Source: Epibacterium ulvae (GTDB lineage: Bacteria > Pseudomonadota > Alphaproteobacteria > Rhodobacterales > Rhodobacteraceae). From it: a stretch of DNA of 64,000 nt. The DNA lies in the NCBI RefSeq assembly GCF_018678075.1, contig NZ_JAHHIR010000035.1, positions 124,001 through 188,000 of the forward strand. The letters are read 5' to 3'. The notes beneath the pieces are model-generated. The model did no database searches and was not told the DNA's origin. It saw only the letters and a list, made by a program, of their open reading frames with translations. This document shows, piece after piece, positions 1 to 64,000 of this stretch; position 1 is the first letter of the stretch, and the number at the start of each line of letters is the position of its first letter. A program made the translations under genes and the position numbers.

Positions 1-630
1 GGGCACTGAGTTTAAAAGGTTTGCCCTTCACAGCCCGTTGCATTGGCTAAAAGTTTAATGAGATTTTTGGCGGTCAACAGGCGGCGCGCCACAGCAACCT
101 ACGCAGGCGATTAATTTGTGTAACGCCCAATGTAATCCACAAAGTAGACCTAGATACTGCATGCGGCGAAGGTCTCAAAAGAGCCCATGTCGACCAATGC
201 TGCGGGATGCACAAATGTCAGCAAAGCGCAGTAAGCGGGCACGAATTGAACTCTAACAGCATCAAAGTTCGCTGGACTGACTTGGCGAAGGATTCGGCGG
301 AGGACAGGACCAAGCCCACTAAGACTGATCTTGCGCCTTAATGCCATGCCAACAGCAGCAAAGAACCGACAGTGCGCGATCTTTGGCTCCCGAATGGTGC
401 TGATCCATTTGTAGTGGCCTTAGAGATTGTGTTTTGCATTCAATGAAAATTTCTTTGGCACGCACCATACACTTCCCTCAGTGCGAACAACCGTGACAAA
501 AAAGAGCGGCACAAATAATGGCGGGCCGAGTAACGTAGTGCTTCTCACAAAAACAAAATGCGTTGCCAATCGGGCAACGCATCCCTGCTTGAAGTATTCT
601 TCCAGACGTATCTCGTGTCGCATAGCATCG
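1..630. other. stretch without a recognisable gene
   Basis: No convincing gene is visible before the RidA gene. Short open frames exist on both strands, but they overlap one another, lack clear ribosome binding sites and resemble no family I know. The base composition is less GC-rich than the genes to the right. The only clear structure is a perfect palindrome at 558-582, listed separately. The window starts here, so the 3' end of a neighbouring gene could lie just outside. Confidence 0.5.
558..582. promoter_or_regulatory. perfect palindrome upstream of the RidA gene, candidate LysR operator
   Basis: Two perfect 10-base arms (ATGCGTTGCC and GGCAACGCAT) are separated by five bases. The site ends 76 bases before the RidA start codon. 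Its core at 562-580 is repeated, with 15 of 19 bases the same, at 2161-2179 between the LysR gene and dctP. A partly conserved palindrome at two promoters of one locus is what a shared transcription factor site looks like. Which protein binds it is inference; a hairpin role in RNA is the alternative. Confidence 0.5.
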
Positions 631-658
631 GATGCAAATTGAAATGAAAGGTTCAGCG

Positions 659-1153
659 ATGTCCGCGTCTCTCAGCATGATCGAACAAAAACTAGAATCC
701 ATGGGATTGAAGTTGCCGTCACCTCCTCGTCCAATCGCCAACTACCTACCTGCTGTGGAAGTTGGAAATATCCTCTACGTTTCAGGCACGCTCGGCACGA
801 TCCGTGATGAAAATGATCAGGATATCATACCGATCAAGGGTAAGTTGGGCGGCGAATTAACCATCGAGCAGGGCTACGAGTCTGCAAAACTTATGGCCCT
901 AAACCACCTTGCTTTGATGAAAAAGGCCATCGGTGACCTGGACCGAATTGAGCGCATCGTAAAAATGGTTGGATATGTGAATTCTGCGCCTGGGTTTACC
1001 GAAGCGCACCTGGTTCTAAACGGGGCGTCCGACCTCTACGAAGCCCTATTGGGCACAGAACGCGGCAAACACGCGCGTGCGGCTCTGTTTCAAAACGAAC
1101 TTGGCTTGGATGCACCGGTCGAAGCGGAAATGACCGTTCAGTTGAAATCCTAA
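659..1153 (+). CDS. RidA/YjgF/YER057c family protein
   Basis: The 164-residue protein belongs to the RidA superfamily. RidA itself is a cytosolic trimer that hydrolyses reactive enamine and imine intermediates such as 2-aminoacrylate; relatives act in catabolic pathways. The family is recognised from VGNILYVSGTLG near residue 40, the central helix with SAKLMALNHLALMKKAIGDL, and the C-terminal RAALFQNELGLDAPVEAEMT, where the arginine matches the family's substrate-carboxylate arginine. The start at 659 is preferred because AAAGG lies 11 bases upstream; an in-frame ATG at 632 would add nine residues without a good site. It converges on the LysR gene with one base between the stop codons. The amidase and TRAP genes nearby suggest a role in nitrogen-compound breakdown. 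The exact substrate is unknown. Confidence 0.85.
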   Translation: MSASLSMIEQKLESMGLKLPSPPRPIANYLPAVEVGNILYVSGTLGTIRDENDQDIIPIKGKLGGELTIEQGYESAKLMALNHLALMKKAIGDLDRIERIVKMVGYVNSAPGFTEAHLVLNGASDLYEALLGTERGKHARAALFQNELGLDAPVEAEMTVQLKS

Positions 1154-1154
1154 A

Positions 1155-2108
1155 TCAATCTTCGTTGATCCACCAACGTTTGCGGGCGGCCTTCAAGGCT
1201 GCCTCATCTTTTTCTTCCCACTCCGAAAAGCGATCTTCCGCGAATTTGGCGAATAGTTCAGCCGCCGGAGAGAGAGCCCTCTGCCGTCGGCGCGCAATCG
1301 AAAGGTGCCGGTGATCAAAGGCTGAACATTGTAGATTTACGGGAACCAGAACATCCGCGTTGATTTCTGAATAGACCGCCTGCGCTGGTACAAAGAATAC
1401 CGCATTGTTCAAAAGCGCGTAGCTTCGCAGAAACTGAAGTTTGTTACTGATTGTCTTAGGTGCAACCTGTGCTTTTTGCTTTTTGGCGATGCGTTTGATC
1501 AATTGGCTAATCCCAAAACTGCTGTCGGGAAGCACGTGATCATAGCCCATCAACTCAGGCAATTCGATCGGCCGACCATCTGCAAGCGTATGTTTCGAAG
1601 GAACAAAAGCTTTCAAAGGCTGATGGTAATGCGCGAAGGCTTCGAGCGCGTGGTGGTTTGAAAAATCGTACACAAAGCCAATGTCAGCCTGATATCGATC
1701 CAATGCATCCACGGTTTCATCGCGGCTGGCGACCACAATTTCAAAGGTCACGTCCGGGTAGGCTTCATTGAATTCTGTTAAAATTCGGGGCAGGAAATTT
1801 TCGGTGATGCCTTCAACCGTGGTAATGCGGATTTCACCTCGGTGCAGCGCGCGCAGATCGTCGATATCTGACTGTACAAGATGCAATTGTGCTTCAATTT
1901 TCAAACCATGCGCCCAAAGCCGTTCTCCGGCTTCGGTTAAGCGAACGCCGTCTGACCTGCGGTCTAGCAACACGCAGTCCAACTCATGCTCTAGAGCAGA
2001 GATCTGGCGGCTGATGGCAGAGGCGGCAACGTGAAGCCTTTCAGAAGCACGCCGTATCGATTTACATTTGGCGACTTCAAGGAAGTATCTTAAAGCGTTT
2101 AAATTCAT
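1155..2108 (-). CDS. LysR-family transcriptional regulator
   Basis: A 317-residue LysR-type regulator. The N-terminal winged helix-turn-helix covers residues 1-60 (ALRYFLEVAKCKSIRRASE, then AASAISRQISALEHELD). The effector-binding domain follows from about residue 90 (GEIRITTVEGITENFLPRIL). The open frame extends 82 codons upstream, but the start at 2108 matches where LysR proteins begin and is preceded by GGGGTAAAG. The gene is divergent from dctPQM, the usual arrangement for a LysR activator and its target. The palindrome at 2161-2179 in the shared gap, repeated upstream of the RidA gene, is the likely binding site. The inducer would be the compound taken up by the TRAP system; its identity cannot be read from the sequence. 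Confidence 0.9.
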   Translation of the reverse strand: MNLNALRYFLEVAKCKSIRRASERLHVAASAISRQISALEHELDCVLLDRRSDGVRLTEAGERLWAHGLKIEAQLHLVQSDIDDLRALHRGEIRITTVEGITENFLPRILTEFNEAYPDVTFEIVVASRDETVDALDRYQADIGFVYDFSNHHALEAFAHYHQPLKAFVPSKHTLADGRPIELPELMGYDHVLPDSSFGISQLIKRIAKKQKAQVAPKTISNKLQFLRSYALLNNAVFFVPAQAVYSEINADVLVPVNLQCSAFDHRHLSIARRRQRALSPAAELFAKFAEDRFSEWEEKDEAALKAARKRWWINED

Positions 2109-2160
2109 AGCTTTACCCCTGTTACGTTGCTCAAAGTTAAGGCAATTTGCAAATGCCGCT

Positions 2161-2179
2161 GTTGCCGATTCAGCAACGC
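2161..2179. promoter_or_regulatory. candidate LysR operator between lysR and dctP
   Basis: GTTGCC, seven less conserved bases, then a GCAACGC-type right arm. Fifteen of 19 bases match the core of the palindrome at 562-580 upstream of the RidA gene. It lies 53 bases before the LysR start codon and about 190 bases before dctP. A weaker half-site (CGTTGC at 2125-2130 followed by GGCAA) lies nearer the LysR gene, compatible with a second contact site used for autoregulation. Confidence 0.5.
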
Positions 2180-2369
2180 GCTCATCGCAAGTTAATGCTA
2201 CCTGCGCAGAAAAATGCAATGCCATAGTTAATCCAGTGAATGGGGATACGCTAAGACAGAACTTGTTTTGCTCCCAATTCATCCCTTCACGGGGCATGAC
2301 CTTAAAGGTCTCAAGAATAGGACCACAAAGTGGCCACCTGAATACTCTGTTCAACGAGAGGAACGTCCA

Positions 2370-3347
2370 ATGAAACTATTCACCTTCGCCTCAGCGCTTG
2401 CCGCTACTGTTGCGATGTCTGGTGCTGCATGGGCAGAAACCATTCAACTGCGCCTTGGCCACACTGGTGCGCCCACACACCACTATCAAACCATTTCGCA
2501 AATGTTTGCGGATACCGTGAAAGAACGCACGGGGGGTGCCGTCGAAATCCAGGTGTTCCCTGCGGACCAACTTGGCAAGCAGCTTGAAGCTGTAGAAGGC
2601 ACAATGCTGGGCACACAGGATATCTTCCTGGTTTCTGATACCGTTCTGTCGAACTGGATCCCAGACATGGGCATCCTGAACCTGCCGTTCCTCTTTTCTT
2701 CCTTGGATGACGTTCACGAAGTTCTGGAAGGCCCAGTTGGCGATAAGCTGGAGGCCAAAATGGAAGGCTCCGGCGCTTTGGTCATCGGCTGGTGGATGGG
2801 TGGTCTGCGTAACATCACAAACAACGTGAAACCGATCGAACAGCCATCTGATTTGGACGGTGTGAAAATCCGTGTGCCTGAAGGCGAAGTCTTTGTTGAG
2901 ACTTTCAAAGCCATGGGTGCCAACCCGGTGGTGATTTCCTTTGGCGAGCTTTATTCCGCTCTGCAACTTGGCACTGCTGACGCTCAGGAAAACCCACCAG
3001 CGCACATCCTGACCAAGAAGTTCTATGAAGTTCAGGCCTATACCACCAAGTCGGCGCATATCTACCTTGGTTCACCGCTGATCATGAACGAAGCCAAGCT
3101 GATGTCGATCCCGGAAGAGCACCGCAAAGTGTTGCTGGACACGGCAACCGAAATGGCAGCTGTACACTTGAAAATGGTGAATGATCTGGAAGATGGTCAA
3201 TGGGCAGAGTTGGCAGAACTGGGCAACCAGATCAACGATGTGGACACAACCCCTTTCAAAGAAGCCACAGCGCCTGTGATTGACATGTTCAAAGGCAAGC
3301 TTGACGCTGCGATTATCGAAGAAATCCAAGCACAGCTTGCAAACTAG
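2370..3347 (+). CDS. dctP: TRAP transporter substrate-binding protein (DctP type)
   Basis: The 325-residue protein is the periplasmic solute receptor of a TRAP transporter; it hands its ligand to the DctQM membrane unit, which is driven by an ion gradient. A signal peptide is clear (FTFASALAATVAMSGAAWA, cleavage near residue 22). Typical DctP features follow: LRLGHTGAPTHHYQTI, then GGAVEIQVFPADQLG, and GVKIRVPEGEVFVETFKAMG, which carries the conserved arginine that binds a carboxylate in most TRAP receptors. The start at 2370 follows GAGAGGAACG. Codons upstream in the same frame run into the LysR gap and lack a signal sequence. It is first in the dctPQM-amidase operon. The ligand is most likely a carboxylate or amide; this is inferred. 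Confidence 0.92.
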   Translation: MKLFTFASALAATVAMSGAAWAETIQLRLGHTGAPTHHYQTISQMFADTVKERTGGAVEIQVFPADQLGKQLEAVEGTMLGTQDIFLVSDTVLSNWIPDMGILNLPFLFSSLDDVHEVLEGPVGDKLEAKMEGSGALVIGWWMGGLRNITNNVKPIEQPSDLDGVKIRVPEGEVFVETFKAMGANPVVISFGELYSALQLGTADAQENPPAHILTKKFYEVQAYTTKSAHIYLGSPLIMNEAKLMSIPEEHRKVLLDTATEMAAVHLKMVNDLEDGQWAELAELGNQINDVDTTPFKEATAPVIDMFKGKLDAAIIEEIQAQLAN

Positions 3348-3400
3348 ACTGAATAGCCCTGCAGCGTGACGATGCGCTGCAGGCCAAACTGGGGGCTCAC

Positions 3401-3874
3401 ATGGCAGTTTTGAATTGGTTAGAAACTGTGATTAGGGCGGTAGCGGGGATTTGTCTCTTTGCAGTTTTTGCCTTGGTAACAGCCCAAGTCGCTAGTCGCT
3501 TCATATTTAATTTCTCCCTGGCCGCCGCAAGCGAACTGTCGATCTACGCAATGATCTGGTCGGTCTTTTTGGGGGCTGCGGTCGCTTTCCGTCGCAATGG
3601 GCATATTGCCATGGACATCTTGAAGGCGCGTTTGCCCGAAAAGCTAGACAAGATCGCGAACCTGCTGATTTTCGTGGTGCTCGCAGTTTTCCTCTGTCTG
3701 GTGATTGTCAAAGGGTATGAACTTTCGCAACGCGCAATGCTGCAAAGATCACCCGCAGCAGGCCTGCCTGTTGGCTTTATCGCCTTCGCGATGCCCGTTG
3801 GTTCTGTCCTTGCTCTTATTTTCTTAATCGAAGGCCTCTTCGTATCTGTGCCTGCGGAAGACCACCATGACTGA
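3401..3874 (+). CDS. dctQ: TRAP transporter small permease (DctQ type)
   Basis: A 157-residue inner-membrane protein with four predicted membrane segments, as usual for DctQ: residues about 12-32, 45-65, 85-108 and 125-145. The conserved stretch SELSIYAMIWSVFLGAAVAF and the following RRNGHIAMDIL are hallmarks of the family. It forms the membrane complex with DctM. The gene starts 53 bases after dctP, and its end overlaps the start of dctM by eight bases, so the two are probably translationally coupled. Nothing unusual is seen. Confidence 0.92.
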   Translation: MAVLNWLETVIRAVAGICLFAVFALVTAQVASRFIFNFSLAAASELSIYAMIWSVFLGAAVAFRRNGHIAMDILKARLPEKLDKIANLLIFVVLAVFLCLVIVKGYELSQRAMLQRSPAAGLPVGFIAFAMPVGSVLALIFLIEGLFVSVPAEDHHD

Positions 3875-5129
3875 GATCCTCTTTCCGACCCTTTTTGTTC
3901 TGCTGATTCTGGGGGTTCCGGTCGCGTTTTCCTTGGGGATGGCTTCGGTTGTGGCGCTTTATTTTGCCAGCCCGATCCCACTGCTGATCCTGCCACAAAA
4001 ATTGTTTAACGGGCTGAATGGCTTTCCATTCCTGGCAATCCCGCTGTTCCTGCTGGCTGGCAACATCATGGCCGCGGCGCAGATTTCGGAACGGCTGGTC
4101 AAACTGGCGGGGCTTGGTTTGGGTCGCTACCCCGGCGGGCTGGCACAAATGTCGACCGGCGCGTCTGCGTTCTTTGGTGCGATTTCTGGGTCCGCCCCAG
4201 CAACAACATCCGCCATCGGGTCGATCCTGATCCCGTCGATGAAACGTCGCGGTTATCCTGCGCCCTATGCGGGGGCCGTGGTTGCCTCTTCGGGCGCGCT
4301 TGGGCTAATCATCCCGCCCAGCCTGACCATGGTGGTCTATGGCACCATTGCCGATGTTTCGATTGGGGATCTCTTTATCGCTGGTATCCTGCCCGGTGTG
4401 ACCATCGCTTTTGCCCTTGGCGTGGTGAACTACATCCTTGCCAAGAAAAATGGCCTTAAGGGGGAAGCCTCGAATAAAGAGATAAAAAAAGGCAAAGTGA
4501 TCGCTGAAAGCGGCCTTGCGCTGATTATGCCGGTCATCATTCTGGGGGGGATATACGGCGGGATTTTTACACCCACGGAATCCGCCGCCGTTGCCTGCCT
4601 TTACGGTCTAATTGTTGGCCTCTTCATCTATCGCTCGATTTCGGTCAAATCACTGGGGCCGATTTTCATTAATACCGCCATTAGCTCAGCGATTGTGATG
4701 TACCTCATGGGCACTGCAAACGCCTTTTCCTTCATCATCACCGCTGAACAAGTCCCGCAGACGGTGGCAATATCTATCCTGGACATCAGCCGGGATCCGA
4801 CGCTGATCATGTTTCTGATATTGCTTCTGCTGTTGGTCGCAGGGACATTCCTCGATAACGTGGCAGCTTTGGTGCTGCTGGTGCCAACCTTGGGCACTTT
4901 GATCGCCGCTGTCGGTATCGATCCGATCTATTTTGGCGTGTTCACCGTTGTGGCGCTTGCCGTTGGTAACTTTACACCGCCCGTAGGCCTGAACCTCTTC
5001 ATTGCGGCAGGCTTGTCGGGGTCTCGGATCGAACAGATCTCCAAAAGTGCTTTGCCCTATATCGGGGCCTACCTGCTGGTGCTTGTTGGGATCATCCTGT
5101 TTCCCGAGATCATCACAATTTTTGTCTAA
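3867..5129 (+). CDS. dctM: TRAP transporter large permease (DctM type)
   Basis: A 420-residue polytopic inner-membrane protein, the ion-coupled transport subunit of the TRAP system. Hydrophobic segments run along the whole length. Family motifs are visible: FPFLAIPLFLLAGNIMA near residue 50, GASAFFGAISGSAPATTSAI near residue 95, and AVGNFTPPVGLNLFIAAGLS near residue 370, the second of the two repeated helix-hairpin signatures. The length is normal for DctM. It overlaps dctQ by eight bases and is followed after 33 bases by the amidase gene, so transport and hydrolysis look co-expressed. Confidence 0.93.
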   Translation: MTEILFPTLFVLLILGVPVAFSLGMASVVALYFASPIPLLILPQKLFNGLNGFPFLAIPLFLLAGNIMAAAQISERLVKLAGLGLGRYPGGLAQMSTGASAFFGAISGSAPATTSAIGSILIPSMKRRGYPAPYAGAVVASSGALGLIIPPSLTMVVYGTIADVSIGDLFIAGILPGVTIAFALGVVNYILAKKNGLKGEASNKEIKKGKVIAESGLALIMPVIILGGIYGGIFTPTESAAVACLYGLIVGLFIYRSISVKSLGPIFINTAISSAIVMYLMGTANAFSFIITAEQVPQTVAISILDISRDPTLIMFLILLLLLVAGTFLDNVAALVLLVPTLGTLIAAVGIDPIYFGVFTVVALAVGNFTPPVGLNLFIAAGLSGSRIEQISKSALPYIGAYLLVLVGIILFPEIITIFV

Positions 5130-5162
5130 CCATCTTACCTTCCTACGATCTGGAGTTTCATC

Positions 5163-6524
5163 GTGGACAACACCTTTTGCCATCAAAGCGCTACAGCGCT
5201 TGCCAAACGCCTGAATGCAGGCGAGCTGACATCTGAAGACCTGGTAAAATCCTGCTTTGAGGCCATCCGAAATCACGGGGATGAGGCGATATTCATTACG
5301 CTCACAGAAGAATCCGCGCTCGAAGCTGCACGGGCCAGTGACAAGCGCCGGGCCGCGGGCATTCCGCTGAGCGATTGGGACGGTATTCCAGTCGCGTGGA
5401 AAGATCTGGTCGACATTCCCGGAACCCCCACCACAGCGGCCTCCGCCGTATATGAGAACGCCGCATCGCCAGACCAACCAGCCGTTGTCTATGCAAATTG
5501 CGAAAAGGCTGGGCTGATTTCGGTCGGCAAAACCAACCTGTCGGAATTCGCCTATTCGGGTCTGGGATTGAACCCGCATTTTGGCACGCCGGTGAACCCG
5601 CATTCTAAGGAAAATCCGTGCGCGCCAGGTGGCTCATCCGCTGGCTCTGCTGCCGCGGTTGCTGCCGGGTTGGTCTCGCTGGCGATTGGCACCGACACTG
5701 CAGGTTCTGTGCGTGTGCCCGCGGCCTTCTGCGGTGTGATGGGTTTCAAATCCAGCCAGCAACATTACGACAAAACGGGTGTTTTCCCGTTGTCCACCAG
5801 CCTTGATTCCCTTGGCATCTTCGCCCATTCCATCGAGGATCTGGTCACCTTTGATCAAATTCTGCGCGGGGTGACTGCTGCCACTGTGCCGGCAGCAAAA
5901 CTTAAGGCCAAGATTATCGTGCCCACCACTATCGTTCTTGATGACTTAGAAGATGCCGTCGCAAGCTGCTTTCAGAAAACGCTGTCCGCTCTAGAAGCAC
6001 AGGGCTACGAGATCGAGCACAAAGACTTTCCGATCTTCAGTGAAGTGTCGCAGCTCTTTGGGAAGCACGGCACGTTGACCGTTGCCGAGGCGGCCACCTA
6101 CCACAAAGACTTGCTAGCCAGCCCAGATGCCGAGAAAATGGACCAGCGCGTGCGTGAGCGCATGTTGACCGCTTCGCAATTCACCGCACAAGACTACGTG
6201 TTGTTGCAATGGGAACGTGCGCGGCTGGAACAGGCTGTGAAAGACGTGCTGGGCGATGCGCTTTTGCTGTTCCCAACCGTTGCCATCACCGCGCCGTTAA
6301 TTGCCGAACTCGAGGCAGATGACGACCTATATATTAAAACCAACCTTATGTCGCTGCGAAACACCATGTTGGGCAATTATCTTGGCATGCCTGGCGTGAG
6401 TCTACCAATCGGACATGATGCAGATGGCTTGCCAATTGGCGTGCTTGTATCAGGACCAAATGCCACCGATGTCGAACTCCTGCAGCAAGCGCTATCGCTT
6501 CAGCAGAACTTGAGCAAGGAATAA
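5163..6524 (+). CDS. amidase signature family hydrolase
   Basis: A 453-residue amidase of the amidase-signature (AS) family, which hydrolyses C-N amide bonds with a Ser-cisSer-Lys triad. All three residues are present: Lys80 in VAWKDLVD, Ser158 in APGGSSAGS and Ser182 in GTDTAGSVRVPA, with the 24-residue spacing between the serines typical of the family. The start is GTG at 5163 after TCTGGAG. It is the last gene of the dctPQM operon, so it probably acts on the imported compound or a product of it, releasing ammonia or an amine. GatA is unlikely because no gatB or gatC is near and the context is catabolic. The substrate is unknown. Confidence 0.9.
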   Translation: MDNTFCHQSATALAKRLNAGELTSEDLVKSCFEAIRNHGDEAIFITLTEESALEAARASDKRRAAGIPLSDWDGIPVAWKDLVDIPGTPTTAASAVYENAASPDQPAVVYANCEKAGLISVGKTNLSEFAYSGLGLNPHFGTPVNPHSKENPCAPGGSSAGSAAAVAAGLVSLAIGTDTAGSVRVPAAFCGVMGFKSSQQHYDKTGVFPLSTSLDSLGIFAHSIEDLVTFDQILRGVTAATVPAAKLKAKIIVPTTIVLDDLEDAVASCFQKTLSALEAQGYEIEHKDFPIFSEVSQLFGKHGTLTVAEAATYHKDLLASPDAEKMDQRVRERMLTASQFTAQDYVLLQWERARLEQAVKDVLGDALLLFPTVAITAPLIAELEADDDLYIKTNLMSLRNTMLGNYLGMPGVSLPIGHDADGLPIGVLVSGPNATDVELLQQALSLQQNLSKE

Positions 6525-6904
6525 CTGGTTTTAGCGAGGCAAAAGGAATGCGGCGGTTGTAGAAATTCTACCTGATAGTGAAGCACTTTGAAACGCCGCT
6601 AAATTTGCAAACCATACAAGGTTTTTCTTAGCCAAGGTAACAAAGTGCATGTAGCAGACATTGTCGCTTTAATTTTGTTCGGCCGCTTTGTCCGCGTTGC
6701 CGAAGTTGGCGCTATGCGCAGCACGTGTCCGCTTTCTTAATCTTGAGCTTGGGTCATTAAGGCCGCGATAGGGGTGGGTTACACTGTATCGCGCCTTGTG
6801 CTTTCCCGGCAGTGTCTTAATGCGCGTCGCGGTCTTTGCGCCTGCGCGGTAACCAGGCCATGTGTTATGATAGGGCGGGCGTATCAATAAGGTAGACAAA
6901 AACT
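6525..6904. other. non-coding gap of about 380 bases
   Basis: I find no supported gene here. A leftward open frame at 6669-6899 has atypical composition for a protein, no family resemblance and no clear ribosome binding site. TATGAT at 6866-6871 could be a -10 element for the small gene at 6905, but the -35 region is weak. Confidence 0.4.
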
Positions 6905-7084
6905 ATGGCAGAACGATTTGAACGTCACCGTCAAGCTTGGACGCAAGAGGAAATACAAAAACTGCATCTGTTGGTGTCCAAGGGGATGGGGTTGAAGGCC
7001 ATTGCCAAGGCTCTGACGCGGTCTGAGGAATCTACCAAAAACCGGGCAAAGCTCGACAAGATCAAAATCAAGAAAGCGCGCTGA
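6905..7084 (+). CDS. 59-residue Myb/SANT-like small protein
   Basis: A small basic protein that reads MAERFERHRQAWTQEEIQKL and continues with SKGMGLKAIAKALTRSEEST, ending in a lysine-rich tail (KIKIKKAR). The pattern of tryptophan, EE, a helix, then the GLKAIAKAL helix and a serine-rich recognition helix resembles the Myb/SANT or GcrA-type helix-turn-helix, in which alphaproteobacterial regulators read W-T-x-E-x-V-x-x-L. DNA binding is therefore likely but inferred. A short purine-rich stretch (ATAAGGTAGA) precedes the ATG by about 10 bases. It stands alone, facing the lipoprotein gene across a 32-base gap. Confidence 0.7.
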   Translation: MAERFERHRQAWTQEEIQKLHLLVSKGMGLKAIAKALTRSEESTKNRAKLDKIKIKKAR

Positions 7085-7116
7085 GATTGGGGCCTTAACT
7101 CCGAGGATACGTGATC

Positions 7117-7359
7117 TCAGATCGCCTCCGGTATTGGTTCGAGGCCTGTGTCATTGGGATCGCGTATTATTTTAGGCGGCTTTGGTGCGGGTGGTGCATT
7201 ATCGCAGCCAGCAAGCGGTGGCTCCCAATAGAAATGATTATATGTACAGTCCGGCTTGAGGCGCCGGAACGCGTCGCGCTTATTAGACTCATAGGTGGAC
7301 GTGCATGCGCCTGTCAAAAGCAAGGCAGCCCCCCAGAACAGGATAGGTTTTTTGACCAT
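7117..7359 (-). CDS. small secreted lipoprotein
   Basis: An 80-residue protein with a short lipoprotein signal: two lysines, a hydrophobic stretch and the lipobox LLTGAC, so Cys19 would be lipidated after cleavage. The mature part is only about 60 residues, proline-rich (PPAPKPPKIIRDPNDTG) and has two more cysteines (DCTYN and GCDN) that could form a disulfide. A ribosome binding site (AAGGAAAA) precedes the start. I do not recognise a family. Small outer-membrane lipoproteins of this kind are common in Rhodobacterales and mostly uncharacterised. Confidence 0.75.
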   Translation of the reverse strand: MVKKPILFWGAALLLTGACTSTYESNKRDAFRRLKPDCTYNHFYWEPPLAGCDNAPPAPKPPKIIRDPNDTGLEPIPEAI

Positions 7360-7428
7360 TCGGGTTTTCCTTTTCGAGATGTCTTTTGGGCGGCGAGGGA
7401 AAGTGCGCGCGCAAATCTTTGCGTGCCC

Positions 7429-7965
7429 TCACTCGCTCTCTTCCAGATAGAACGGCAGTTTGCGCAAGGTCGCCTCGGCATCTTTTAGGGTGTCGTGGAT
7501 GCCGTCGGTCAGGGTGGTGAAACTGTTGCGGTCGAGCGAGGCGAACAGGCTGTCGTTCACATTGCGCAGGATGGGGGCGAGGTCTTCGATGGCTTGGGCG
7601 CAGGTCGGGGTGATCTTGATCAACACGCTGCGGCCGTCCTCGGGGTTGGCGGCTTTTTGCAACAGATCTTTGGCGACCAGACGGCCGACCTCTTTGGTGA
7701 CATGGGCGCCCGAGACATGCAGCACTTCGGCCACCTGGGCGACGGTGCGGCCGTGGTCGCCCTGATGCTGGGCCACATGCAACAGGATATTGTACTGCGG
7801 TTTGGTCACGTCGAGCCGTTTGGCAAATTCGGCCCGCATCTGTTCGATCCGGGTGGCCAGGGCGGTCACGTCATAGAGCAGTCGGCGCAGCAGAAGATCG
7901 TTGCCGTCGATCAAAAGCGCGTCGCGCGTGACAGTGCGTGGAAAGGTGAAAGATTTGCCATCCAT
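7429..7965 (-). CDS. MarR-family transcriptional regulator
   Basis: The 178-residue protein carries a MarR winged helix: TKPQYNILLHVAQHQGDHGR, then VAQVAEVLHVSGAHVTKEVG (helix-turn-helix) and the wing with NPEDGRSVLIKITP, matching the D-x-R-S motif of MarR proteins. The ATG at 7965 was chosen because the homology starts just after it; the frame remains open 27 codons upstream with no family-like sequence. MarR proteins are dimeric repressors released by small phenolic or oxidising ligands. The gene is divergent from the cupin gene at 8168, and a small palindrome at 8093-8105 lies in the gap, so the cupin gene is the likely target. Ligand unknown. Confidence 0.88.
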   Translation of the reverse strand: MDGKSFTFPRTVTRDALLIDGNDLLLRRLLYDVTALATRIEQMRAEFAKRLDVTKPQYNILLHVAQHQGDHGRTVAQVAEVLHVSGAHVTKEVGRLVAKDLLQKAANPEDGRSVLIKITPTCAQAIEDLAPILRNVNDSLFASLDRNSFTTLTDGIHDTLKDAEATLRKLPFYLEESE

Positions 7966-8092
7966 AATTGGTCGATATGACCCTTTTGTTGCGCCCGATC
8001 TAACAGGAGGTAAAGGGCGCGTGTGAATTCTGTCAAGCGGGCACACGGGGTTGTTAGCTCACAATCTCTTCGCAAAAAGGTTATTTGAATAG

Positions 8093-8105
8093 CTAACTGA
8101 GTTAG
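8093..8105. promoter_or_regulatory. short inverted repeat, candidate MarR operator
   Basis: CTAAC and GTTAG are separated by TGA in the gap between the MarR gene and the cupin gene, 63 bases before the cupin ATG. MarR proteins bind palindromes of this general kind that overlap promoters. The arms are only five bases, so chance is not excluded. Confidence 0.3.
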
Positions 8106-8167
8106 GCAATTAAGCAAGCAACCACGCAGTTCTGACGTGGGGTTCAAAGTTCCAAGGAGACCCGCAC

Positions 8168-8581
8168 ATGAAAAATCTTATTCCCGCCGTTGTCGCACCC
8201 GCCGCCGTTCTGTTGATGACCGCCACATTGGCGCTGGCGCATGACAAAACCGCGCCAACCGAGCACAAGGGCGTTAGCGTCTTTGGCAAAGCCGAGCTGG
8301 CACTGGGCGCACAGATCCCCGCGATGGAGGGCTATCAGGTCCGTATTCGTCAGGTGACCGTTGAGCCGGGCGGCATTGTTGCGTCACACGATCACGGCAC
8401 CCGTCCGGGCGCGTATTTCGTGGTCTCCGGTGACGGTGTGACTGAGCACCGCGGCGATGAGAAAATTCACGTGGCCCCTGGCACTGCGGTTCTGGAAAGC
8501 AAGGACGTGGATCACTGGATCACCAACGACGGCGGTGAAGCGCATTTCTTTGTCTTTGACATCGTTCCAGTTGAGAATTGA
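8168..8581 (+). CDS. secreted cupin-domain protein
   Basis: A 137-residue protein with an N-terminal signal peptide (hydrophobic residues 6-25, ending ALALA before HDKTAPT), so it should be periplasmic. The rest is one cupin barrel: GGIVASHDHGTRPGAYFVVS is cupin motif 1 with two metal-binding histidines, and PGTAVLESKDVDHWITNDGG is motif 2 with a further histidine. The AAGGAG ribosome binding site lies eight bases before the ATG. The divergent MarR gene is probably its regulator. Single-domain secreted cupins can be metal-dependent enzymes or binding proteins; the reaction cannot be told from sequence. Confidence 0.88.
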   Translation: MKNLIPAVVAPAAVLLMTATLALAHDKTAPTEHKGVSVFGKAELALGAQIPAMEGYQVRIRQVTVEPGGIVASHDHGTRPGAYFVVSGDGVTEHRGDEKIHVAPGTAVLESKDVDHWITNDGGEAHFFVFDIVPVEN

Positions 8582-8664
8582 TCGACGACTTGGATGACCT
8601 GATGTGCCGAGATCAGGGTATCTGAGCGGCGGGCGGTGGGGCAACCTGCCGCCTGTTTTCCGTT

Positions 8665-9510
8665 CTAGGGTGTGCGCTGAAAACTGCGTAGGATTGCATC
8701 CGCCACAAGGCGTACAGCCGGCAAAGATGCCACGTCGTGATGCAGAACCATCCACGCAGTCCGGGACAGGGGGGAAGGTTCTGGCAGCCGTTGTAGCTGC
8801 TTGGACTGTCCCGCAATGCGATCCGGCAAAAGCGCAAGCCCCAGTCCAGCCTCAGCCGCCGCGATATGCGTATAGATGTTGTTTGAAGTGATCTGAAACA
8901 CGCGGCCTGCTGCGTAGTCTTCAAGCCATGTTTGTTGCGGCGTCTGGGTCAGGCCCCTGTCAAAGCCGATGAACCGCCAACTGTCTTGGGCGCGGTCGAA
9001 ATAGTTTGGCGCGCCATAAAGCGAATAGGTGATTGTCCCCAGTTTGCGGGTGATGTTCTGCTTGGAGGTTGGTTCCACCAGACGGACGGCAATATCGGCG
9101 TGCCCGTGATCCAGCGATGCCACTTGGGTGTCCGACATCAGGTTCAGTTGCAGATCCGGATGCGCCTCGGCGATGTCTGTCAATTCGGGAATGAACGTCT
9201 CACTCAGGAATGCAGGGGGCGCGCTGATGCGGACGGTGCCTGTTACCGTGTCTTGGGCCAAGTTGACCAGGCGGTCGATCTTGTAGGTTTGAGCTTCCAT
9301 CGCGAGGGCGAGGGTTGCGATGTCCTGACCTTTTTCGGTCAAGGGCGTGGACCGGGCCAGACGGCGTACGAGGCTATGGCCGACGTCTGCCTCTAGTGCT
9401 GCCAGTCGGCGAGATATGGTGGCATGGTTCACGCCCAAGGCCCGCGCCGCACCGGCAAGTGATCCTTCGCGGGATAAAACGGCCAAGACCTGTAGGTTGC
9501 CCCAATCCAT
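8665..9510 (-). CDS. LysR-family transcriptional regulator
   Basis: A 281-residue LysR-type regulator. The N-terminal helix-turn-helix reads LQVLAVLSREGSLAGAARAL, followed by GVNHATISRRLAALEADVG. The effector domain begins near residue 88 (TGTVRISAPPAFLSETFIPEL). It diverges from the SRPBCC gene at 9609, with a gap of 98 bases, so that gene is the probable target. The leftward stop lies 83 bases from the convergent cupin gene. The length is slightly short for the family because the C-terminal helix ends early, but no break is seen. Confidence 0.9.
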   Translation of the reverse strand: MDWGNLQVLAVLSREGSLAGAARALGVNHATISRRLAALEADVGHSLVRRLARSTPLTEKGQDIATLALAMEAQTYKIDRLVNLAQDTVTGTVRISAPPAFLSETFIPELTDIAEAHPDLQLNLMSDTQVASLDHGHADIAVRLVEPTSKQNITRKLGTITYSLYGAPNYFDRAQDSWRFIGFDRGLTQTPQQTWLEDYAAGRVFQITSNNIYTHIAAAEAGLGLALLPDRIAGQSKQLQRLPEPSPLSRTAWMVLHHDVASLPAVRLVADAILRSFQRTP

Positions 9511-9608
9511 CTGATCATTATTGCACAGATGCCGTGATGTTTCGAAGAATTTTTAACAGATGAGATGGGTTTTATCCTGAACTCAGGAAAGTAATAGGAG
9601 AGCCGCCC

Positions 9609-10127
9609 ATGCGCCGCGTCATGTTTCACTGGAAGCATCGGATTTGGCTTGCCGTGACTGCAGCAATTATGGCGGTTGTGGCTTTTCTGGGTGCGGGACC
9701 GTTGGGACAAACTATGGAACTGTATGAACATGCAACCATTTCCGGGGAGTTAGACGACGTTTGGCGCGTGGCGACGGATGTCGCCGGCTGGCCGCAGTGG
9801 GATCCGCATGAGGAAGCGGGTGAGATCTATGGCCCGTTTGTGGCCGGGACCACAGCGTTTTCAAAACCACGCGGCGGCCCGGCGGCCCATTGGGAGCTGA
9901 TCGAAGTCACCGAACACCAGTCCTGGTCCCTGATCAACACGATGCGCATTGGCACGTTGGAAGTGGACAATCGTTACACCCAACTGCCGGACGGCCAAGT
10001 GAAGTGTGAGAAAATCATGCGGGTGTCGGGATGGATTTTGACCACCCTATTCAAGCTGCACTTTGAAGCTGCGACCCGCAAGGACATGCAGGCGACGTGG
10101 GCGGCGTTGGAGCGCGAAATTGGTTGA
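9609..10127 (+). CDS. membrane-anchored SRPBCC (START-like) protein
   Basis: A 172-residue protein with one N-terminal hydrophobic segment (residues about 10-29, LAVTAAIMAVVAFLGAGPLG), followed by a START/Bet v1-like fold. MELYEHATISGELDDVWRVA and DVAGWPQWDPHEEAGEIYGP are the classic opening of the polyketide cyclase/dehydrase branch (SRPBCC), with the tryptophan-proline-x-W-D motif. The domain would face the periplasm, binding a hydrophobic ligand. AGGAG precedes the start. It is divergent from a LysR gene that may control it. The ligand is unknown. Confidence 0.85.
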   Translation: MRRVMFHWKHRIWLAVTAAIMAVVAFLGAGPLGQTMELYEHATISGELDDVWRVATDVAGWPQWDPHEEAGEIYGPFVAGTTAFSKPRGGPAAHWELIEVTEHQSWSLINTMRIGTLEVDNRYTQLPDGQVKCEKIMRVSGWILTTLFKLHFEAATRKDMQATWAALEREIG

Positions 10128-10139
10128 TTTTTGTGTCGC

Positions 10140-10649
10140 TTAGGTGGGCTCGGCTGGTGTCGGACTACGCAGTGGGTGACGCATCACCGCCTGTGGGCCA
10201 GCCGCGCCATGGGGCCAGGTGTCGCCGGTGTTTTCAAAGCCCGCCTTGGCATAGACCGACAGCGCGCCGAGATTGCGGAAGTTCACTGTGAGATAGACAA
10301 AAGACGCCTGCGGATAGAGCGGTGCCAGATAAGGGGCGAGGGCGCGCATGGCGGCGGTTCCGACCCCTTTGCCCTGAACGCGGGAATCGATGATCAACGC
10401 GCGCATGCCAATCTCGCCCGCAGGCGCGACCGGAAAGCTGATGTGATAGTGGCGGTCTATTTTGAACACCCCCACCGGCGTGGTTTCACCGGGGGCGGTC
10501 TCCATCAGGATCTGGTGCAGGTCAAAGCGGTCAGGCGGCTCGCGAAAGATTTCCTCAACCGTGCCGACAAAAAGGATCTGGTCGGGGAAGGGCGCGATAT
10601 GCGCCACCGTGTGGTCTTGCGACCGCTCCAGTGGCGCAAGGCTGATCAT
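10140..10649 (-). CDS. GNAT-family N-acetyltransferase
   Basis: The 169-residue protein has the GNAT acetyl-CoA site: a beta-strand with MRALIIDSRVQGKGVGTAAM, in which QGKGVG is the pyrophosphate-binding loop of motif A, and a later VNFRNLGALSVYAKAGFENTG that is motif B with the tyrosine common in this family. It would transfer an acetyl group from acetyl-CoA to an amine on a protein or small molecule. Its ATG overlaps the stop codon of pepF in an ATGA, so the two are co-translated. The acceptor is unknown. Confidence 0.88.
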   Translation of the reverse strand: MISLAPLERSQDHTVAHIAPFPDQILFVGTVEEIFREPPDRFDLHQILMETAPGETTPVGVFKIDRHYHISFPVAPAGEIGMRALIIDSRVQGKGVGTAAMRALAPYLAPLYPQASFVYLTVNFRNLGALSVYAKAGFENTGDTWPHGAAGPQAVMRHPLRSPTPAEPT

Positions 10650-12466
10650 GTTTCCATGGCTTCCAATTCGTCGATCATGTCAGAGATCATTGACAGGCCC
10701 TTGTCCCAGAATTTGGGGTCCGAGGCATCAAGGCCGAAGGGGGCCAGCAGTTCCGTGTGGTGTTTGGAGCCACCGGCTTTGAGCATGTCGAAATACTTCT
10801 CTTCAAAGCCTTCGTCGCCTTCGGCGTAGACCGAATAAAGCGCATTCACCAGACCATCGCCAAAGGCATAGGCGTAGACATAGAAGGGTGAATGCACGAA
10901 ATGCGGGATATAGGCCCAGAAAGTCTCGTAGCCTTCGACAAAATCAAACGCTTCGCCCAAGGATTCGGCCTGAACAGACATCCACAGAATGTTGATGTCA
11001 TCAGGTGTCAGCTCACCCTCGGCGCGGGCGGCGTGCAGTTTGCATTCAAAGTCATAAAACGCGATCTGACGCACAACCGTGTTGATCATATCCTCGACCT
11101 TGCCGGCCAGCAGGATCTTGCGCTGTTCTTGCGTTTCGGCGGCGTCGAGCATTTTGCGGAAGGTGAGCATTTCACCAAAGACAGACGCGGTTTCGGCCAA
11201 GGTCAGGGGCGTCGACGACAGCATCTCTCCCTGTTCGGCGGCGAGCACCTGGTGGACGCCGTGGCCGAGTTCATGGGCGAGCGTCATCACATCGCGCGGT
11301 TTGCCCAGATAGTTCAGCATCACATAAGGGTGCACATCGGTGACGGTCGGATGGGCAAAGGCGCCGGGGGCCTTGCCGGGTTTTACGCCCGCGTCGATCC
11401 AGCCCTTGGTAAAGAACGGTTCCGCAATGTCACCCATGCGGGGATCAAAGGCGCTGTAGGCGTCCATCACGGTTTTTTCCGCGTCTTCCCAAGCCACGGT
11501 GCGGGTGTCTTCCATTGGCAGCGGCGCGTTGCGGTCCCAGACCTGCATGCGGTCCAGACCCAGCCATTTGCGTTTCAGCTCGTAATAGCGGTGGCTGAGC
11601 TTGGGGTAGGCGGCAACCACGGCTTTGCGCAGGGCCTCGACCACCTCGGGCTCGACATGGTTGGACAGGTGACGCCCGGTCTGCGGCGTTGGCATGCCGC
11701 GCCAGCGATCAACAATCTCTTTTTCTTTGGCTTGCGTATTGTGGACGCGGGCAAAGATTTTGATGTTGTCGTTAAACACACGGGAGAGTTCACGCGTGGC
11801 GGCCTCACGTTTGCTGCGGTCCTGTTCGGTCAGCAGGTTCAACGTGCCTTCGATGTTCAGCTCTTCGCCGTCGACGGTAAAAGTCAGACCCGCGATGGTT
11901 TCGTCAAACAGACGTTCCCAGGCATCGCCCACCACACCGAGGTCATGCAGGAATTTTTCCAGCTCATCCGACAGTTGGTAGGGTTTCATCGCGCGGATGC
12001 GGCCGAACACCGGCTTGTAGCGCGCAAGATCGGTATTGGCGGCGAAATGGCCGTCCAGCACGTCGTCTTCGATCCGGTTCAGTTCCAGCGTGAAGAACAC
12101 CAGCGGCGTGGTGATCACGGTGATCTGTTCCTGCATGTCGGACATGAATTTGGCCCGGCCCGCATCGGTGGTCAGCTGGTAATAGCGCAGACCCGCATAG
12201 GACATGATGCGGCCGGCGATCTGGTTGATCTTCTCATTGCGCAGCACGCAGGTCAGCAGCCCGTCGGCGTCCAGCTCGGCCAGCTTGCCTTCGTAGTCAG
12301 TGGCAAAGGCGGCGCATTCTCCCTGGAGCCAGTCGAGATCGCGGGTAAGCTCTGGCGCGTCTTCGCCGGTGTAGAGATCGCTTAGATCCCATTCGGGCAG
12401 CGCGCCGAGGTTGTCGGACCCGGCCGAAGCGTTGACGTCAAAAACAGGGAAGGGAAGCTGGAACAT
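10646..12466 (-). CDS. pepF: M3-family oligoendopeptidase F
   Basis: A 606-residue cytosolic zinc metallopeptidase of family M3 that cleaves short peptides internally. The zinc motif HELGH is at residues 398-402 (within MTLAHELGHGVHQVLAAEQ), and the third zinc ligand is the glutamate in TLAETASVFGEML about 27 residues later. The rest is helical as expected. The start at 12466 has AGGAG six bases upstream; an in-frame ATG at 12502 would add twelve unlikely residues. The length matches PepF. It ends in a four-base overlap with the GNAT gene. Confidence 0.93.
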   Translation of the reverse strand: MFQLPFPVFDVNASAGSDNLGALPEWDLSDLYTGEDAPELTRDLDWLQGECAAFATDYEGKLAELDADGLLTCVLRNEKINQIAGRIMSYAGLRYYQLTTDAGRAKFMSDMQEQITVITTPLVFFTLELNRIEDDVLDGHFAANTDLARYKPVFGRIRAMKPYQLSDELEKFLHDLGVVGDAWERLFDETIAGLTFTVDGEELNIEGTLNLLTEQDRSKREAATRELSRVFNDNIKIFARVHNTQAKEKEIVDRWRGMPTPQTGRHLSNHVEPEVVEALRKAVVAAYPKLSHRYYELKRKWLGLDRMQVWDRNAPLPMEDTRTVAWEDAEKTVMDAYSAFDPRMGDIAEPFFTKGWIDAGVKPGKAPGAFAHPTVTDVHPYVMLNYLGKPRDVMTLAHELGHGVHQVLAAEQGEMLSSTPLTLAETASVFGEMLTFRKMLDAAETQEQRKILLAGKVEDMINTVVRQIAFYDFECKLHAARAEGELTPDDINILWMSVQAESLGEAFDFVEGYETFWAYIPHFVHSPFYVYAYAFGDGLVNALYSVYAEGDEGFEEKYFDMLKAGGSKHHTELLAPFGLDASDPKFWDKGLSMISDMIDELEAMET

Positions 12467-12543
12467 GGGGGCTCCTGAGTGTGAAAATTTCTGCATCAAC
12501 ATCTATGGTGCGGGAAGGGCAAGCACAAGCGATGGGGAGAGTG

Positions 12544-13512
12544 TCAGCTGTTTTGGGCGAAGAATTCAACCATGTCCTGCAAGATACCATGCCGGGTGTC
12601 TGGATCTTCCATCAAGACCTCGTGACGGCCGTGATCAACGATACGCAGTTCTCCGCTGGGCCAAGCGTCCATACGCGTGCGGACGGCATCGGGGCTGACG
12701 ATCTGTTCATTGCTGCCAAGGAAACACAGCGTTGGGATATCCGGGGCAGTTTGACCAGTGAGATAGGTGCATTCGCGCATCCCCTCATAGACCCAATTGG
12801 TAGTGGGTCCGGCAATTGCCAAACCCGGGACCGCTTTGATCTGGTCGCGCAGCATGCTGTACATATCCGCATCATTGGTCAGCAGATTGCCCATAAAGGC
12901 ATGCGCCTGGACATAGGGAACGCGGCTGGTTGACGGGGCAAGGTGATTGCTGAAACAGAACGTGCGGGAAAATACCCCAAAGATATAGGCCAAGGGGCGC
13001 AGCGGGCCGGGCAGTTTGATGTCCCACATCGGCGCGGAAAAGGCCGCGGCTTGTACCGGCAGACCTTCGATTAGGGCGCGCAGACCAATGGCGCCGCCCA
13101 TGGAATGGCCCAGCAAAAACCAAGGCTTAGGCATGTCGAGCGTGGTTGCCAGTTCGACCATGGCGGCCACATCGGCCTGATAATTGGTGAATTCGTCAAT
13201 GTGACCCATCACCGGGTCATTCAGCAGGCGATCAGCCAGACCCTGTCCGCGCCAATCGATGACCAATGTTGCCAGCCCGTTTTTGCCAAAGACGCCGGCG
13301 GCATCGCCGTATTTTTCGATGTATTCAGTGCGCCCCGGAAACAGCAAAACGCTGCCTTTGGCGGGGCCGTGTTCGGTCTGTGCCGGCCAGTGACCGGCGC
13401 GCAGGCGCAGCCCGTCGCTGCTGTGGATCCAATGGGCCGTGCCGCCGCCCGGTCCACGGGCGATCTCTTCGTGCAAAGGGGCGTCGGTGCGGCGCAAGGA
13501 TCCACCATCCAT
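12544..13512 (-). CDS. alpha/beta hydrolase, lysophospholipase type
   Basis: A 322-residue alpha/beta hydrolase close to the PldB/monoglyceride lipase group. The nucleophile elbow is LLGHSMGGAIG with Ser137, the oxyanion region is near VLLFPGRTEYIEKYGD, and the triad is completed by the aspartate in NEQIVSPDAVRTR and the histidine in DHGRHEVLME. No signal peptide is present, so it is cytosolic. The start ATG shares one base with the stop of the SCP2 gene, so the two are co-translated. A role in lipid or ester turnover fits both partners, but the substrate is inferred. Confidence 0.9.
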   Translation of the reverse strand: MDGGSLRRTDAPLHEEIARGPGGGTAHWIHSSDGLRLRAGHWPAQTEHGPAKGSVLLFPGRTEYIEKYGDAAGVFGKNGLATLVIDWRGQGLADRLLNDPVMGHIDEFTNYQADVAAMVELATTLDMPKPWFLLGHSMGGAIGLRALIEGLPVQAAAFSAPMWDIKLPGPLRPLAYIFGVFSRTFCFSNHLAPSTSRVPYVQAHAFMGNLLTNDADMYSMLRDQIKAVPGLAIAGPTTNWVYEGMRECTYLTGQTAPDIPTLCFLGSNEQIVSPDAVRTRMDAWPSGELRIVDHGRHEVLMEDPDTRHGILQDMVEFFAQNS

Positions 13513-13802
13513 CAAGCGAGCACCGAAGCCAGTTGCATCGCGGTGCCCATGTCGCCGTCAATCGACAGGCGGCCCGACATAAAGGCGCTGGTGGGGTTCA
13601 ATTCGCCGGTGATCATGTCCTGAAACACCTCGGCATCAGCGGAGAGGGTCACGTCAGCCTCATCATTGCTGATGCGGGCACCGTCTGAGTCGAGCACAAT
13701 GGCACCCAGGCCTTCGATTTCAAATTTGGCAGATGCAGGAAATTCCGCGCCATCCAGTTTTTCGTTCAGTACTTCTACGGCTTTCGCCAAAATATCGCTC
13801 AT
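13512..13802 (-). CDS. SCP2 sterol-binding-fold protein
   Basis: A 96-residue protein made of one SCP2 domain. FEIEGLGAIVLDSDGARISN, then EADVTLSADAEVFQDMITGE and SAFMSGRLSIDGDMGTAMQL match this fold, in which the last helix closes a hydrophobic pocket. The start at 13802 has AAGGA 12 bases upstream; the open frame extends 27 codons further without family-like sequence. SCP2-like bacterial proteins bind lipids or acyl-CoA. Its stop overlaps the start of the lysophospholipase-like gene, which supports a lipid-related role. Confidence 0.88.
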   Translation of the reverse strand: MSDILAKAVEVLNEKLDGAEFPASAKFEIEGLGAIVLDSDGARISNDEADVTLSADAEVFQDMITGELNPTSAFMSGRLSIDGDMGTAMQLASVLA

Positions 13803-13903
13803 GATTGCGCTTCCTTCATTGCCTGCGCCCCAGAAGTGCACATCTTTGTGACGAGTGAAAGACTCATACTGGAAATATGCCACGGCGCAGATAGACTGGA
13901 GCC

Positions 13904-14473
13904 ATGATGTTGGAAAAACTCTTAACGTTCAAAGCTATCGTTGCGACAGCCGCTACGATAGTCACGATTTCCAGCCCTGGTATCGTGAGCGCACAATCAC
14001 AAGGCGAAACAGAGCTTTTGGCAGAGCTGGCAGAAGCCGATGCCGAAGCGGCAACGCGGCTGGAGCGTGAACTGCGCAACAAATGGGACAAAAGCGGCTC
14101 GGCCACGATGGATCTGCTGTTGCGGCGCGGCCAGGATGCCATCGACCGCGGTGAGCTGCGGGTGGCGATGGATCACCTGACGGCCTTGGTGGATCACGCG
14201 CCTGAGTTTGCTAGCGGCTGGTTGAAACGCTCCGAAGTCTTTGCCCGGATGGATCAATTTGGCCCCGCCGTTGCCGATCTGGAACGGGCGCTGGCGCTGA
14301 ACCCCAATGATTACGACGCGCTCTATATACTCGGCACGGTGTTTGAGCACTTCCTTGATCCCAAGAAAGCCTATGAGGCCTATCGGCGTGCAAAGGCTAT
14401 ACATCCGCATCACAAGGAAGTAACCACAGCGCTGGAACGACTGGCGCCCATCGTGATGGGCAAGGAATTGTAA
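13904..14473 (+). CDS. secreted tetratricopeptide-repeat protein
   Basis: A 189-residue protein. An N-terminal hydrophobic stretch (KLLTFKAIVATAATIVTIS) ending at IVSAQ is a signal peptide, so it is probably periplasmic. Two to three TPR units follow from about residue 75, for example GELRVAMDHLTALVDHAPEF, then PAVADLERALALNPNDYDAL and PKKAYEAYRRAKAIHPHHKE. TPRs mediate protein contacts. It stands 101 bases from the divergent SCP2 gene and 31 bases before the helicase gene. The partner is unknown. Confidence 0.88.
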   Translation: MMLEKLLTFKAIVATAATIVTISSPGIVSAQSQGETELLAELAEADAEAATRLERELRNKWDKSGSATMDLLLRRGQDAIDRGELRVAMDHLTALVDHAPEFASGWLKRSEVFARMDQFGPAVADLERALALNPNDYDALYILGTVFEHFLDPKKAYEAYRRAKAIHPHHKEVTTALERLAPIVMGKEL

Positions 14474-14504
14474 GGCCCATAGATGGCTGTTCAGGAGTGA
14501 TGCA

Positions 14505-17423
14505 ATGATGCGCGCATCGCGGGTTGTGGCCGTGCTGGGCCCGACCAATACGGGCAAGACCCATTACGCTATCGAACGGATGTTGGGCTATCGATCCGGG
14601 ATCATGGGCTTCCCGCTGCGTCTTTTGGCGCGCGAGGTCTATGACAAGGTGGTGGCGATCAAAGGCCCGTCAGTGGTGGCTTTGGTCACCGGCGAGGAGC
14701 GCATTGTGCCGCCGCGCGCCGCCTATTGGATCTGCACGGTTGAAGCCATGCCCGAAGGGATGGGCTGTGACTTTCTGGCGATCGACGAAATCCAGCTGTG
14801 CGCCGACCCTGAACGGGGACATGTGTTCACCAACCGACTGCTCAATGCGCGCGGCACTCATGAGACGCTGTTTCTGGGCGCCGATACCATGCGCGGCGCG
14901 ATTGCCGATCTGGTCGATGATGTCGAATATATGCGGCGCGAACGGATGTCGGACCTGGTCTATGCGGGCTCCAAAAAGATCAGCCGCATGCCACCGCGCA
15001 GCGCCATTGTTGGGTTCTCGGTCGACAATGTCTATGCGATCGCCGAGCTGATCCGCCGCCAAAAAGGCGGTGCGGCGGTGGTGATGGGCGCGCTGTCACC
15101 GCGTACCCGTAATGCCCAGGTCGCCATGTATCAAAATGGTGAGGTGGATTATCTGGTGGCCACCGATGCGATTGGCATGGGGCTGAACCTTGATATTGAC
15201 CATGTGGCGTTTTCCTCGACCGCAAAATTTGATGGCCGCCGGATGCGGGCGCTGGCACCCAATGAGCTGGCGCAGATTGCAGGCCGGGCCGGGCGGGGCA
15301 TGAGCCACGGCAGTTTCGGTGTCACCGGTGATGCACGTCCGCTCGATGAAGAGACCGCCAGTGCGATTATGGACCACCGGTTCACGCCGTTGAAAAAGCT
15401 GAACTGGCGCTCTGCGGATCTGCGGTTTGGCAGTATCGACGCTTTGGAGCGTTCGCTTGATCACAGCCCGACTCATGAGCGGCTGATGAAGGCGCGCGAG
15501 GCGGATGATTTGCGCACGCTCAGAACCATGGGACAGGATGGCATGGTGGCGGCGCGTGCCAGCGATGCACCGAGCGTAAAACTTTTGTGGGACGTATGCC
15601 GAATCCCCGATTTTCGTGGTATCAGCCACGCCGAACATGTTTCGTTACTCACAGTTATTTTTGAACACCTTCACGAACGCGGCCGTATTCCGGATGATTT
15701 TCTGGCCAGGCAGATCCGCCATATTGACCGAACCGACGGAAATATCGATGCTTTATCCAAGAGATTGGCATTTATCCGCACATGGACCTATGTGGCGCAA
15801 CGAAACAGTTGGGTAAGTGACGAAAGTCATTGGCGCGATCAAACGCGCGCTGTAGAAGACAGATTGTCAGATGCGCTGCACGAGCGGTTGACTCAGAGAT
15901 TTGTGGACCGGCGCACATCCGTGCTTTTGCGCCGGCTCAAACAGAAGGAGGCCCTTTTGGCCGAAGTAAATGACCAGGGTGAAGTGACCGTCGAAGGCGA
16001 ATTTGTCGGACGGCTCGAAGGGTTCCGGTTCTCACCGGACAAAAGTGCACAGGGTGCAGAAGCAAAGGCGCTGAAATCAGCGTCCCTGCAAGCGCTGGCG
16101 CCACATTTCCACCTGCGCGCAGATCGTTTCTACAACGCGCCCGACACCGAGATCGATTTCACCGATCAAGGTGGGCTGATGTGGGGTGAACACGCGGTTG
16201 GCAAATTGGTCGCAGGCAGCGATCCATTGTCGCCACAGGTCGAAGCCTTTGTGGATGAAATCGCCGGAGCCGAGGTCGCCCAAAAGGTCGAACGCCGCTT
16301 GCAGCATTTCATCAGCCGCAAGGTGACAACTCTGTTTGAGCCGATGCTAAACCTCAAAAACGACGAAGCCCTGATCGGTCTTGCGCGAGGCTTCGCCTTC
16401 CGCATGGTTGAGGGGCTGGGCATTCTGCCCCGTGCGGGTGTCGCGCAAGAGGTAAAGGACCTGGATCAGGATTCCCGCGCCGCGCTGCGCAAACATGGTA
16501 TCCGTTTTGGCCAGTTCACCATCTTTATGCCCTTGCTGCTGAAACCCGCGCCGACGCGTCTGCGTCTGGTGCTGTGGTCGCTGGCCAATGGCTCGCAAGA
16601 ATTCCCGGTGGCACCGCCCCCCGGTCTGGTCACCGTGCCAACCGTGGACAGCGCGCCGCAGGGTTACGACACCATGTGCGGCTATCGCGCCGCAGGTGAG
16701 CGGATGATCCGTATCGATATGCTGGAACGTCTGGCCGATATGCTGCGCAACGAAGACAGCCGCGGCGGGTTTGAAGCCAAGGCCGATATGTTGTCGATCA
16801 CCGGCATGACGCTGGAGCAGTTCTCAACCCTGATGCAGGGCCTGGGCTACCGCGCTGAAAAAGGCGAACGTCAAAAGGTCAAAGCGGCTCCGGTTGCGGA
16901 CGCACCTGCTGCTGAAGCACCAGCGGCTGACGCTGCTGAAGCACCAGCGGCTGACGCTGCTGAAGCACCGGTTGAGGGTGCTGCATCCGAGGAGGCACCT
17001 GCCGTTGAAGCAGAGGCCGCACCAGAACCAGACGCTGCGCCAGATGTGGCTGTCGAGGCCGCACCAGATGCAGTCGAAGCAGAAGCCGCAGCTGCGGCCA
17101 CGGATGCAGAGCCTGAGATCGAAGTGTTTTACACCTTCACCTGGGGTGGCAATCGCAACAACAACCGCCAGAACGCAGGCCGTGGCCGTCGCAATGACGC
17201 AGCCCAGGGCGAGCGCGCCGGTGGTGGCGAACGCCAGGGAGACCGTCAGCCACGTGGGGGCGGCAAAGGCAAACCCAAGGGCGGCAAGCCCGGCAAAAAG
17301 GGTAGCCCGCGCCAGAACCAGGGGGCCAAGACATTCTCGTCTCGTCCACCCAAGAAGGAAAAAGCAATTGACCCGGACAACCCCTTTGCAGCAGCGCTTA
17401 TGGGGCTGACCAAAGGCGATTAA
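14505..17423 (+). CDS. SUV3-like superfamily 2 RNA helicase with extended tail
   Basis: The 972-residue protein resembles the mitochondrial SUV3 and alphaproteobacterial helicases. Walker A is GPTNTGKTHYAI (residues 12-23), the DEAD-like box is AIDEIQLC (about 88-95), and the C-terminal helicase core contains DAIGMGLNLDIDHVAFSSTA and QIAGRAGRG. SUV3-specific helical regions follow to about residue 780. The tail is low-complexity: alanine-glutamate-proline repeats (a 24-base DNA repeat at 16908-16971), then an arginine-glycine-asparagine section typical of RNA-binding tails. It probably unwinds structured RNA in degradation or ribosome work. The S4-domain gene begins six bases after its stop, so both are co-expressed. 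CAGGAG precedes the start. Confidence 0.92.
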   Translation: MMRASRVVAVLGPTNTGKTHYAIERMLGYRSGIMGFPLRLLAREVYDKVVAIKGPSVVALVTGEERIVPPRAAYWICTVEAMPEGMGCDFLAIDEIQLCADPERGHVFTNRLLNARGTHETLFLGADTMRGAIADLVDDVEYMRRERMSDLVYAGSKKISRMPPRSAIVGFSVDNVYAIAELIRRQKGGAAVVMGALSPRTRNAQVAMYQNGEVDYLVATDAIGMGLNLDIDHVAFSSTAKFDGRRMRALAPNELAQIAGRAGRGMSHGSFGVTGDARPLDEETASAIMDHRFTPLKKLNWRSADLRFGSIDALERSLDHSPTHERLMKAREADDLRTLRTMGQDGMVAARASDAPSVKLLWDVCRIPDFRGISHAEHVSLLTVIFEHLHERGRIPDDFLARQIRHIDRTDGNIDALSKRLAFIRTWTYVAQRNSWVSDESHWRDQTRAVEDRLSDALHERLTQRFVDRRTSVLLRRLKQKEALLAEVNDQGEVTVEGEFVGRLEGFRFSPDKSAQGAEAKALKSASLQALAPHFHLRADRFYNAPDTEIDFTDQGGLMWGEHAVGKLVAGSDPLSPQVEAFVDEIAGAEVAQKVERRLQHFISRKVTTLFEPMLNLKNDEALIGLARGFAFRMVEGLGILPRAGVAQEVKDLDQDSRAALRKHGIRFGQFTIFMPLLLKPAPTRLRLVLWSLANGSQEFPVAPPPGLVTVPTVDSAPQGYDTMCGYRAAGERMIRIDMLERLADMLRNEDSRGGFEAKADMLSITGMTLEQFSTLMQGLGYRAEKGERQKVKAAPVADAPAAEAPAADAAEAPAADAAEAPVEGAASEEAPAVEAEAAPEPDAAPDVAVEAAPDAVEAEAAAAATDAEPEIEVFYTFTWGGNRNNNRQNAGRGRRNDAAQGERAGGGERQGDRQPRGGGKGKPKGGKPGKKGSPRQNQGAKTFSSRPPKKEKAIDPDNPFAAALMGLTKGD
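16908..16971 (+). repeat. in-frame 24-base tandem repeat in the helicase tail
   Basis: The unit encodes AAEAPAAD. Two full identical copies and two thirds of a third are seen. It sits in the disordered linker between the helicase core and the RG-rich tail, so copy number may vary between strains without harm. Confidence 0.85.
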
Positions 17424-17429
17424 GCCGCG

Positions 17430-17804
17430 ATGGTCGACCCGGTTGCCAAGATCCGCATCGACAAGTGGCTATGGTATGCGCGGTTTTTCAAAACCCGCAG
17501 CCTGGCCGCCAAAGAAGTTGGTGCGGGTCATGTGCGGCTGAATGGGCAGAAAGCCCTGAAACCCGCACAGAACGTGACCGCAGGCGATGTGCTGACCTTT
17601 TCACAAGGCTCACAAGTCCGTGTTGTCGAGGTTTTGGACCTTGGCCAGCGGCGAGGACCGGCTAAAGAGGCGCAAACCCTGTATTTAGACAAAACCGAGT
17701 GGCGGGACGCTGTGCCGAAAAATCCGCGATTTGAGGGAAAGGGGCGTCCTGATAAGAAAGAGCGCAGGGCGCTTGATCTTACTCGTGGCCGCGACACCTA
17801 TTGA
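17430..17804 (+). CDS. S4-domain RNA-binding protein (HslR type)
   Basis: A 124-residue protein with an N-terminal S4 domain: KIRIDKWLWYARFFKTRSLA, then GHVRLNGQKALKPAQNVTAG, matching heat-shock protein 15 (HslR), which binds 50S subunits carrying stalled nascent chains. The C-terminal tail is basic (KGRPDKKERRALDLTRGRD). It starts six bases after the SUV3-like helicase gene, so an RNA-linked common function is likely. No obvious break or unusual residue. Confidence 0.9.
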   Translation: MVDPVAKIRIDKWLWYARFFKTRSLAAKEVGAGHVRLNGQKALKPAQNVTAGDVLTFSQGSQVRVVEVLDLGQRRGPAKEAQTLYLDKTEWRDAVPKNPRFEGKGRPDKKERRALDLTRGRDTY

Positions 17805-17869
17805 TCCCTTGAAGAACCAGGTAAGCTGGATTAGCTAGACGCCAAACAGACGAATGGAACCAAGACCCG

Positions 17870-18208
17870 ATGACTTACGTCGTTACAGATAACTGCATCG
17901 CATGCAAATACACCGATTGTGTCGAAGTATGCCCGGTTGATTGCTTTTACGAGGGTGAGAACACCTTGGTGATCCATCCGGACGAATGCATCGACTGTGG
18001 CGTCTGTGAGCCGGAATGCCCGGCGGATGCGATTCGCCCCGACACCGATCCAGAAATGGATAAGTGGGTAGAATTTAACCGCAAATACTCTGAACTCTGG
18101 CCTGTTATCGTGTCCAAGAAAGACCCGATGCCCGGACACGAAGAGAAAGACGGCGAAGAGGGCAAGCTGGAGAAATATTTCTCTGAAGCCCCCGGCGAAG
18201 GCGGTTAA
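17870..18208 (+). CDS. fdxA: seven-iron ferredoxin FdxA
   Basis: The 112-residue protein has the cysteine pattern of 3Fe-4S plus 4Fe-4S ferredoxins: [18 protein letters not shown] near residue 8 and [16 protein letters not shown] near residue 39. The N-terminal half holds both clusters; the rest is the long C-terminal extension typical of FdxA in alphaproteobacteria ([15 protein letters not shown]). It carries electrons in the cytosol; the partner is not visible here. A hairpin with a run of T (18313-18338) ends the transcript, about 100 bases beyond the stop. Confidence 0.94.
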
Positions 18209-18312
18209 GTCACAGAGACTGCACTAATTTCTGCGCTTGCGAGATTCTGCGACGCAGAAAGGGAGGTCTCCCTTGGGTTGATTGGGCCTAGCTAATTCGC
18301 TTTCGAAAAGAG

Positions 18313-18338
18313 GAGCGCCTTTTAGGGGCTCTTTTTTT
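18313..18338 (+). terminator. rho-independent terminator after fdxA
   Basis: GAGCGCC and GGGGCTC pair with one mismatch around a short TTTTA loop, followed by seven T residues. Position and orientation fit the end of the fdxA transcript. Confidence 0.8.
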
Positions 18339-18533
18339 GTGGTATAATCGTTTGATCTAGAATGTTTCGTAGGGGACCGCTGGCTGGGCGATGGGGGAAG
18401 TCGCACAGCGTCAGTTCATGTTCAGAACCATCACCGATGCGAGCAACACGCGTTAGCTCGGCTGGTTGGTCTGTTCGCACTGACAGTCCTTCAAAAGCCG
18501 GTGGAACCGGTACGCAAGTGAGGAAAGACCTAT
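18339..18533 (+). promoter_or_regulatory. promoter and long leader of carD
   Basis: TATAAT at 18343-18348 is a good -10 element just after the fdxA terminator; the -35 position (around 18320) is poor. If transcription starts near 18355, the carD message has a leader of about 180 bases. No small open frame or known riboswitch was recognised in it. The final AGTGAGGAAAGACC supplies the ribosome binding site. CarD stabilises RNA polymerase at promoters with weak elements, so self-activation is a plausible inference. Confidence 0.4.
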
Positions 18534-19052
18534 ATGACCAAATCGAAGAAGCTCGAGTTCCGCCCCGATGAATACGTCGTCTACCCGGCGCATGGTGTGG
18601 GACAGATCATTTCGATTGAAGAACAAGAAGTGGCAGGTTTCGCGCTCGAACTTTTTGTCATCACTTTTGAAAAAGACAAGATGACCCTGCGGGTTCCGAC
18701 CAACAAAGCCGTCGAAGTCGGCATGCGCTCGCTCAGCTCTCCTGATGTGATTGAGCAGGCGATGAAAACCCTGAAGGGCAAAGCCAAAGTCAAACGTGCC
18801 ATGTGGTCGCGTCGTGCGCAGGAATATGAGCAAAAGATCAACTCGGGCGATCTGATCGCAATTGCCGAAGTTGTTCGCGATCTGCACCGCGCCGATGATC
18901 AGCGCGAGCAGAGCTATTCCGAGCGCCAGCTGTATGAAGCGGCGTTGGAGCGTCTGACCCGTGAAGTTGCAGCCGTTGGCGGCAATGATGAGGTTCTGGC
19001 AGCCCGCAAAGTGGACGATGTTCTGACATCACGCGCCGCCGCCGCTGCGTAA
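18534..19052 (+). CDS. carD: CarD-family transcription regulator
   Basis: A 172-residue protein with an N-terminal RNA-polymerase-interacting domain (CarD/CdnL/TRCF Tudor-like; FRPDEYVVYPAHGVGQIISI, residues 9-28) and a helical C-terminal DNA-binding domain (MWSRRAQEYEQKINSGDLIA and the DLHRADDQREQSYSERQLYE stretch). CarD contacts the beta subunit and the upstream edge of the open complex and regulates rRNA and many other promoters. It follows fdxA, an order common in alphaproteobacteria. A terminator lies 24 bases downstream. Confidence 0.94.
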   Translation: MTKSKKLEFRPDEYVVYPAHGVGQIISIEEQEVAGFALELFVITFEKDKMTLRVPTNKAVEVGMRSLSSPDVIEQAMKTLKGKAKVKRAMWSRRAQEYEQKINSGDLIAIAEVVRDLHRADDQREQSYSERQLYEAALERLTREVAAVGGNDEVLAARKVDDVLTSRAAAAA

Positions 19053-19076
19053 TCGCAATCGCAGTTGTGAATTTTG

Positions 19077-19110
19077 ACCCATCGTCTGTCTCTGCGGGCG
19101 GTGGGTTTTT
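19077..19110 (+). terminator. terminator after carD
   Basis: ACCCATCG pairs with CGGTGGGT (eight pairs, one G-T) around a 14-base loop, followed by a run of five T. It separates carD from the convergent cobS. Confidence 0.75.
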
Positions 19111-19121
19111 CTGTGTCGGCT

Positions 19122-19877
19122 TCAGGTCAGGCTGACCAGCGTCAGCAGGCAAAGGATTTCGGCGAGTTGTTGTGCGGCGCCCAGCGTGTCCCCCGTGCGT
19201 CCGCCGATCTTGCACTTAATCAAATGATATAGGCCAAAAAGCCCTAGCGCACCGACGACCACACAGACCAGCGCCGCGCCAACGCCAAGGGTGGTCCAGG
19301 CGACACTCATGGCAATCCCCAGCCCCAACGCGGCTGGGCGGCGGCTGGGGGTGCCCACGTGATGCGACAGCCCATGATCGCGCGCATTGGGCAGTGAGAT
19401 CATCAGAACTGGCATCGCAGCCCGCGACAGGGCAGCAATCGGGATCATCACCCAGGCACCGATTGTGGCGATCAGCGTCGCAAGCGTCATCCACCGCAGC
19501 CCCAACGAGAGAATCAACGCCAGAACGCCGTAGGTGCCGATGTGGCTGTCCTTCATGATCTCCAGACGCCGTTCCTTTGTGTAGCCGCCCCAAAATCCAT
19601 CAACCGTGTCCGCAAGCCCATCTTCGTGCATCGCGCCGGTAAAAAAGATGCAGAGCGTTAGCGCCAAACCTGCGCAAACCACATCTGGCTGGCCAAGATG
19701 TTGCAAAATCAATATTGTCAGGGTTGCAAAGCCACCAATGATCAAGCCGACAACGGGAAATGCCCATGCGGATTGGGCTTGGCGGTCCAAATCACTGTCA
19801 GGGACTTTGGGGACCGGTAACCGTGTAAGCAGGAGTAAGGATAAAGCAATGTCGCGTAACCTGATGTCGGTTTTCAT
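19122..19877 (-). CDS. cobS: adenosylcobinamide-GDP ribazoletransferase
   Basis: A 251-residue inner-membrane enzyme that joins alpha-ribazole to adenosylcobinamide-GDP, the last assembly step of cobalamin. Family motifs: LLTRLPVP near residue 16 and GAMHEDGLADTVDGFWGG near residue 81 (acidic metal-binding residues), with several hydrophobic helices after it. It diverges from cobT with a 103-base gap. No B12 riboswitch box was recognised in that gap. The length is normal. Confidence 0.93.
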   Translation of the reverse strand: MKTDIRLRDIALSLLLLTRLPVPKVPDSDLDRQAQSAWAFPVVGLIIGGFATLTILILQHLGQPDVVCAGLALTLCIFFTGAMHEDGLADTVDGFWGGYTKERRLEIMKDSHIGTYGVLALILSLGLRWMTLATLIATIGAWVMIPIAALSRAAMPVLMISLPNARDHGLSHHVGTPSRRPAALGLGIAMSVAWTTLGVGAALVCVVVGALGLFGLYHLIKCKIGGRTGDTLGAAQQLAEILCLLTLVSLT

Positions 19878-19980
19878 CCTATTTGAGCCTTTGTTGGAGT
19901 ATGATTGCGCGCCAGCGATGGATAAAGATGACGATACCGGTTAAAGCCTGTTCGAAATAAAGTTGCAATGAGGGCCGGGA

Positions 19981-20997
19981 ATGCTTCCACAGCTTACCTC
20001 TCTGACAAAGTTCAAAGCGCTGCTTGCCGCGGCGCCAGGAATAAATAGTGATATCGAAGTTGCCGCCGCGGTGCTGAACGGTCAGTTGACAAAGCCGCCG
20101 GGATCTTTGGGCCGGTTAGAAGATCTGGCGATTTGGTATGCAAGCTGGCGCGGGAACTTGCGTCCGCAGCTACATATGCCACAGGTAATCGTCTTTGCCG
20201 GCAACCACGGCGTTGCCAAGCGCGGTGTGTCGGCCTTTCCAGCCGAAGTCACCGAACAGATGGTGCAGAACTTTGAACGCGGCGGCGCGGCGATCAACCA
20301 GTTGGCGCGTCTGGTTGCGGCGCAGCTGGATGTCGTGGCCTTGCAACTGGATCGGCCAACCCAGGATTTTACCCAAGACACCGCAATGAGCGAAGAGGAA
20401 GTTCTGGCGTCTCTGGCCGTTGGTTGGGAGGCTGTGGACCCCGCAGCGGATCTCTTGGTGGTTGGTGAAATGGGGATCGGCAACACAACGGCAGCCGCTG
20501 CCCTGTGTCACGCCCTGTTTGGGGGTACAGCCAGCGATTGGACCGGTCGGGGTACCGGTGTGGACAACGACGGCCTCGCCTCCAAAGCGCGGATTGTCGA
20601 AGACGGGGTTGCGGCCCATAAGGATCAAATCAACGACGGGCTTGATGCCTTGACCCGTTTGGGCGGGCGCGAGATCGCGGGTATGGTCGGTGCCATCGCC
20701 GCCGCCCGGATGCTGCGAATTCCGGTGATCCTGGATGGCTTTATCTGCTGTGCTGCGGCGGCCTGTCTGGCGGAGACGGTAGAGGGCGCGCTGGACCACA
20801 CGGTGGCCGGTCATGTCAGCGCTGAATCTGCGCATCAGGCGTTGCTGGACCGAATTGGCAAAGTGCCGCTGTTGTCGCTGGACATGCGTCTGGGCGAAGG
20901 GTCCGGCGGGACATTGGCGATCCAAGTTTTGCGCGGGGCGCTGGCGTGCCACAGTGGTATGGCGACCTTTGACGAAGCGGGTGTCAGCGACGGTTGA
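19981..20997 (+). CDS. cobT: nicotinate-nucleotide-dimethylbenzimidazole phosphoribosyltransferase
   Basis: A 338-residue cytosolic enzyme that makes alpha-ribazole phosphate from dimethylbenzimidazole and nicotinate mononucleotide, for the lower ligand of cobalamin. Recognised from [17 protein letters not shown] (residue 38 on), [30 protein letters not shown] and the C-terminal [11 protein letters not shown] with its catalytic-base glutamate. It is divergent from cobS; together they supply the nucleotide-loop steps. GAGGGCCGGGA precedes the ATG. Confidence 0.94.
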
Positions 20998-21033
20998 TCC
21001 GCGCGGGTCGGGCGAAAAACATCACAATGCGCG

Positions 21034-22926
21034 TCACCCGGTGTCGCGCACTTTTTGTTCGACCAGTTCCAGAAGCGCGGTTTCCAGGTCTTTTTCCAGC
21101 TCGCGAGCGCGGGCGATGTATTCGGCGTTCTGGCTAGCAGGGCGTTCCGGGTCCCAATGCTGGGCCAGATCCCGCACGGTTTTCCGGTCATGGGCAAAAA
21201 ACGTCTGCTCGGCCTGGGCGGCCTCATATTCGGTGAGCCCAACATTTTCCAAGACATAGCGACCGGCGCGCAGGGCACTGTCAAACATTTCCCGCACGAT
21301 GTCATCGGCCCCCGCTTTATAAAGGTCATAGACGTGATGGCGATCGCGGGCGCGGGCAATGATATGCAGGTCCGGATAGGTGCGGCGGGCATATTCCGTC
21401 AGCCGCGTGGTGTAATCCGGATCGTCCAGCGCCACCACCAGCACCTTGGCCTTGGCGATGCCGGCGGCCTTTAACAGCTCCGGGCGGGTAGGGTCACCAA
21501 GAAAGCTTTTGACCCCAAAGCGCCGCATCAACTGCACCGTCTCGATATCGCTGTCCAGCACCACAGTGTTATAGCCGCTGGCGCGCACCAGACGGTTGAC
21601 GATCTGCCCAAAGCGGCCGATGCCAGCCACGATCACCGGGCCGACCTCATCAATTTCATCGGCGTCGGGTTCAACGGGCGTGCTGTCGCGCATGTGCCGC
21701 GACAGGCGATCATAGATGATAAACAGCAGCGGCGTGATCAACATCGTCAGGGCGATCACCAGCAGCAGCTTTTCTGACAGGCTTTCGGGCAGGATCGACA
21801 GCTGGTTGATAAAGGCCAGCAGCACAAAGCCAAACTCGCCCGCTTGGGCAAGGCCAAGGGTGAACAGCCAGTGATTGCGCTGGCGCAGACCAAACATGCG
21901 CCCGACCACAAACAGCACCGCGCCCTTGGCCAGAATGACCAACACAGCCAGGCCGATCAGATCTCCGGGATTGGCCAGAAACAGGTGGTAATTGATGCCG
22001 GCGCCCACGGTGATGAAGAACAGCCCCAGGAGCAGCCCCTTGAACGGTGTCAGGTCGCTTTCGATTTCATGGCGAAACTCCGAGTTCGCCAGAACCACTC
22101 CGGCCAGGAATGCGCCGAGGGCAGGGGACAGGCCAACCAAAGTCATCAGGAATGAGATGCCGACAACGATCAGTAGGGCTAGGGCCGTGTACATCTCACG
22201 CAGGTTTGCAGCGTGGATAAAGCGAAAGACTGGTCGTGTCAGATAGATACCCGTCAGAATAATCGCAGCCAATGCGGCCAAAGTGACTAGGGCGACGCCC
22301 CAACCGGGCAACCCGTCCACCAGAGAAAGGTTAAACCCATGATCGCCGCCGTGGCCCGCTTCATGTTCCAGCCCGCGGGCAATGGATCCATCGGGGGCAA
22401 ATTGCGGCGATTGGCCGACAGCCAGCAGCGGCAACATGGCGAGGATCGGGATGACCGCGATGTCTTGGGTCAGCAACACGGCAAAGGTCGCACGACCGCC
22501 TCCGGTCTGCATCAAGCCTTTCTCGGACAGGGTTTGCAGCACGATCGCGGTGGACGACAGCGACAGGGCCAGTCCGATAGCCAGTCCCATCTGCCAAGTC
22601 AGGCCAGCGGCCAGTGAGGCGCCCATCAACAACAGCGTGCTGAACAGGATTTGCCCGCCGCCAAGTCCTAACAGATTGCGCCGCATCGCCCAAAGAGCGC
22701 GCGGGTCAAGTTCCAAACCGATCAGGAACAGCATCATCACAACGCCGAATTCCGCCACATGTTGCAGATCTTCGGTTTCTGCGCCGACAAGCCCCAGGAT
22801 GGGTCCGATGATGATCCCAGCTGCAAGGTATCCCAGCACGGAGCCGAGCCCCAAGCGTGCAGACAAGGGAACGGCGATGACGGCGGCGGCCAGGTAAATC
22901 GAGGCTTGGTACAGAAAACTTTCCAT
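21034..22926 (-). CDS. Kef-type monovalent cation:proton antiporter
   Basis: A 630-residue membrane protein of the CPA2 family. The first 380 residues form a sodium/proton-exchanger fold with many helices (GSVLGYLAAGIIIGPILGLV, LFLIGLELDPRALWAMRRNL). A TrkA-N NAD-binding domain follows (GPVIVAGIGRFGQIVNRLVR, near residue 410). The tail is charged and helical. It resembles KefB/KefC, which export potassium under electrophile stress; glutathione control is inferred only from similarity. The start at 22926 precedes the first membrane helix; the frame stays open far upstream but that part has no sense. No KefF/KefG partner gene is seen beside it. Confidence 0.88.
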   Translation of the reverse strand: MESFLYQASIYLAAAVIAVPLSARLGLGSVLGYLAAGIIIGPILGLVGAETEDLQHVAEFGVVMMLFLIGLELDPRALWAMRRNLLGLGGGQILFSTLLLMGASLAAGLTWQMGLAIGLALSLSSTAIVLQTLSEKGLMQTGGGRATFAVLLTQDIAVIPILAMLPLLAVGQSPQFAPDGSIARGLEHEAGHGGDHGFNLSLVDGLPGWGVALVTLAALAAIILTGIYLTRPVFRFIHAANLREMYTALALLIVVGISFLMTLVGLSPALGAFLAGVVLANSEFRHEIESDLTPFKGLLLGLFFITVGAGINYHLFLANPGDLIGLAVLVILAKGAVLFVVGRMFGLRQRNHWLFTLGLAQAGEFGFVLLAFINQLSILPESLSEKLLLVIALTMLITPLLFIIYDRLSRHMRDSTPVEPDADEIDEVGPVIVAGIGRFGQIVNRLVRASGYNTVVLDSDIETVQLMRRFGVKSFLGDPTRPELLKAAGIAKAKVLVVALDDPDYTTRLTEYARRTYPDLHIIARARDRHHVYDLYKAGADDIVREMFDSALRAGRYVLENVGLTEYEAAQAEQTFFAHDRKTVRDLAQHWDPERPASQNAEYIARARELEKDLETALLELVEQKVRDTG

Positions 22927-23182
22927 GCGTTTGTTATGGCAAGGTAACGGGGGCAGGGGCAACGATTTTACCGAAGGGTAGGCGGATTGCACCCTTAGCT
23001 TGTCACGTAAACAATGCGGACAGGGAAAAATCGATGGATAGCCGTCCATACGGAAGCATTTTAGGTGCAATCTATCGGGAGAGATGTCTTTTGAAGCGAG
23101 CTGGATTGATGGACGCAAACCAAACTGAAGCGCACCGCCTATAGGGCGGCGCTGTTTTGAGGCGGCCAAGTCGAGAAAGGGA

Positions 23183-24415
23183 TTAGTCTTCGACTGCACG
23201 GATATCCGTGCTGAGGTTGGCAATTCGTTCCAGCCGCTGCGAGATCCGTTCTTGGAAGTTTCCAAGCTGGTCGATGATATCAGAGAGCGTTTCACCGGAT
23301 TCCGGTAGGCGTGCGCTTTCGATCTTACACAATACACGTGTCGAGCTCAGGCCAAGGAAATGACGGTGCATGACCTGGCAGGCGCGAAGAATGCGTTCTG
23401 CTTCGCTGTCGACCTTTTGCATTCCTGCTTCGGCGTCTTTCACTTGGGTCTTTACCAGTTCAGCTAATATGTCGCGCTCGGTGCTCATGTCGATTCCATC
23501 AAGATCGCGCCGCTCCTTTTGCAGTTGGTCATTACACTCGGTGAGCATCTGAACCATACATTCGACAAACAGGCTGTTGTGCACGCTATCTTGCAGCGCT
23601 GCAAAATTGCTGTTTTTGCCCATCACATGCGCCGAGAACCAATCACTCATCTCGCGCGACATTGCGCCATAGTTCTGCGACAGAACGGTTACCGGCCCTC
23701 CCGAAGGTTCAATGCGCGATGCGATGACCCGCAAGTTATGGGGAATGGTATTCATCGCCTCAAAGTCTTGCACCAACCCTTCGGTCTCTTCCACCAGGGT
23801 GTTCGCATTCGTTAGCATTTTGCGCAGGTTATCGATGTTGAGGCAGGAATTATTACCCAGAGCTTCGCTCCGAGCTAGCAGTTCTTCGCATAAGGCGTGA
23901 AGCGCGAATTCCTCATAAGAGGCGAACCCCTTTGCGTTGAGGATTTCGAGCATGTTCGCAGCGCTGTCTTCGGGCTGTAAACTGTATTCTTGTTCGGCTT
24001 TCAAAAGCTCCGCGTAGTCGCGCTGGATCTCACTGAAAACCTTGCTAGAAGGTTTGATTCGAGCTGACAAGTATCCGTCGCCACAGGGCACAATCACCGC
24101 ATAGACCCAATAGTGCAAACCGTCCTTGGCGCGGTTCTTCACATAGGCTCCCATGATCTTGCCCTGTTTGATCGTCTCCCAAAAAATATGAAAGACACCA
24201 CGCGGCATGTCGGGGTGGCGGATGACACTATGGGGAGCTCCCAGAAGCTCCTCCCAGCTGTAGTTCGAGACCCGCTTGAATACGTAGTTTCCGGCACGAA
24301 TTGTGCCTTGCCCATCCGTGCGCGAGAAGAAGACTTCGTTCAGAGCAAAGGGAGCTTCACCACTTTTGGGGCGCTGTTCTATACGGCGATCCACATATGA
24401 CACGGCAAAATCCAT
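23183..24415 (-). CDS. Aer-like PAS-domain protein without a receptor signalling domain
   Basis: The 410-residue form has one PAS domain near the start (residues about 25-125): NEVFFSRTDGQGTIRAGNYV, then RVSNYSWEELLGAPHSVIRH with PDMP, which closely follows the FAD-binding PAS domain of the aerotaxis receptor Aer. The remaining 280 residues are helical and coiled-coil-like, but I see none of the conserved chemoreceptor hairpin and no membrane segment or kinase. It could be a soluble redox or ligand sensor. The start is uncertain: ATG at 24415 lies just before the family-like sequence, while a TTG at 24625 would add 70 residues in the same open frame. It is 29 bases before the convergent-direction neighbour at 24655 in the longer form. 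Confidence 0.75.
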   Translation of the reverse strand: MDFAVSYVDRRIEQRPKSGEAPFALNEVFFSRTDGQGTIRAGNYVFKRVSNYSWEELLGAPHSVIRHPDMPRGVFHIFWETIKQGKIMGAYVKNRAKDGLHYWVYAVIVPCGDGYLSARIKPSSKVFSEIQRDYAELLKAEQEYSLQPEDSAANMLEILNAKGFASYEEFALHALCEELLARSEALGNNSCLNIDNLRKMLTNANTLVEETEGLVQDFEAMNTIPHNLRVIASRIEPSGGPVTVLSQNYGAMSREMSDWFSAHVMGKNSNFAALQDSVHNSLFVECMVQMLTECNDQLQKERRDLDGIDMSTERDILAELVKTQVKDAEAGMQKVDSEAERILRACQVMHRHFLGLSSTRVLCKIESARLPESGETLSDIIDQLGNFQERISQRLERIANLSTDIRAVED

Positions 24416-24654
24416 CCTATAGGGTAAGTTACCCTGTGGTCTAACGACTAAATGTTCCCAAGCCGTTAAACGACGACTGTCAAATCGTTCAAAAACAATC
24501 TGTAACTGCGGGTATTTGCTCAGGGGAAAAGGCGCGGACGTGCCTGTTTCATCAAATGATCGCAGGCGGTTGTCGGCGTTTTGCCTGTGGCTGAGCGCAA
24601 GTTCTGCACTATAGATCAGCGACAAAAAACTCGCGGATCACGGATATTTTGTGA

Positions 24655-27600
24655 TCATCCGTTGGGCAGGCGCAAAGTGTGGTTGCGGCCGCGTTTCTGA
24701 TACAGCAGGCGTTGGTTGTCGATGGCGGTGACGCGACCACCGTCGATGTTGTCACCGACCTTTACACGGCGAATACGACCCGACGGCATGCGCACCAGGG
24801 CACGGCGATCCGAAGCTGACCCGCTGATGCCAATCAAGTTCAAATCCCGCAGGTCAATCACATTTGCAACGGTGGCCTCACGGGCGACATTCGCGCTGGA
24901 GGGGATGCTAGGGGTCACAGTGGCCACTGCAGCGACGGGCGCGGCGGCTGGTTGTGGCGTTGCCTTGGCACGGGCGACGAGACGTTGGAAATTTGAAGGT
25001 CGCTGGCGCGGAATAACGGAATTTCCAACCGCGAGCGCCGTGGCGGGCGGCAGGTCTTCTGCGGCGTTTGCGACGGCAGGGGCCTCGGGTTCGACAACAG
25101 CAGGGATCAATCCAGCGGGACGCGCACGGGGGCGCACTTTTGCCAGTTCATCCAGGTTTAAACCGCCAAAGCGCGCGCGTTCTGCCCGGTCCTGCAGGTC
25201 CGCGGGGCGTGGGCGAGGGCGGACACGTGCAATTTGCGGCGCAACCGGGGCTTCGACAATGGGTTCAAATTCAGGACGGGTCGGTGGGACTTTGGCCGGG
25301 CGGCCCAGATAGATGGTGACGCCATCGGGGTTCAGCGCGCCTTCTGGGGTGGCAACGACCAGTCCGCGTTCATCCAGATCGAATTCACTGTCGGCCGGCA
25401 CCGGAGAGGGCAGGGCGTTCTGGATTCGATCGGTGGAAAAACGACCAGAGTTCGGTAAGGCAATCGAATCGCGTGCCAAATCGCTGTTGTCGATGGAGGC
25501 GACATAGATGTCATCCAGATCCGCTCGATTCGCGGTTGCATCCGGCGCCAGCCCTTCGGGGATTTTCTGCCAAATTCCCGTAGCGGCATAGGTCGTGCGG
25601 TGGGACAGATCATCAAGCTCGGGCGTGGCAATAGGGTCAAGCAGGGCCAGTGCATCGGCTTCGGCCTCTGGGTCAATTCCGACGTCAGGCGGGGTCTGCG
25701 CCAATTGGGCGGCGTCATCTGTCGCGGGGAGCGTGTCGGATGGTTCGGTGGCGGGCACCGGGGCCGTCTCCGGCGGTTCTGGACGCGCAGCAATGTCTTC
25801 GGCGTGCAACGCGTCCAGAACCGCCGTGTCGGTGGGGCTGAGTTCGGGAGAAGGGGGTGGCGTGATCTCGGCAAGGTCAGTGCGCTCGTCCACGGTGGCG
25901 GGCGATGCGTCGGGGGCTGCTCCAACAAGCGGTTGTTCGGCTGGGGTCGAATCCCCAGCCGGGGCCGCATCCTCGACAGATGCGCCCGTTGGGGCAGTCG
26001 GTGTTGTGTCTTGGGGGGCGATGTCGCGCGTCGTGTCGACAGGGTCCGGCAGCAATGTGGCCGGTTCAGGTGTTTCAAACGCCGGATCACGGTCATCAAA
26101 CCGAGCGTCCGACCAGAAAGCAACCGCCGCAACCACGGCCATCAACAACAGCAAAAGCGAGGTCAGCATCAGCCCCAGGAACCGGGGTTTGCCGCCAATC
26201 GCACGCGCAACCGCACCGGTTTTGGGTTTGCCAGTTTTTTCGGCCTCATATTCCGCGCGGGCAGCGGCTGCGTCACGCGCGGCTTTTGAGCCTGCGGGGA
26301 CTGCGATTTGCTTGGGTTTGATCTGTGCCAGGACGGCGCCAGCGTCGGGTTTTTCTGACGCATCCCCTTGGGCCAAAATACGCGCCGCTGCGAGCGCATC
26401 GGCCACAGGTGGTTTGGAGGCTTTGGCCGTTACTTTGGGTGCTGTTGAAGCCTCGGCAGCAGCGGCGCCGACTGGCGTGTTTGTTGAGCGCACGGCAGAT
26501 AGGGTTGGAATGCGCGAAGCCGGGCGTTGCGTGGCAGGCACGGGTTTTGCAGCGCCCAGATCGGGGCTTGCGGTGCGTCGGCTGGTAAAGCCAACCACGG
26601 GAGGTTTGGGCGTATCCTCAGGTGTTTCAACCGTTTCTTTTGGAGCCTTGGCCGTGGGCGTGGGCGAAGGGGTGTCCTGCGTTGGGGCTGCCAAATTGGC
26701 AACCGCGCTAAAGTCCAGCGATTCTGGCAAGCCGGTTGGTTCCTGCGGAGAGACCTTGTCAGGCAGGTCATCGCGCGCCAGAGCTTGCGCCGCACGGGCG
26801 GACAGTTGCGCGGCCACATCTTCCACCGTTGGACGGCGGGGCGGTGTTGGCACGTCTGGCGTTGCGGGCGCGGGGGTGTCGTCTGCCTGCTCGGGCAACG
26901 CGTCACGTGGCGCTGCATTTGATGTCTGGTTTTCAGCGTCTTGTGTGTCTTCGCTTGCGGCCTTGGTCAGATCATTTGCTGCCGAGTGCGGGGCCAGTTC
27001 ATCTTCCAGATCGTCAGCGGCTGGGCTGTCCAGATCACTTGAGCCCGCATCAACTCGGTCTGCGTCAACTGGGGCGTCTGGGACTGCAATGTCCGCCGTT
27101 TCAGTCAGCTCAGGTTCCTGTGCTGCATTTTCGGCGGCGACAGATGCTTCACTGGCTTCAACAGCTTCTCCGACCGGGTCCGGTTCTGGCAGCAGGGCAG
27201 GGCCAATGTCGACTACGGCGATGCCGTCAGGTGTCACTTCGGCGCCTTGCAGTGCGGCAGTAGGGCCAAAGAACGGCTCGCCCAGGAAGCCATGTTCGCC
27301 GGGCTGTGCCACAAAACTCGCGGGGTTAAACCCGTGGATCTGGGCGAAATGTTCCGCCTCTTGCAAGGTCTCATAGGCGACGGCGGCGGTATGGGTGCGC
27401 GTGCCATCGGCGCTGATGTCAAAGGCCAGTTCGTGCAGTTCATAAGGTGTGGCATCGGCGAGGGCGAGGCGGACTTCGGCCAGGCGCGTCTCGTCACTGA
27501 TGTCACCGGTGTCCAGCGTCAGATAGCGGATCTGGTCATTGGGCAGGATCAGCTTACAGCTCATCGGGCTGGCATAGTCCAACCCTTTGCTGCGCAAGTC

Positions 27601-27726
27601 CGCCAGATCCGCATCCAGATCGGGGCTGTCAAATGTGACCATCCCCACATTGCGCCATCCCCCGGACGCACGGTGCAAGAGGGTTATGCCTGTCGATGAC
27701 AAGGAAAGTGCAAAACTCGGTTTCAT
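24655..27726 (-). CDS. GspL/PilM-like and GspC/PilP-like fusion protein with a long Pro/Ala-rich linker
   Basis: A 1023-residue protein in four parts. Residues 1-160 resemble the actin-like cytoplasmic domain of GspL or PilM (LILPNDQIRYLTL, then ATPYELHELAFDISADG). Residues 160-505 are proline, alanine and acidic-rich and look disordered. One membrane helix lies at about 511-535 (LGLMLTSLLLLLMAVVAAVA). A second low-complexity stretch follows, and the last 75 residues (DLRDLNLIGISGSASDRRAL, then RIRRVKVGDNIDGGRV) match the small periplasmic beta-domain of GspC and PilP. Such domains normally sit in separate proteins of type II secretion or type IV pilus machines. None of the other machine genes are near. 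The function is unknown. The two-domain reading is my inference. Confidence 0.75.
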   Translation of the reverse strand: MKPSFALSLSSTGITLLHRASGGWRNVGMVTFDSPDLDADLADLRSKGLDYASPMSCKLILPNDQIRYLTLDTGDISDETRLAEVRLALADATPYELHELAFDISADGTRTHTAAVAYETLQEAEHFAQIHGFNPASFVAQPGEHGFLGEPFFGPTAALQGAEVTPDGIAVVDIGPALLPEPDPVGEAVEASEASVAAENAAQEPELTETADIAVPDAPVDADRVDAGSSDLDSPAADDLEDELAPHSAANDLTKAASEDTQDAENQTSNAAPRDALPEQADDTPAPATPDVPTPPRRPTVEDVAAQLSARAAQALARDDLPDKVSPQEPTGLPESLDFSAVANLAAPTQDTPSPTPTAKAPKETVETPEDTPKPPVVGFTSRRTASPDLGAAKPVPATQRPASRIPTLSAVRSTNTPVGAAAAEASTAPKVTAKASKPPVADALAAARILAQGDASEKPDAGAVLAQIKPKQIAVPAGSKAARDAAAARAEYEAEKTGKPKTGAVARAIGGKPRFLGLMLTSLLLLLMAVVAAVAFWSDARFDDRDPAFETPEPATLLPDPVDTTRDIAPQDTTPTAPTGASVEDAAPAGDSTPAEQPLVGAAPDASPATVDERTDLAEITPPPSPELSPTDTAVLDALHAEDIAARPEPPETAPVPATEPSDTLPATDDAAQLAQTPPDVGIDPEAEADALALLDPIATPELDDLSHRTTYAATGIWQKIPEGLAPDATANRADLDDIYVASIDNSDLARDSIALPNSGRFSTDRIQNALPSPVPADSEFDLDERGLVVATPEGALNPDGVTIYLGRPAKVPPTRPEFEPIVEAPVAPQIARVRPRPRPADLQDRAERARFGGLNLDELAKVRPRARPAGLIPAVVEPEAPAVANAAEDLPPATALAVGNSVIPRQRPSNFQRLVARAKATPQPAAAPVAAVATVTPSIPSSANVAREATVANVIDLRDLNLIGISGSASDRRALVRMPSGRIRRVKVGDNIDGGRVTAIDNQRLLYQKRGRNHTLRLPNG

Positions 27727-27897
27727 TCCGCCGTCAAACCATCATTTTTATTGTGAGCCTGCGCATCATGCTGGGGCTTTCTTTTATCGTCGCATCTTAA
27801 CCAAGGAGGTGCAAAAGTTAAAGAACAAGACGCGCATACCTCTTGTAAAGTGGCGGAGGGTTGCCTTGATTTGAACTGTTATTGAGGAGGGTTCCGG

Positions 27898-28632
27898 ATG
27901 GAACAAAGTTGGTATCAAAGACTTGCCCCTGTGGCGGTTGTATCTATGTGCGTTTTGGCGACGGCTGCGCCGGTTGCGGCGGAATCAGATGCCGCCCATG
28001 TGCGCAAAATCCAAGTGAGCGGTGAGGCGCAGATTTCGGCGGTGCCGGATATGGCGACCTTGACCCTTGGCGTCAGCAGTTTCGACGAAGAGGCGCAGAC
28101 CGCCATGCGCACAACCTCACGCAAGATGGTGGCGGTGATCGACACATTGGTCGAAGCCGGGATCGCATCCGAGGATATGCAGACCAGCCAGCTGAGCCTG
28201 TCGCCCCGGTGGGAGCAGGACCGCACGGTCAATGGTCAGGGGCGGCGCTATGTCGTGGGGTTTGAAGCCTCCAACATGTTGACCATCCGCCTGTTTGATC
28301 TGGACAATGTTGGCCCGGTTCTGGATCAGGTTCTGGCAGTTGGCGCCAATCATTTCAGGGGTTTACGCTTTGGCGTGCAGGACACCGACGCATTGCAAGA
28401 CGCTTTGCGCGTGGCGGCTGTTCAGGACGCGATGGCCAAGGCGACACTTCTGAGCGAGGCCGCTGGTGCCCAATTGGGGGCGGTGCGCCAGATCACCGAC
28501 CAAAGCGGGCATCGCGGTGGGCAGATGATGGCCATGGAGGCCGCGCGCAGCGATTTTGTTCCCATCGCGCCGGGATCGCTGGAGTTCAATCACTCCGTCT
28601 CGGTCGTGTTTGATCTGGATGTCAGCGAATAG
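27898..28632 (+). CDS. SIMPL-domain (DUF541) periplasmic protein
   Basis: A 244-residue protein with a signal peptide (VAVVSMCVLATAAPVAA, cleaved near residue 30). The rest is one SIMPL/DUF541 domain: RKIQVSGEAQISAVPDMATL, and SQLSLSPRWEQD in the middle. E. coli YggE is the best known relative and protects against oxidative stress; BP26 of Brucella forms channel-like oligomers. The start follows GAGGAGGG. It stands alone between the divergent fusion gene at 24655-27726 and the convergent metY, separated from metY by a hairpin. Confidence 0.9.
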   Translation: MEQSWYQRLAPVAVVSMCVLATAAPVAAESDAAHVRKIQVSGEAQISAVPDMATLTLGVSSFDEEAQTAMRTTSRKMVAVIDTLVEAGIASEDMQTSQLSLSPRWEQDRTVNGQGRRYVVGFEASNMLTIRLFDLDNVGPVLDQVLAVGANHFRGLRFGVQDTDALQDALRVAAVQDAMAKATLLSEAAGAQLGAVRQITDQSGHRGGQMMAMEAARSDFVPIAPGSLEFNHSVSVVFDLDVSE

Positions 28633-28642
28633 CAAAACAACG

Positions 28643-28671
28643 GGCGCGCCCTGAACAGCGCGCCTGGTTTT
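28643..28671 (+). terminator. hairpin terminator between the SIMPL gene and metY
   Basis: GGCGCGC and GCGCGCC form a seven-pair stem around an eight-base loop, followed by TGGTTTT. It lies between two convergent genes and best serves the rightward SIMPL transcript. Confidence 0.65.
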
Positions 28672-28676
28672 CAGTC

Positions 28677-29969
28677 TTAGGCGGTTGCCGCAGCCAGCGC
28701 CTGATCCAGATCGGCGATCAGATCCTTGGCGTCCTCAATCCCGATTGACAGGCGCACCACATTTGGGTTGGCGCCAGCCGCCTCTTGCTGTTCTGGCGTG
28801 AGCTGACGGTGGGTGGTGGAGGCCGAATGGATGATCAGCGACCGGGTGTCGCCCAGGTTGGCCACATGGCTGAACAGGTTCAGCGCATTCACCAATTTGA
28901 CGCAGGCGTCATAGCCATCTTTGAGCGCAAAGGTAAACAGACCGCCCGTGCCCTTGGGGTAGCAGCGCTGCGCCCGCTCATAATAGGGCGAGGACTTCAG
29001 CCCGGCGCAGGTCACATAGTCGACGGCCGGGTGTTGTTCCAGCCAGCTGGCGACTTTGACCGCGTTTTCAACGTGACGCTCCATCCGCAGCGACAGGGTT
29101 TCGATCCCCATCAACGTGTAATGCGCCGCTTGCGGGTTCAGGGTCATGCCTAGATCGCGCAGGCCAATGGCGATGGAGTGGAAGGTAAAGGCCATGGGGC
29201 CCAATGCCTCGTGAAAGACCAGACCGTGATAGGCGGGTTCGGGCTGCGACAAGGAGGGGAATTTGTCGTTGGCGGACCAGTCGAATTTACCACTGTCCAC
29301 AACGCAGCCACCGGTGACGGTGCCATTGCCGGTCAGGTATTTGGTGGTGGAATGCACCACCAGCGTCGCGCCGTCTTTGATCGGGTTGCACAGGTAGGGC
29401 GTGGCGGAGGTATTGTCGATGATCAGCGGGATGCCTGCCGCGTCGGCCACATCCGCGATCGAACGAATATCGGTGACATAGCCACCGGGGTTGGCAATGG
29501 ACTCGCCAAAGATCGCGCGCGTGTTGTCATCAATGGCTGCAGCAACCGCTGCTGGATCGTCAAAATCGACAAATTTCGCAGACCAGCCAAAGCGTTTGAT
29601 GGTCTGGCTGAACTGGGTCACCGTGCCGCCATAAAGCCGGGTCGAGGCCACCACATTGCAGCCCGGACCCATCAGCGGGAACAGCGCCATGATCTGTGCC
29701 GCATGGCCCGAGGAACAACATACCGCACCCGCGCCACCTTCCAGCACCGCAATCCGTTCCTGCAATGCAGACACGGTTGGGTTGGTCAGGCGGGAGTAGA
29801 TATATCCCACTTCTTCCAAGTTAAAGAGTTTGGCCGCATGTTCCGCATCGCGAAACACATAGGCCGTGGTCTGGTAAATCGGGGTCTGGCGGGCGCCAGT
29901 TGCGGGATCGGGTTGGCTGCCTGCGTGAACTTGCAGCGTGTCGAACCCATAGGTGGTACCATCTGTCAT
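28677..29969 (-). CDS. metY: O-acetylhomoserine sulfhydrylase-type PLP enzyme
   Basis: A 430-residue cytosolic enzyme of the Cys/Met-metabolism PLP family. LQVHAGSQPDPATGARQTPI at the start and GYIYSRLTNPTVSALQERIA (near residue 55) are typical of O-acetylhomoserine sulfhydrylase. The PLP lysine lies in VVHSTTKYLTGNGTVTGG (near residue 210). It makes homocysteine from O-acetylhomoserine and sulfide. The extra loop length of about 430 residues separates it from MetB and MetC, which are about 390. GGGAGG lies ten bases before the ATG and may be masked by a hairpin (29980-30003). Confidence 0.9.
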   Translation of the reverse strand: MTDGTTYGFDTLQVHAGSQPDPATGARQTPIYQTTAYVFRDAEHAAKLFNLEEVGYIYSRLTNPTVSALQERIAVLEGGAGAVCCSSGHAAQIMALFPLMGPGCNVVASTRLYGGTVTQFSQTIKRFGWSAKFVDFDDPAAVAAAIDDNTRAIFGESIANPGGYVTDIRSIADVADAAGIPLIIDNTSATPYLCNPIKDGATLVVHSTTKYLTGNGTVTGGCVVDSGKFDWSANDKFPSLSQPEPAYHGLVFHEALGPMAFTFHSIAIGLRDLGMTLNPQAAHYTLMGIETLSLRMERHVENAVKVASWLEQHPAVDYVTCAGLKSSPYYERAQRCYPKGTGGLFTFALKDGYDACVKLVNALNLFSHVANLGDTRSLIIHSASTTHRQLTPEQQEAAGANPNVVRLSIGIEDAKDLIADLDQALAAATA

Positions 29970-29979
29970 AACTCATAAA

Positions 29980-30003
29980 CCTCCCTGTTACTGAGGGCGG
30001 AGG
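29980..30003 (-). promoter_or_regulatory. possible ribosome-binding-site hairpin of metY
   Basis: On the minus strand CCTCCGCCCT is followed by CAGTAAC and then AGGGAGG. CCCT can pair with AGGG, and CCTCC could instead pair with GGAGG, so the Shine-Dalgarno sequence of metY can be hidden in two alternative stems. This could tune translation. I looked for the SAM-II riboswitch often found before such genes and did not find its core. Evidence is only complementarity. Confidence 0.3.
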
Positions 30004-30064
30004 TTAGGCATCGTATGCGTGGCTTACAATAGGGTGGGCGCAGAAGGAGGCCCGCAAAATGGCT

Positions 30065-31054
30065 TCAGCGGATCCAGAAGCCTTCGGCTTTGATCAGCTT
30101 GCGGATTGCCTGTTCGCGCCCCGGTAGATTGTCGCGGTCAAACAGGGCGCGCACCTTGTGGCCCTTGCCCTGATAAATCATGCGTTTCATCGGCTCATAG
30201 GTTTTCAGGACCTTTTTCAACCAGTTGGGGGCGGCCACCTGTTCCAAGACCTCGATCACGCGGTCGCTTTCGCGGGCATAAAGCAGGGGGAACAGACGGT
30301 AATGGCAGCTGACTTCGCCGTCCAGATAACCCGCAGGCAATGTGTCGCGGCCCCCACCCAAAGCATGGATCACCAGCGGCAGGGCCACCTGATCCAACCA
30401 GGGATCCATCGGCTGGCCCACCAGTTCGATCGGCGGATCGTCTTGAATGGTGCGCGCATAGTCGAGAAACAGCGCGCCGAATTTCGCAGGGCAAGATCCA
30501 AAGAAAAACCCGGCATTGAAATAGAGGTAGCGTCGCCAAAACTCGTCCGGCTGATCCAGATCGAGGCTGGTGTCGAAATCCAGCTCAAACCGGTCATAAA
30601 GCGATTTCCAGATGCCGGTGTAGCCGGGGCCATACAGCGTCGGTTTCGGCCAGGTCTGGGTGCAGTTGAGCGAGGCTGACGGGCGATCAAAGTCGAAGGG
30701 GACTTTGGTGATGTCGCCGGTGATCAGCGTATCGCTGTCAAAGAACACAAAGGGCTCACCTGCGGGCAGGGCCTGCAGCAGCTCGATCTTGTTGCCATGG
30801 GGGTAGCGCGCGCCAAAGACTTTGTTCTCAAACGGTAAAATCGTGGCGTTGAGGCGGGCAAAGGTCTCCAACACCGCGCCATCGCGTAGGCTTGGATCAC
30901 GGGGCCACAGATCATTGGGTTGGGGCGTGGCGACAAACAGCTTGCCTTTGAAATCCGGCGACATCTGCCGCAAGGAGGCCGCAAACAACAGCGCTTCATA
31001 CTGCAGGCGGCCGGCCTGAGCGACGACGACAATGTTAAAGGCGGGATCGGTCAT
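30065..31054 (-). CDS. GT-A-like glycosyltransferase-type protein
   Basis: A 329-residue cytosolic protein. It opens with a beta-alpha start (FNIVVVAQAGRLQYEALLFA) and contains GEPFVFFDSDTLITGDI near residue 105, whose DSD is the DxD metal-sugar motif of GT-A glycosyltransferases. FNAGFFFGSCPAKFGALFLD near residue 185 is like the N-A-G segment seen in glycosyltransferase family 8. No membrane segments. It follows the gene at 31099-31974 by 44 bases, forming a two-gene unit. The donor and acceptor are unknown; it may be a small separate family found in Rhodobacterales. Confidence 0.65.
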   Translation of the reverse strand: MTDPAFNIVVVAQAGRLQYEALLFAASLRQMSPDFKGKLFVATPQPNDLWPRDPSLRDGAVLETFARLNATILPFENKVFGARYPHGNKIELLQALPAGEPFVFFDSDTLITGDITKVPFDFDRPSASLNCTQTWPKPTLYGPGYTGIWKSLYDRFELDFDTSLDLDQPDEFWRRYLYFNAGFFFGSCPAKFGALFLDYARTIQDDPPIELVGQPMDPWLDQVALPLVIHALGGGRDTLPAGYLDGEVSCHYRLFPLLYARESDRVIEVLEQVAAPNWLKKVLKTYEPMKRMIYQGKGHKVRALFDRDNLPGREQAIRKLIKAEGFWIR

Positions 31055-31098
31055 ATGTCAGGATTTCCGCGAGGGTAGGAAGAAAAGAGAAAACGGTG

Positions 31099-31974
31099 TC
31101 AGGTGGAAATAAGGGTGACACCGTCCAACTGGTCAATAAGCTCAAGATCGCGGTCATACGCGTCCGAGGCCTCTTCGATAATGCTATCGGTCCAATCGGG
31201 CATGTCGAGCTCTTCCTCGACCTCATCATCCAGCGCGTATTTGTCGAGAAAGGCCAGGGTGACCCGCTGTTTCTGCTCCTCATTCAGCTCTTGATGCTGA
31301 TGCATATAGGCCCGTAAGCGCTGCATGCCTTCCTTGGACATGATCGCAGACAGAAGATCCATGCCCCCGTTGATACGCGCGCCCGGTTCAATCCCGCCCA
31401 TGTGGCGGATCACCTGGGCCCAGATCATCGGCAGATCCTCGTAACACCAGACAGTGATCGGGATCTCAGGGAAGTTTCGCCGCAGACGCAGCAAAAGTTC
31501 CGACCAATGGATGTGTATCGGGTCATTGTCGCGCCGCAGCTCACGTTTGCGCTGGTGGTTGGCGTTCTCCAGCAGCGCCGGCACAAATCCTACCGGGCTG
31601 CGTAAGGACAGGTGCAAATGCAGGTCGTCCTGAGCAAACAATTGCTTCAGATAAGAGACGCGCTGTTCGGCGTGCGGGTACAATTGGTTGTCGCTCAACG
31701 CCATACGCTGGGACCCCCAGAAATGCGGGTTGGACAGGATCACGCGGTCCGTATCCTCGCCGTCCAAAATAGCATCCCACAGGGCCTGTCCTTGTGTGTC
31801 GGCTGGTCGCCCATCTTCCATCGCGGCCATGCAACCCTTGATCAGTTCACGATATTTTCCGGGGCCGGGCACAGCGGTGCGGGTTTTGACAAAGATTTCC
31901 TTGTTGCGCAGCAAGCTTTTCATCAACCGGTCTTCCTCGGTCGCATGTGCGCCACAATGAATGTTTACCTGCAT
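31099..31974 (-). CDS. unrecognised protein paired with a glycosyltransferase-like gene
   Basis: A 291-residue soluble protein with no signal peptide. It begins QVNIHCGAHATEEDRLMKSL and contains HLHLSLRSPVGFVPALLENA and ITVWCYEDLPMIWAQVIRHM. The opening and the arrangement of short strands recall sulfotransferase-like or P-loop-like families, but there is no clear PAPS or Walker motif, so I do not assign a function. The C-terminus is acidic. The start at 31974 is chosen by a family-like opening; a start at 32037 is possible. It is the first gene of the pair with 30065-31054. Confidence 0.6.
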   Translation of the reverse strand: MQVNIHCGAHATEEDRLMKSLLRNKEIFVKTRTAVPGPGKYRELIKGCMAAMEDGRPADTQGQALWDAILDGEDTDRVILSNPHFWGSQRMALSDNQLYPHAEQRVSYLKQLFAQDDLHLHLSLRSPVGFVPALLENANHQRKRELRRDNDPIHIHWSELLLRLRRNFPEIPITVWCYEDLPMIWAQVIRHMGGIEPGARINGGMDLLSAIMSKEGMQRLRAYMHQHQELNEEQKQRVTLAFLDKYALDDEVEEELDMPDWTDSIIEEASDAYDRDLELIDQLDGVTLIST

Positions 31975-32148
31975 AAATGGGACTTTCAAAAACCTGTCGT
32001 TGCATCCAGCCATAGCCCCTCGGTGGGAGCGGGTCAAATTTCACGCTGGCTTTTGGCGACACTGATACGCAGCCGTGCAGAATTTTCGAAATTTCTGGTC
32101 AATTGTCTCTTGCAGAGCCCAAATCAATACGGTAGGAGCACCGCCAAT

Positions 32149-32224
32149 GCCCCTATAGCTCAGCTGGTAGAGCAACTGATTTGTAATCAGTAGGTCCGCG
32201 GTTCGAGTCCGTGTGGGGGCACCA
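32149..32224 (+). tRNA. tRNA-Thr (anticodon TGT)
   Basis: A 76-base cloverleaf: acceptor GCCCCTA pairs with TGGGGGC, the D arm is GCTCAGCTGGTAGAGC, the anticodon arm is ACTGA-TTTGTAA-TCAGT with TGT at 34-36, and the T arm contains GGTTCGAGTCC. The CCA end is encoded (32222-32224). Anticodon TGT reads ACA and, with a modified first base, other threonine codons. Confidence 0.96.
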
Positions 32225-32372
32225 TTCTTCTCCTAGTTGCAACACCGTAGTCTTGCCCCAGGGGTAATTTGACGTCGTATTGCGATGGGATCCTTCTCAC
32301 AAAAGACTTCGCTTGAAATCCGAACGATCTTGCGATCATGTGTGAAACAAAAGGTGAACGACAGGGGGCGGC

Positions 32373-33536
32373 ATGGCTCGGCTACAGATCAAAAATTCAA
32401 CAGCGCGTGCGCTTTGGCTAACGTCGCATGGTCTCGCGCAGACACCGACGGGTACGTTGGATGTGTTGCAGATGATCCAACAACTGGGGTTCGTGCAGCT
32501 CGACACCATCCAGGTCGTCTCGCGGGCGCATCATCATATCCTGTGGAGCCGCAATCAGAACTACCGCGAAGAGATGCTGGACCCGCTCTTGCGTCACAAG
32601 CGACAGGTGTTTGAGCATTTCACTCACGATGCCTCGGTCTTGCCGATGGATGCGTTGCCCATGTGGCAGCGTCAGTTTCAGCGCAAAAAGGAACAGGTCG
32701 GCCGGTCCAATTGGTTTTGCAAACATCTCGACCCCGATTTGATTGCTGAGGTGCTGCGCCGGATCACCGAAGAGGGGCCTTTGTCCACGCAAAACTTTGA
32801 CACCAAGGTTAAAGGCGAAAAAGCCATGTGGCAGCGGCCGCCCCACAAGATGGTGCTCGACTACCTTTGGTATTCTGGTGAACTGGCGACATCTCACCGC
32901 GATGGGTTCAAGAAGTTCTATGATCTGGCGGAGCGGGTCTTTCCGCAGGACCTGCCGCACCTGACTGACCGCCAACAGGTTGACCACCTGTGCCATGCTG
33001 CCCTGGACCGGATCGGTTTTGGCACATTGGGGGAGATCCGCAAATTCTGGGAAGCGTGCGAGACGTCTGAGGTCAAAGCCTGGGCCGACAGCAACACGGC
33101 AGATCTGGTTGAAGTCGACGTGCAAGGTGCCGATGGCAGTTGGACGCCCGCGCTGGCCTGTGCGGAGATTGAAGAGCGGATCAAAGAACTGAAAGACCCC
33201 ACCACGCGGTTGCGGATCTTGAACCCCTTTGATCCCGCCATTCGCGACCGCGTGCGTCTGGCGCGGTTGTTCGGGTTCGACTACACGGTTGAAATGTTCG
33301 TACCCGCCGCCAAACGCAAATGGGGCTATTATGTCTATCCTCTGCTGGAGGGCAGTAAATTCGTTGGCCGGATCGAGGCCAAGGGCGACCGCTCAAAAGG
33401 CACTTTGACATTGACCAATTATTGGACCGAAACAGAGCGCCTCAAAACGCCCAAACGGGCGGCCAAGCTGGAGGCCGAGCTGGCCCGATTGGCGAAACTT
33501 GCGGGTTTGGGCACAGTGGATTGGGCCGTAAGCTGA
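32373..33536 (+). CDS. YcaQ/AlkX-type DNA glycosylase, winged-helix family
   Basis: A 387-residue protein of the HTH_42 family (AlkZ/YcaQ). E. coli YcaQ removes interstrand crosslink and alkylated bases from DNA. The catalytic-type motif appears as QLD (Gln42, Asp44 in FVQLDTIQVVSRAHHHIL), the Q-x-D form typical of the YcaQ/AlkX branch rather than the Q-x-Q form of antibiotic self-resistance AlkZ. Further family sequence is FEHFTHDASVLPMDALPMWQ and the tandem winged-helix region with AKRKWGYYVYPLLEGSKFVG. It stands alone between tRNA-Thr and the hairpin at 33565. Confidence 0.85.
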   Translation: MARLQIKNSTARALWLTSHGLAQTPTGTLDVLQMIQQLGFVQLDTIQVVSRAHHHILWSRNQNYREEMLDPLLRHKRQVFEHFTHDASVLPMDALPMWQRQFQRKKEQVGRSNWFCKHLDPDLIAEVLRRITEEGPLSTQNFDTKVKGEKAMWQRPPHKMVLDYLWYSGELATSHRDGFKKFYDLAERVFPQDLPHLTDRQQVDHLCHAALDRIGFGTLGEIRKFWEACETSEVKAWADSNTADLVEVDVQGADGSWTPALACAEIEERIKELKDPTTRLRILNPFDPAIRDRVRLARLFGFDYTVEMFVPAAKRKWGYYVYPLLEGSKFVGRIEAKGDRSKGTLTLTNYWTETERLKTPKRAAKLEAELARLAKLAGLGTVDWAVS

Positions 33537-33564
33537 CCTCAATGGACCTGTGACCCCAATTGAA

Positions 33565-33598
33565 AAGGGCCCGGTGCAGCATGCTGCACCGGGCCCTT
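33565..33598. terminator. 34-base perfect palindrome, bidirectional terminator
   Basis: Two 17-base arms that are fully complementary (the left arm begins AAGGGCCCGGTG). It lies between the YcaQ-type gene and the leftward AhpD-like pseudogene, so it can end transcripts from both sides. There is a short A/T flank on each side. Confidence 0.8.
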
Positions 33599-33622
33599 CT
33601 GTGATGTTACATGCGGGTCACG

Positions 33623-34286
33623 CTAGCCTTTCGCTGGGCGCTCCGCAGCGCTCAATTCGGCAAAGCTTGCGGCAAAGGCCTCGATATCTTCAACCGAAAG
33701 ACCGTCGACGGCATCCCATTGCTTTTGGTTGTATTCTTCCGTCTCAAGATCGGTCCAGAAACTGTCGTTGAGGCGGTTGATCATGTTGAGCATCGCGCAG
33801 GCCATGGAGATTTCGACGATTTCTGTATCGGTGAAATTCTCTTTCATGGCGGCCCACACTGCCTTGTCGCGTTGGGCGGTGTTCTTGGTCATCGCTTCTG
33901 ACCAGGCAATGGTCGCGCTGTCACGGGCGTCAAACAGCGGGCTGGTTTTACAGCTGTCGTCCAGCATCGCCTCAAGCTCGGGTTCGGAAATGCCAAGCCC
34001 CAGACCAAAGACCGTTGTATGCGCGGTGCTATATTCGCAGGCATTGGTAATCGAAGTTTTGATGCAGGCTAGTACACGCAGGCGCGGGTCTGTGCTGGCA
34101 CCCAGATCGGGCTTGACGCACCGCGGCCACCAGATCGCCGAACCATCGGGCAAGGTAGGGGCTGTGAGTGGCCAGAATGCGTTGCAGGTTGGCTGTGCGC
34201 CCTAGGAATTTGTCCGATCCGTCAAAGATCAGTTTTGCGGTTCCGGTTGCGTCTTCGTGGATTGTGCCGGTTAGTCGTTGTGACAT
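33623..34286 (-). pseudogene. frameshifted AhpD-like (carboxymuconolactone decarboxylase fold) gene
   Basis: Two overlapping frames join into one protein of about 220 residues. The first part starts at 34286 (SQRLTGTIHEDATGTAKLIF) behind GGGGGAG and reads to LVAAVRQ; the second continues with PDLGASTDPRLRVLACIKTS and ends at 33623. The change of frame lies near 34110-34122 and equals one extra base (or two lost). In the second part the site that is CxxC or CxxH in AhpD relatives reads NACEYSTAHT, so the second cysteine is a serine. Either it is a recent pseudogene or an assembly error. Peroxidase-like reduction would be lost. The neighbours are also decayed. Confidence 0.75.
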
Positions 34287-34333
34287 GGTCTCCCCCAAAT
34301 TCGTCGCGTGTCGCTCGATAGATTTTTGGCGTT

Positions 34334-34480
34334 TTAAACCTCAGAGATATGAACGGTCCGGCGGTCTTCGGCGGAACGCGCGATAGTTTCCAGGATCTCG
34401 ATATTGTGGACCAGTTCTTCGTTGGTGAAAGTGTAAAGCGCCTCTCCCAACATTGTCGGCGGCGGGTAGAATTTGCCGCC
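34334..34480 (-). pseudogene. C-terminal remnant of a Gfo/Idh/MocA-type oxidoreductase
   Basis: Read leftward from about 34480, the frame gives GKFYPPPTMLGEALYTFTNE, then ELVHNIEILETIARSAEDRR and TVHISEV before a TAA at 34334-34336. This is the usual end of a sugar or inositol dehydrogenase-like oxidoreductase. The N-terminal Rossmann domain is absent and a stop codon lies just upstream in frame. It is not covered by a long open frame. Confidence 0.6.
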
Positions 34481-34819
34481 GAGCTATCCGAACTATTGTG
34501 GCACCTGGATCGAAATCACCGGCACCGAAGGCGTCTTGACCCTGAATGACATCAGCCGTGACAACTGGCTGAACACGGTCAAGGACGGCACGCGAAATCC
34601 CAAGTCGACCATGCCTTTGCTGGGCAGACGGGCCCAGAGGCGCTGCACTTCCTCGAAGCGGTGCCGTTGGACGGCAATGTCATGGTAGACCTCGAGCACG
34701 CCCGCATGGTGATGGAGACCTACTCCACGGCGGACGTCTCTGCCGAGGTCGACGAGCCTGTGAAGCTGCCATTGTCAAACCAATCGCTGGCGACATTGGT
34801 AGACCTCAAGGGCAGCTAA
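34473..34819 (+). pseudogene. rightward C-terminal remnant of a Gfo/Idh/MocA-type oxidoreductase
   Basis: From 34473 the frame reads LPPSYPNYCGTWIEITGTEG, VLTLNDISRDNWLN and so on up to about STMP near 34610. The reading then continues in another frame with VDHAFAGQTGPEALHFLEAV, and MVMETYSTADVSAEVDEPVK, ending with a stop at 34817-34819. So the gene has lost its N-terminal domain and has a frameshift or short deletion near 34605-34618. Its start abuts the start of the leftward remnant at 34334-34480. Confidence 0.65.
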
Positions 34820-34941
34820 ATAATGCCCGATTAGACCCCAGCCATAGGGGTGAACCTGCAAAAACGACGGCCTTCTCCTTGTCGTATCTGAGCGCCTTAC
34901 CGGGCGCTCATTTTCGGGCATTAGATGCCGGGATCAGCGTG

Positions 34942-36549
34942 TTACTGACCCGGTGGGTCTGTCTGAAGTGCTGTATCGACAACGGGGTCGCGCACCCATT
35001 GGTACAGCCAGACTTCCGACAGCTTCTGCGCCTCACCGGCCACATGAGCCGTCAGCTCAATCAGATCCGCATCCTGTCCATCAACATCAAAGAACAGCCG
35101 CCAGCGGTTGGCCGTGTCGTCGATCTTGTGCAGCACCACGTTGGAGAACTCGCCGGCGGATGTCGCCACAACCGGCACCGGTTCCGCATCGGCTGCCATC
35201 TCGCCCAAAGCGCCCCCTTCGAAGTCGATCACAAATTTCCGCAGATTGGGGTTGGTCAGCGGCACGCCGGAGGGGCCACCGACGCCGGTGCGGGTGCTTA
35301 GGACATAGGCCAGATCTGAATTCACCAGCGGGGGCAGGGCACCCCAGTGCATTTTGTAGCTATAGCTGCGCGTGTCGCCTGCTTGGGGTGCGTCCTCTGG
35401 GATCCAGAACATGACGATATTGTCGTCAATCTCCAGCTCTGCCGGGATCTCAACCAGACGTACGCTGCCTGCGCCCCAGTCGCCAACAGGCTCGATCATC
35501 ACCGAGGGTCGGTTGTGGTACTGGGCGCCTGCGTCTTGGTAGTCGTCATAGGAACGGTCGCGCTGGATGAGGCCAAACTGCGCCATCTCCGTGTCCGGGA
35601 AATAGGAGTTGGATACCCGCGGCGGGTTGTTCAACGGGCGCAGCAATTCATCGCCCGAGGTCAACACCACCTTCAACGCGTCTGTGTCGTGAACCTGTGG
35701 GCGGAAGTCATCAAACCGACGTTCGGAATGTTCAGAAAAATAGAACATCGACGTCAGCGGCGCGAGGCCAAGCTGTTGGACTGCATTGCGGAAATACAGC
35801 TCGGCCTCCACTTCGATCACCGTGTCATCGCCGGGCTTGATCACAAACCTATAGGCCCCAGTGACCGAGGTGCTGTCCATCGCCGCGTAAATCTCCAACA
35901 CGTCCGTTTCGGTTTCGGGCTTCACCACCCAAAAGGCCGAGAACCGCGGAAACTCTTCGGGGCCACCCAACCATGTATCGATGGACAGGCCGCGCGCAGA
36001 CAGACCATAGCTGTTGCCCCGACCAAGTGCGCGGAAATAGCTGGCCCCAAGGAAGGTGATGAGCTCGTCATATTTTTTCGCACTGTTGAACGGCGCAGTG
36101 ACTTTCAGCCCGGCAATCCCCGGCAGCTCCGCATGGGGAGGAACCCGGCGTTCCAGGGCGTTGCGATATTCAAAATCATCGGTGGAAAACGCCATCGGCG
36201 TTGCGGTGCTGTTGGAAATCTCAAAGATCTCAACAGGTTCCTGAAACAACCAGCCTGGGTGAAAGGCCTGCAGCCGAAACGGCGATCCGTCATTGCTCCA
36301 CCGCGCGGCCTCGGGCAGGAAATAGATATTGCGGTAGTCGTCATAAGACAGCTGATCGAGAAAACCTGCAAGTTTCGCAGGGGGGGTATCCGGCATTGCC
36401 GATTTGGCCTTCATGTAGGATTTGAGCCAGTCAAACGAGAACGGTTCTGCCTCAGCTGTTGTTTGCGCCACGGAAAAAGAGGGAACGGCCGTGGTGGCCA
36501 AAAGCATGGCAACAAAGCTGCGTCGGGTTAAAGAGGGTGCAAACCGCAT
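34942..36549 (-). CDS. opgG: periplasmic glucan biosynthesis protein OpgG type
   Basis: A 535-residue protein of the OpgG/MdoG family, which in E. coli is needed for branching and release of osmoregulated periplasmic glucans. The N-terminus has a twin-arginine signal (LTRRSFVAMLLATTAVPSFS), so it is exported folded through Tat; OpgD of E. coli is also Tat-exported, so this could be closer to OpgD. Family sequence includes YDDYRNIYFLPEAARWSND and FWVVKPETETDVLEIYAAMD. No glucosyltransferase opgH lies beside it here. The start at 36549 is the one directly before the signal; the frame stays open 32 codons upstream. Confidence 0.85.
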   Translation of the reverse strand: MRFAPSLTRRSFVAMLLATTAVPSFSVAQTTAEAEPFSFDWLKSYMKAKSAMPDTPPAKLAGFLDQLSYDDYRNIYFLPEAARWSNDGSPFRLQAFHPGWLFQEPVEIFEISNSTATPMAFSTDDFEYRNALERRVPPHAELPGIAGLKVTAPFNSAKKYDELITFLGASYFRALGRGNSYGLSARGLSIDTWLGGPEEFPRFSAFWVVKPETETDVLEIYAAMDSTSVTGAYRFVIKPGDDTVIEVEAELYFRNAVQQLGLAPLTSMFYFSEHSERRFDDFRPQVHDTDALKVVLTSGDELLRPLNNPPRVSNSYFPDTEMAQFGLIQRDRSYDDYQDAGAQYHNRPSVMIEPVGDWGAGSVRLVEIPAELEIDDNIVMFWIPEDAPQAGDTRSYSYKMHWGALPPLVNSDLAYVLSTRTGVGGPSGVPLTNPNLRKFVIDFEGGALGEMAADAEPVPVVATSAGEFSNVVLHKIDDTANRWRLFFDVDGQDADLIELTAHVAGEAQKLSEVWLYQWVRDPVVDTALQTDPPGQ

Positions 36550-36805
36550 TTCGATCGGGCTCCGATTGGGATCAGGACGTGTCCAGAATAACAATATCAG
36601 TTTCGCGCCGGTCCTTAAGTCACATCCACGCAGGAAAACTGACACTCATGGGGCGCACACCCTGCCAAATCCGCAAGGCGCGACCGGAACCGGATGCCCG
36701 GTTGCGATATCAGGCCTGGGCCGTCCGGGGCAACGTAGCTGCGCCAAACGGCGGGGGATTGGCAAAATGCCGCACAGGGCAGGAGCCACGATGTTGGTGC
36801 CGGCC
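36550..36805. other. gap of about 255 bases between MFS and opgG
   Basis: No gene, no clear terminator and no repeat were recognised. It probably holds the opgG promoter. Confidence 0.4.
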
Positions 36806-38086
36806 TCAGCGCCTTACTCTCTTGGCCAGCGCGGCTGTCAACAACACGGCGATCATAAGGAAACCGGCGCCTCCTATCCAAGCGATTGACAGCGAGTAGC
36901 TTTCCGCAAGTCCACCAACGGCTATTAGACCAGTTGCCGCACCAAACTGTTGCACAAGGGATCGCAGTGACAGCAGTGTGGACCGTTGATGGTTCTCGAC
37001 ACAGGCATGCAGAATGCTGCTGGCGGGCGTTTCCGTTGCGCCAAGGACAACAGAGAAAAATATGAAGATCCCAACAAAACCGACAATGCCGCCCTGAAAC
37101 GCCAATACGATTTGGAGAGTTGCGAGACAGGCCGACGCCACGCAAAGCGAGACGGCATTTTGGCGTTTGAACATCCGATTGATGTGGGGAGATAGCGCCG
37201 CACCAATCGCGATTGAGAAGAAGTACACCGCCGTCAGAGCACCAATTGCAGTGTTGGCGTAGCCTTCGTCCAACATACCTTTGACGTGGGTGGGCCAGAG
37301 CACTTCGACTGGGTTCGTTGCCATTAATACCAACGCCAAGGCAAGTAGAAGCACCGAGAGGGTCGGATGTTTCAAGGCAAGGAGGCTGGTTTCCTTGATC
37401 ACTGCAGGTACGCGCGTAAACCCTTGGCTGAGCGCCTTGGGATTCAGTGGGCGTGGCTTTTCGGTGATGGCGACTAGAGTGAAGAAAAACAAACCAGTCA
37501 TCATGATCAGGCTAGCGGCGTAGGACGTATCGTAAACGCTGAAACCATGCCGGGTTGCGACGTCACCGAAGGCATCAGGCAACAGGCCCCCACAAATTGC
37601 ACCAAAAGCCAGCCCCATGGCGTTTGCCCATTGGGCTTTGGCGAGCGCAGCTTGAATATCGACGTTCGGGGCCATGACCTTGAACCTCTCAACGAACCAT
37701 GCGTCGAGCGTTCCCGAGCGCAAGGCGCGACCAAAACCAATAAAGGCGAAGGAAAGAGCCAAAACGTAAAAATCGTTGGACGACAAAAAGATAACCAGCG
37801 AGATCAGGCTGGCAACGACCGCTGTCAGGAACACGGGCTTGCGTCCTATGTTATCGGCGAGCCCGCCAAAGGGCAGTTCCATCGCCATGGTTGTGACTGA
37901 ATAAACGCCAAACAGAAGTGAGATCTGGAAAAGATCCATATCACGGTCGATCAAAGTCAGCGCCACGACGGCCACCGTCAAGCCCATCGCAAAACGGTCC
38001 AGAAACTGCTGGACCTGAAAAACGCGAATGTGGCGTTGCGCGACGCGGGTCAGTTGGCGGAAGGAAAATACGATCTCAGCAGGCAT
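36806..38086 (-). CDS. major facilitator superfamily transporter
   Basis: A 426-residue polytopic membrane protein of the MFS type with about twelve hydrophobic helices. The conserved loop 2-3 motif appears in GGLADNIGRKPVFLTAVVAS near residue 75. The substrate cannot be read from sequence; it resembles drug or metabolite exporters (DHA-like). The leftward gene follows the agmatinase/aldolase unit, about 100 bases after the end of the aldolase gene, so it may belong to the same transcript but need not. Confidence 0.8.
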   Translation of the reverse strand: MPAEIVFSFRQLTRVAQRHIRVFQVQQFLDRFAMGLTVAVVALTLIDRDMDLFQISLLFGVYSVTTMAMELPFGGLADNIGRKPVFLTAVVASLISLVIFLSSNDFYVLALSFAFIGFGRALRSGTLDAWFVERFKVMAPNVDIQAALAKAQWANAMGLAFGAICGGLLPDAFGDVATRHGFSVYDTSYAASLIMMTGLFFFTLVAITEKPRPLNPKALSQGFTRVPAVIKETSLLALKHPTLSVLLLALALVLMATNPVEVLWPTHVKGMLDEGYANTAIGALTAVYFFSIAIGAALSPHINRMFKRQNAVSLCVASACLATLQIVLAFQGGIVGFVGIFIFFSVVLGATETPASSILHACVENHQRSTLLSLRSLVQQFGAATGLIAVGGLAESYSLSIAWIGGAGFLMIAVLLTAALAKRVRR

Positions 38087-38189
38087 GGTCGGCTTCAGAG
38101 AGCTTCGCGTCAGAGAGGGAAACGTATTTCGGTAATCTTTGCCTGTTTAGCCGGGCCACCGCAATCCAGCGGCCCGCGCTCAGCCCTTG

Positions 38190-38951
38190 TCAGCTCTTAT
38201 AGTCGGGGCAGATCTGGTCCAAGAGCCGCAGATGCGCGGCCCATTCCAGATCAAGATCGTCATCCTCACCCATGGGGCTGTCATATTGCTGGGCAACGTG
38301 TTTGGCCAAAGCATCTTCAACCACACGCAGGGGGCGGCCCATGGAGAGAGTGGCCACCTGAATTTCGCAGGCGCGCTCCAGATAGAACATATTGTTGAAC
38401 ATCCGCGCCGCAGTTGCGCCGGTGGTCAGCAGCCCGTGGTTGCGCAGCACCAGCGCTTGGTTGTTGCCAAGACTTGCGACGATCCGGTCCCGTTCTGCGA
38501 GATCCAGCGCGATGCCTTCGTAGTCGTGATAAGAGACACGATTGTAAAACTGCAGTGCGATCTGGTTCAGCGGCAGCAGACCTTCTTCCATGGTTGAGAC
38601 CGCAACGCCTGCGCGCGAATGGGTGTGCATGATCCAGGCCGCATCGTGGCTGGCGCGATGGACGGCTGAGTGAATGGTAAATCCAGCCGGGTTCACATTA
38701 TAGGTAGAGGGTGCGATCTTGTTTCCGTCCACGTCGATCTTCACCAGGTTCGACGCGGTGATCTCTTCCCAGCGCAGACCATAGGGGTTGATCAGGAAAT
38801 GCCCGTCCGCGTCGGGCACCCGCGCGGTGATATGGGTATAGATTAGATCGGTCAGGCGAAAATGCGCGGCCAGCCGGTAACAGGCGGCAAGGTTTACGCG
38901 CGCCTCCCACTCCGCTTGGCCAATCCCGTTGGGGCGCTGGGTCTGTTCCAT
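38190..38951 (-). CDS. class II aldolase/adducin-family protein
   Basis: A 253-residue protein of the class II aldolase fold. The zinc-binding histidines sit in IMHTHSRAGVAVSTMEEGLL (near residue 108) and ALVLRNHGLLTTGATAARMF (near residue 168). The family cleaves or epimerises sugar phosphates such as fuculose or ribulose phosphate; in this context the substrate is unclear. It follows the agmatinase-family gene by 34 bases, as part of the leftward ABC operon. Confidence 0.88.
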   Translation of the reverse strand: MEQTQRPNGIGQAEWEARVNLAACYRLAAHFRLTDLIYTHITARVPDADGHFLINPYGLRWEEITASNLVKIDVDGNKIAPSTYNVNPAGFTIHSAVHRASHDAAWIMHTHSRAGVAVSTMEEGLLPLNQIALQFYNRVSYHDYEGIALDLAERDRIVASLGNNQALVLRNHGLLTTGATAARMFNNMFYLERACEIQVATLSMGRPLRVVEDALAKHVAQQYDSPMGEDDDLDLEWAAHLRLLDQICPDYKS

Positions 38952-38985
38952 CGATGAAGCCTCCTTGGCCGCAGCAACTGCGGTG

Positions 38986-39963
38986 TCAAAATTCGATTTG
39001 CGGTTTCACATGCGCACGCGTTTGCGGCACATTTGGCAGCGCACAGAGCATTTCATAAAGGTATTCCGCAGCGATAATAGCGGTATTGCCGCTTGTGTCG
39101 AAAGAAGGGGCAACTTCCACCAGATCCGCACCCACCAGATTGAGCCCCGCGCAGCCCCGGATGATCTCTAGCCCCTGCAATGTGGTCAACCCGCCGACCT
39201 CTACCGTGCCGGTGCCGGGGGCAAAACCGGGATCGAGACTGTCGATGTCATAGGATAGATAGACCGGCGTATCGCCGATACGCGCGCGAATTTGCGCCAT
39301 CAAGGGTTTGAGGGATTTGTGCCAGCATTCCTCGGCCTGGATACAGGTCCAGCCTTTGGAACGGCCCCAATCGAAATCCTCGGCCGTGTAGCCGGTGCCG
39401 CGCAGCCCGATTTGAAAGACCTTGTCATTGTCCAACACCCCATCCTCATGAGCGCGTCGGAAGGGGCAGCCATGGGCGATGCTTTCGCCAAACATCTCAT
39501 CATTGGTGTCGGAATGGGCATCCACATGGATCAGGGCGACGGGTCCGTGTTTCTCGGCCACCGCGCGCAGGATCGGCCAGGTGAGGGTGTGATCACCGCC
39601 CAGCGTCAACGGGATCGCACCATGGGCCAGCACGCCTTGGTAATAGGCGGTGATGATGTCGACGGATTTCTTCAGATCAAACAGGTTGATCGGCACATCG
39701 CCAATGTCTGCCACCTGCAAATGCTCAAACGGTGCGGCCCCGGTTGCCATATTATAGGGGCGGATCATGCGGCTTTCATCGCGGATCTGACGGGGACCCA
39801 GCCGGGTGCCGGGTCGGTTTGAGGTTCCGATATCCATTGGGATGCCGACGAAACAGGCGTCGAGCCCGGCGGCCGTGTCTTGGGTCGGCAGCCGCATCAT
39901 TGTGGCCGGACCACCCACGCGCGGCATTTCATTTCCACCAAGGGGTTGATTGAAATTTGGCAT
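38986..39963 (-). CDS. speB: agmatinase-family ureohydrolase
   Basis: A 325-residue enzyme of the arginase/agmatinase family. Manganese ligands are in LTLGGDHTLTWPILRAVAEK (near residue 120), ALIHVDAHSDTNDEMFGESI (near 148) and VYLSYDIDSLDPGFAPGTGT (near 230). It hydrolyses a guanidino group to urea and an amine. Agmatine is one substrate, but guanidinobutyrate, guanidinopropionate or other guanidino acids are equally likely, and the gene symbol is used only for the family. It sits downstream of a polyamine-type ABC transporter, 57 bases after its permease gene. Confidence 0.88.
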   Translation of the reverse strand: MPNFNQPLGGNEMPRVGGPATMMRLPTQDTAAGLDACFVGIPMDIGTSNRPGTRLGPRQIRDESRMIRPYNMATGAAPFEHLQVADIGDVPINLFDLKKSVDIITAYYQGVLAHGAIPLTLGGDHTLTWPILRAVAEKHGPVALIHVDAHSDTNDEMFGESIAHGCPFRRAHEDGVLDNDKVFQIGLRGTGYTAEDFDWGRSKGWTCIQAEECWHKSLKPLMAQIRARIGDTPVYLSYDIDSLDPGFAPGTGTVEVGGLTTLQGLEIIRGCAGLNLVGADLVEVAPSFDTSGNTAIIAAEYLYEMLCALPNVPQTRAHVKPQIEF

Positions 39964-40020
39964 TAGACTTCTTGCACCTGTGTTTCGAATGAGAATTGGG
40001 AAGTGGGGACAGCCAGTGGC

Positions 40021-40833
40021 TTACCTCGAATTGCGCGGGCTTCTGTTTTGCCAGATCAAACGCCCCAGGATCACAATCGTGACTAGCACGATCAACACGA
40101 CAGACAGCGCTGCCACCGCCGGATCCACATTGTCGCGCAGCCCCATCCACATACGCCGGGGCAAGGTGATCGCCTTGATCGAGGTGACAAATAGGGTGAC
40201 GCCGATCTCATCCCAGGACAGCACAAAGCTCAGCAAAAAGGCAGAGACCATGCCAAAGCGGATATTGGGCAATATCACCGCAAAGATCCGCGTCCAGACC
40301 GGCGCCCCCATGGACCGTGCGGCGAGATCGATTTTGCGGTCCACCTGTGACAGGGCCACCATGATGATCACCACCGCATAAGGCACCACCATCACCGTAT
40401 GGGCCACGGCAACGCCGAGCCAGCCGTCATAGACCACAAGGCTGTTCCAGTTCGAGACGGTGCGCAGGAAGTAATACAGCGTCAGTGCCGAAACCACCGG
40501 CGGCGCAACCATGGGCAACAGCGCAAGACCTGCCATCACCCCGGCAAATCGGGGGCGCATCATCCACAGCCCCATACAAAATGCCGTGGCCAGAAGCGTC
40601 GACAAGATCGCCGCCGTCACCCCCACCTGCAGCGACAGGGCGATGGCGTCCCCCCATTCGGGTTTGGTCCACAACGCCTGGTAGTGGCGCAGGGACAGGC
40701 TGTCCTTGGGCAGGCTGAGAAAGCGTTTCGGGGTGAAGCTGACGGGGATCACCGCCAGCAACGGCAGCAGCAAGAACACGGCGGTCATCGCTGCCAATGC
40801 GGTGGCAAAGGGGCCTGGGCGCAGTCCGGTCAT
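40021..40833 (-). CDS. ABC transporter permease (PotC type)
   Basis: A 270-residue membrane permease of the spermidine/putrescine type. Six hydrophobic helices are present, with the EAA-type loop near residue 160 (RKIDLAARSMGAPVWTRIFA). The first gene partner starts three bases before its end (ATGA-like overlap with 40830). It pairs with the PotB-type permease to form the channel. The length is normal. Confidence 0.92.
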   Translation of the reverse strand: MTGLRPGPFATALAAMTAVFLLLPLLAVIPVSFTPKRFLSLPKDSLSLRHYQALWTKPEWGDAIALSLQVGVTAAILSTLLATAFCMGLWMMRPRFAGVMAGLALLPMVAPPVVSALTLYYFLRTVSNWNSLVVYDGWLGVAVAHTVMVVPYAVVIIMVALSQVDRKIDLAARSMGAPVWTRIFAVILPNIRFGMVSAFLLSFVLSWDEIGVTLFVTSIKAITLPRRMWMGLRDNVDPAVAALSVVLIVLVTIVILGRLIWQNRSPRNSR

Positions 40834-41636
40834 GTGGTGGATACTCCTGCGCGTTTGATCAGGGCGACAAGGAAGGCCCCGATGGAGACCATCAACAGCG
40901 CCGACAGGGCTGCGGCCAGTCCCCAGTTGGGAATTTGGAAAATCCGCAAGTAGATCAGTTCGGCAATCATCACGCTGCGCCCACCGCCCAAAAGGGTCGG
41001 CACGATGTAAAAGCCAAGCGAGAAGACAAAGACCAAGAGCGCCGCACCCACGATGCCGCTTTTGGTCATCGGCACAAAGATCTGCCAGAAGATCCGCATA
41101 CGGGAGGCCCCCATGCCACGCGCGGCCAAGATCACCCGGTCATCGACCGACCGCATGGCACTGGCCAGTGGAAAGACGGCAAAGGGGATCAGGAAATGCA
41201 TCATGCCAATGACAACGCCGAATTCATTGCGCACCATCGTCAGCGGTTCGGCAATGATGCCAAGGGATTGCAGCCAGCTGTTGATCAGGCCGCGATTGGA
41301 CAGAAGCGACAGCCAGCCAAAGGCCCGGCTCAGCACCGAAAGCCAGAAGGGGATCATAATCGCGAGCTCCACCAGCACCCGCGTGGCGGTGTTGCCTTTG
41401 AGCCAGAGCAGCGTCAGCGGATAGGCCAGCACCACCGCCAGAACGGTGACACAGAGGCAAACACGCAGAGTGCGCCAGATCACGCTCCACACCAGGGGAT
41501 CCCCCAGCGCAGCACTGTAGTTTTGCAACCCCGGTTCCGGCGTGGTGACGCTTTGCAACATCACCCCACTCAGCGGCAGCAGATAGGCAAGCCCCAGAAA
41601 CAGCAGTAAGGGCGACAGGAGAAGAAGTCTGGACAT
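40830..41636 (-). CDS. ABC transporter permease (PotB type)
   Basis: A 268-residue inner-membrane permease, six helices. The EAA loop is RVILAARGMGASRMRIFWQI near residue 160, where the ATPase couples. It lies 49 bases after the substrate-binding protein gene and overlaps the PotC-type gene by four bases. It resembles polyamine, iron and 2-aminoethylphosphonate transporter permeases; substrate specificity comes from the binding protein. Confidence 0.92.
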   Translation of the reverse strand: MSRLLLLSPLLLFLGLAYLLPLSGVMLQSVTTPEPGLQNYSAALGDPLVWSVIWRTLRVCLCVTVLAVVLAYPLTLLWLKGNTATRVLVELAIMIPFWLSVLSRAFGWLSLLSNRGLINSWLQSLGIIAEPLTMVRNEFGVVIGMMHFLIPFAVFPLASAMRSVDDRVILAARGMGASRMRIFWQIFVPMTKSGIVGAALLVFVFSLGFYIVPTLLGGGRSVMIAELIYLRIFQIPNWGLAAALSALLMVSIGAFLVALIKRAGVSTT

Positions 41637-41685
41637 GAGGCATTGTGTAGCCGTCCGCGCGTTGCCCCGCGAACAGCTCCTTTCA

Positions 41686-42798
41686 TCAGGCGGAGATCAC
41701 ACCAAGGTATGCATCAAGGGCGGCGCCATAGTTTTCCTCATACCAGGCCATATCCAACGGAGTCTGCTGGGCAAAGTTCTTAGGATCTACAGGGTTATAG
41801 AACTTGTCCTCATCCGGGATTAGCGCGTCTGCGGCCGGATTGGCGGGGCCATTGCCCAACAGAGCAAACAGCTTGGCCTGGGCTTCGGGCGCTTGCGAGT
41901 AGGCGATGTATTCCATCGCGGCTTTTCCACCGGCCGGGTTGTTCGCCAAAACGCCGGTAGAGCCCGGCGCGATAATGCCCTCGGCCCAGGTCATGGCCAC
42001 CTCGCCCTCGGTGTCGCGATCCAGCAGCATGGCGCGGGTGTTCCAGATGATCGCCATCGACACATCGCCGTTCAACAACAACGACTGGCTTTCGGCGCCA
42101 CCACCCCAGTAGGCGCCGATGTGCTCTTTGAAGCCTGCGATCTTGGCATGGGCGCGGTCCATGTCCAGCGGATACAGGTCCTCGGGCGCAACGCCATCGG
42201 CCAGAAGCGCGGCCTCCCACATGCCCACACCCCATTTATACAGGGCGCGTTTGCCGGGGAATTTCTCGGCGTCAAAGAAATCCGCCATCGAGGTCGGCGG
42301 TGTGTCGTATTTGGTTTTGTCATAGGCAATGACGTAGCTGTAGAAATAGCTGTTGGCGGCATAATCCCATTGGAACCCATCGCGCAGCTTGCCGGGGTCC
42401 ACGATCTCCCAATCGATGGGGCGCATCAGGCCCAATTTGCCAAGCGCCTGACCGGAGAAGGGATCGCAATCGACCAGATCCCAGGTGGGATTGCCACTTT
42501 CGGCCTGTGCCTTGATCGAGCCTTCCAGGGGACCCGAGCCATCATACAGAACCTTCACACCGGTTTCTGCCGCATAACCTTTGCCAAAGGCCTCGGACAT
42601 GGCCTCGATCGCATCGCCGCCCCAGTTGACAAAAACCATCTCTTTGTCAGCCGCATAGGCGCTGCCTGCGGACAGGCCAAGGGCCGAGGTGCCCCCCAAA
42701 AGCGCGAGGCCCTGCAAGAAGCCGCGGCGTGAAAGTTCACCCGATTTCAGCTTCTCTTTCAACATCATCACTTGGTCTTGCTGGAAGTGCTTGTGCAT
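41686..42798 (-). CDS. extracellular substrate-binding protein (PotD type)
   Basis: A 370-residue periplasmic binding protein with a twin-arginine signal (SRRGFLQGLALLGGTSALGL, residues 23-42) and cleavage after AYA. The mature part opens with KEMVFVNWGGDAIEAMSEAF and later has YSYVIAYDKTKYD, typical of the spermidine/putrescine and thiamine-like branch. The ligand is probably a cationic or guanidino compound, given the agmatinase gene downstream. RBS AGAAAGG is 12 bases before the ATG. It follows the ATPase gene by 27 bases. Confidence 0.9.
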   Translation of the reverse strand: MHKHFQQDQVMMLKEKLKSGELSRRGFLQGLALLGGTSALGLSAGSAYAADKEMVFVNWGGDAIEAMSEAFGKGYAAETGVKVLYDGSGPLEGSIKAQAESGNPTWDLVDCDPFSGQALGKLGLMRPIDWEIVDPGKLRDGFQWDYAANSYFYSYVIAYDKTKYDTPPTSMADFFDAEKFPGKRALYKWGVGMWEAALLADGVAPEDLYPLDMDRAHAKIAGFKEHIGAYWGGGAESQSLLLNGDVSMAIIWNTRAMLLDRDTEGEVAMTWAEGIIAPGSTGVLANNPAGGKAAMEYIAYSQAPEAQAKLFALLGNGPANPAADALIPDEDKFYNPVDPKNFAQQTPLDMAWYEENYGAALDAYLGVISA

Positions 42799-42825
42799 TT
42801 TGATACCTTTCTGTTGGAGGGCTGA

Positions 42826-43875
42826 TCAGAAGATCAGACTGTCTTTGGCGGCCCAGCCGACCCGGATCTGATGCCCAGGTTCAGCCGCGCTGCTGAGGTC
42901 TGCGGTCTTGATGTCGATCACCAGGGGGCTGCCATCCGCAACCGAGCTCAGCTGCAACCGCGATTGCGCGCCCATATAGATGCGGTCGGTGATCACGCAG
43001 GGTAGGCCGATCTGGCTGCTCTCTGGTTGAAGCGCCAGCTTCTCGGGGCGCACCGCAATATGGCGGGCAGATGCGGCCGGCGCCTCTGGCAAGGTCACCG
43101 AGAAATCGCCGACCTTGGACACTGGTCCGTCAAAAATGGCCGGCAGGACGTTGATATCGCCGAGAAACTCCGCCACGAACCGGGTGCTGGGGCGTTCATA
43201 GACAGTTGTCGGATCCGCCAGTTGCTGCAGTTTTCCTTGATCAAAAATCGCAACCCGACTGGACAGGGCCAGTGCCTCGCTTTGATCATGGGTGACAAAA
43301 ACAAAGGTGGTGCCCATTTTGGCATGGATCCGGCGCAGCTCGTCCTGCATCTGGCCCCGCAGGTTTTTGTCCAGCGCGGAAAACGGTTCATCCAGCAGCA
43401 AAACCGGCGGTTCATAGGCCAGCGCACGGGCCAGGGCGACCCGTTGTTGTTGCCCCCCCGACAGGCCAGACGGGCGTTTGTGCCCATGTCCCGACAGGCC
43501 AACCAAATCGATCATATCCGTGACCCGGTCGCGGATCTCGGACTTGGGGCGTTTCTGCACTTTCAGCGGGAAGGCGATGTTCTGTTCGACCGTCATATGG
43601 GGAAACAAAGCATAGCCCTGAAACATCATGCCAAAACCACGGGACTCTGCATCCGCATGGGTCTTGTCGAAGCCATTAATCTTCAAAAACCCACGGGTGA
43701 CAGCTTCAAACCCGGCCAACATCATCAAAAATGTAGTCTTGCCTGATCCCGACGGCCCCAAAAGGGTCAGGAACTCGCCGGGCATGATCTTCATAGAGAC
43801 ATCGCTCAGCGCGGTAAACGTTCCGTAGTCTTTGCCTATGTCGATGGCTTCGATGGCGGGTTTGCGTGCGGACAA
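42826..43875 (-). CDS. ABC transporter ATP-binding protein (PotA type)
   Basis: A 349-residue ATPase. Walker A is LGPSGSGKTT (residue 39 on), the Q-loop is MFQGYALFPHMTV, the signature is GLSGGQQQRVALARAL, Walker B is VLLLDEPFSALD and the H-loop is VFVTHDQSEAL. A C-terminal TOBE domain ends the protein. The start is TTG at 43875 (after AGGATACAAAACC), since no ATG or GTG lies nearby in the frame. It is the first gene of the leftward operon with the binding protein, two permeases, agmatinase-family and aldolase genes. Confidence 0.9.
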   Translation of the reverse strand: MSARKPAIEAIDIGKDYGTFTALSDVSMKIMPGEFLTLLGPSGSGKTTFLMMLAGFEAVTRGFLKINGFDKTHADAESRGFGMMFQGYALFPHMTVEQNIAFPLKVQKRPKSEIRDRVTDMIDLVGLSGHGHKRPSGLSGGQQQRVALARALAYEPPVLLLDEPFSALDKNLRGQMQDELRRIHAKMGTTFVFVTHDQSEALALSSRVAIFDQGKLQQLADPTTVYERPSTRFVAEFLGDINVLPAIFDGPVSKVGDFSVTLPEAPAASARHIAVRPEKLALQPESSQIGLPCVITDRIYMGAQSRLQLSSVADGSPLVIDIKTADLSSAAEPGHQIRVGWAAKDSLIF

Positions 43876-44002
43876 GGTTTTGTATCCTGCAGTTTGCTGC
43901 GGTTACAAAATTGTGCGCGGTAAATTCGGCTATGAACAAGTGAAACATATTCACGGCTATGACAAAGAAAATTTGTCATAGCGGCGCGCATCCTATTCCC
44001 GC

Positions 44003-44887
44003 CTAGATTTCAGGCAGAGCCTCTTTGATCCAGCTCACAAAGGCGGCAACTGTTGCATTTCGCGGCCGATCTCGGGGCACAGCCAGGTAATAGGCGTTCT
44101 GGGTTGCCAAACGATCGGGGAAGGGCCGCACCAATTTTCCGCTCAAAAGATCTGCAGAACAGACAAATTCGTCACCCATCGCGATCCCCTGGCCGGCCAA
44201 CGCTGCCGAATAGGCCAGGTTCATATCGGCGAATCGAATGCCTTTGCGCGCCCATTCCTCGGGCAGGTCAACCATCCGCATCCAACTGCTCCACTCCCCA
44301 TAGTCATTAAGGTGTAGCAAGGTGGCACGGGCCAGCGCAGCCGGGGTTGCCAGCCCGTCCAATTTATTCAGATAGGCCGGGCTACACAGGGGGGTATAGG
44401 CAATCTCGCGTAGCAACTCCAATGCCACACCGCCAGAGAATTCGCGCCCAAAGGAAATGAAAACATCAACTTCCGGGTTGCTGACGTCGTCCAGACGGCG
44501 CGGTGTTGTTAGGTTCAGATGGATGTCGGGAAAGGCCGTATGAAACCCTTCGACCACGGTGCACAGCCAATGGCTGGCAAAGCCGGGTGGGCAGCTGACG
44601 GTTAATACGCCGCTGGGGCCAGAGGTAGCGGAACGTGCGGCGGCATTATTCAACGCGTCCAATGCTTTGCGCACATCTAACGCATATCTGCGCCCCGCCG
44701 GGGTCAGCGCAAGCTTGGTTCCGACCTTGTCACTGATCGGAAATCCAAGGTCACGCTCCAATTGGCGCAGCTGATGGGTGACGGCGCTTTTGGTCAGGTT
44801 CAGCTCTTCTGCGGCCTGCCAAATGGTGCCGAGACGCGCAAAAGCTTCCAGCGCCCGCAGCGCCTGGGTGGAGGGGACCCGTTGCAT
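44003..44887 (-). CDS. LysR-family regulator, GcvA-like
   Basis: A 294-residue regulator. The DNA-binding domain starts at LRALEAFARLGTIWQAAEEL and LTKSAVTHQLRQLERDLGFP, typical of the GcvA branch. The effector domain follows (SGVLTVSCPPGFASHWLCTV). It is directly upstream of the PotA-type operon, in the same direction, with a 127-base gap, so it may control it by position. Its downstream neighbour in gene order, the second LysR at 44932, is close and similar. Confidence 0.9.
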   Translation of the reverse strand: MQRVPSTQALRALEAFARLGTIWQAAEELNLTKSAVTHQLRQLERDLGFPISDKVGTKLALTPAGRRYALDVRKALDALNNAAARSATSGPSGVLTVSCPPGFASHWLCTVVEGFHTAFPDIHLNLTTPRRLDDVSNPEVDVFISFGREFSGGVALELLREIAYTPLCSPAYLNKLDGLATPAALARATLLHLNDYGEWSSWMRMVDLPEEWARKGIRFADMNLAYSAALAGQGIAMGDEFVCSADLLSGKLVRPFPDRLATQNAYYLAVPRDRPRNATVAAFVSWIKEALPEI

Positions 44888-44931
44888 AAAATGACCTGTT
44901 GTTCGGGGTGGTTGTCCGGTGAAGACTAAAT

Positions 44932-45819
44932 TTATTTGCCGTCAGCTGCAAATGAACTTCTGGGGGCACGATCAAACCTGTCCTGCAACCAATCCGCAAA
45001 TGCCGCAGCCGGCGCGGTAAACCCTCCCGGGGCGGGCGTGATCCAATAGGCCGCGCGCGCCGGGATCTCCGCCTCAAACGGGCGCAGCAACCGCCCGGAT
45101 CTGAGCGCATGTTCAGACGTTACAGCATCGCCCAGACACAGGCCCAACCCCGCTTCGGCGGCGGCATACATGGCCAAAAGCCCAGAGAACACCACGCCCG
45201 CGTCCTCTACCTGCTGGGGCTGTCCCGCCATCTCTAGCCACTGCGCCCAATCGGCATGGGTGTCCAGATGCAACAACATGTCCGGCAGGATTGCATCCGC
45301 CGTCAACGCTCCGTGTTTGTGCAGAAAATCCGGACTGCAAACCGGGAAGAAGGTGACATCAAACAACCGCTTTGCCCCGCGTGGCGGCGTGTCGGTGAAC
45401 ACAATGCCAAGGTCGCAGGCGGGCACTTCCTCACCAACCGCGACGCTGCGCATCTTGAACGAGATCTCGGGGTAGCGGTTCAAGAAATCCGACAGGCGCG
45501 GTGCCAGCCATGTGGCGGCAAATCCGGATGTCACCGCAATCTCAAGACGGCCCTTGGCCTGATCCAGACCATCATGCGCGTCGTGCAAAAGAGCCAGCGC
45601 CGGGCGGATCGCCGCAACATATCGGCGCGCCTCACCCGTCAGGGCAACACCGCGCCCCTTGGCGATGGTCAGCGCAAATCCCAACTGCGTCTCAAGCGCC
45701 TTCAATTTATGGCTAACGGCGCTTTGGCTCAGATGAACCTCTGTCGCGGTTGCGCGCACGGATCCGGTGCGCGCCAAGGCGTCCAAAACGATCAAAGCGG
45801 ATATTGGGGGTAAACTCAT
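44932..45819 (-). CDS. LysR-family regulator, GcvA-like
   Basis: A 295-residue regulator with the GcvA-like N-terminal helix-turn-helix (ALIVLDALARTGSVRATATE, then VHLSQSAVSHKLKALETQLG) and an effector-binding domain from residue 90. It lies 44 bases before the first LysR gene in the transcription order, and divergent from the desaturase gene at 45918 (gap 98 bases). So it may control the desaturase pair, the ABC operon or both. The two LysR genes differ in sequence and are not a recent duplication by eye. Confidence 0.9.
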   Translation of the reverse strand: MSLPPISALIVLDALARTGSVRATATEVHLSQSAVSHKLKALETQLGFALTIAKGRGVALTGEARRYVAAIRPALALLHDAHDGLDQAKGRLEIAVTSGFAATWLAPRLSDFLNRYPEISFKMRSVAVGEEVPACDLGIVFTDTPPRGAKRLFDVTFFPVCSPDFLHKHGALTADAILPDMLLHLDTHADWAQWLEMAGQPQQVEDAGVVFSGLLAMYAAAEAGLGLCLGDAVTSEHALRSGRLLRPFEAEIPARAAYWITPAPGGFTAPAAAFADWLQDRFDRAPRSSFAADGK

Positions 45820-45917
45820 CTATTTCATTCATCATTTTGCGGAAAAAATATCAATAGATTTGCAAAAATATAATCAGTAGCGCTGGAGAGACGACTTCAA
45901 ACCCCAAGGATACCTCC

Positions 45918-46901
45918 ATGGACGCGAGCTTTTCCCGGCGAAAACTGTTGGAGCCAGCCGAGCTTCGAGACTTGAACACCCGATCTGACCTGCGCGGATG
46001 GATGCAGATCCTCAGCCATGTTGGCGCGATTGCGCTGTGTGTGGTGCTGCATGCACTTGCCATGGGCAGTTATTGGGTGCTGCTGACCGGGTTCTGCCTC
46101 GGGGTGTTGTTGAACTTTCTCTACGCAGGCCAGCATGAATTGTCCCATGGAACCGTCTTTGCCACCCGCCGCGTGAATGAACTTTGGGGGCGGCTGATCG
46201 GCTTTGTCATGATCTTTCCGCGCGATTTTGATCAGGTCATGCATTTCGCTCATCACAAATGGACCCAGGATTGGGAGCGCGACGGCGAATTGGTACGCGA
46301 ACCCTATACGTTGACGACATATCTTCTGTGGGTCAGCGGTGTTACTTATTGGCGGAACCGGGTGTTTGGCGTTGTGCGCCGGGCGCGCGGCGTGATTGTG
46401 GAGCCCTATATTCGTGCCGATGAAGAGGCCAAGGTTATCGGCGAAAGCCGCATCCATCTGGCGCTCTATCTAGTGATCATCGCCGTGTCGCTGGCCTTTG
46501 GCAGCTGGGCCTGGGCCACGTTTTGGATCATCCCCATGGTGCTGACAAAACCGGTACACCAGCTGCAAAACACCATCGAACATCTGGGCCTCAGTCATGA
46601 GGACAACATCCTGGAAAACACCCGCAGCACCCGTACCAACGGGTTTATCCGCTGGCTCTGCTGGCAGATGCCCTATCACACGGCGCATCACACGTTTCCG
46701 TCGGTGCCATTTTGGAAGCTGCGCCAACTCAACGACAAGATCGAACAAAAGATTGGCGGCGATGTCTGGCGCATGGGCTGGATTGAGTTTCAGATCGAAG
46801 TCATCAAAAAGCTCAGCCAAAAGGACGAAAGCCAATACCCCATGAACGAGGTCTGGGTGGTGCCGGTCAACGGGCGTAGCATGCGGGTGGACGCAGAATG
46901 A
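45918..46901 (+). CDS. membrane fatty acid desaturase-type di-iron oxygenase
   Basis: A 327-residue integral membrane protein of the desaturase/hydroxylase family. The three histidine boxes are GQHELSHGTVF (near residue 74), HFAHHKWTQD (near 110) and YHTAHHTFPSVP (near 255), which bind the two irons. Several hydrophobic helices are between. It could be a desaturase, hydroxylase or alkane/aldehyde oxygenase. Its last four bases overlap the start of the TIM-barrel gene, so the two are co-translated. Divergent from a LysR gene. The substrate is unknown. Confidence 0.88.
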   Translation: MDASFSRRKLLEPAELRDLNTRSDLRGWMQILSHVGAIALCVVLHALAMGSYWVLLTGFCLGVLLNFLYAGQHELSHGTVFATRRVNELWGRLIGFVMIFPRDFDQVMHFAHHKWTQDWERDGELVREPYTLTTYLLWVSGVTYWRNRVFGVVRRARGVIVEPYIRADEEAKVIGESRIHLALYLVIIAVSLAFGSWAWATFWIIPMVLTKPVHQLQNTIEHLGLSHEDNILENTRSTRTNGFIRWLCWQMPYHTAHHTFPSVPFWKLRQLNDKIEQKIGGDVWRMGWIEFQIEVIKKLSQKDESQYPMNEVWVVPVNGRSMRVDAE

Positions 46902-47740
46902 GCCGCACGCTTGAGATCTATACTTCGCTTTGGGCCATGCAGCCTCATGATCCAACCGGTGTAAAATTGCCCTATGACCACGTGGTCGAGATGGTCGCCG
47001 ACGCCGGGTATCACGGGATGGCGCTGGATTTTGGTGCCACAGCTATTGACGACGTCAAACGCATCCAGCCGATGATGGCGCGCGCGGGTCTGACGCCCTT
47101 TTTGGTGGATTTTCCCAAGACCGTCGAAGCCCTGCGCCCGACTCTCCAGATGGCCAAGGACTTTGGCGCGCCCTTTGTGGTGGTCATCGGTCAGGTCATG
47201 CCGCTGAGTGTTGAGGGCATGATCCCGATCATTCGCGCCTGGATCGAGATGTCAGAACAAGAAGGCATGCCGATCCTCTTTGAGACCCATCGCGACTGCA
47301 TCACCAATGATCTGTTTTCCACACTGTGTCTGCTGGATGCGGTGCCGGAAATGCGCCTGTGCGCCGATCTCTCTCATTATGTGGTCGGGCGCGAAATGGC
47401 CTGCCCGTTACGCCCGCGTGACGGTGAACATATGAGCCGTATCCTGGCGCGATCGGACAGTTTTCAAGGTCGCGTGGCCGGGCGCGGTCAGATCCAGCTA
47501 CAACTGGACTTTCCGCAAAACCAAAAATGGGTGGAGATGTTCAAGACCTTCTGGCGCGAAGGCTTTGACGGTTGGCGCAGCCGCAATTCGAACGGCACCT
47601 GTATTTTTCTGTGTGAACTCGGCCCACCCGATTACGCCATGACCGGCCCCGATGGGCGCGAGATGTCGAACCGTTGGGACGAAGCATTGCAGATCAAATC
47701 CTGGGTTGAAGAGATCTGGCAGGAACTGGAACAGAGCTGA
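46898..47740 (+). CDS. sugar phosphate isomerase/epimerase-family TIM barrel protein
   Basis: A 280-residue xylose-isomerase-like TIM-barrel protein. EIYTSLWAMQPHDPTGVKLP opens it; metal-ligand candidates are the glutamate in PILFETHRDCITND and the acidic-histidine stretch LCADLSHYVVG and HMSRI. The family includes isomerases and epimerases and also endonucleases IV; here the context gives no sugar. Its ATG overlaps the stop of the desaturase gene. A hairpin (47772-47799) ends the unit. The link between a desaturase and this protein is unusual and not explained. Confidence 0.82.
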   Translation: MSRTLEIYTSLWAMQPHDPTGVKLPYDHVVEMVADAGYHGMALDFGATAIDDVKRIQPMMARAGLTPFLVDFPKTVEALRPTLQMAKDFGAPFVVVIGQVMPLSVEGMIPIIRAWIEMSEQEGMPILFETHRDCITNDLFSTLCLLDAVPEMRLCADLSHYVVGREMACPLRPRDGEHMSRILARSDSFQGRVAGRGQIQLQLDFPQNQKWVEMFKTFWREGFDGWRSRNSNGTCIFLCELGPPDYAMTGPDGREMSNRWDEALQIKSWVEEIWQELEQS

Positions 47741-47771
47741 CATCGCCAACCAGGATAGTCAAAACGCAAGA

Positions 47772-47799
47772 GGGGCAAAGACCAGCTGGTCCTTGCCCC
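47772..47799. terminator. hairpin terminator between convergent genes
   Basis: GGGGCAA pairs with TTGCCCC, and inside it GACCAG pairs with CTGGTC; only one position mismatches. It lies between the TIM-barrel gene and the leftward oxygenase gene, so it can serve both directions. Confidence 0.75.
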
Positions 47800-47822
47800 C
47801 GTAGTGCTCGCATGCCGTTTGA

Positions 47823-48902
47823 TTACTGGTCAGACGGCTCTTTGGCTTCCCGCATAAACGGGCTTTCGTCCAGCACCTCGTATTCAGGGTTAAATTCGCC
47901 CTGCTCGTGGGCGTCGGCCATATAGCGGAAGGTTTTCACCGACATGCGCATCAAATGATCGCCCGCTTTCATGGGCGGGTACTTCGCAACGGTCTCGGGC
48001 GTTTTGAACTTCTCGAGCGGCTCGACCACGGTGTGATAGTCCAATCCGAAAAACAGCGGCATGGAGTAGCGTTCTTTGCCGGTGTTATAGACCCGGTGCT
48101 GGGTGGATTTAAACGCGCCGCCGGACCAGGTTTCAAAGATGTCGCCGATGTTGACGACAAAACAGCCGGGAATTGGTGGTGCTTCGACCCAGACGTCCTC
48201 GGCATTCATCACCTGTAGTCCCGGCGCGCCGGTCAACAACAGGGTGAAACATTCGAAATCTGAATGGGCGGGGATGCCTGTGATCTCTTTGGTCGCGGGC
48301 AACTCATTTTGGATATAGCGCAGCAGGCGCAATTGCGAGGTGGGATAGGTGATATGCTGCGTCAACTCTTCGGGCTCGATCCCAAGCTCCAGCGCCAATG
48401 CATCCAACAGGCGCAGGCCCAGGTTAAAGGCCGCGTCATAATAACCTGCAACCGTGTCTTTCCAACCAGCAATATCCGGCCAGACGTTCGGCCCGGTCAT
48501 GCGCCAATTGGCCAGATAATCTGGGTGGTCGTCGGGTGCTTCAAACGACATGTCCCAAGCTTCGTTGAAATTGATCGACTTGGGAAAATTGGCGCCGTTT
48601 TCTTCGAACGGCACATAGCCGCGGTGGTGGGTGGTGAAACCCGACCAGTATTTCATCTTAAAGCGGCGCGATTTTTCGTGAAATTCCTTGGACGCCGAAA
48701 ACAGGGCATCGATCTGCTCCTGCGGGATTCCGTGGTTGGTGATATAGAAAAAGCCGGATGTCCGGGCCGCATCCCCCAGGGCGGCGGCCACTTTTGCCTT
48801 GTCGTCTGTATCGCCGGTGAACAATCCGGCAAGATCGATAACGGGAAGGTTTGCATCCTCAATCGTGAGCGCACGCTGGTCTTCAGAAATGTCGGAACGC
48901 AT
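47823..48902 (-). CDS. 2-oxoglutarate/Fe(II)-type oxygenase, isopenicillin N synthase-like
   Basis: A 359-residue cytosolic oxygenase. The N-terminal DIOX_N region reads LPVIDLAGLFTGDTDDKAKV and FFYITNHGIPQEQIDALFSA. Iron ligands are His212 and Asp214 in GIPAHSDFECFTLLL and a second histidine near 268 in FKSTQHRVYNTG; the arginine of the RxS motif that binds 2-oxoglutarate is in RYSMPLFFG near 278. The family hydroxylates, desaturates or cyclises small molecules. It faces the SBP gene at 49215 across a 312-base gap and could act on the imported compound. Substrate unknown. Confidence 0.88.
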   Translation of the reverse strand: MRSDISEDQRALTIEDANLPVIDLAGLFTGDTDDKAKVAAALGDAARTSGFFYITNHGIPQEQIDALFSASKEFHEKSRRFKMKYWSGFTTHHRGYVPFEENGANFPKSINFNEAWDMSFEAPDDHPDYLANWRMTGPNVWPDIAGWKDTVAGYYDAAFNLGLRLLDALALELGIEPEELTQHITYPTSQLRLLRYIQNELPATKEITGIPAHSDFECFTLLLTGAPGLQVMNAEDVWVEAPPIPGCFVVNIGDIFETWSGGAFKSTQHRVYNTGKERYSMPLFFGLDYHTVVEPLEKFKTPETVAKYPPMKAGDHLMRMSVKTFRYMADAHEQGEFNPEYEVLDESPFMREAKEPSDQ

Positions 48903-49214
48903 GTGTTCAGTCCTCTTTCAGTCCGTATGACTGAGTATTCCCCACAAGGCCCCGCCGACTGGCCCTCTGCTCTGCGACGGGACGGGGAGAGCCCAGAGCC
49001 ATGTTTCACCGTCTAGGCTCTGGAGCGTAAAAAGAATGGTTACAAATCTTCAGCAACACGGCGGTTTCGCCCAAAACTTAAACAATAGTAAATATGTTTG
49101 ACGAGTTTTCGGTCTTGTGACTCACGGCAATTGAACCCGCCGTTGCAGCGTAAAGGCACAAGGACGCGGTGAATCACGTCGCGCCACCACTCCGCAAAAC
49201 AGGGGAAAATCGTC
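48903..49214. other. divergent promoter gap of 312 bases
   Basis: Upstream of both the leftward oxygenase gene and the rightward ABC operon. I see no open gene with a credible product; a leftward open frame at 49040-49306 is a shadow of the signal-peptide region. The centre is relatively A/T-rich, as expected for promoters, but no clean -10/-35 pair or palindrome was picked out. Confidence 0.5.
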
Positions 49215-50297
49215 ATGACAGGGATGAACCGCCGCTCTCTTTTGAAATCCGCCAGCAGTGTTGCAGGTCTGGCCGCTGCCTCTAGTGTGATCGGCTCGCC
49301 GCTCATTGCACAAGAACGCAGCCTGAAAATCGGCTCCTACGGTGGGTATTTCGAAGACAGCTTCAAATCGCATGTCTATCCGGCCTTCACAGAGGCGACG
49401 GGGATCAAAGTGGAAAGCGTCACCCAGCCGAACTCAGCCGATTGGTTGGTGACAATGACCCAAGCGACACAAGCGGGCACCGTGCCTGCGGATCTGTCGC
49501 TTTATGGTCGCGCCACTATGATCAAGGCGTCGCGCGTGGGTGGCCTCTTGTCGCCGCTTGATGTCAAAGCCATGCCCGCCACCAGCAATATGGATCCCTA
49601 TTTCGTGTTTGAAGACACCACCGGCGCCATCGGTGTCGGCGCGATGTCGTGGTTCACGTCGATGGTCATCAACCCCGAAGAAGTCGACGCGCCGGCCAGC
49701 TGGGCGGAATTCTGGGACAGTTCGAAATACGAGGCCTCGCTGGGTCTGCCGCGCAACTTTAACGCACTGTTCCTGGATATTGTGGCGGCAACCTTCTTTG
49801 ACGGGGCTGAGACTTTTAGCACCAAAGACGGCATCATCGCCTTGGTCGAAAAAGCTGCTGAGATCAAACCAAACGTTGCCCTGTGGTGGTCTGCCGAAAG
49901 CCAGATGGAACAGGCGATGAAAAACACCGACATCATCGGCGGGCAGTATTACCTGGATGTGTCGAACCTGATGGCGCTGGACGGCTTCCCGATCCAGGCG
50001 GTCTTCCCCAAGGAAGGCAACCCACAGGATTATGGCTCCTGGTGTCTGTCATCTTTGTCAGACAAAGGTGACGAAGCGGCCGCGTTCATCAACTTCACCT
50101 CTGACCCGGCTGTACAAGCCTTGATGAGCCGCAAAATCGGCACCGCACCATTGGTGCCGCAGTCCAAAACCGATCTGACGGATGAAGAGTTCGCATTTGT
50201 ATCGGGCACGCCGTCGATCAAACCCGCCTATGAGGCCTATCTCGACAACGAGACCTTTATCAAAGAGACATGGGACAAAATGCTCGCGGGGGCATAA
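49215..50297 (+). CDS. extracellular substrate-binding protein (PotD/PotF type)
   Basis: A 360-residue periplasmic binding protein with a twin-arginine signal (MNRRSLLKSASSVAGLAAAS) cleaved near residue 32. The mature domain opens with KIGSYGGYFEDSFKSHVYPA, typical of polyamine or 2-aminoethylphosphonate-type receptors. Late in the protein is VLIKPAY-like PSIKPAYEAYLDN. It is the first gene of a six-gene unit with ATPase, two permeases, cysteine hydrolase and an Hri1-like protein. RBS GGGGAAAATCGTC precedes the ATG weakly. The ligand is unknown. Confidence 0.9.
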   Translation: MTGMNRRSLLKSASSVAGLAAASSVIGSPLIAQERSLKIGSYGGYFEDSFKSHVYPAFTEATGIKVESVTQPNSADWLVTMTQATQAGTVPADLSLYGRATMIKASRVGGLLSPLDVKAMPATSNMDPYFVFEDTTGAIGVGAMSWFTSMVINPEEVDAPASWAEFWDSSKYEASLGLPRNFNALFLDIVAATFFDGAETFSTKDGIIALVEKAAEIKPNVALWWSAESQMEQAMKNTDIIGGQYYLDVSNLMALDGFPIQAVFPKEGNPQDYGSWCLSSLSDKGDEAAAFINFTSDPAVQALMSRKIGTAPLVPQSKTDLTDEEFAFVSGTPSIKPAYEAYLDNETFIKETWDKMLAGA

Positions 50298-50300
50298 GCC

Positions 50301-51368
50301 ATGAATGGATTGAGCCTTAAAGGTATTTACAAAGTTTTCGGCAGCGCACGCGCTGTCGAAAACGTCCACCTCGATTTTGCCGAAGGGGAGCTGACAGCGC
50401 TTCTTGGCCCCTCAGGCTGCGGGAAAACCACACTGTTGCGGATGATCGCAGGGCTTGAGACGCCAACTAGCGGCAGCCTGCATCTGGGGAGTCGCGACAT
50501 CACGGCGCTGGCCGCCCACAAACGTCGCTTTGGCATGGTGTTTCAGAATTTCGCGCTGTTTCCGCATCTTAACGTGCGCGAAAACGTGGTCTATTCGCTG
50601 GTGATTTCCGGCACCAGCAAGTCAGACGCGATTGCGACGGGTGAGCGTCTGCTCGATCTTGTGCAGCTGCAGGGCTACGGCGATCGGCGTGTGGGGCAGC
50701 TGTCCGGTGGTCAACGTCAACGGGTGGCCATCGCGCGCGCTCTTGCACAAGAACCTGAGGTGTTTTTGTTGGATGAACCGATGTCAGCGCTGGATGCCAA
50801 ACTGCGCGAAGACATGCAGGTGGAACTGCGCCTGTTGCAACAGCGTCTGGGCGTCACCACAATTGTCGTCACCCATGACCAGCGCGAAGCAATGACAATG
50901 GCCGATAAAATCGTGGTCATGAGCCGGGGCAAAGTCGAACAGGTCGGCGCGCCCCAAGATATCTATCACCGGCCCGAAAACGCTTTTGTCGCGGATTTCA
51001 TCGGCAAGGCGAACTTTTATGACGGCGTTGTCGAAGACGGCAAACTGCGGGTGAATGGCTCCCTGCTAGAGACGAATTCCCCGGCCAATTTTATCAACGG
51101 CTCCGACGTGCGCATCGCTTGTCGGCCAGAAGTGCCGTGTTTGGGGCGTCGAGACGTTGCCGGCAGTCAGCTGAAGGCCACGGTGACATTTGTGCGCGAC
51201 GTAGGCCCGGCGCGTGACATCCACCTCAAGACCGACATTGGACCGATGGTGGTGGAATACGCGCGCGGCGAAGAACAAGACGACTATCACGTGGGGCAGG
51301 ACACCATTGTGACCCTGCCGCTGGATGGGTTGCATGTGTTCCCCGAGCCGAGGCAGGACGCCTCATGA
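50301..51368 (+). CDS. ABC transporter ATP-binding protein
   Basis: A 355-residue ATPase of the PotA type. Walker A is LGPSGCGKTTLLRMI, the signature is LSGGQRQRVAIARAL, Walker B is VFLLDEPMSALDAK and the H-loop is VVTHDQREAMTMAD. A TOBE domain follows at about residue 280. It starts three bases after the binding-protein stop and overlaps the first permease gene (ATGA), so translation is coupled. Confidence 0.93.
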   Translation: MNGLSLKGIYKVFGSARAVENVHLDFAEGELTALLGPSGCGKTTLLRMIAGLETPTSGSLHLGSRDITALAAHKRRFGMVFQNFALFPHLNVRENVVYSLVISGTSKSDAIATGERLLDLVQLQGYGDRRVGQLSGGQRQRVAIARALAQEPEVFLLDEPMSALDAKLREDMQVELRLLQQRLGVTTIVVTHDQREAMTMADKIVVMSRGKVEQVGAPQDIYHRPENAFVADFIGKANFYDGVVEDGKLRVNGSLLETNSPANFINGSDVRIACRPEVPCLGRRDVAGSQLKATVTFVRDVGPARDIHLKTDIGPMVVEYARGEEQDDYHVGQDTIVTLPLDGLHVFPEPRQDAS

Positions 51369-52342
51369 GCGCGATAAGCGATCCGGAAATTCTCGCCAAT
51401 TCGGCCCTAACAGGACGCAGCCGCCTGTCTCAGCTCTCGGTGTCAAAACTTGTCATCTGGGCGCTGGTCCTGTTCCTGTGCGTGACCCCATTTGCGCTGA
51501 TCATCGCCGTCTCCTTTGGCGAAAAGATCGAGGGCGCGAGCTGGGAGTGGGGATTTTCGCTGGCCAATTACCAACGGGTGTTCGTCGGCGCGAACTGGCC
51601 GGAAGAGGTAACGTTCCTTTATCTCCAAAACCTCTATTACTCGCTTTACTACGCGGTACTTGCCGCGATTTTGGCAGTGCTGTCGGCCTTTCCCTTTACC
51701 TATCTGATGACGGGCCTGTCGCGCCGTGCGCAAAGCGCGTGGCTGGTGTTTATCCTCTCCAGCCTGTCGCTGTCGGAAGTGTTCATTGTCATGGGCTGGG
51801 ATGTGCTATTGTCCAACCGTTCGGGCCTGCCGATGGTGGTCAAAGAGACCGGCCTGACCGATTGGCTTAAGGCCGTTGGATGGTTTGACACCCTGCGCGA
51901 ATGGGGTCTGGCCAATCCGCGCAATGTGAAATTTAAAACCTCAGTCTTTGCCACGGTTCTGACCATGTCCTATCTGGTTTGGCCATACGCGGTGATCCTG
52001 CTTTATCCGCCTTTGTCGCGGATGGATCGCAGCATGGTTGAGGCCGCGCAGACCATGGGCGCGGGGCCTTGGACCGTTATGCGCACGGTCATCTTGCCCG
52101 CAGTCCGCTTGCCATTGTTTGGCGCGACCCTGTTGCTGTTTGTCTTCCTGCTGGGGGTCTATGTCACGGTGTCGGTCTTTGCGGAACCGGCCAAACAGAC
52201 CATGGCTGTCTCCGTCTATTCCGCCGTACGCGGAGCCACTTTGAACGCGCCATTTGGGGCCGCGCAGGCGGTGATTTTGCTCATCACGGCGGGTGTGTTC
52301 CTGGTCCTTGGCCAATGGATGAGCCGGAGGGCCGCAACATGA
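51365..52342 (+). CDS. ABC transporter permease (PotB type)
   Basis: A 325-residue inner-membrane permease. It has a long N-terminal part with the first helix near residue 25 (LVIWALVLFLCVTPFALIIA), the substrate-facing loop, and the EAA loop RSMVEAAQTMGAGPWTVMRT near residue 222. Overlaps at both ends (51365-51368 and 52339-52342) show a tightly packed operon. A second larger open frame that starts inside it is only an extension of the next permease. Confidence 0.92.
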   Translation: MSAISDPEILANSALTGRSRLSQLSVSKLVIWALVLFLCVTPFALIIAVSFGEKIEGASWEWGFSLANYQRVFVGANWPEEVTFLYLQNLYYSLYYAVLAAILAVLSAFPFTYLMTGLSRRAQSAWLVFILSSLSLSEVFIVMGWDVLLSNRSGLPMVVKETGLTDWLKAVGWFDTLREWGLANPRNVKFKTSVFATVLTMSYLVWPYAVILLYPPLSRMDRSMVEAAQTMGAGPWTVMRTVILPAVRLPLFGATLLLFVFLLGVYVTVSVFAEPAKQTMAVSVYSAVRGATLNAPFGAAQAVILLITAGVFLVLGQWMSRRAAT

Positions 52343-53142
52343 TCCTACGCACCATTTCAAATGTATTTATGGCGCTCTCGGCGGTCATGCTGGCCCTGCC
52401 TATTCTGGTGGTTTGTGGTGCAGCGCTCAACTCAGGGCGCACCATGTTCTTCCCTCCGAAAGAGCCGACTTTGGCCCGGTTTAAAGAGTTCTTTTTCACC
52501 GAAACCGTCTGGGTCACGGCCCTTGGCAATTCGGTGATTGTGGCCTTTTGCAGCGCGGCGCTGGCGGTTCTGGTCGCCTGGCCCTTGGCCTATGGTCTGT
52601 GGAAACAGGGCGGTAAAGCGGCGCAGGTTCTGGCCGGGTTGGGTTCCATGCCCTTTGCCTTGCCGCCGATCGTCTTTGGCGTGGGGCTTGGATTTTTGTG
52701 GAGCTTTATCGGCACTTTGGGGACCTTGTGGATCGGCATCGTCAGCCACGCGGCCCTGTTCATGGCTTTGCCACTGGTGACAATCTCCATCGGTCTGCAA
52801 TCCATCGACCGCTCGCATCTGGATGCGGCAGCGACGATGGGGGCGACGGGGCCTGTTGTCTTTCGCACCGTGATCCTGCCGCAGACGATGCCCTATACCG
52901 TGTCGGGGTTTTTCTTTGCGCTGGTGCTCAGTTTCAATGAGTTCATCGTTATGTTCTTTGTCACGGCTTCGTCCTATTCCACGGTGACGCTGCAGATCTT
53001 CAACTCCCTGCGCAACGGCTACACCCCCACGATGGCCGTGGCGGCGATCACCTTTATTGTAATCTCGATCGCAGTCTTTTCCGCCGTTGCCCGCTGGGGA
53101 GATCTGCCGCGCCTGATGGGCGCAGAACCCACCAAATCCTAA
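52339..53142 (+). CDS. ABC transporter permease (PotC type)
   Basis: A 267-residue permease with six helices; the first is near residue 10 (ISNVFMALSAVMLALPILVV) and the EAA loop is RSHLDAAATMGATGPVVFRT near residue 155. The ATG at 52339 overlaps the previous stop in ATGA; a longer frame from 52069 is open but runs through the upstream permease and is not real. It pairs with the PotB-type permease. Confidence 0.92.
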   Translation: MILRTISNVFMALSAVMLALPILVVCGAALNSGRTMFFPPKEPTLARFKEFFFTETVWVTALGNSVIVAFCSAALAVLVAWPLAYGLWKQGGKAAQVLAGLGSMPFALPPIVFGVGLGFLWSFIGTLGTLWIGIVSHAALFMALPLVTISIGLQSIDRSHLDAAATMGATGPVVFRTVILPQTMPYTVSGFFFALVLSFNEFIVMFFVTASSYSTVTLQIFNSLRNGYTPTMAVAAITFIVISIAVFSAVARWGDLPRLMGAEPTKS

Positions 53143-53165
53143 CCACTTAAAAAGCGGAGATCGCC

Positions 53166-53783
53166 ATGGCGCGCCAACCAACTCTTGTCGGCAAAACAGT
53201 TCTGATTGTTGTTGATATCCAAAAGGGTGCCTTTCTGGATCGCAGCAACGCAGGCATCCCGACCATGCCCGACTATTTCGACAATATGGCGCGCGCCCGG
53301 CGAGTGGTAGATGCGGCCCATGCGGCAGATGTTCCGGTGATTTTTTTTGAAGAAAACCACCGCCGCGATATGGTGGATTACGGGCGTGAGATGGACGGAT
53401 CAGAAGGCATTCATTGTCTGGACGGTGAACCGGGGACCCCTGTTGCGGCAGAAGAAATGGATATGCGCGACAGCGACTACTTCATCCGCAAACGCCGCTA
53501 TTCCTGCTTCTTTGGCACCGAGCTTGAGATCTTGCTCAAAGGGCTCAAGGCCGAGACGCTGATCCTAGTGGGCGGCATGACCGATGTCTGCGTGCACTAC
53601 ACTTTTGTCGATGGGCACCAGCATGACTACTACATGCGCGTGATCGCCGACAGTGTGGGTGGCACTTCGGACGCGGCCCATCAGGCGTCGTTGCATGCGA
53701 TGGAATATCTGCAAGACGGCGCGGTGCAAACCACAGATGAGATCGTGGCAAAACTGTCCGGCTTGAAAAGCGTCGCAGCATGA
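53166..53783 (+). CDS. cysteine hydrolase, isochorismatase superfamily
   Basis: A 205-residue isochorismatase-fold hydrolase. The triad is visible: Asp17 in LIVVDIQKGAF, Lys109 in FIRKRRYS and Cys142 in MTDVCVHYTFVDG. With the preceding cis-peptide GGMT, this suits amide or ureido-bond hydrolysis (as in biuret hydrolase, N-carbamoylsarcosine amidase or ureidoacrylate hydrolase). It probably acts on what the upstream ABC transporter imports. RBS AAGCGGAG lies before the ATG. The last four bases overlap the next gene. Confidence 0.9.
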   Translation: MARQPTLVGKTVLIVVDIQKGAFLDRSNAGIPTMPDYFDNMARARRVVDAAHAADVPVIFFEENHRRDMVDYGREMDGSEGIHCLDGEPGTPVAAEEMDMRDSDYFIRKRRYSCFFGTELEILLKGLKAETLILVGGMTDVCVHYTFVDGHQHDYYMRVIADSVGGTSDAAHQASLHAMEYLQDGAVQTTDEIVAKLSGLKSVAA

Positions 53784-54511
53784 TCGGTGCGGGTGATCTT
53801 CAGGCCCATTGGAGCCGGGTCTGGTTGCGCGCGCCGGGGGTTGAGGATGCAACCACCCGCGTTCACTGGATGCAATGCGGCCCGCTTTACGCTGACATTC
53901 GCATCCCATTGGACCGCCCCGCGCTCGACGGGGCCACAGCGCTTTGTGATCTTGCGCCCGCGCAGTTGGCATCTTTGATGGCGGCTGAAGGGTTTGCTGG
54001 AACCATTACCGTGGTCGACAGTATCTGCACCTGGGCGCGTGACATCAATTGGCATGGCACCCCCGATGGGTTGGATGCGGGCCTGATGTCGTTTGACGCG
54101 GCCGGCGATCTGATCGAGGACGGCGTCCATGCGGATTACGCGGAACTCTGGCGCAAAAAGCCCGCAGCAACAACCGTGGCCCATCGGGTGCAAGGTGGCG
54201 GGCAGCACGGGGTCGTGGTGTTTTCAAAAAGCCAGTTCTTACTGGCCCTGGGCACGCCCGACGCGCCAGCAAGTGCTCCGTTAATCACCGCATTGAAAGA
54301 AGGGCTGCAACCGGACGGGTTGCCCGGGCATTTCGCCTCGCATTACATTCTGGGGGATTGGGACGGTGCGGTCGGCACTGCGCGTCTGGCCACCAATCCG
54401 TTTCTAGAACGCAAACAGGTCCTGACTGCCGCCGCAGACCGGGCAGAGGGGTTTACCGCCGATTTAGTCGATTTCTTCGGCGCGCCGCAGCAGATCGCAT
54501 TGCAGATCTAA
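53780..54511 (+). CDS. Hri1-like protein of unknown function
   Basis: A 243-residue soluble protein. VWLRAPGVEDATTRVHWMQC, then GPLYADIRIPLDRPALDGAT and VDSICTWARDINWHG resemble a widespread bacterial family related to yeast Hri1, a small beta-barrel fold with two similar halves. No catalytic motif is known. The ATGA overlap with the cysteine hydrolase gene shows co-translation, which points to a related function. The homology call is from memory and is only moderately sure. Confidence 0.6.
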   Translation: MIGAGDLQAHWSRVWLRAPGVEDATTRVHWMQCGPLYADIRIPLDRPALDGATALCDLAPAQLASLMAAEGFAGTITVVDSICTWARDINWHGTPDGLDAGLMSFDAAGDLIEDGVHADYAELWRKKPAATTVAHRVQGGGQHGVVVFSKSQFLLALGTPDAPASAPLITALKEGLQPDGLPGHFASHYILGDWDGAVGTARLATNPFLERKQVLTAAADRAEGFTADLVDFFGAPQQIALQI

Positions 54512-55293
54512 GCCGAACCCCATTGGGCCAGATAGCTGTCGATGATGGTCAGCATCCGCGCGCGATCGAAGGCCGGATCATGGCCACCGTGCACCACATT
54601 GACCGGCAGATCACGCAGGCGCTTCAAGCTGGTGGTATACTCCGCAACACTCATACCCGGCCCGCTAAAAATCAGCGGACCGTCATAGATCGCATCGGCC
54701 CCAAACAGGGTCCCACTCTCTGCGTGCCACAGGCCCAATTGCCCCGGTGAATGCCCCGGCAGATGCAGCACTTCACCCTGCCAATCACCCAGGTCAATAA
54801 CGTCGCCATCATCCACCAACCCTGTCGCGGGCGCTGGTTGGATCGCATAGCTGTCAAGGTCGTAATTTGTCGTGGGGACCGCGTTGACCAGATACTCCCA
54901 CAGCGGCTCGTAGCCGGCATCCAGAAACAAATTGGCCAGCGCATCTGAGATATCCGCGCTCACCAGAGAATAGGGCGAGGGTTTGGCCAGCTCATCGGTT
55001 TCGCTGGGATGGACCAATCGCGTCTCAAACTCATGCGCGGCGCCGATGTGATCCACATGTGTGTGGCTCGACAGGCAGATCACCGGTTTGTCTGGGTCGT
55101 CGCGCAACCCGTCAACCATCGGGCGCAACGGCGCTATCCCCATGCCGGTGTCGATCAAAAGATCCGCGTCGCGCCCCAGAACAAGGTGCATATTGGCGGA
55201 AAAGATCGGGTGAACATGCGGCTCGGTGATCAGCCAAGTGCGATCATCAAGGCGTGCGGTGTGATACCATGAGGCTTCAACAGGGAGTGTCAT
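54508..55293 (-). CDS. MBL-fold metallohydrolase
   Basis: A 261-residue metallo-beta-lactamase-fold hydrolase. The zinc motif HxHxDH is SSHTHVDHIGAAHEFE (His77, His79, Asp81, His82), with VLHLPGHSPGQLGLWHAESG and NVVHGGHDPAFDRARM supplying later ligands. The family covers glyoxalase II, quorum-quenching lactonases and others. It converges on the Hri1-like gene and their ends overlap by four bases. The function relative to the ABC unit is unknown. Confidence 0.85.
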   Translation of the reverse strand: MTLPVEASWYHTARLDDRTWLITEPHVHPIFSANMHLVLGRDADLLIDTGMGIAPLRPMVDGLRDDPDKPVICLSSHTHVDHIGAAHEFETRLVHPSETDELAKPSPYSLVSADISDALANLFLDAGYEPLWEYLVNAVPTTNYDLDSYAIQPAPATGLVDDGDVIDLGDWQGEVLHLPGHSPGQLGLWHAESGTLFGADAIYDGPLIFSGPGMSVAEYTTSLKRLRDLPVNVVHGGHDPAFDRARMLTIIDSYLAQWGSA

Positions 55294-55390
55294 GGGCTGA
55301 GCCTAACACGCCAAAGTAACAGGAAAAGCGCAACGCCGCGTCGGCAGAACACATCCCTGTGGCTTGCATTAAATTCAGGCGCTTACAGCG

Positions 55391-55439
55391 TAAAAAATAG
55401 AAAGCCCCACACCTCAGGCAGACAGCCGAGGTATGAGGC
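55391..55439 (-). terminator. rho-independent terminator of the DEAD-box helicase gene
   Basis: On the minus strand GCCTCATACCTC pairs with GAGGTGTGGGGC over twelve pairs (two G-T), with a smaller inner stem, followed by TTTCTATTTTTTA. It ends 43 bases after the helicase stop. Confidence 0.85.
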
Positions 55440-55481
55440 CAGATCATTTACGGATGCTTGCACGATCTGTTTGTGCTGGGT

Positions 55482-57539
55482 TTACGCCTTGCGCGGTTTG
55501 CTGGTGGTCGGGCGTTTGACCTTGTTGCTGGGCGACAGCATGGCGCGGGCTTTGTTCTTCTTGCTGTTTGGCTTGCTCGCTGGGGGCGGAGGCCCTTTGC
55601 GGGTTGTTGGCTTCTTGGAGTGGGACTCGCCGCCACCGTTGAAATCGGACCCTTTGCGTTCAGAACGGCGCTCGGTTGGCTTGGCCGGTGTCGGCTTGGC
55701 CGCGCGGGGTTTTTCCGGCGCGTCGCTGTGTTTGCGTTCGGGGCGTTTGCCCTCAAAGCGCTTGCCATCCCCACGGGGTTTGTCGCCCCAAGGTTTGTCA
55801 CCACGGGGTTTATCGCCGCGCGGTTTGTCCCCGCGTGGTTTATCACCCCAAGGCTTATCGCCGCGTGGCCCGTCCGAGCGATCACGCCCGCCGCCACCGC
55901 GATGCCCATCAGGGCGCGGGCCGCGTTTGTTCATCGGGCGACCACCACCTGGACGGCCTTCGCCAAGGTCCGGTGCGTTGTCCAGCTTCTTTACGGCGGC
56001 ACCATCTTCGACGGTCATATCGTCGCCAATTGCCTCGACGAATTTTGCAACGCTGGTTTCTTTGATCTGCACAAAGCTTTCGTCCTGGCGCACACGGATG
56101 GCGCCGATGTCGTCTTTGGTCAGACCGCCGAATTTGCATAGCATTGGCAGCAGGCGACGTGGCTCGGCCTCGGCTGCACGTCCACCCGCGATCGAGAACC
56201 AGATGGTCGGGCCAAAGTCGTCCCGGCGTGCGGGCGCTTTGGTGTCCACATCGGCCAGCTCTTCCGGCGCAGAACGCACGGAACGGTACAGGCGCAGGTA
56301 GGCCGCTGCCAGTTGCTCGGCGCTAAACGCCTCGGCGAGGGAGGCCACCGGTGCGGCTTCGGCCTCTTCCACCGGGGTCTGCCAGGTTGGATCTGCCAGC
56401 ATACGCTCTGAGTCGCGCGAACGCACATCATCCGCTGACGGTGCTGTGGTCCATTCGGCCTTAACCTTGGCAAACTGCAGAATACGTTCCGCTTTTTTGC
56501 GGTTGCGGCGGGTGACGATCAGCGCGCTGACACCGTGACGGCCCGCACGGCCGGTCCGGCCAGAGCGGTGCAGCATGGTCTCGTGGCTCGACGGCAGCTC
56601 GGCGTGAACCACCAGATCCAGGTTCGGCAAGTCGATCCCGCGTGCCGCAACATCGGTGGCCACACAGACATGGGCGCGCCCATCGCGCATCGCCTGCAAC
56701 GCGTGCGAACGTTCGGCCTGGGACAATTCACCGGACAGGGCAACCACTTTGAAGCCACGGTTGGACAGGCGGGTTGTCAGACGGTTCACGGTGGCACGGG
56801 TGTTGGCAAAGACAATCGCGTTTGGCGCTTGGTGGAACAGCAGCGTGTTGATCACCGCGTTCTCGGTGTCATGCTCGGCCACGTTCATTGCTTTGTAGTC
56901 GATGTCGGCGTGTTGCGTGCTTTCGGATTTGGTAACAATCCGCTGCGCGTCTTTTTGATAGCTTTTGGCCAGTTCCGCAATCGAACGCGGCACGGTGGCC
57001 GAGAACAAAAGCGTCTGACGCTCTTCTGGGGTTTCGCCCAGAATGAATTCCAGATCTTCGCGGAAACCCAGATCCAGCATCTCATCCGCTTCGTCCAGAA
57101 CAACCGAACGCACCGCGCTCAGATCGATGGAGCCGCGCATGATGTGGTCGCGCAGACGGCCGGGGGTTGCCACAACAATATGGGTACCACGCGCCAGGGC
57201 ACGGCGTTCATCGCGCATGTCCATACCGCCGACACAGGACGCCAGATGCGCACCGGCCTTGGCATAAAGCCAGCCAAGTTCGCGTTTAACCTGCAGCGCC
57301 AATTCACGGGTCGGGGCAATCACCAGCGCCAATGGCGCACCGGCTGCGTCAAAGGCTTCGGCCTCTTGCAGCAGGTTGGGGGCAATGGCCAGACCAAAGC
57401 CGAGGGTTTTACCGGAACCGGTCTGTGCCGATACCAGCAGATCCAAACCATTGAGGTCGGGATCGCTTACTGCGGTTTGAACCGGGGTGAGTGTGGCATA
57501 GCCACGGTCATCAAGTGCGTCACGAAGAGCTTTTTTCAC
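55482..57539 (-). CDS. DEAD-box ATP-dependent RNA helicase with a GDKP-repeat tail
   Basis: A 685-residue RNA helicase like DeaD/CsdA. Core motifs: Q-motif region at the start (RDALDDRGYATLTPVQTAVS), SAQTGSGKTLGFGLA (motif I), VLDEADEMLDLGF (motif II), FSATVPRS (motif III), and HRSGRTGRAGRHG (motif VI). A DbpA-like RNA-binding part follows near residues 440-520. The last 140 residues are basic and low-complexity with the GDKP repeats and serine/lysine tails. It acts on structured RNA in cold growth and ribosome assembly. A terminator follows at 55391-55439. Confidence 0.92.
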   Translation of the reverse strand: MKKALRDALDDRGYATLTPVQTAVSDPDLNGLDLLVSAQTGSGKTLGFGLAIAPNLLQEAEAFDAAGAPLALVIAPTRELALQVKRELGWLYAKAGAHLASCVGGMDMRDERRALARGTHIVVATPGRLRDHIMRGSIDLSAVRSVVLDEADEMLDLGFREDLEFILGETPEERQTLLFSATVPRSIAELAKSYQKDAQRIVTKSESTQHADIDYKAMNVAEHDTENAVINTLLFHQAPNAIVFANTRATVNRLTTRLSNRGFKVVALSGELSQAERSHALQAMRDGRAHVCVATDVAARGIDLPNLDLVVHAELPSSHETMLHRSGRTGRAGRHGVSALIVTRRNRKKAERILQFAKVKAEWTTAPSADDVRSRDSERMLADPTWQTPVEEAEAAPVASLAEAFSAEQLAAAYLRLYRSVRSAPEELADVDTKAPARRDDFGPTIWFSIAGGRAAEAEPRRLLPMLCKFGGLTKDDIGAIRVRQDESFVQIKETSVAKFVEAIGDDMTVEDGAAVKKLDNAPDLGEGRPGGGRPMNKRGPRPDGHRGGGGRDRSDGPRGDKPWGDKPRGDKPRGDKPRGDKPWGDKPRGDGKRFEGKRPERKHSDAPEKPRAAKPTPAKPTERRSERKGSDFNGGGESHSKKPTTRKGPPPPASKPNSKKNKARAMLSPSNKVKRPTTSKPRKA
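55775..55876 (-). repeat. GDKP(R/W) tandem repeat in the helicase tail
   Basis: Minus-strand DNA carries a 15-base unit (about 6 to 7 copies) that encodes Gly-Asp-Lys-Pro-Arg or -Trp. It continues the disordered basic tail; repeats of this kind vary easily in number. Confidence 0.85.
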
Positions 57540-57793
57540 GAGGTTTTCTTTTCACTGGGGTTGCGCTTCCCAAATGAAATACCGACCCCCCTAAACAAAA
57601 TTGGGCCGCACCATGTTGGATCAAGCGATTGAAGGCGGCAGCGATATGGCATCGCGCTACCTTTGTACAGGTCTTGAAACCGCTCTTTTACTTTATTTTT
57701 TGCACGAGCCGGCAAGAATCCTCCGAAAACCCATCGTCAACACATCACAAATGGGTTTGGCATCGGCTGATCAGAGGTGTTGATCCATGTGGT
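57540..57793. other. gap between the helicase gene and the gene remains
   Basis: Contains the helicase leader (leftward, about 100 bases) and then about 150 bases without any recognised gene. No terminator was identified. Confidence 0.4.
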
Positions 57794-57920
57794 TTAGGTG
57801 CGGGTATAGTCCAAAATCGCCGCAATTCCGGCTTCGCGCCTATAGCCGAATTGGTTATAACCGCCAAAAGGCGCCATGTGCGAGATCGCGCGATAGGTGT
57901 TCACCCATTGCGAACTCACA
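57794..57920 (-). pseudogene. 3' remnant of an aldehyde dehydrogenase gene
   Basis: Read leftward, the frame gives SSQWVNTYRAISHMAPFGGY, then NQFGYRREAGIAAILDYTRT and a stop (57794-57796). This is the typical C-terminus of an aldehyde dehydrogenase, where W-V-N-x-Y and the F-G-G-Y-x-Q-S-G-x-G pattern are conserved. Everything upstream of this segment is missing. It was reduced when the neighbouring IS element arrived. Confidence 0.75.
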
Positions 57921-57930
57921 CCACCTGTCG

Positions 57931-57944
57931 TCCTCGTGAGGACA
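57931..57944. repeat. short inverted repeat near the IS end
   Basis: GTCCTC and GAGGAC around GT, between the transposase stop and the aldehyde dehydrogenase remnant. IS110 elements lack long terminal repeats; this could be a subterminal element or chance. Confidence 0.25.
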
Positions 57945-57984
57945 TCATTCTGCCGGGGCAGACCTCAGGATCAGAATCTGTTTT

Positions 57985-58870
57985 TCAAGCCGGCTCTGCG
58001 GCGCTGTTGCTAACGCAGAAGTCGATGCCATCGATCCACATGCAGTGGAGAATGACGGCAATACGGCTGGCGAGTGCCAACGTTGCGCGTCACACCCCGC
58101 GCCGCTGTGCAACCCGCATCGCCCAGGTCTTAAACAAAGACCATTTCTTGGAATGGGTGAGCGTCGATTGGGCCGCGTCATAGAGCATGGAGCGCAGCAG
58201 GGCATCACCGCATTTGGAGATACCGCCGTCATACTCGATCTCGCTGGCCTGGTACCGCTTGGGCCTCAGACCGGCATGTGCACCAACATCTCGCGAATGA
58301 ACAAAGCGGTGCGGTTGGTCGACCGATGCGCGGTGAGTGAGCGCGACGACCGGGCCAACTCCGGGCATTGTCATGAACCGTCTGCAGACCGGATCATCAC
58401 GCACCACATAGAGCAACACTTTGTGGAGCGCATCCAGTTGCTGACGCATCACCGCCCGGTCTGTCAGTAACGGCTCGACAATCACCGCAAATCTGGCAAA
58501 ATCCTCAACCAAATTCGCGGATCGGCGCTTCGTAGATCCGCGCGCTCACAACACCGACCTTCAGGCCGAAGGTGCGCAGTGTGCCACGCATGCCGCTCTC
58601 GATGTCGAGCACTTTGCGCTGGAGCAGCTTGCGGCTGGTCAGCAGCATGCGTTGTTCCTGAGCCATCAGCGTCTTGACATGCACCGTTTTGAACAAGCCC
58701 GCACGCATCATCTGGGCGATCCCGCGGGCGTCATTGCGATCGCTATTGTTGATCCGCTACGCCTTAAGCAGGGCCTTCATGTACCGAGTCTCGACGCATA
58801 TCACAGGCAGGTCCGTCTCGGTCAGCCCGTCACCAGCCATTGCGACAATGGCCCCGTCGCGATACACCGT
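57985..58870 (-). pseudogene. broken IS110-family transposase
   Basis: Fragments of one transposase in two frames. The N-terminal part reads DGAIVAMAGDG and LPVICVETRYMKALLKA before an in-frame TAG (58757-58759), then RINNSDRNDARGIAQMMR and FGLKVGVVSARIYEAPIREF. A frameshift near 58505-58512 leads to the second part: DPVCRRFMTMPGVGPVVALT, DVGAHAGLRPKRYQASEIEY and GGISKCGDALLRSMLYDAAQ. Another stop (58090-58092) interrupts it before LALASRIAVILHCMWIDGI and the final stop at 57985-57987. These are the DEDD and Serine-box regions of IS110-type transposases. The element is inactive. Confidence 0.85.
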
Positions 58871-58879
58871 CTTTCAGGC

Positions 58880-59345
58880 CACGATCTGGTCCAATGAATT
58901 TGCAGCCCCGCGCGCCGCTGTGGAACTGCGCTTTGGCTCGCACAACCAAGTGGGGGCCGGGGCGGAGATGCTGGCGATGGATCTGTTGCCCGTAAAGTCC
59001 GCTGCGCTGACAGCCCCGTTAGAGGACCTGCCCTTGGTCGAAACCATCGGCACCTCAGTAGGGTGGAAGGACAGGCAGGCGCAGACAGGTCGTTCCCTCA
59101 AGGCACCCAGCGTCATGGTGGATTCCTACGGCTCGGCGCTGAAACTGGCGATGAGCGGACGCGGCATGGCGCTGGTGAACCAAAACATCGCCCGCGACGC
59201 CTTGGCCAGGCACAAGATCATCTCTGCCGCGCCCCAGATGATCATCGGGCAGGAGGGGTATTTCCTGCTGCACCGAAGCGAAACCGCACTGGCGGGGGCC
59301 TTTGTTGCCTGGCTGCGGAGCTTGGTGGGCGCGGGCGTGACGTAA
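58880..59345 (+). pseudogene. C-terminal remnant of a LysR-family regulator
   Basis: The frame gives AAVELRFGSHNQVGAGAEML, then PLEDLPLVETIGTSVGWKD, SVMVDSYGSALKLAMSGRGM and ALVNQNIARDALARHKI, ending at the TAA at 59343-59345. This is the second half of a LysR effector-binding domain. The helix-turn-helix and the first part are missing, cut at the IS end. The upstream part of the open frame is only the IS sequence read in another frame. Confidence 0.8.
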
Positions 59346-59837
59346 GATATGGGTTGTTTTGAATTTGTGAAAACTAAGGTCTTTGGGGAAGGCTGAATTT
59401 TTATCAGGATGAGATTAGTCGATAAATTGAAATATTAAATATAATATGTCTTTTAATTTCAAGTTTTGCGATATGTTTCACACTCGGAATTTTGAAATTT
59501 AATTATCAAAGCTCGCATTTCTGTGAGGGGGGCAGATGTGCAGGAGTGTCTATCGAAAACCCATTCGGGTGTTTTTACATGCAGTATCAGTGATATGATG
59601 GACTTGATTCGCTTTTGAAAAGATGATTCAGAAACGCATATTTAAATCAGGCAGATAAAATGAGGTGAACTCATGCTTCGCCTGATCTTTCTTCAATCAT
59701 AATGATTTTAAAATCAAAGCGGTCAGTTTTTCGACACCGTTTTCTAGGATTTTACCCTGTATTAACGACTGGCGGATAGAAAATGTAACCAGAAATTTCC
59801 GTCGTTACATTAACAAATACCACTCGGAGTAGTGTCG
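59346..59837. other. A/T-rich intergenic region of about 490 bases
   Basis: Clearly richer in A and T than its neighbours. It holds an inverted repeat, AATTTCAA (59455-59462) and TTGAAATT (59492-59499), and an imperfect AGGTGAA/TTCGCCT pair near 59663-59683. A tiny frame at 59673-59702 (MLRLIFLQS) has GAGGTGAACTC in front; I would not call it a gene. It probably carries the promoter for the repeat protein and chemoreceptor pair, but no consensus was identified. Confidence 0.45.
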
Positions 59838-60740
59838 ATGCGCACGTATACTGCAGTCTTCGCAGCCGCATGTTTTGCCCTCGCGGGAGGTCTTCACGCC
59901 CAAGAAGCCACGCCCAGTCACGTCTTTCAGGTCACCGAACATATTGTTCAGGAGTTAAAAGCGCTCAATGCGGAAAACTTCTCCACCGCGCGAACGATCA
60001 CCGCTCCGGAGGACCCAACCAAACCGCGCCATGTTCTGTTTCTGGTGCGCGACCAATGGCGCAAAGTACAGTTGCTGCGGTTTATCAACGGTCTGAAAAG
60101 CCACAGCCTGCCACCAGAAAATATCCACGCGATCACCCCTGCCGAAGTGAAGGCCCAGGTAGAAAAACTGTTGGTGGAGGTTCAAGAACTGCGCTCGGCC
60201 TATGGTCTGGGCGCGAGTGAGATCACCGCAGAATTGCCCAGCGGCAAAACACCGACCGATGTCTATGGAAACTTGCTGCAAATCTCGGCTGAGCTGGACG
60301 CGCTTGGGGTGCCGTCGACGGTGCCCAATGACGTGTACCGGCTCGCCGCATCGGTCGTTGAAAACCTCGAAGGTCTGGCGCAACGCGAAAACATTGCACT
60401 GACCCGCGCGGAATTGCCCAAATCCAAGGGCCGCACGCCGACGGATGCCTATGCCGCGGCGCTAGATCTGATCGCCGCCATTCAAAACCTCGCATCGACC
60501 AAGGAAGCCTTTGCGATCCAAGGTGGCATCACAGTGCCCACCGCAGCGGCGGGGTCGAAATCCCCATCGGATGTGATCGTGGTTTTGTCGCGCGCGCAGG
60601 CCGATGTCATGGCGCTGTTGAACGCTGCCAAATCGCAAGGCCAATTGACAACCGCAGAATATGAGGGCGGAAAAACGCCGTCAGATGTCTATGACGCCGT
60701 GATGTACGCGCGTCTTCTTGTCGAAGCCCTGACGTCTTAA
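59838..60740 (+). CDS. periplasmic protein with eight proline-DVY repeats
   Basis: A 300-residue protein of no family I recognise. A signal peptide (YTAVFAAACFALAGGLHA) points to the periplasm. The mature part is a tandem array: the motif x-P-[ST]-[DE]-V-Y appears at prolines 26, 63, 101, 139, 163, 201, 243 and 281, for example TPTDVYGNLLQISAELDAL and TPSDVYDAVMYARLLVEAL. Spacings are 37, 38, 38, 24, 38, 42 and 38. Each motif is followed by an amphipathic helix, so a helical repeat rod or sheet is likely. ATG at 59838 is preceded by GGAG; a GTG at 59832 is too close to it. The chemoreceptor gene follows after 35 bases. A ligand-binding or scaffold role for that receptor is inference. Confidence 0.85.
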   Translation: MRTYTAVFAAACFALAGGLHAQEATPSHVFQVTEHIVQELKALNAENFSTARTITAPEDPTKPRHVLFLVRDQWRKVQLLRFINGLKSHSLPPENIHAITPAEVKAQVEKLLVEVQELRSAYGLGASEITAELPSGKTPTDVYGNLLQISAELDALGVPSTVPNDVYRLAASVVENLEGLAQRENIALTRAELPKSKGRTPTDAYAAALDLIAAIQNLASTKEAFAIQGGITVPTAAAGSKSPSDVIVVLSRAQADVMALLNAAKSQGQLTTAEYEGGKTPSDVYDAVMYARLLVEALTS

Positions 60741-60775
60741 CCCCCTTGAGCCACGCAGAAAAAGGAGAGGGTCCA

Positions 60776-62692
60776 ATGGCCAATCCAGCCACCCGCCCGC
60801 CGCGCAAATGGTACCAGCTTCGTCTGGCCGGTCGTATCCTGATCTGGGTGATCGGGCCGATGGTATTGTTGATTGGGATCAACCTGTTTTTTGTTCAACA
60901 GGCTGGGGAACAGTCCCGTGACCTTATGGGTCATCAACAGTCTATCGTGGCTTCGGACCAGCGCTTGATGCGTGCTGTTGGCTCGATGACGACCTCGCTG
61001 TTGGACGTCAACCGGGCGCTGCGCCAAATGGAGAATGCCCGCCGTGAGGGGCTGGCGGCGCAAAACATGGACACCAAGGGAGAGATCGCGCGCCGGACAG
61101 GCTTTCAAAATGCCGCGCGGCGCTATTTGAAATCCATCCTGGGCTTTTCTACCGTGCTCGAACTCACCGATCTGCCCCAAGCGGAATATGCGCAATATGT
61201 AACGTATCTGACCCGCGCTGCCGGGCAGATCGACCGGATGGTATCGATGCAGACAGTGGCCAACAGCCGCACATTGCGATTGGCCCAAGCCGGTGAAATT
61301 GAGGAAGCGCGCAACAATTTCCAATTCGAAGAACGGATGCGCAGCAAGGCGATCCAGCAGACTTTGGATGAGGTCAGCGTCAAATTTACCGAGCTGCTGT
61401 ACTTGATCAGTATCCTGCAGGTGGATGCCAATGAAGTTCGGATGGCCGAGGAAAGTGACACGCAAGCGCGCATTCAGCAGATCTCGTACATGGTGCTCAG
61501 CGCGATTGCCGCCGTTGGCATGCTGGCGGCGTTGTTGTCAGTCAGTCGCACGATCATTCGTCCGATCCGCCGCATTCCGCAAATCATTCTGAACGCAGGG
61601 AAAAACAGTGCGGACAGTGCAAACACCACCGATGCAGCCCGCCATGACGAGATCGGCGATATCTTGGGCGCTGTGCAAAGTTTCGGCCAGGAGATCAAAA
61701 CCGCACAGGAGGCACAGCAGCGCGAAACAGAGGAGCAGCTGGCCAAACAATCCCGTGCGGTTGATGCGATCAGTGACGGGTTGAACCGACTGGCCAATGG
61801 CGATTTGACCGCGCGGATCCATCAGGACCTGCCCGAGGGCTACACCGAGCTGCGCACAAATTTCAACCGAACCCTGGAAACCCTCAGCGAAACCATCGCG
61901 CATATCTCAACCACCTCCCTGTCAATCAAGGGCAGCGCGGGAGAGATCAGTCAGGGCTCGCAGGATCTGTCGGAACGCACCGAAAGCCAGGCGGCCACCT
62001 TGGAAGAAACCGCAGCCGCGTTGGACCAAATGACCTCCAGCGTGCGACTGGCCGCCGACAATGCCCGCAGTGTTGAGGCCACGATGAACGAGGCCCGCAG
62101 CGCCGCAGAGACCAATCGCGCAGTGGTCGACGATGCCGTGGCTGCGATGACCGAGATCAAGAAAAGCTCCTCGCATATCTCACAAATCATCACCGTGATT
62201 GACGATATTTCCTTCCAGACAAATCTCTTGGCGCTTAATGCGGGTGTCGAGGCGGCGAGGGCCGGTGAAGCAGGACGTGGCTTTGCGGTCGTGGCCTCGG
62301 AAGTGCGGGCCTTGGCGCAACGTTCCTCGGATGCGGCGATGGAGATCAAAACGCTGATCTCCAACAGCGGCCAACAGGTGGAAAATGGCGTGCAACTGGT
62401 TGATCAGGCGGGCGAAGCTTTGCAAAGCATCGTTGCCCAGGTCACCGATGTCTCTCGTCTGGTCAGTGGCATCGCCGAAGGCGCGGCAGAGCAATCGATT
62501 GGCCTGAACGAGATCAACACCGGCATGACCCAGATCGACCAGGTCACCCAGCAAAACGCCACTTTGGTCGAGGAAACAACCACCACCAGCCAAACATTGA
62601 ACGCGGACGCCATGCAATTGGCAGAGCTTGTGGCCCATTTCCAAGTCGATGCCGAGAGCCCGTCAGCGCGTCCATCCTTTGCGGCGCGTTGA
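60776..62692 (+). CDS. methyl-accepting chemotaxis receptor
   Basis: A 638-residue chemoreceptor. Membrane helix 1 is near residues 18-40 (ILIWVIGPMVLLIGINLFFV), the periplasmic helical sensor runs from about 40 to 235, and helix 2 is near 240-262 (ISYMVLSAIAAVGMLAALLS). HAMP-like segments lie at about 262-385 (including LNRLANGDLTARIHQDLPEG). The signalling hairpin contains VIDDISFQTNLLALNAGVEA and GEAGRGFAVVASEVRALAQR. Start ATG after AAGGAGAGGG. No che genes are near. Its sensor may act with the upstream repeat protein, since the two genes are 35 bases apart. Confidence 0.93.
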   Translation: MANPATRPPRKWYQLRLAGRILIWVIGPMVLLIGINLFFVQQAGEQSRDLMGHQQSIVASDQRLMRAVGSMTTSLLDVNRALRQMENARREGLAAQNMDTKGEIARRTGFQNAARRYLKSILGFSTVLELTDLPQAEYAQYVTYLTRAAGQIDRMVSMQTVANSRTLRLAQAGEIEEARNNFQFEERMRSKAIQQTLDEVSVKFTELLYLISILQVDANEVRMAEESDTQARIQQISYMVLSAIAAVGMLAALLSVSRTIIRPIRRIPQIILNAGKNSADSANTTDAARHDEIGDILGAVQSFGQEIKTAQEAQQRETEEQLAKQSRAVDAISDGLNRLANGDLTARIHQDLPEGYTELRTNFNRTLETLSETIAHISTTSLSIKGSAGEISQGSQDLSERTESQAATLEETAAALDQMTSSVRLAADNARSVEATMNEARSAAETNRAVVDDAVAAMTEIKKSSSHISQIITVIDDISFQTNLLALNAGVEAARAGEAGRGFAVVASEVRALAQRSSDAAMEIKTLISNSGQQVENGVQLVDQAGEALQSIVAQVTDVSRLVSGIAEGAAEQSIGLNEINTGMTQIDQVTQQNATLVEETTTTSQTLNADAMQLAELVAHFQVDAESPSARPSFAAR

Positions 62693-62728
62693 TGCGCAGA
62701 GTTTACGGAACATTTTCGAAAACCCAAA

Positions 62729-62759
62729 AAAGAACCGGTGTCTTTGCACCCGGTTCTTT
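62729..62759 (+). terminator. terminator after the chemoreceptor gene
   Basis: AAAGAACCGGTG pairs with CACCCGGTTCTTT with one bulge around a short TCTTTG loop, followed by TTTC. It lies 36 bases after the receptor stop. Confidence 0.8.
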
Positions 62760-62880
62760 CTATGTTGAGCAGATGTAGAGCCGCAGGGCGGGGCGTGGAG
62801 AGGGCCCGTGACATGCGGTTGGTGACATATTTACGCTTTGGGCCTATTGATTTTGCTATGAACTACAAATTGAGGCGACA

Positions 62881-63231
62881 ATGAAACGTCTTCGCAACCC
62901 ACGCACTGGCATTGATACCGGTGACGCGCAGATCTTTTCAGAGTTTGAAAGCGGCGGCACCATGTGGACCGGCAAGGGCGACCGGGAGCGGCGCAAGGCG
63001 GTCACGTTTGCCGAACCCTATGCGCGCCCGCCTGCGGTTCAGGTCTCTGTCGCGCTGTGGGATATGGACACCGCAGCTGCAATCCGGGCCGAAATCCGCG
63101 CCGAAAACATCACCGAGACCGGATTTGACATCGTCTTTCGTACCTGGTCCGACAGCCGCATCGCCCGGCTGCGCGCCAATTGGATGGCCATCGGGGATCT
63201 GCCGTTCGATGATGACTGGGATGTGGATTAA
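62881..63231 (+). CDS. H-type lectin domain protein
   Basis: A 116-residue protein with the H-type lectin fold. TGDAQIFSEFESGGTMWTGKG and RERRKAVTFAEPYARPPAVQ, then IVFRTWSDSRIARLRANWMA match the domain first described in Dictyostelium discoidin and snail agglutinin, which binds N-acetylgalactosamine. No signal peptide is visible. GAGGCGACA precedes the ATG. The role in bacteria is largely unknown. Confidence 0.8.
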   Translation: MKRLRNPRTGIDTGDAQIFSEFESGGTMWTGKGDRERRKAVTFAEPYARPPAVQVSVALWDMDTAAAIRAEIRAENITETGFDIVFRTWSDSRIARLRANWMAIGDLPFDDDWDVD

Positions 63232-63243
63232 CCCCCTCCCGGA

Positions 63244-63621
63244 CTAGCCTGCTTTCTTGGGCGGTTTTGCCAGCGTGGTCAGACCGTCATAATGGCGGAT
63301 CTTTTCATCCAACAATTCCCGGCAAGCATCGATTTGCGCCTGCTGGGTGTCCAGCTCGGCCCGGTGCGCTTCTAATATGGCGCGCCGTTCCAGCGCAGAG
63401 TCCGGCTCACGGCTCAGTTCTACATAGGATTGGATCACCTTGAGCGGCATGTGCGTGGCGCGCAGCCGTTCAAACATCCGCAGCCAGCGCAGATCGGTGG
63501 GGGTGAACACCCGATGCCCATCCGCGCCGCGATGCAGGCGGGGCAACAGCCCCGCGCGCTCGTAAAATCGGATCGTATCAACGCTTAGCCCGGATTGGGC
63601 GGCGGCTTCTGATATCTTCAC
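63244..63621 (-). CDS. MerR-family transcriptional regulator
   Basis: A 125-residue regulator. The N-terminal MerR helix-turn-helix reads MKISEAAAQSGLSVDTIRFY and ERAGLLPRLHRGADGHRVFT, with a dimerisation helix after it. No cysteine-rich metal site is seen, so the effector is probably not a metal. The start is GTG at 63621, which overlaps the stop of the NTF2-like gene, so the two are co-translated; the regulator may control that gene and its own synthesis. Confidence 0.88.
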   Translation of the reverse strand: MKISEAAAQSGLSVDTIRFYERAGLLPRLHRGADGHRVFTPTDLRWLRMFERLRATHMPLKVIQSYVELSREPDSALERRAILEAHRAELDTQQAQIDACRELLDEKIRHYDGLTTLAKPPKKAG

Positions 63622-64000
63622 GCAACATGCTCCTGCGACTGCGTGCGCACGCCATTGGTCTCTTCCAGCGCGGCCGTGTCCTCATAGAACCGATAAAGCG
63701 TCAGCTTGTCGCCCGTGAATTCCGCATAAAGGGTCCAATGGCTGTGAAACAGCTTATCGGTGGCGCGCACCCGATGAATAAAGCGTCCCGCCGCAAAACC
63801 ACGCGCCGCGTCCGCCATAGTATGATCCACCTCAAACAATTGTGTGTCAAAGATCCGGCGCAGCTCGTTGAAAAAGGCGGTAAACCCGTCGGGCCCGGTA
63901 TATGTGCCATAAAGCGGTAGCGCCTCATAACGCGCCTCGCGCACGGCAATGATTTTGGCATCGTCGGCAATCATATGGGCGGCGCCTTCGGGCGACATGA
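63618..64000 (-). CDS. NTF2/SnoaL-like protein, 5' end outside the window
   Basis: The visible 126-residue frame is the C-terminal part of a nuclear transport factor 2-like (SnoaL) domain: IIAVREARYEALPLYGTYTG and DGFTAFFNELRRIFDTQLFE, ending with EFTGDKLTLYRFYEDTAALE. NTF2-like proteins normally begin about 15 residues before this point with the first helix, so the true start lies beyond position 64000. It is translationally coupled to the MerR gene by an overlap of stop and start. Possible isomerase or small-molecule binding role; substrate unknown. Confidence 0.75.
   Translation of the reverse strand, partial: MSPEGAAHMIADDAKIIAVREARYEALPLYGTYTGPDGFTAFFNELRRIFDTQLFEVDHTMADAARGFAAGRFIHRVRATDKLFHSHWTLYAEFTGDKLTLYRFYEDTAALEETNGVRTQSQEHVA

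Follow-up and report, generated by a model that had tools for sequence, protein, structure and literature searches.

A predicted periplasmic helical-repeat protein encoded beside a chemoreceptor in Epibacterium ulvae is a candidate co-sensor

A repeat-protein gene lies directly ahead of a chemoreceptor gene

Near the end of the window, the 64,000-nucleotide stretch of Epibacterium ulvae DNA that we analyzed, two adjacent genes are accompanied by two short sequence elements:

59838 to 60740, plus strand: predicted secreted eight-helix repeat protein (RP) of 300 residues; open reading frame (ORF) with an ATG start, stop codon included
60762 to 60767, plus strand: Shine-Dalgarno-like AAGGAG ahead of the ATG of the next gene, read directly from the sequence
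60776 to 62692, plus strand: methyl-accepting chemotaxis protein (MCP) of 638 residues, stop codon included, with a predicted first transmembrane segment (TM1), a predicted periplasmic four-helix sensor of ~200 residues, a predicted TM2, HAMP (weak) and MCPsignal
62729 to 62759, plus strand: terminator-like perfect inverted repeat with 10-nt arms (62729-62738 and 62750-62759) and 11 nt between them

A first-pass annotation of this DNA had placed a chemoreceptor gene with a ribosome binding site of its own 35 bases after the repeat-protein gene, and we find both as described. It also had a terminator close the pair. The perfect inverted repeat does lie behind the MCP gene, and a scan for consensus terminators lists a shorter version of it, but the region shows no clear excess of such elements over shuffled sequence (7 versus a mean of 4.9, SD 2.2).

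The MCP matches the Pfam signaling domain MCPsignal strongly (PF00015, E = 2.3e-49, 168 bits against a cut-off of 34.6) and HAMP weakly (0.016, 15.9 bits, below the cut-off of 25); the HAMP domain of the receptor at a related locus, L038, passes the Pfam cut-off. Hydropathy places the TM segments near residues 21-28 and 236-246 in four near relatives of the window MCP. Residues 1-324 were modeled as all-helical, with a pLDDT of ~80-91 over residues 61-220 and the sensor forming a four-helix bundle, although the protein has no match at E ≤ 1 to the four-helix-bundle family 4HB_MCP_1 (PF12729). The modeled bundle is what it has in common with the MCPs at loci L054, L066 and L068, which match this family.

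Beside the pair, two further stretches look, by eye from their translations, like a transposase fragment (58090-58512, minus strand) and the C-terminal portion of a regulator of the LysR type (58674-59345, plus strand), and may be remnants.

RP carries a loose proline-headed repeat and matches no recognized family

Residues ~1-22 of RP form a signal-like N terminus by hydropathy. In 41 of 42 RP relatives, the most hydrophobic 11-residue segment falls within the first 60 residues, a proxy for export to which L039 is the sole exception. The signal-like N terminus, judged by this proxy, suggests that RP is exported to the periplasm.

The first-pass annotation had described a secreted protein with one motif repeated at prolines 26, 63, 101, 139, 163, 201, 243 and 281, five of the seven spacings being 37 or 38 residues. 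All eight prolines are where it put them, and the spacings measure 37, 38, 38, 24, 38, 42 and 38. The description as one motif in eight copies is looser than claimed because the first two copies (PSHV and PRHV) deviate from it. The motif is in excess over shuffled sequence: P-x-[DE]-[VA] is present in six copies, where shuffling gives 0.42 on average (six or more in 0 of 20,000 shuffles), and P-[ST]-[DE]-V-[YIF] three times (as many in 0 of 20,000), while the ten copies of the loose form P-x-x-[VA] were reached in 11 of 20,000.

No family had been recognized from the sequence, and our searches of Pfam, NCBIfam, PHROGs and PDB sequences likewise gave only weak or isolated matches. The best for RP were DUF1707 in Pfam (E = 0.068), a phasin in NCBIfam (0.12), phrog_26679, of unknown function, over 32 residues in PHROGs (0.0033), and a value of 0.092 among PDB sequences. 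Profile searches of the PDB gave 0.4 and 0.24. When 31 RP members were searched, the sole Pfam match at E ≤ 0.01 was that of one member to PexRD54_WY (0.00028), and in NCBIfam one member matched an ATP phosphoribosyltransferase regulatory model (0.00061); both models are unrelated. Neither the window protein nor the 31 members matched the Pfam profiles of solute-binding proteins (SBPs), TPR/Sel1-type or other repeats, or known wall-binding domains. A clear match to a family of another function, which the first-pass annotation had named as grounds for refutation, did not appear in these searches, and we found no description of the family in the literature searched, the scope of which excludes most subscription journals.

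RP is modeled as a chain of helices with internal duplication

The AlphaFold model of RP, of modest confidence and built from a five-row alignment (mean pLDDT 70.8, pTM 0.59, the N-terminal third less certain), is all-helical, with eight helices spanning residues 26-48, 62-83, 101-121, 139-155, 163-183, 201-221, 243-263 and 281-299. Seven of these begin exactly at one of the eight prolines and one begins a residue earlier, so that each motif corresponds to a helix start.

Self-comparison of the 31-member family alignment (A2) indicates that the two halves of RP are duplicates, with 135 columns aligned between the N- and C-terminal halves at E = 9.8e-25. Self-matches also appear when the alignment is shifted by two repeats (186 columns, 3.6e-22) or by six (65 columns, 2.2e-7), and no odd-numbered offset was reported. 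We infer a unit of two helices, a hairpin of ~75 residues, present four times with internal duplication. Against a strict rule of odd and even repeats, most single repeats resemble one another at 84-98% probability irrespective of parity; repeat 2 is an outlier, at 17-95% versus the others. TPR, Sel1 and other α-hairpin solenoids also consist of repeated helical units, but their units measure roughly 34-44 residues.

Some family members are longer. ORFs of 574-638 residues with two RP matches are RP doubles, and double-length RPs of 615-632 residues occur at L041, L045, L047, L049 and L147. Among the loci read, no fusion of RP and receptor in a single chain was noticed.

RP is scattered across the phylum and tracks its MCP within the genus

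Sequence searches within the phylum recovered RP relatives in four classes; apart from the window's own class and that of G340, we take these to be the Zeta- and Gammaproteobacteria. In the window's genus, RP is present in 4 of 18 genomes (G000-G017), and the same four (G000, G012, G013 and G017) carry a full-length match to the MCP N terminus (E < 1e-160). The other 14 have neither, so that one never occurs without the other. Thirteen of these 14 show partial matches to the MCP N terminus (best 1.4e-7), mostly at the HAMP end and a few over part of the sensor, and G006 has no such match at all. The window's own genome holds a single RP copy.

Beyond the genus, a four-row profile found one positive, the window's own genome, among 295 drawn from the family, and Shimia sp. 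R9_2 is a further RP member. A draw from the phylum gave 37 of 398 genomes at E ≤ 0.1, the window's own genome and weak matches included. The 31-row profile at E ≤ 0.001 detected RP in 22 of 48 genomes from the class of G340 and 4 of 78 from that of G343; draws from two further classes gave 16 of 229 for that of G646 and 2 of 385 for the window's own. The last draw omitted two known positives, G380 and G585, and such draws are therefore to be read as samples.

In a comparison of flanks (ORFs of at least 80 residues, E ≤ 1e-6), RP and MCP are the only genes common to the window and the Shimia or E. ulvae stretches compared. A lectin gene of the window has counterparts in T. litoralis and T. aquimaris, and in T. 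litoralis so do two more downstream ORFs. The lectin gene, which lies just after the MCP gene (62881-63231, plus strand), encodes an H-type lectin domain protein (PF09458, E = 6e-22); its relatives follow the pair in both T. species, with 73-81% identity among the three, and none turned up in the stretches from Shimia and E. ulvae. We rejected carriage of RP by phages or plasmids, since there were no relatives in IMG/VR (searched with the five-row alignment) or PLSDB (searched with three family members).

A two-TM receptor adjoins RP at most loci

RP loci were found by RP sequence alone, the surrounding regions were taken and ORFs were called mechanically. An RP ORF was counted at E ≤ 0.01 with the 31-row profile, which gave 57 loci with the window's own pair excluded, and a receptor was defined as a same-strand protein with two N-terminal TM segments by hydropathy, encoded directly beside RP at a distance of at most 60 bases or overlapping it. 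Such a receptor is present at 48 of the 57 loci: 33 of 36 in a first batch and 15 of 21 in a second (L113-115 and L140-157), collected after the pattern had been seen in the first. The RP gene usually comes first; the MCP gene precedes it at L054, L064, L065 and L066. Under a stricter label (an MCP or kinase HMM match and more than 500 residues), 46 of the 57 RPs have a receptor neighbor versus 6 of 242 control genes. The controls were non-RP genes of 200-400 residues at the same loci, which makes for a hard comparison because RP loci are rich in receptors.

Three of the 57 loci lie at contig ends (L042, L047 and L055) and two are doubtful: at L153 (7838-9696) the adjoining MCP seems broken into a 235-residue N-terminal part and a 316-residue HAMP-MCPsignal part, and at L154 an RP-like piece of 80 residues overlaps a GGDEF gene with several TM segments. 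Four RPs have no adjacent receptor. Their neighbors are genes for a DAHP synthase and a TPR protein (L141), a methyltransferase (L148), CheW, 100 bases upstream (L155), and a transglycosylase, also upstream (L156). The ORFs at L154, L155 and L156 are short, at 80, 193 and 218 residues. Outside the 57 stand the weak loci L070-L073, which the 31-row profile misses at E ≤ 0.01; matches in G688, G369, G393 and G434 and a 135-residue match at a contig start in G424, for which surroundings are absent; L116, with no RP ORF at threshold; and L005, L006 and L008, which are the same loci as L074-L076.

The first-pass annotation had called for a count of the two genes as neighbors in other genomes and had staked its reading on a conserved neighborhood with receptor genes. 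Our count extends that neighborhood far beyond the genus, and the contrary outcome, no conservation in related genomes, did not occur. The pairing proposed there, with a chemoreceptor, proved too narrow: MCPs are among the partners, but so are histidine kinases and one GGDEF-EAL receptor. Among 35 neighbor or partner proteins scanned, none belongs to an SBP or transporter-permease family, although transporters were not systematically sought.

Partner receptors differ in output and in sensor class

By HMM, 17 of the 48 adjacent receptors carry an MCP signaling domain and 29 a kinase core; the L151 receptor is a GGDEF-EAL protein, and that of L056 meets the contig end before any output domain. 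The four kinases scanned with Pfam (L043, L045, L142 and L149) are hybrid kinases. Clustering of the 48 periplasmic domains by sequence (phmmer, E < 1e-4) gave six groups, which we term classes A (28 members), B (8), C (4), D (4), E (3) and F (1). Class B, all from the window's class, is the sensor kind found in near relatives of the window. In class A, three scanned members (L043, L045 and L142) match HK_sensor_dom_bact, and two of class C (L054 and L066) match 4HB_MCP_1.

No relation between clusters was detected by hhalign, the best value being 5% for E versus F, and we rejected the idea that all partner sensors form one family, their sequence profiles being unrelated. Since L068, of class D, matches 4HB_MCP_1 as class C does, C and D may share a fold or be distant kin. 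The RP halves were also considered as kin of the sensor domains, and this was rejected as well, neither half reaching an hhalign probability of 1% with any of classes A-E.

Class D occurs with three outputs, each beside an RP: an MCP (L068), kinases (L149 and L150) and the GGDEF-EAL protein (L151). Sensor matches between receptors of different output range from 2.9e-14 to 5.1e-25. From these sequences, linkage to RP appears to follow the input side of the receptor; in class D, RP stays while the output differs.

RP lineages follow sensor classes

When the six class labels were placed on a tree of 42 RPs, from which six ORFs longer than 400 residues had been left out, five changes sufficed, which is the minimum; shuffled labels needed 18.8 on average, and none of 200 shuffles did as well. 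A fully supported branch (100) separates each of classes A, B and C from the rest, and D and E are not single RP clades, requiring two changes each. L115, L157 and L151 form long branches. Because RP clades partly follow taxonomy, class B coming entirely from the window's class, this result is inflated. In some genomes that encode two RPs, a separate receptor accompanies each; in both G340 and G348, for example, the partners are a class A kinase and a class C MCP. In mirror-tree comparisons, RP distances in class B follow the sensor beyond the output (partial r 0.86 versus 0.50, 8 rows), and in class A the sensor is not favored (0.38 versus 0.44 for the kinase core, 21 rows, with L056 left out).

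RP is a candidate co-sensor of the adjacent receptor

The position of the RP gene directly beside a receptor gene, at most of the loci examined and in four classes, makes RP probably a dedicated outside partner. On genomic evidence, we consider it likely that RP serves as a dedicated periplasmic co-sensor of the neighboring receptor, similar in action to an SBP. Besides the linkage itself, its specificity for sensor class and the joint presence or absence of RP and MCP in the genus favor this reading, as do the class B mirror-tree and the comparison of flanks with Shimia and E. ulvae. The gene pair would then form a two-part sensor. RP would be exported to the periplasm, fold as a chain of helical hairpins and, in a state that binding of a ligand or polymer most likely brings about, dock on the periplasmic domain of the receptor; the docked protein would alter signaling through TM2 and HAMP to the output, which would be the CheA pathway here and a kinase or c-di-GMP enzyme elsewhere. 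The docking, the ligand and the direction of the signal are parts of this scheme that we infer, and RP may present a ligand or structure to the receptor, as the first-pass annotation suggested. The four loci without an adjacent receptor and the class A mirror-tree count against a co-sensor. RP also pairs with several sensor classes unrelated by profile, so that one shared interface is not obvious.

The same genetics would result if RP were a negative regulator or stress monitor that holds the receptor off by default until a cue such as damage or redox removes it, with no small ligand presented. CpxP acts in this way, being bound by default and keeping its receptor off. A second precedent is HbpS-SenS, in which the unmodified secreted accessory protein inhibits its kinase (PMC4991794). 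In our judgment, an envelope-stress switch accords poorly with chemotaxis receptors. The proteins of the RP family have zero to four cysteines each and their alignment has no conserved cysteine column, which gives no sign of redox sensing, and we regard a negative regulator as unlikely.

The repeat architecture, together with the double-length RPs beside kinases (L041, L045, L049 and L147), would also suit a scaffold or tether that connects receptors with one another, with peptidoglycan or with the outer membrane and either orders arrays or senses envelope strain. This appears improbable given that RP has no known wall-binding domain and that kinases and GGDEF-EAL proteins form no chemoreceptor arrays. 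Still less probable is a role confined to chaperoning or assembling the sensor domain in the periplasm, without any part in sensing; it would likewise yield tight one-to-one linkage, but many 4HB or dCache receptors are known without such a partner, and the partners of RP belong to several sensor classes. Least credible is cotranscription without functional contact, for example of a binding protein or enzyme riding with signaling genes, which would accommodate the four RPs without an adjacent receptor but is at odds with linkage to three output types, with the tracking of sensor class and with the joint presence or absence of RP and MCP in the genus.

Comparison with known accessory proteins

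The main known examples of separate secreted proteins that mediate indirect sensing are SBPs, many of which are shared with transporters. SBPs have a two-lobed α/β fold, in contrast to the all-helical repeat modeled for RP, and RP further differs from them in that its gene lies directly with that of the receptor and in having no Pfam match above chance. As RP lacks the sequence and fold marks of SBPs that we looked for, a co-sensor of this kind is better called a functional analogue. SBPs are secreted and act with two-TM receptors, as we propose for RP. They activate the same types of output as the RP partners have, namely chemoreceptors, sensor kinases and c-di-GMP enzymes (PMC9602780); in Pseudomonas aeruginosa, for example, PstS stimulates the receptor CtpL (PMC4926252). 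HbpS of streptomycetes offers a second parallel, as a secreted accessory protein encoded next to a sensor kinase, the activity of which it changes, in a cluster with senS-senR in actinobacteria. By its description there, HbpS is octameric, GAF-like and heme- and iron-binding (PMC4991794), whereas RP is modeled as all-helical.

More broadly, we lean toward the view that RP belongs to a previously undescribed family of secreted helical-repeat proteins that spans the phylum and would serve as a general co-sensor module, each member being dedicated to the adjacent receptor and retained alongside the input domain across different outputs. The module would have been recruited by several sensor classes of at least two folds (Cache-like and four-helix) and would feed chemotaxis, kinase and c-di-GMP signaling. 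If so, it would provide a route of indirect sensing without SBPs, and a receptor-dedicated helical-repeat family serving three outputs would be a second widespread kind of co-sensor. Such a family could account for receptors whose sensor domains have no known ligand, and the rule for finding the partner would be simple: look one gene away.

Additional components at RP loci

At L043, a CheB-CheR fusion (12160-13839) comes after the genes for RP and the hybrid kinase, a hint of a kinase pathway linked to methylation. Genes of ~560-580 residues stand at a like place in several class A loci, that of L043 being the one scanned. Short two-TM proteins are encoded directly upstream of RP at L043 (6108-7154), L046 (8156-9202), L113 (7825-8871) and L140 (7800-8768 and 8746-9906). 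The one at L043 consists of CHASE3 alone (E = 8.4e-55), and the 322-residue protein at L140 has no Pfam match; these proteins may contribute a third component to the sensor. The RP-linked MCP of L068 (3992-6973, minus strand) ends in a C-terminal hemerythrin domain (PF01814, E = 6.2e-9), so that a single receptor may combine an external partner and a domain for oxygen binding.
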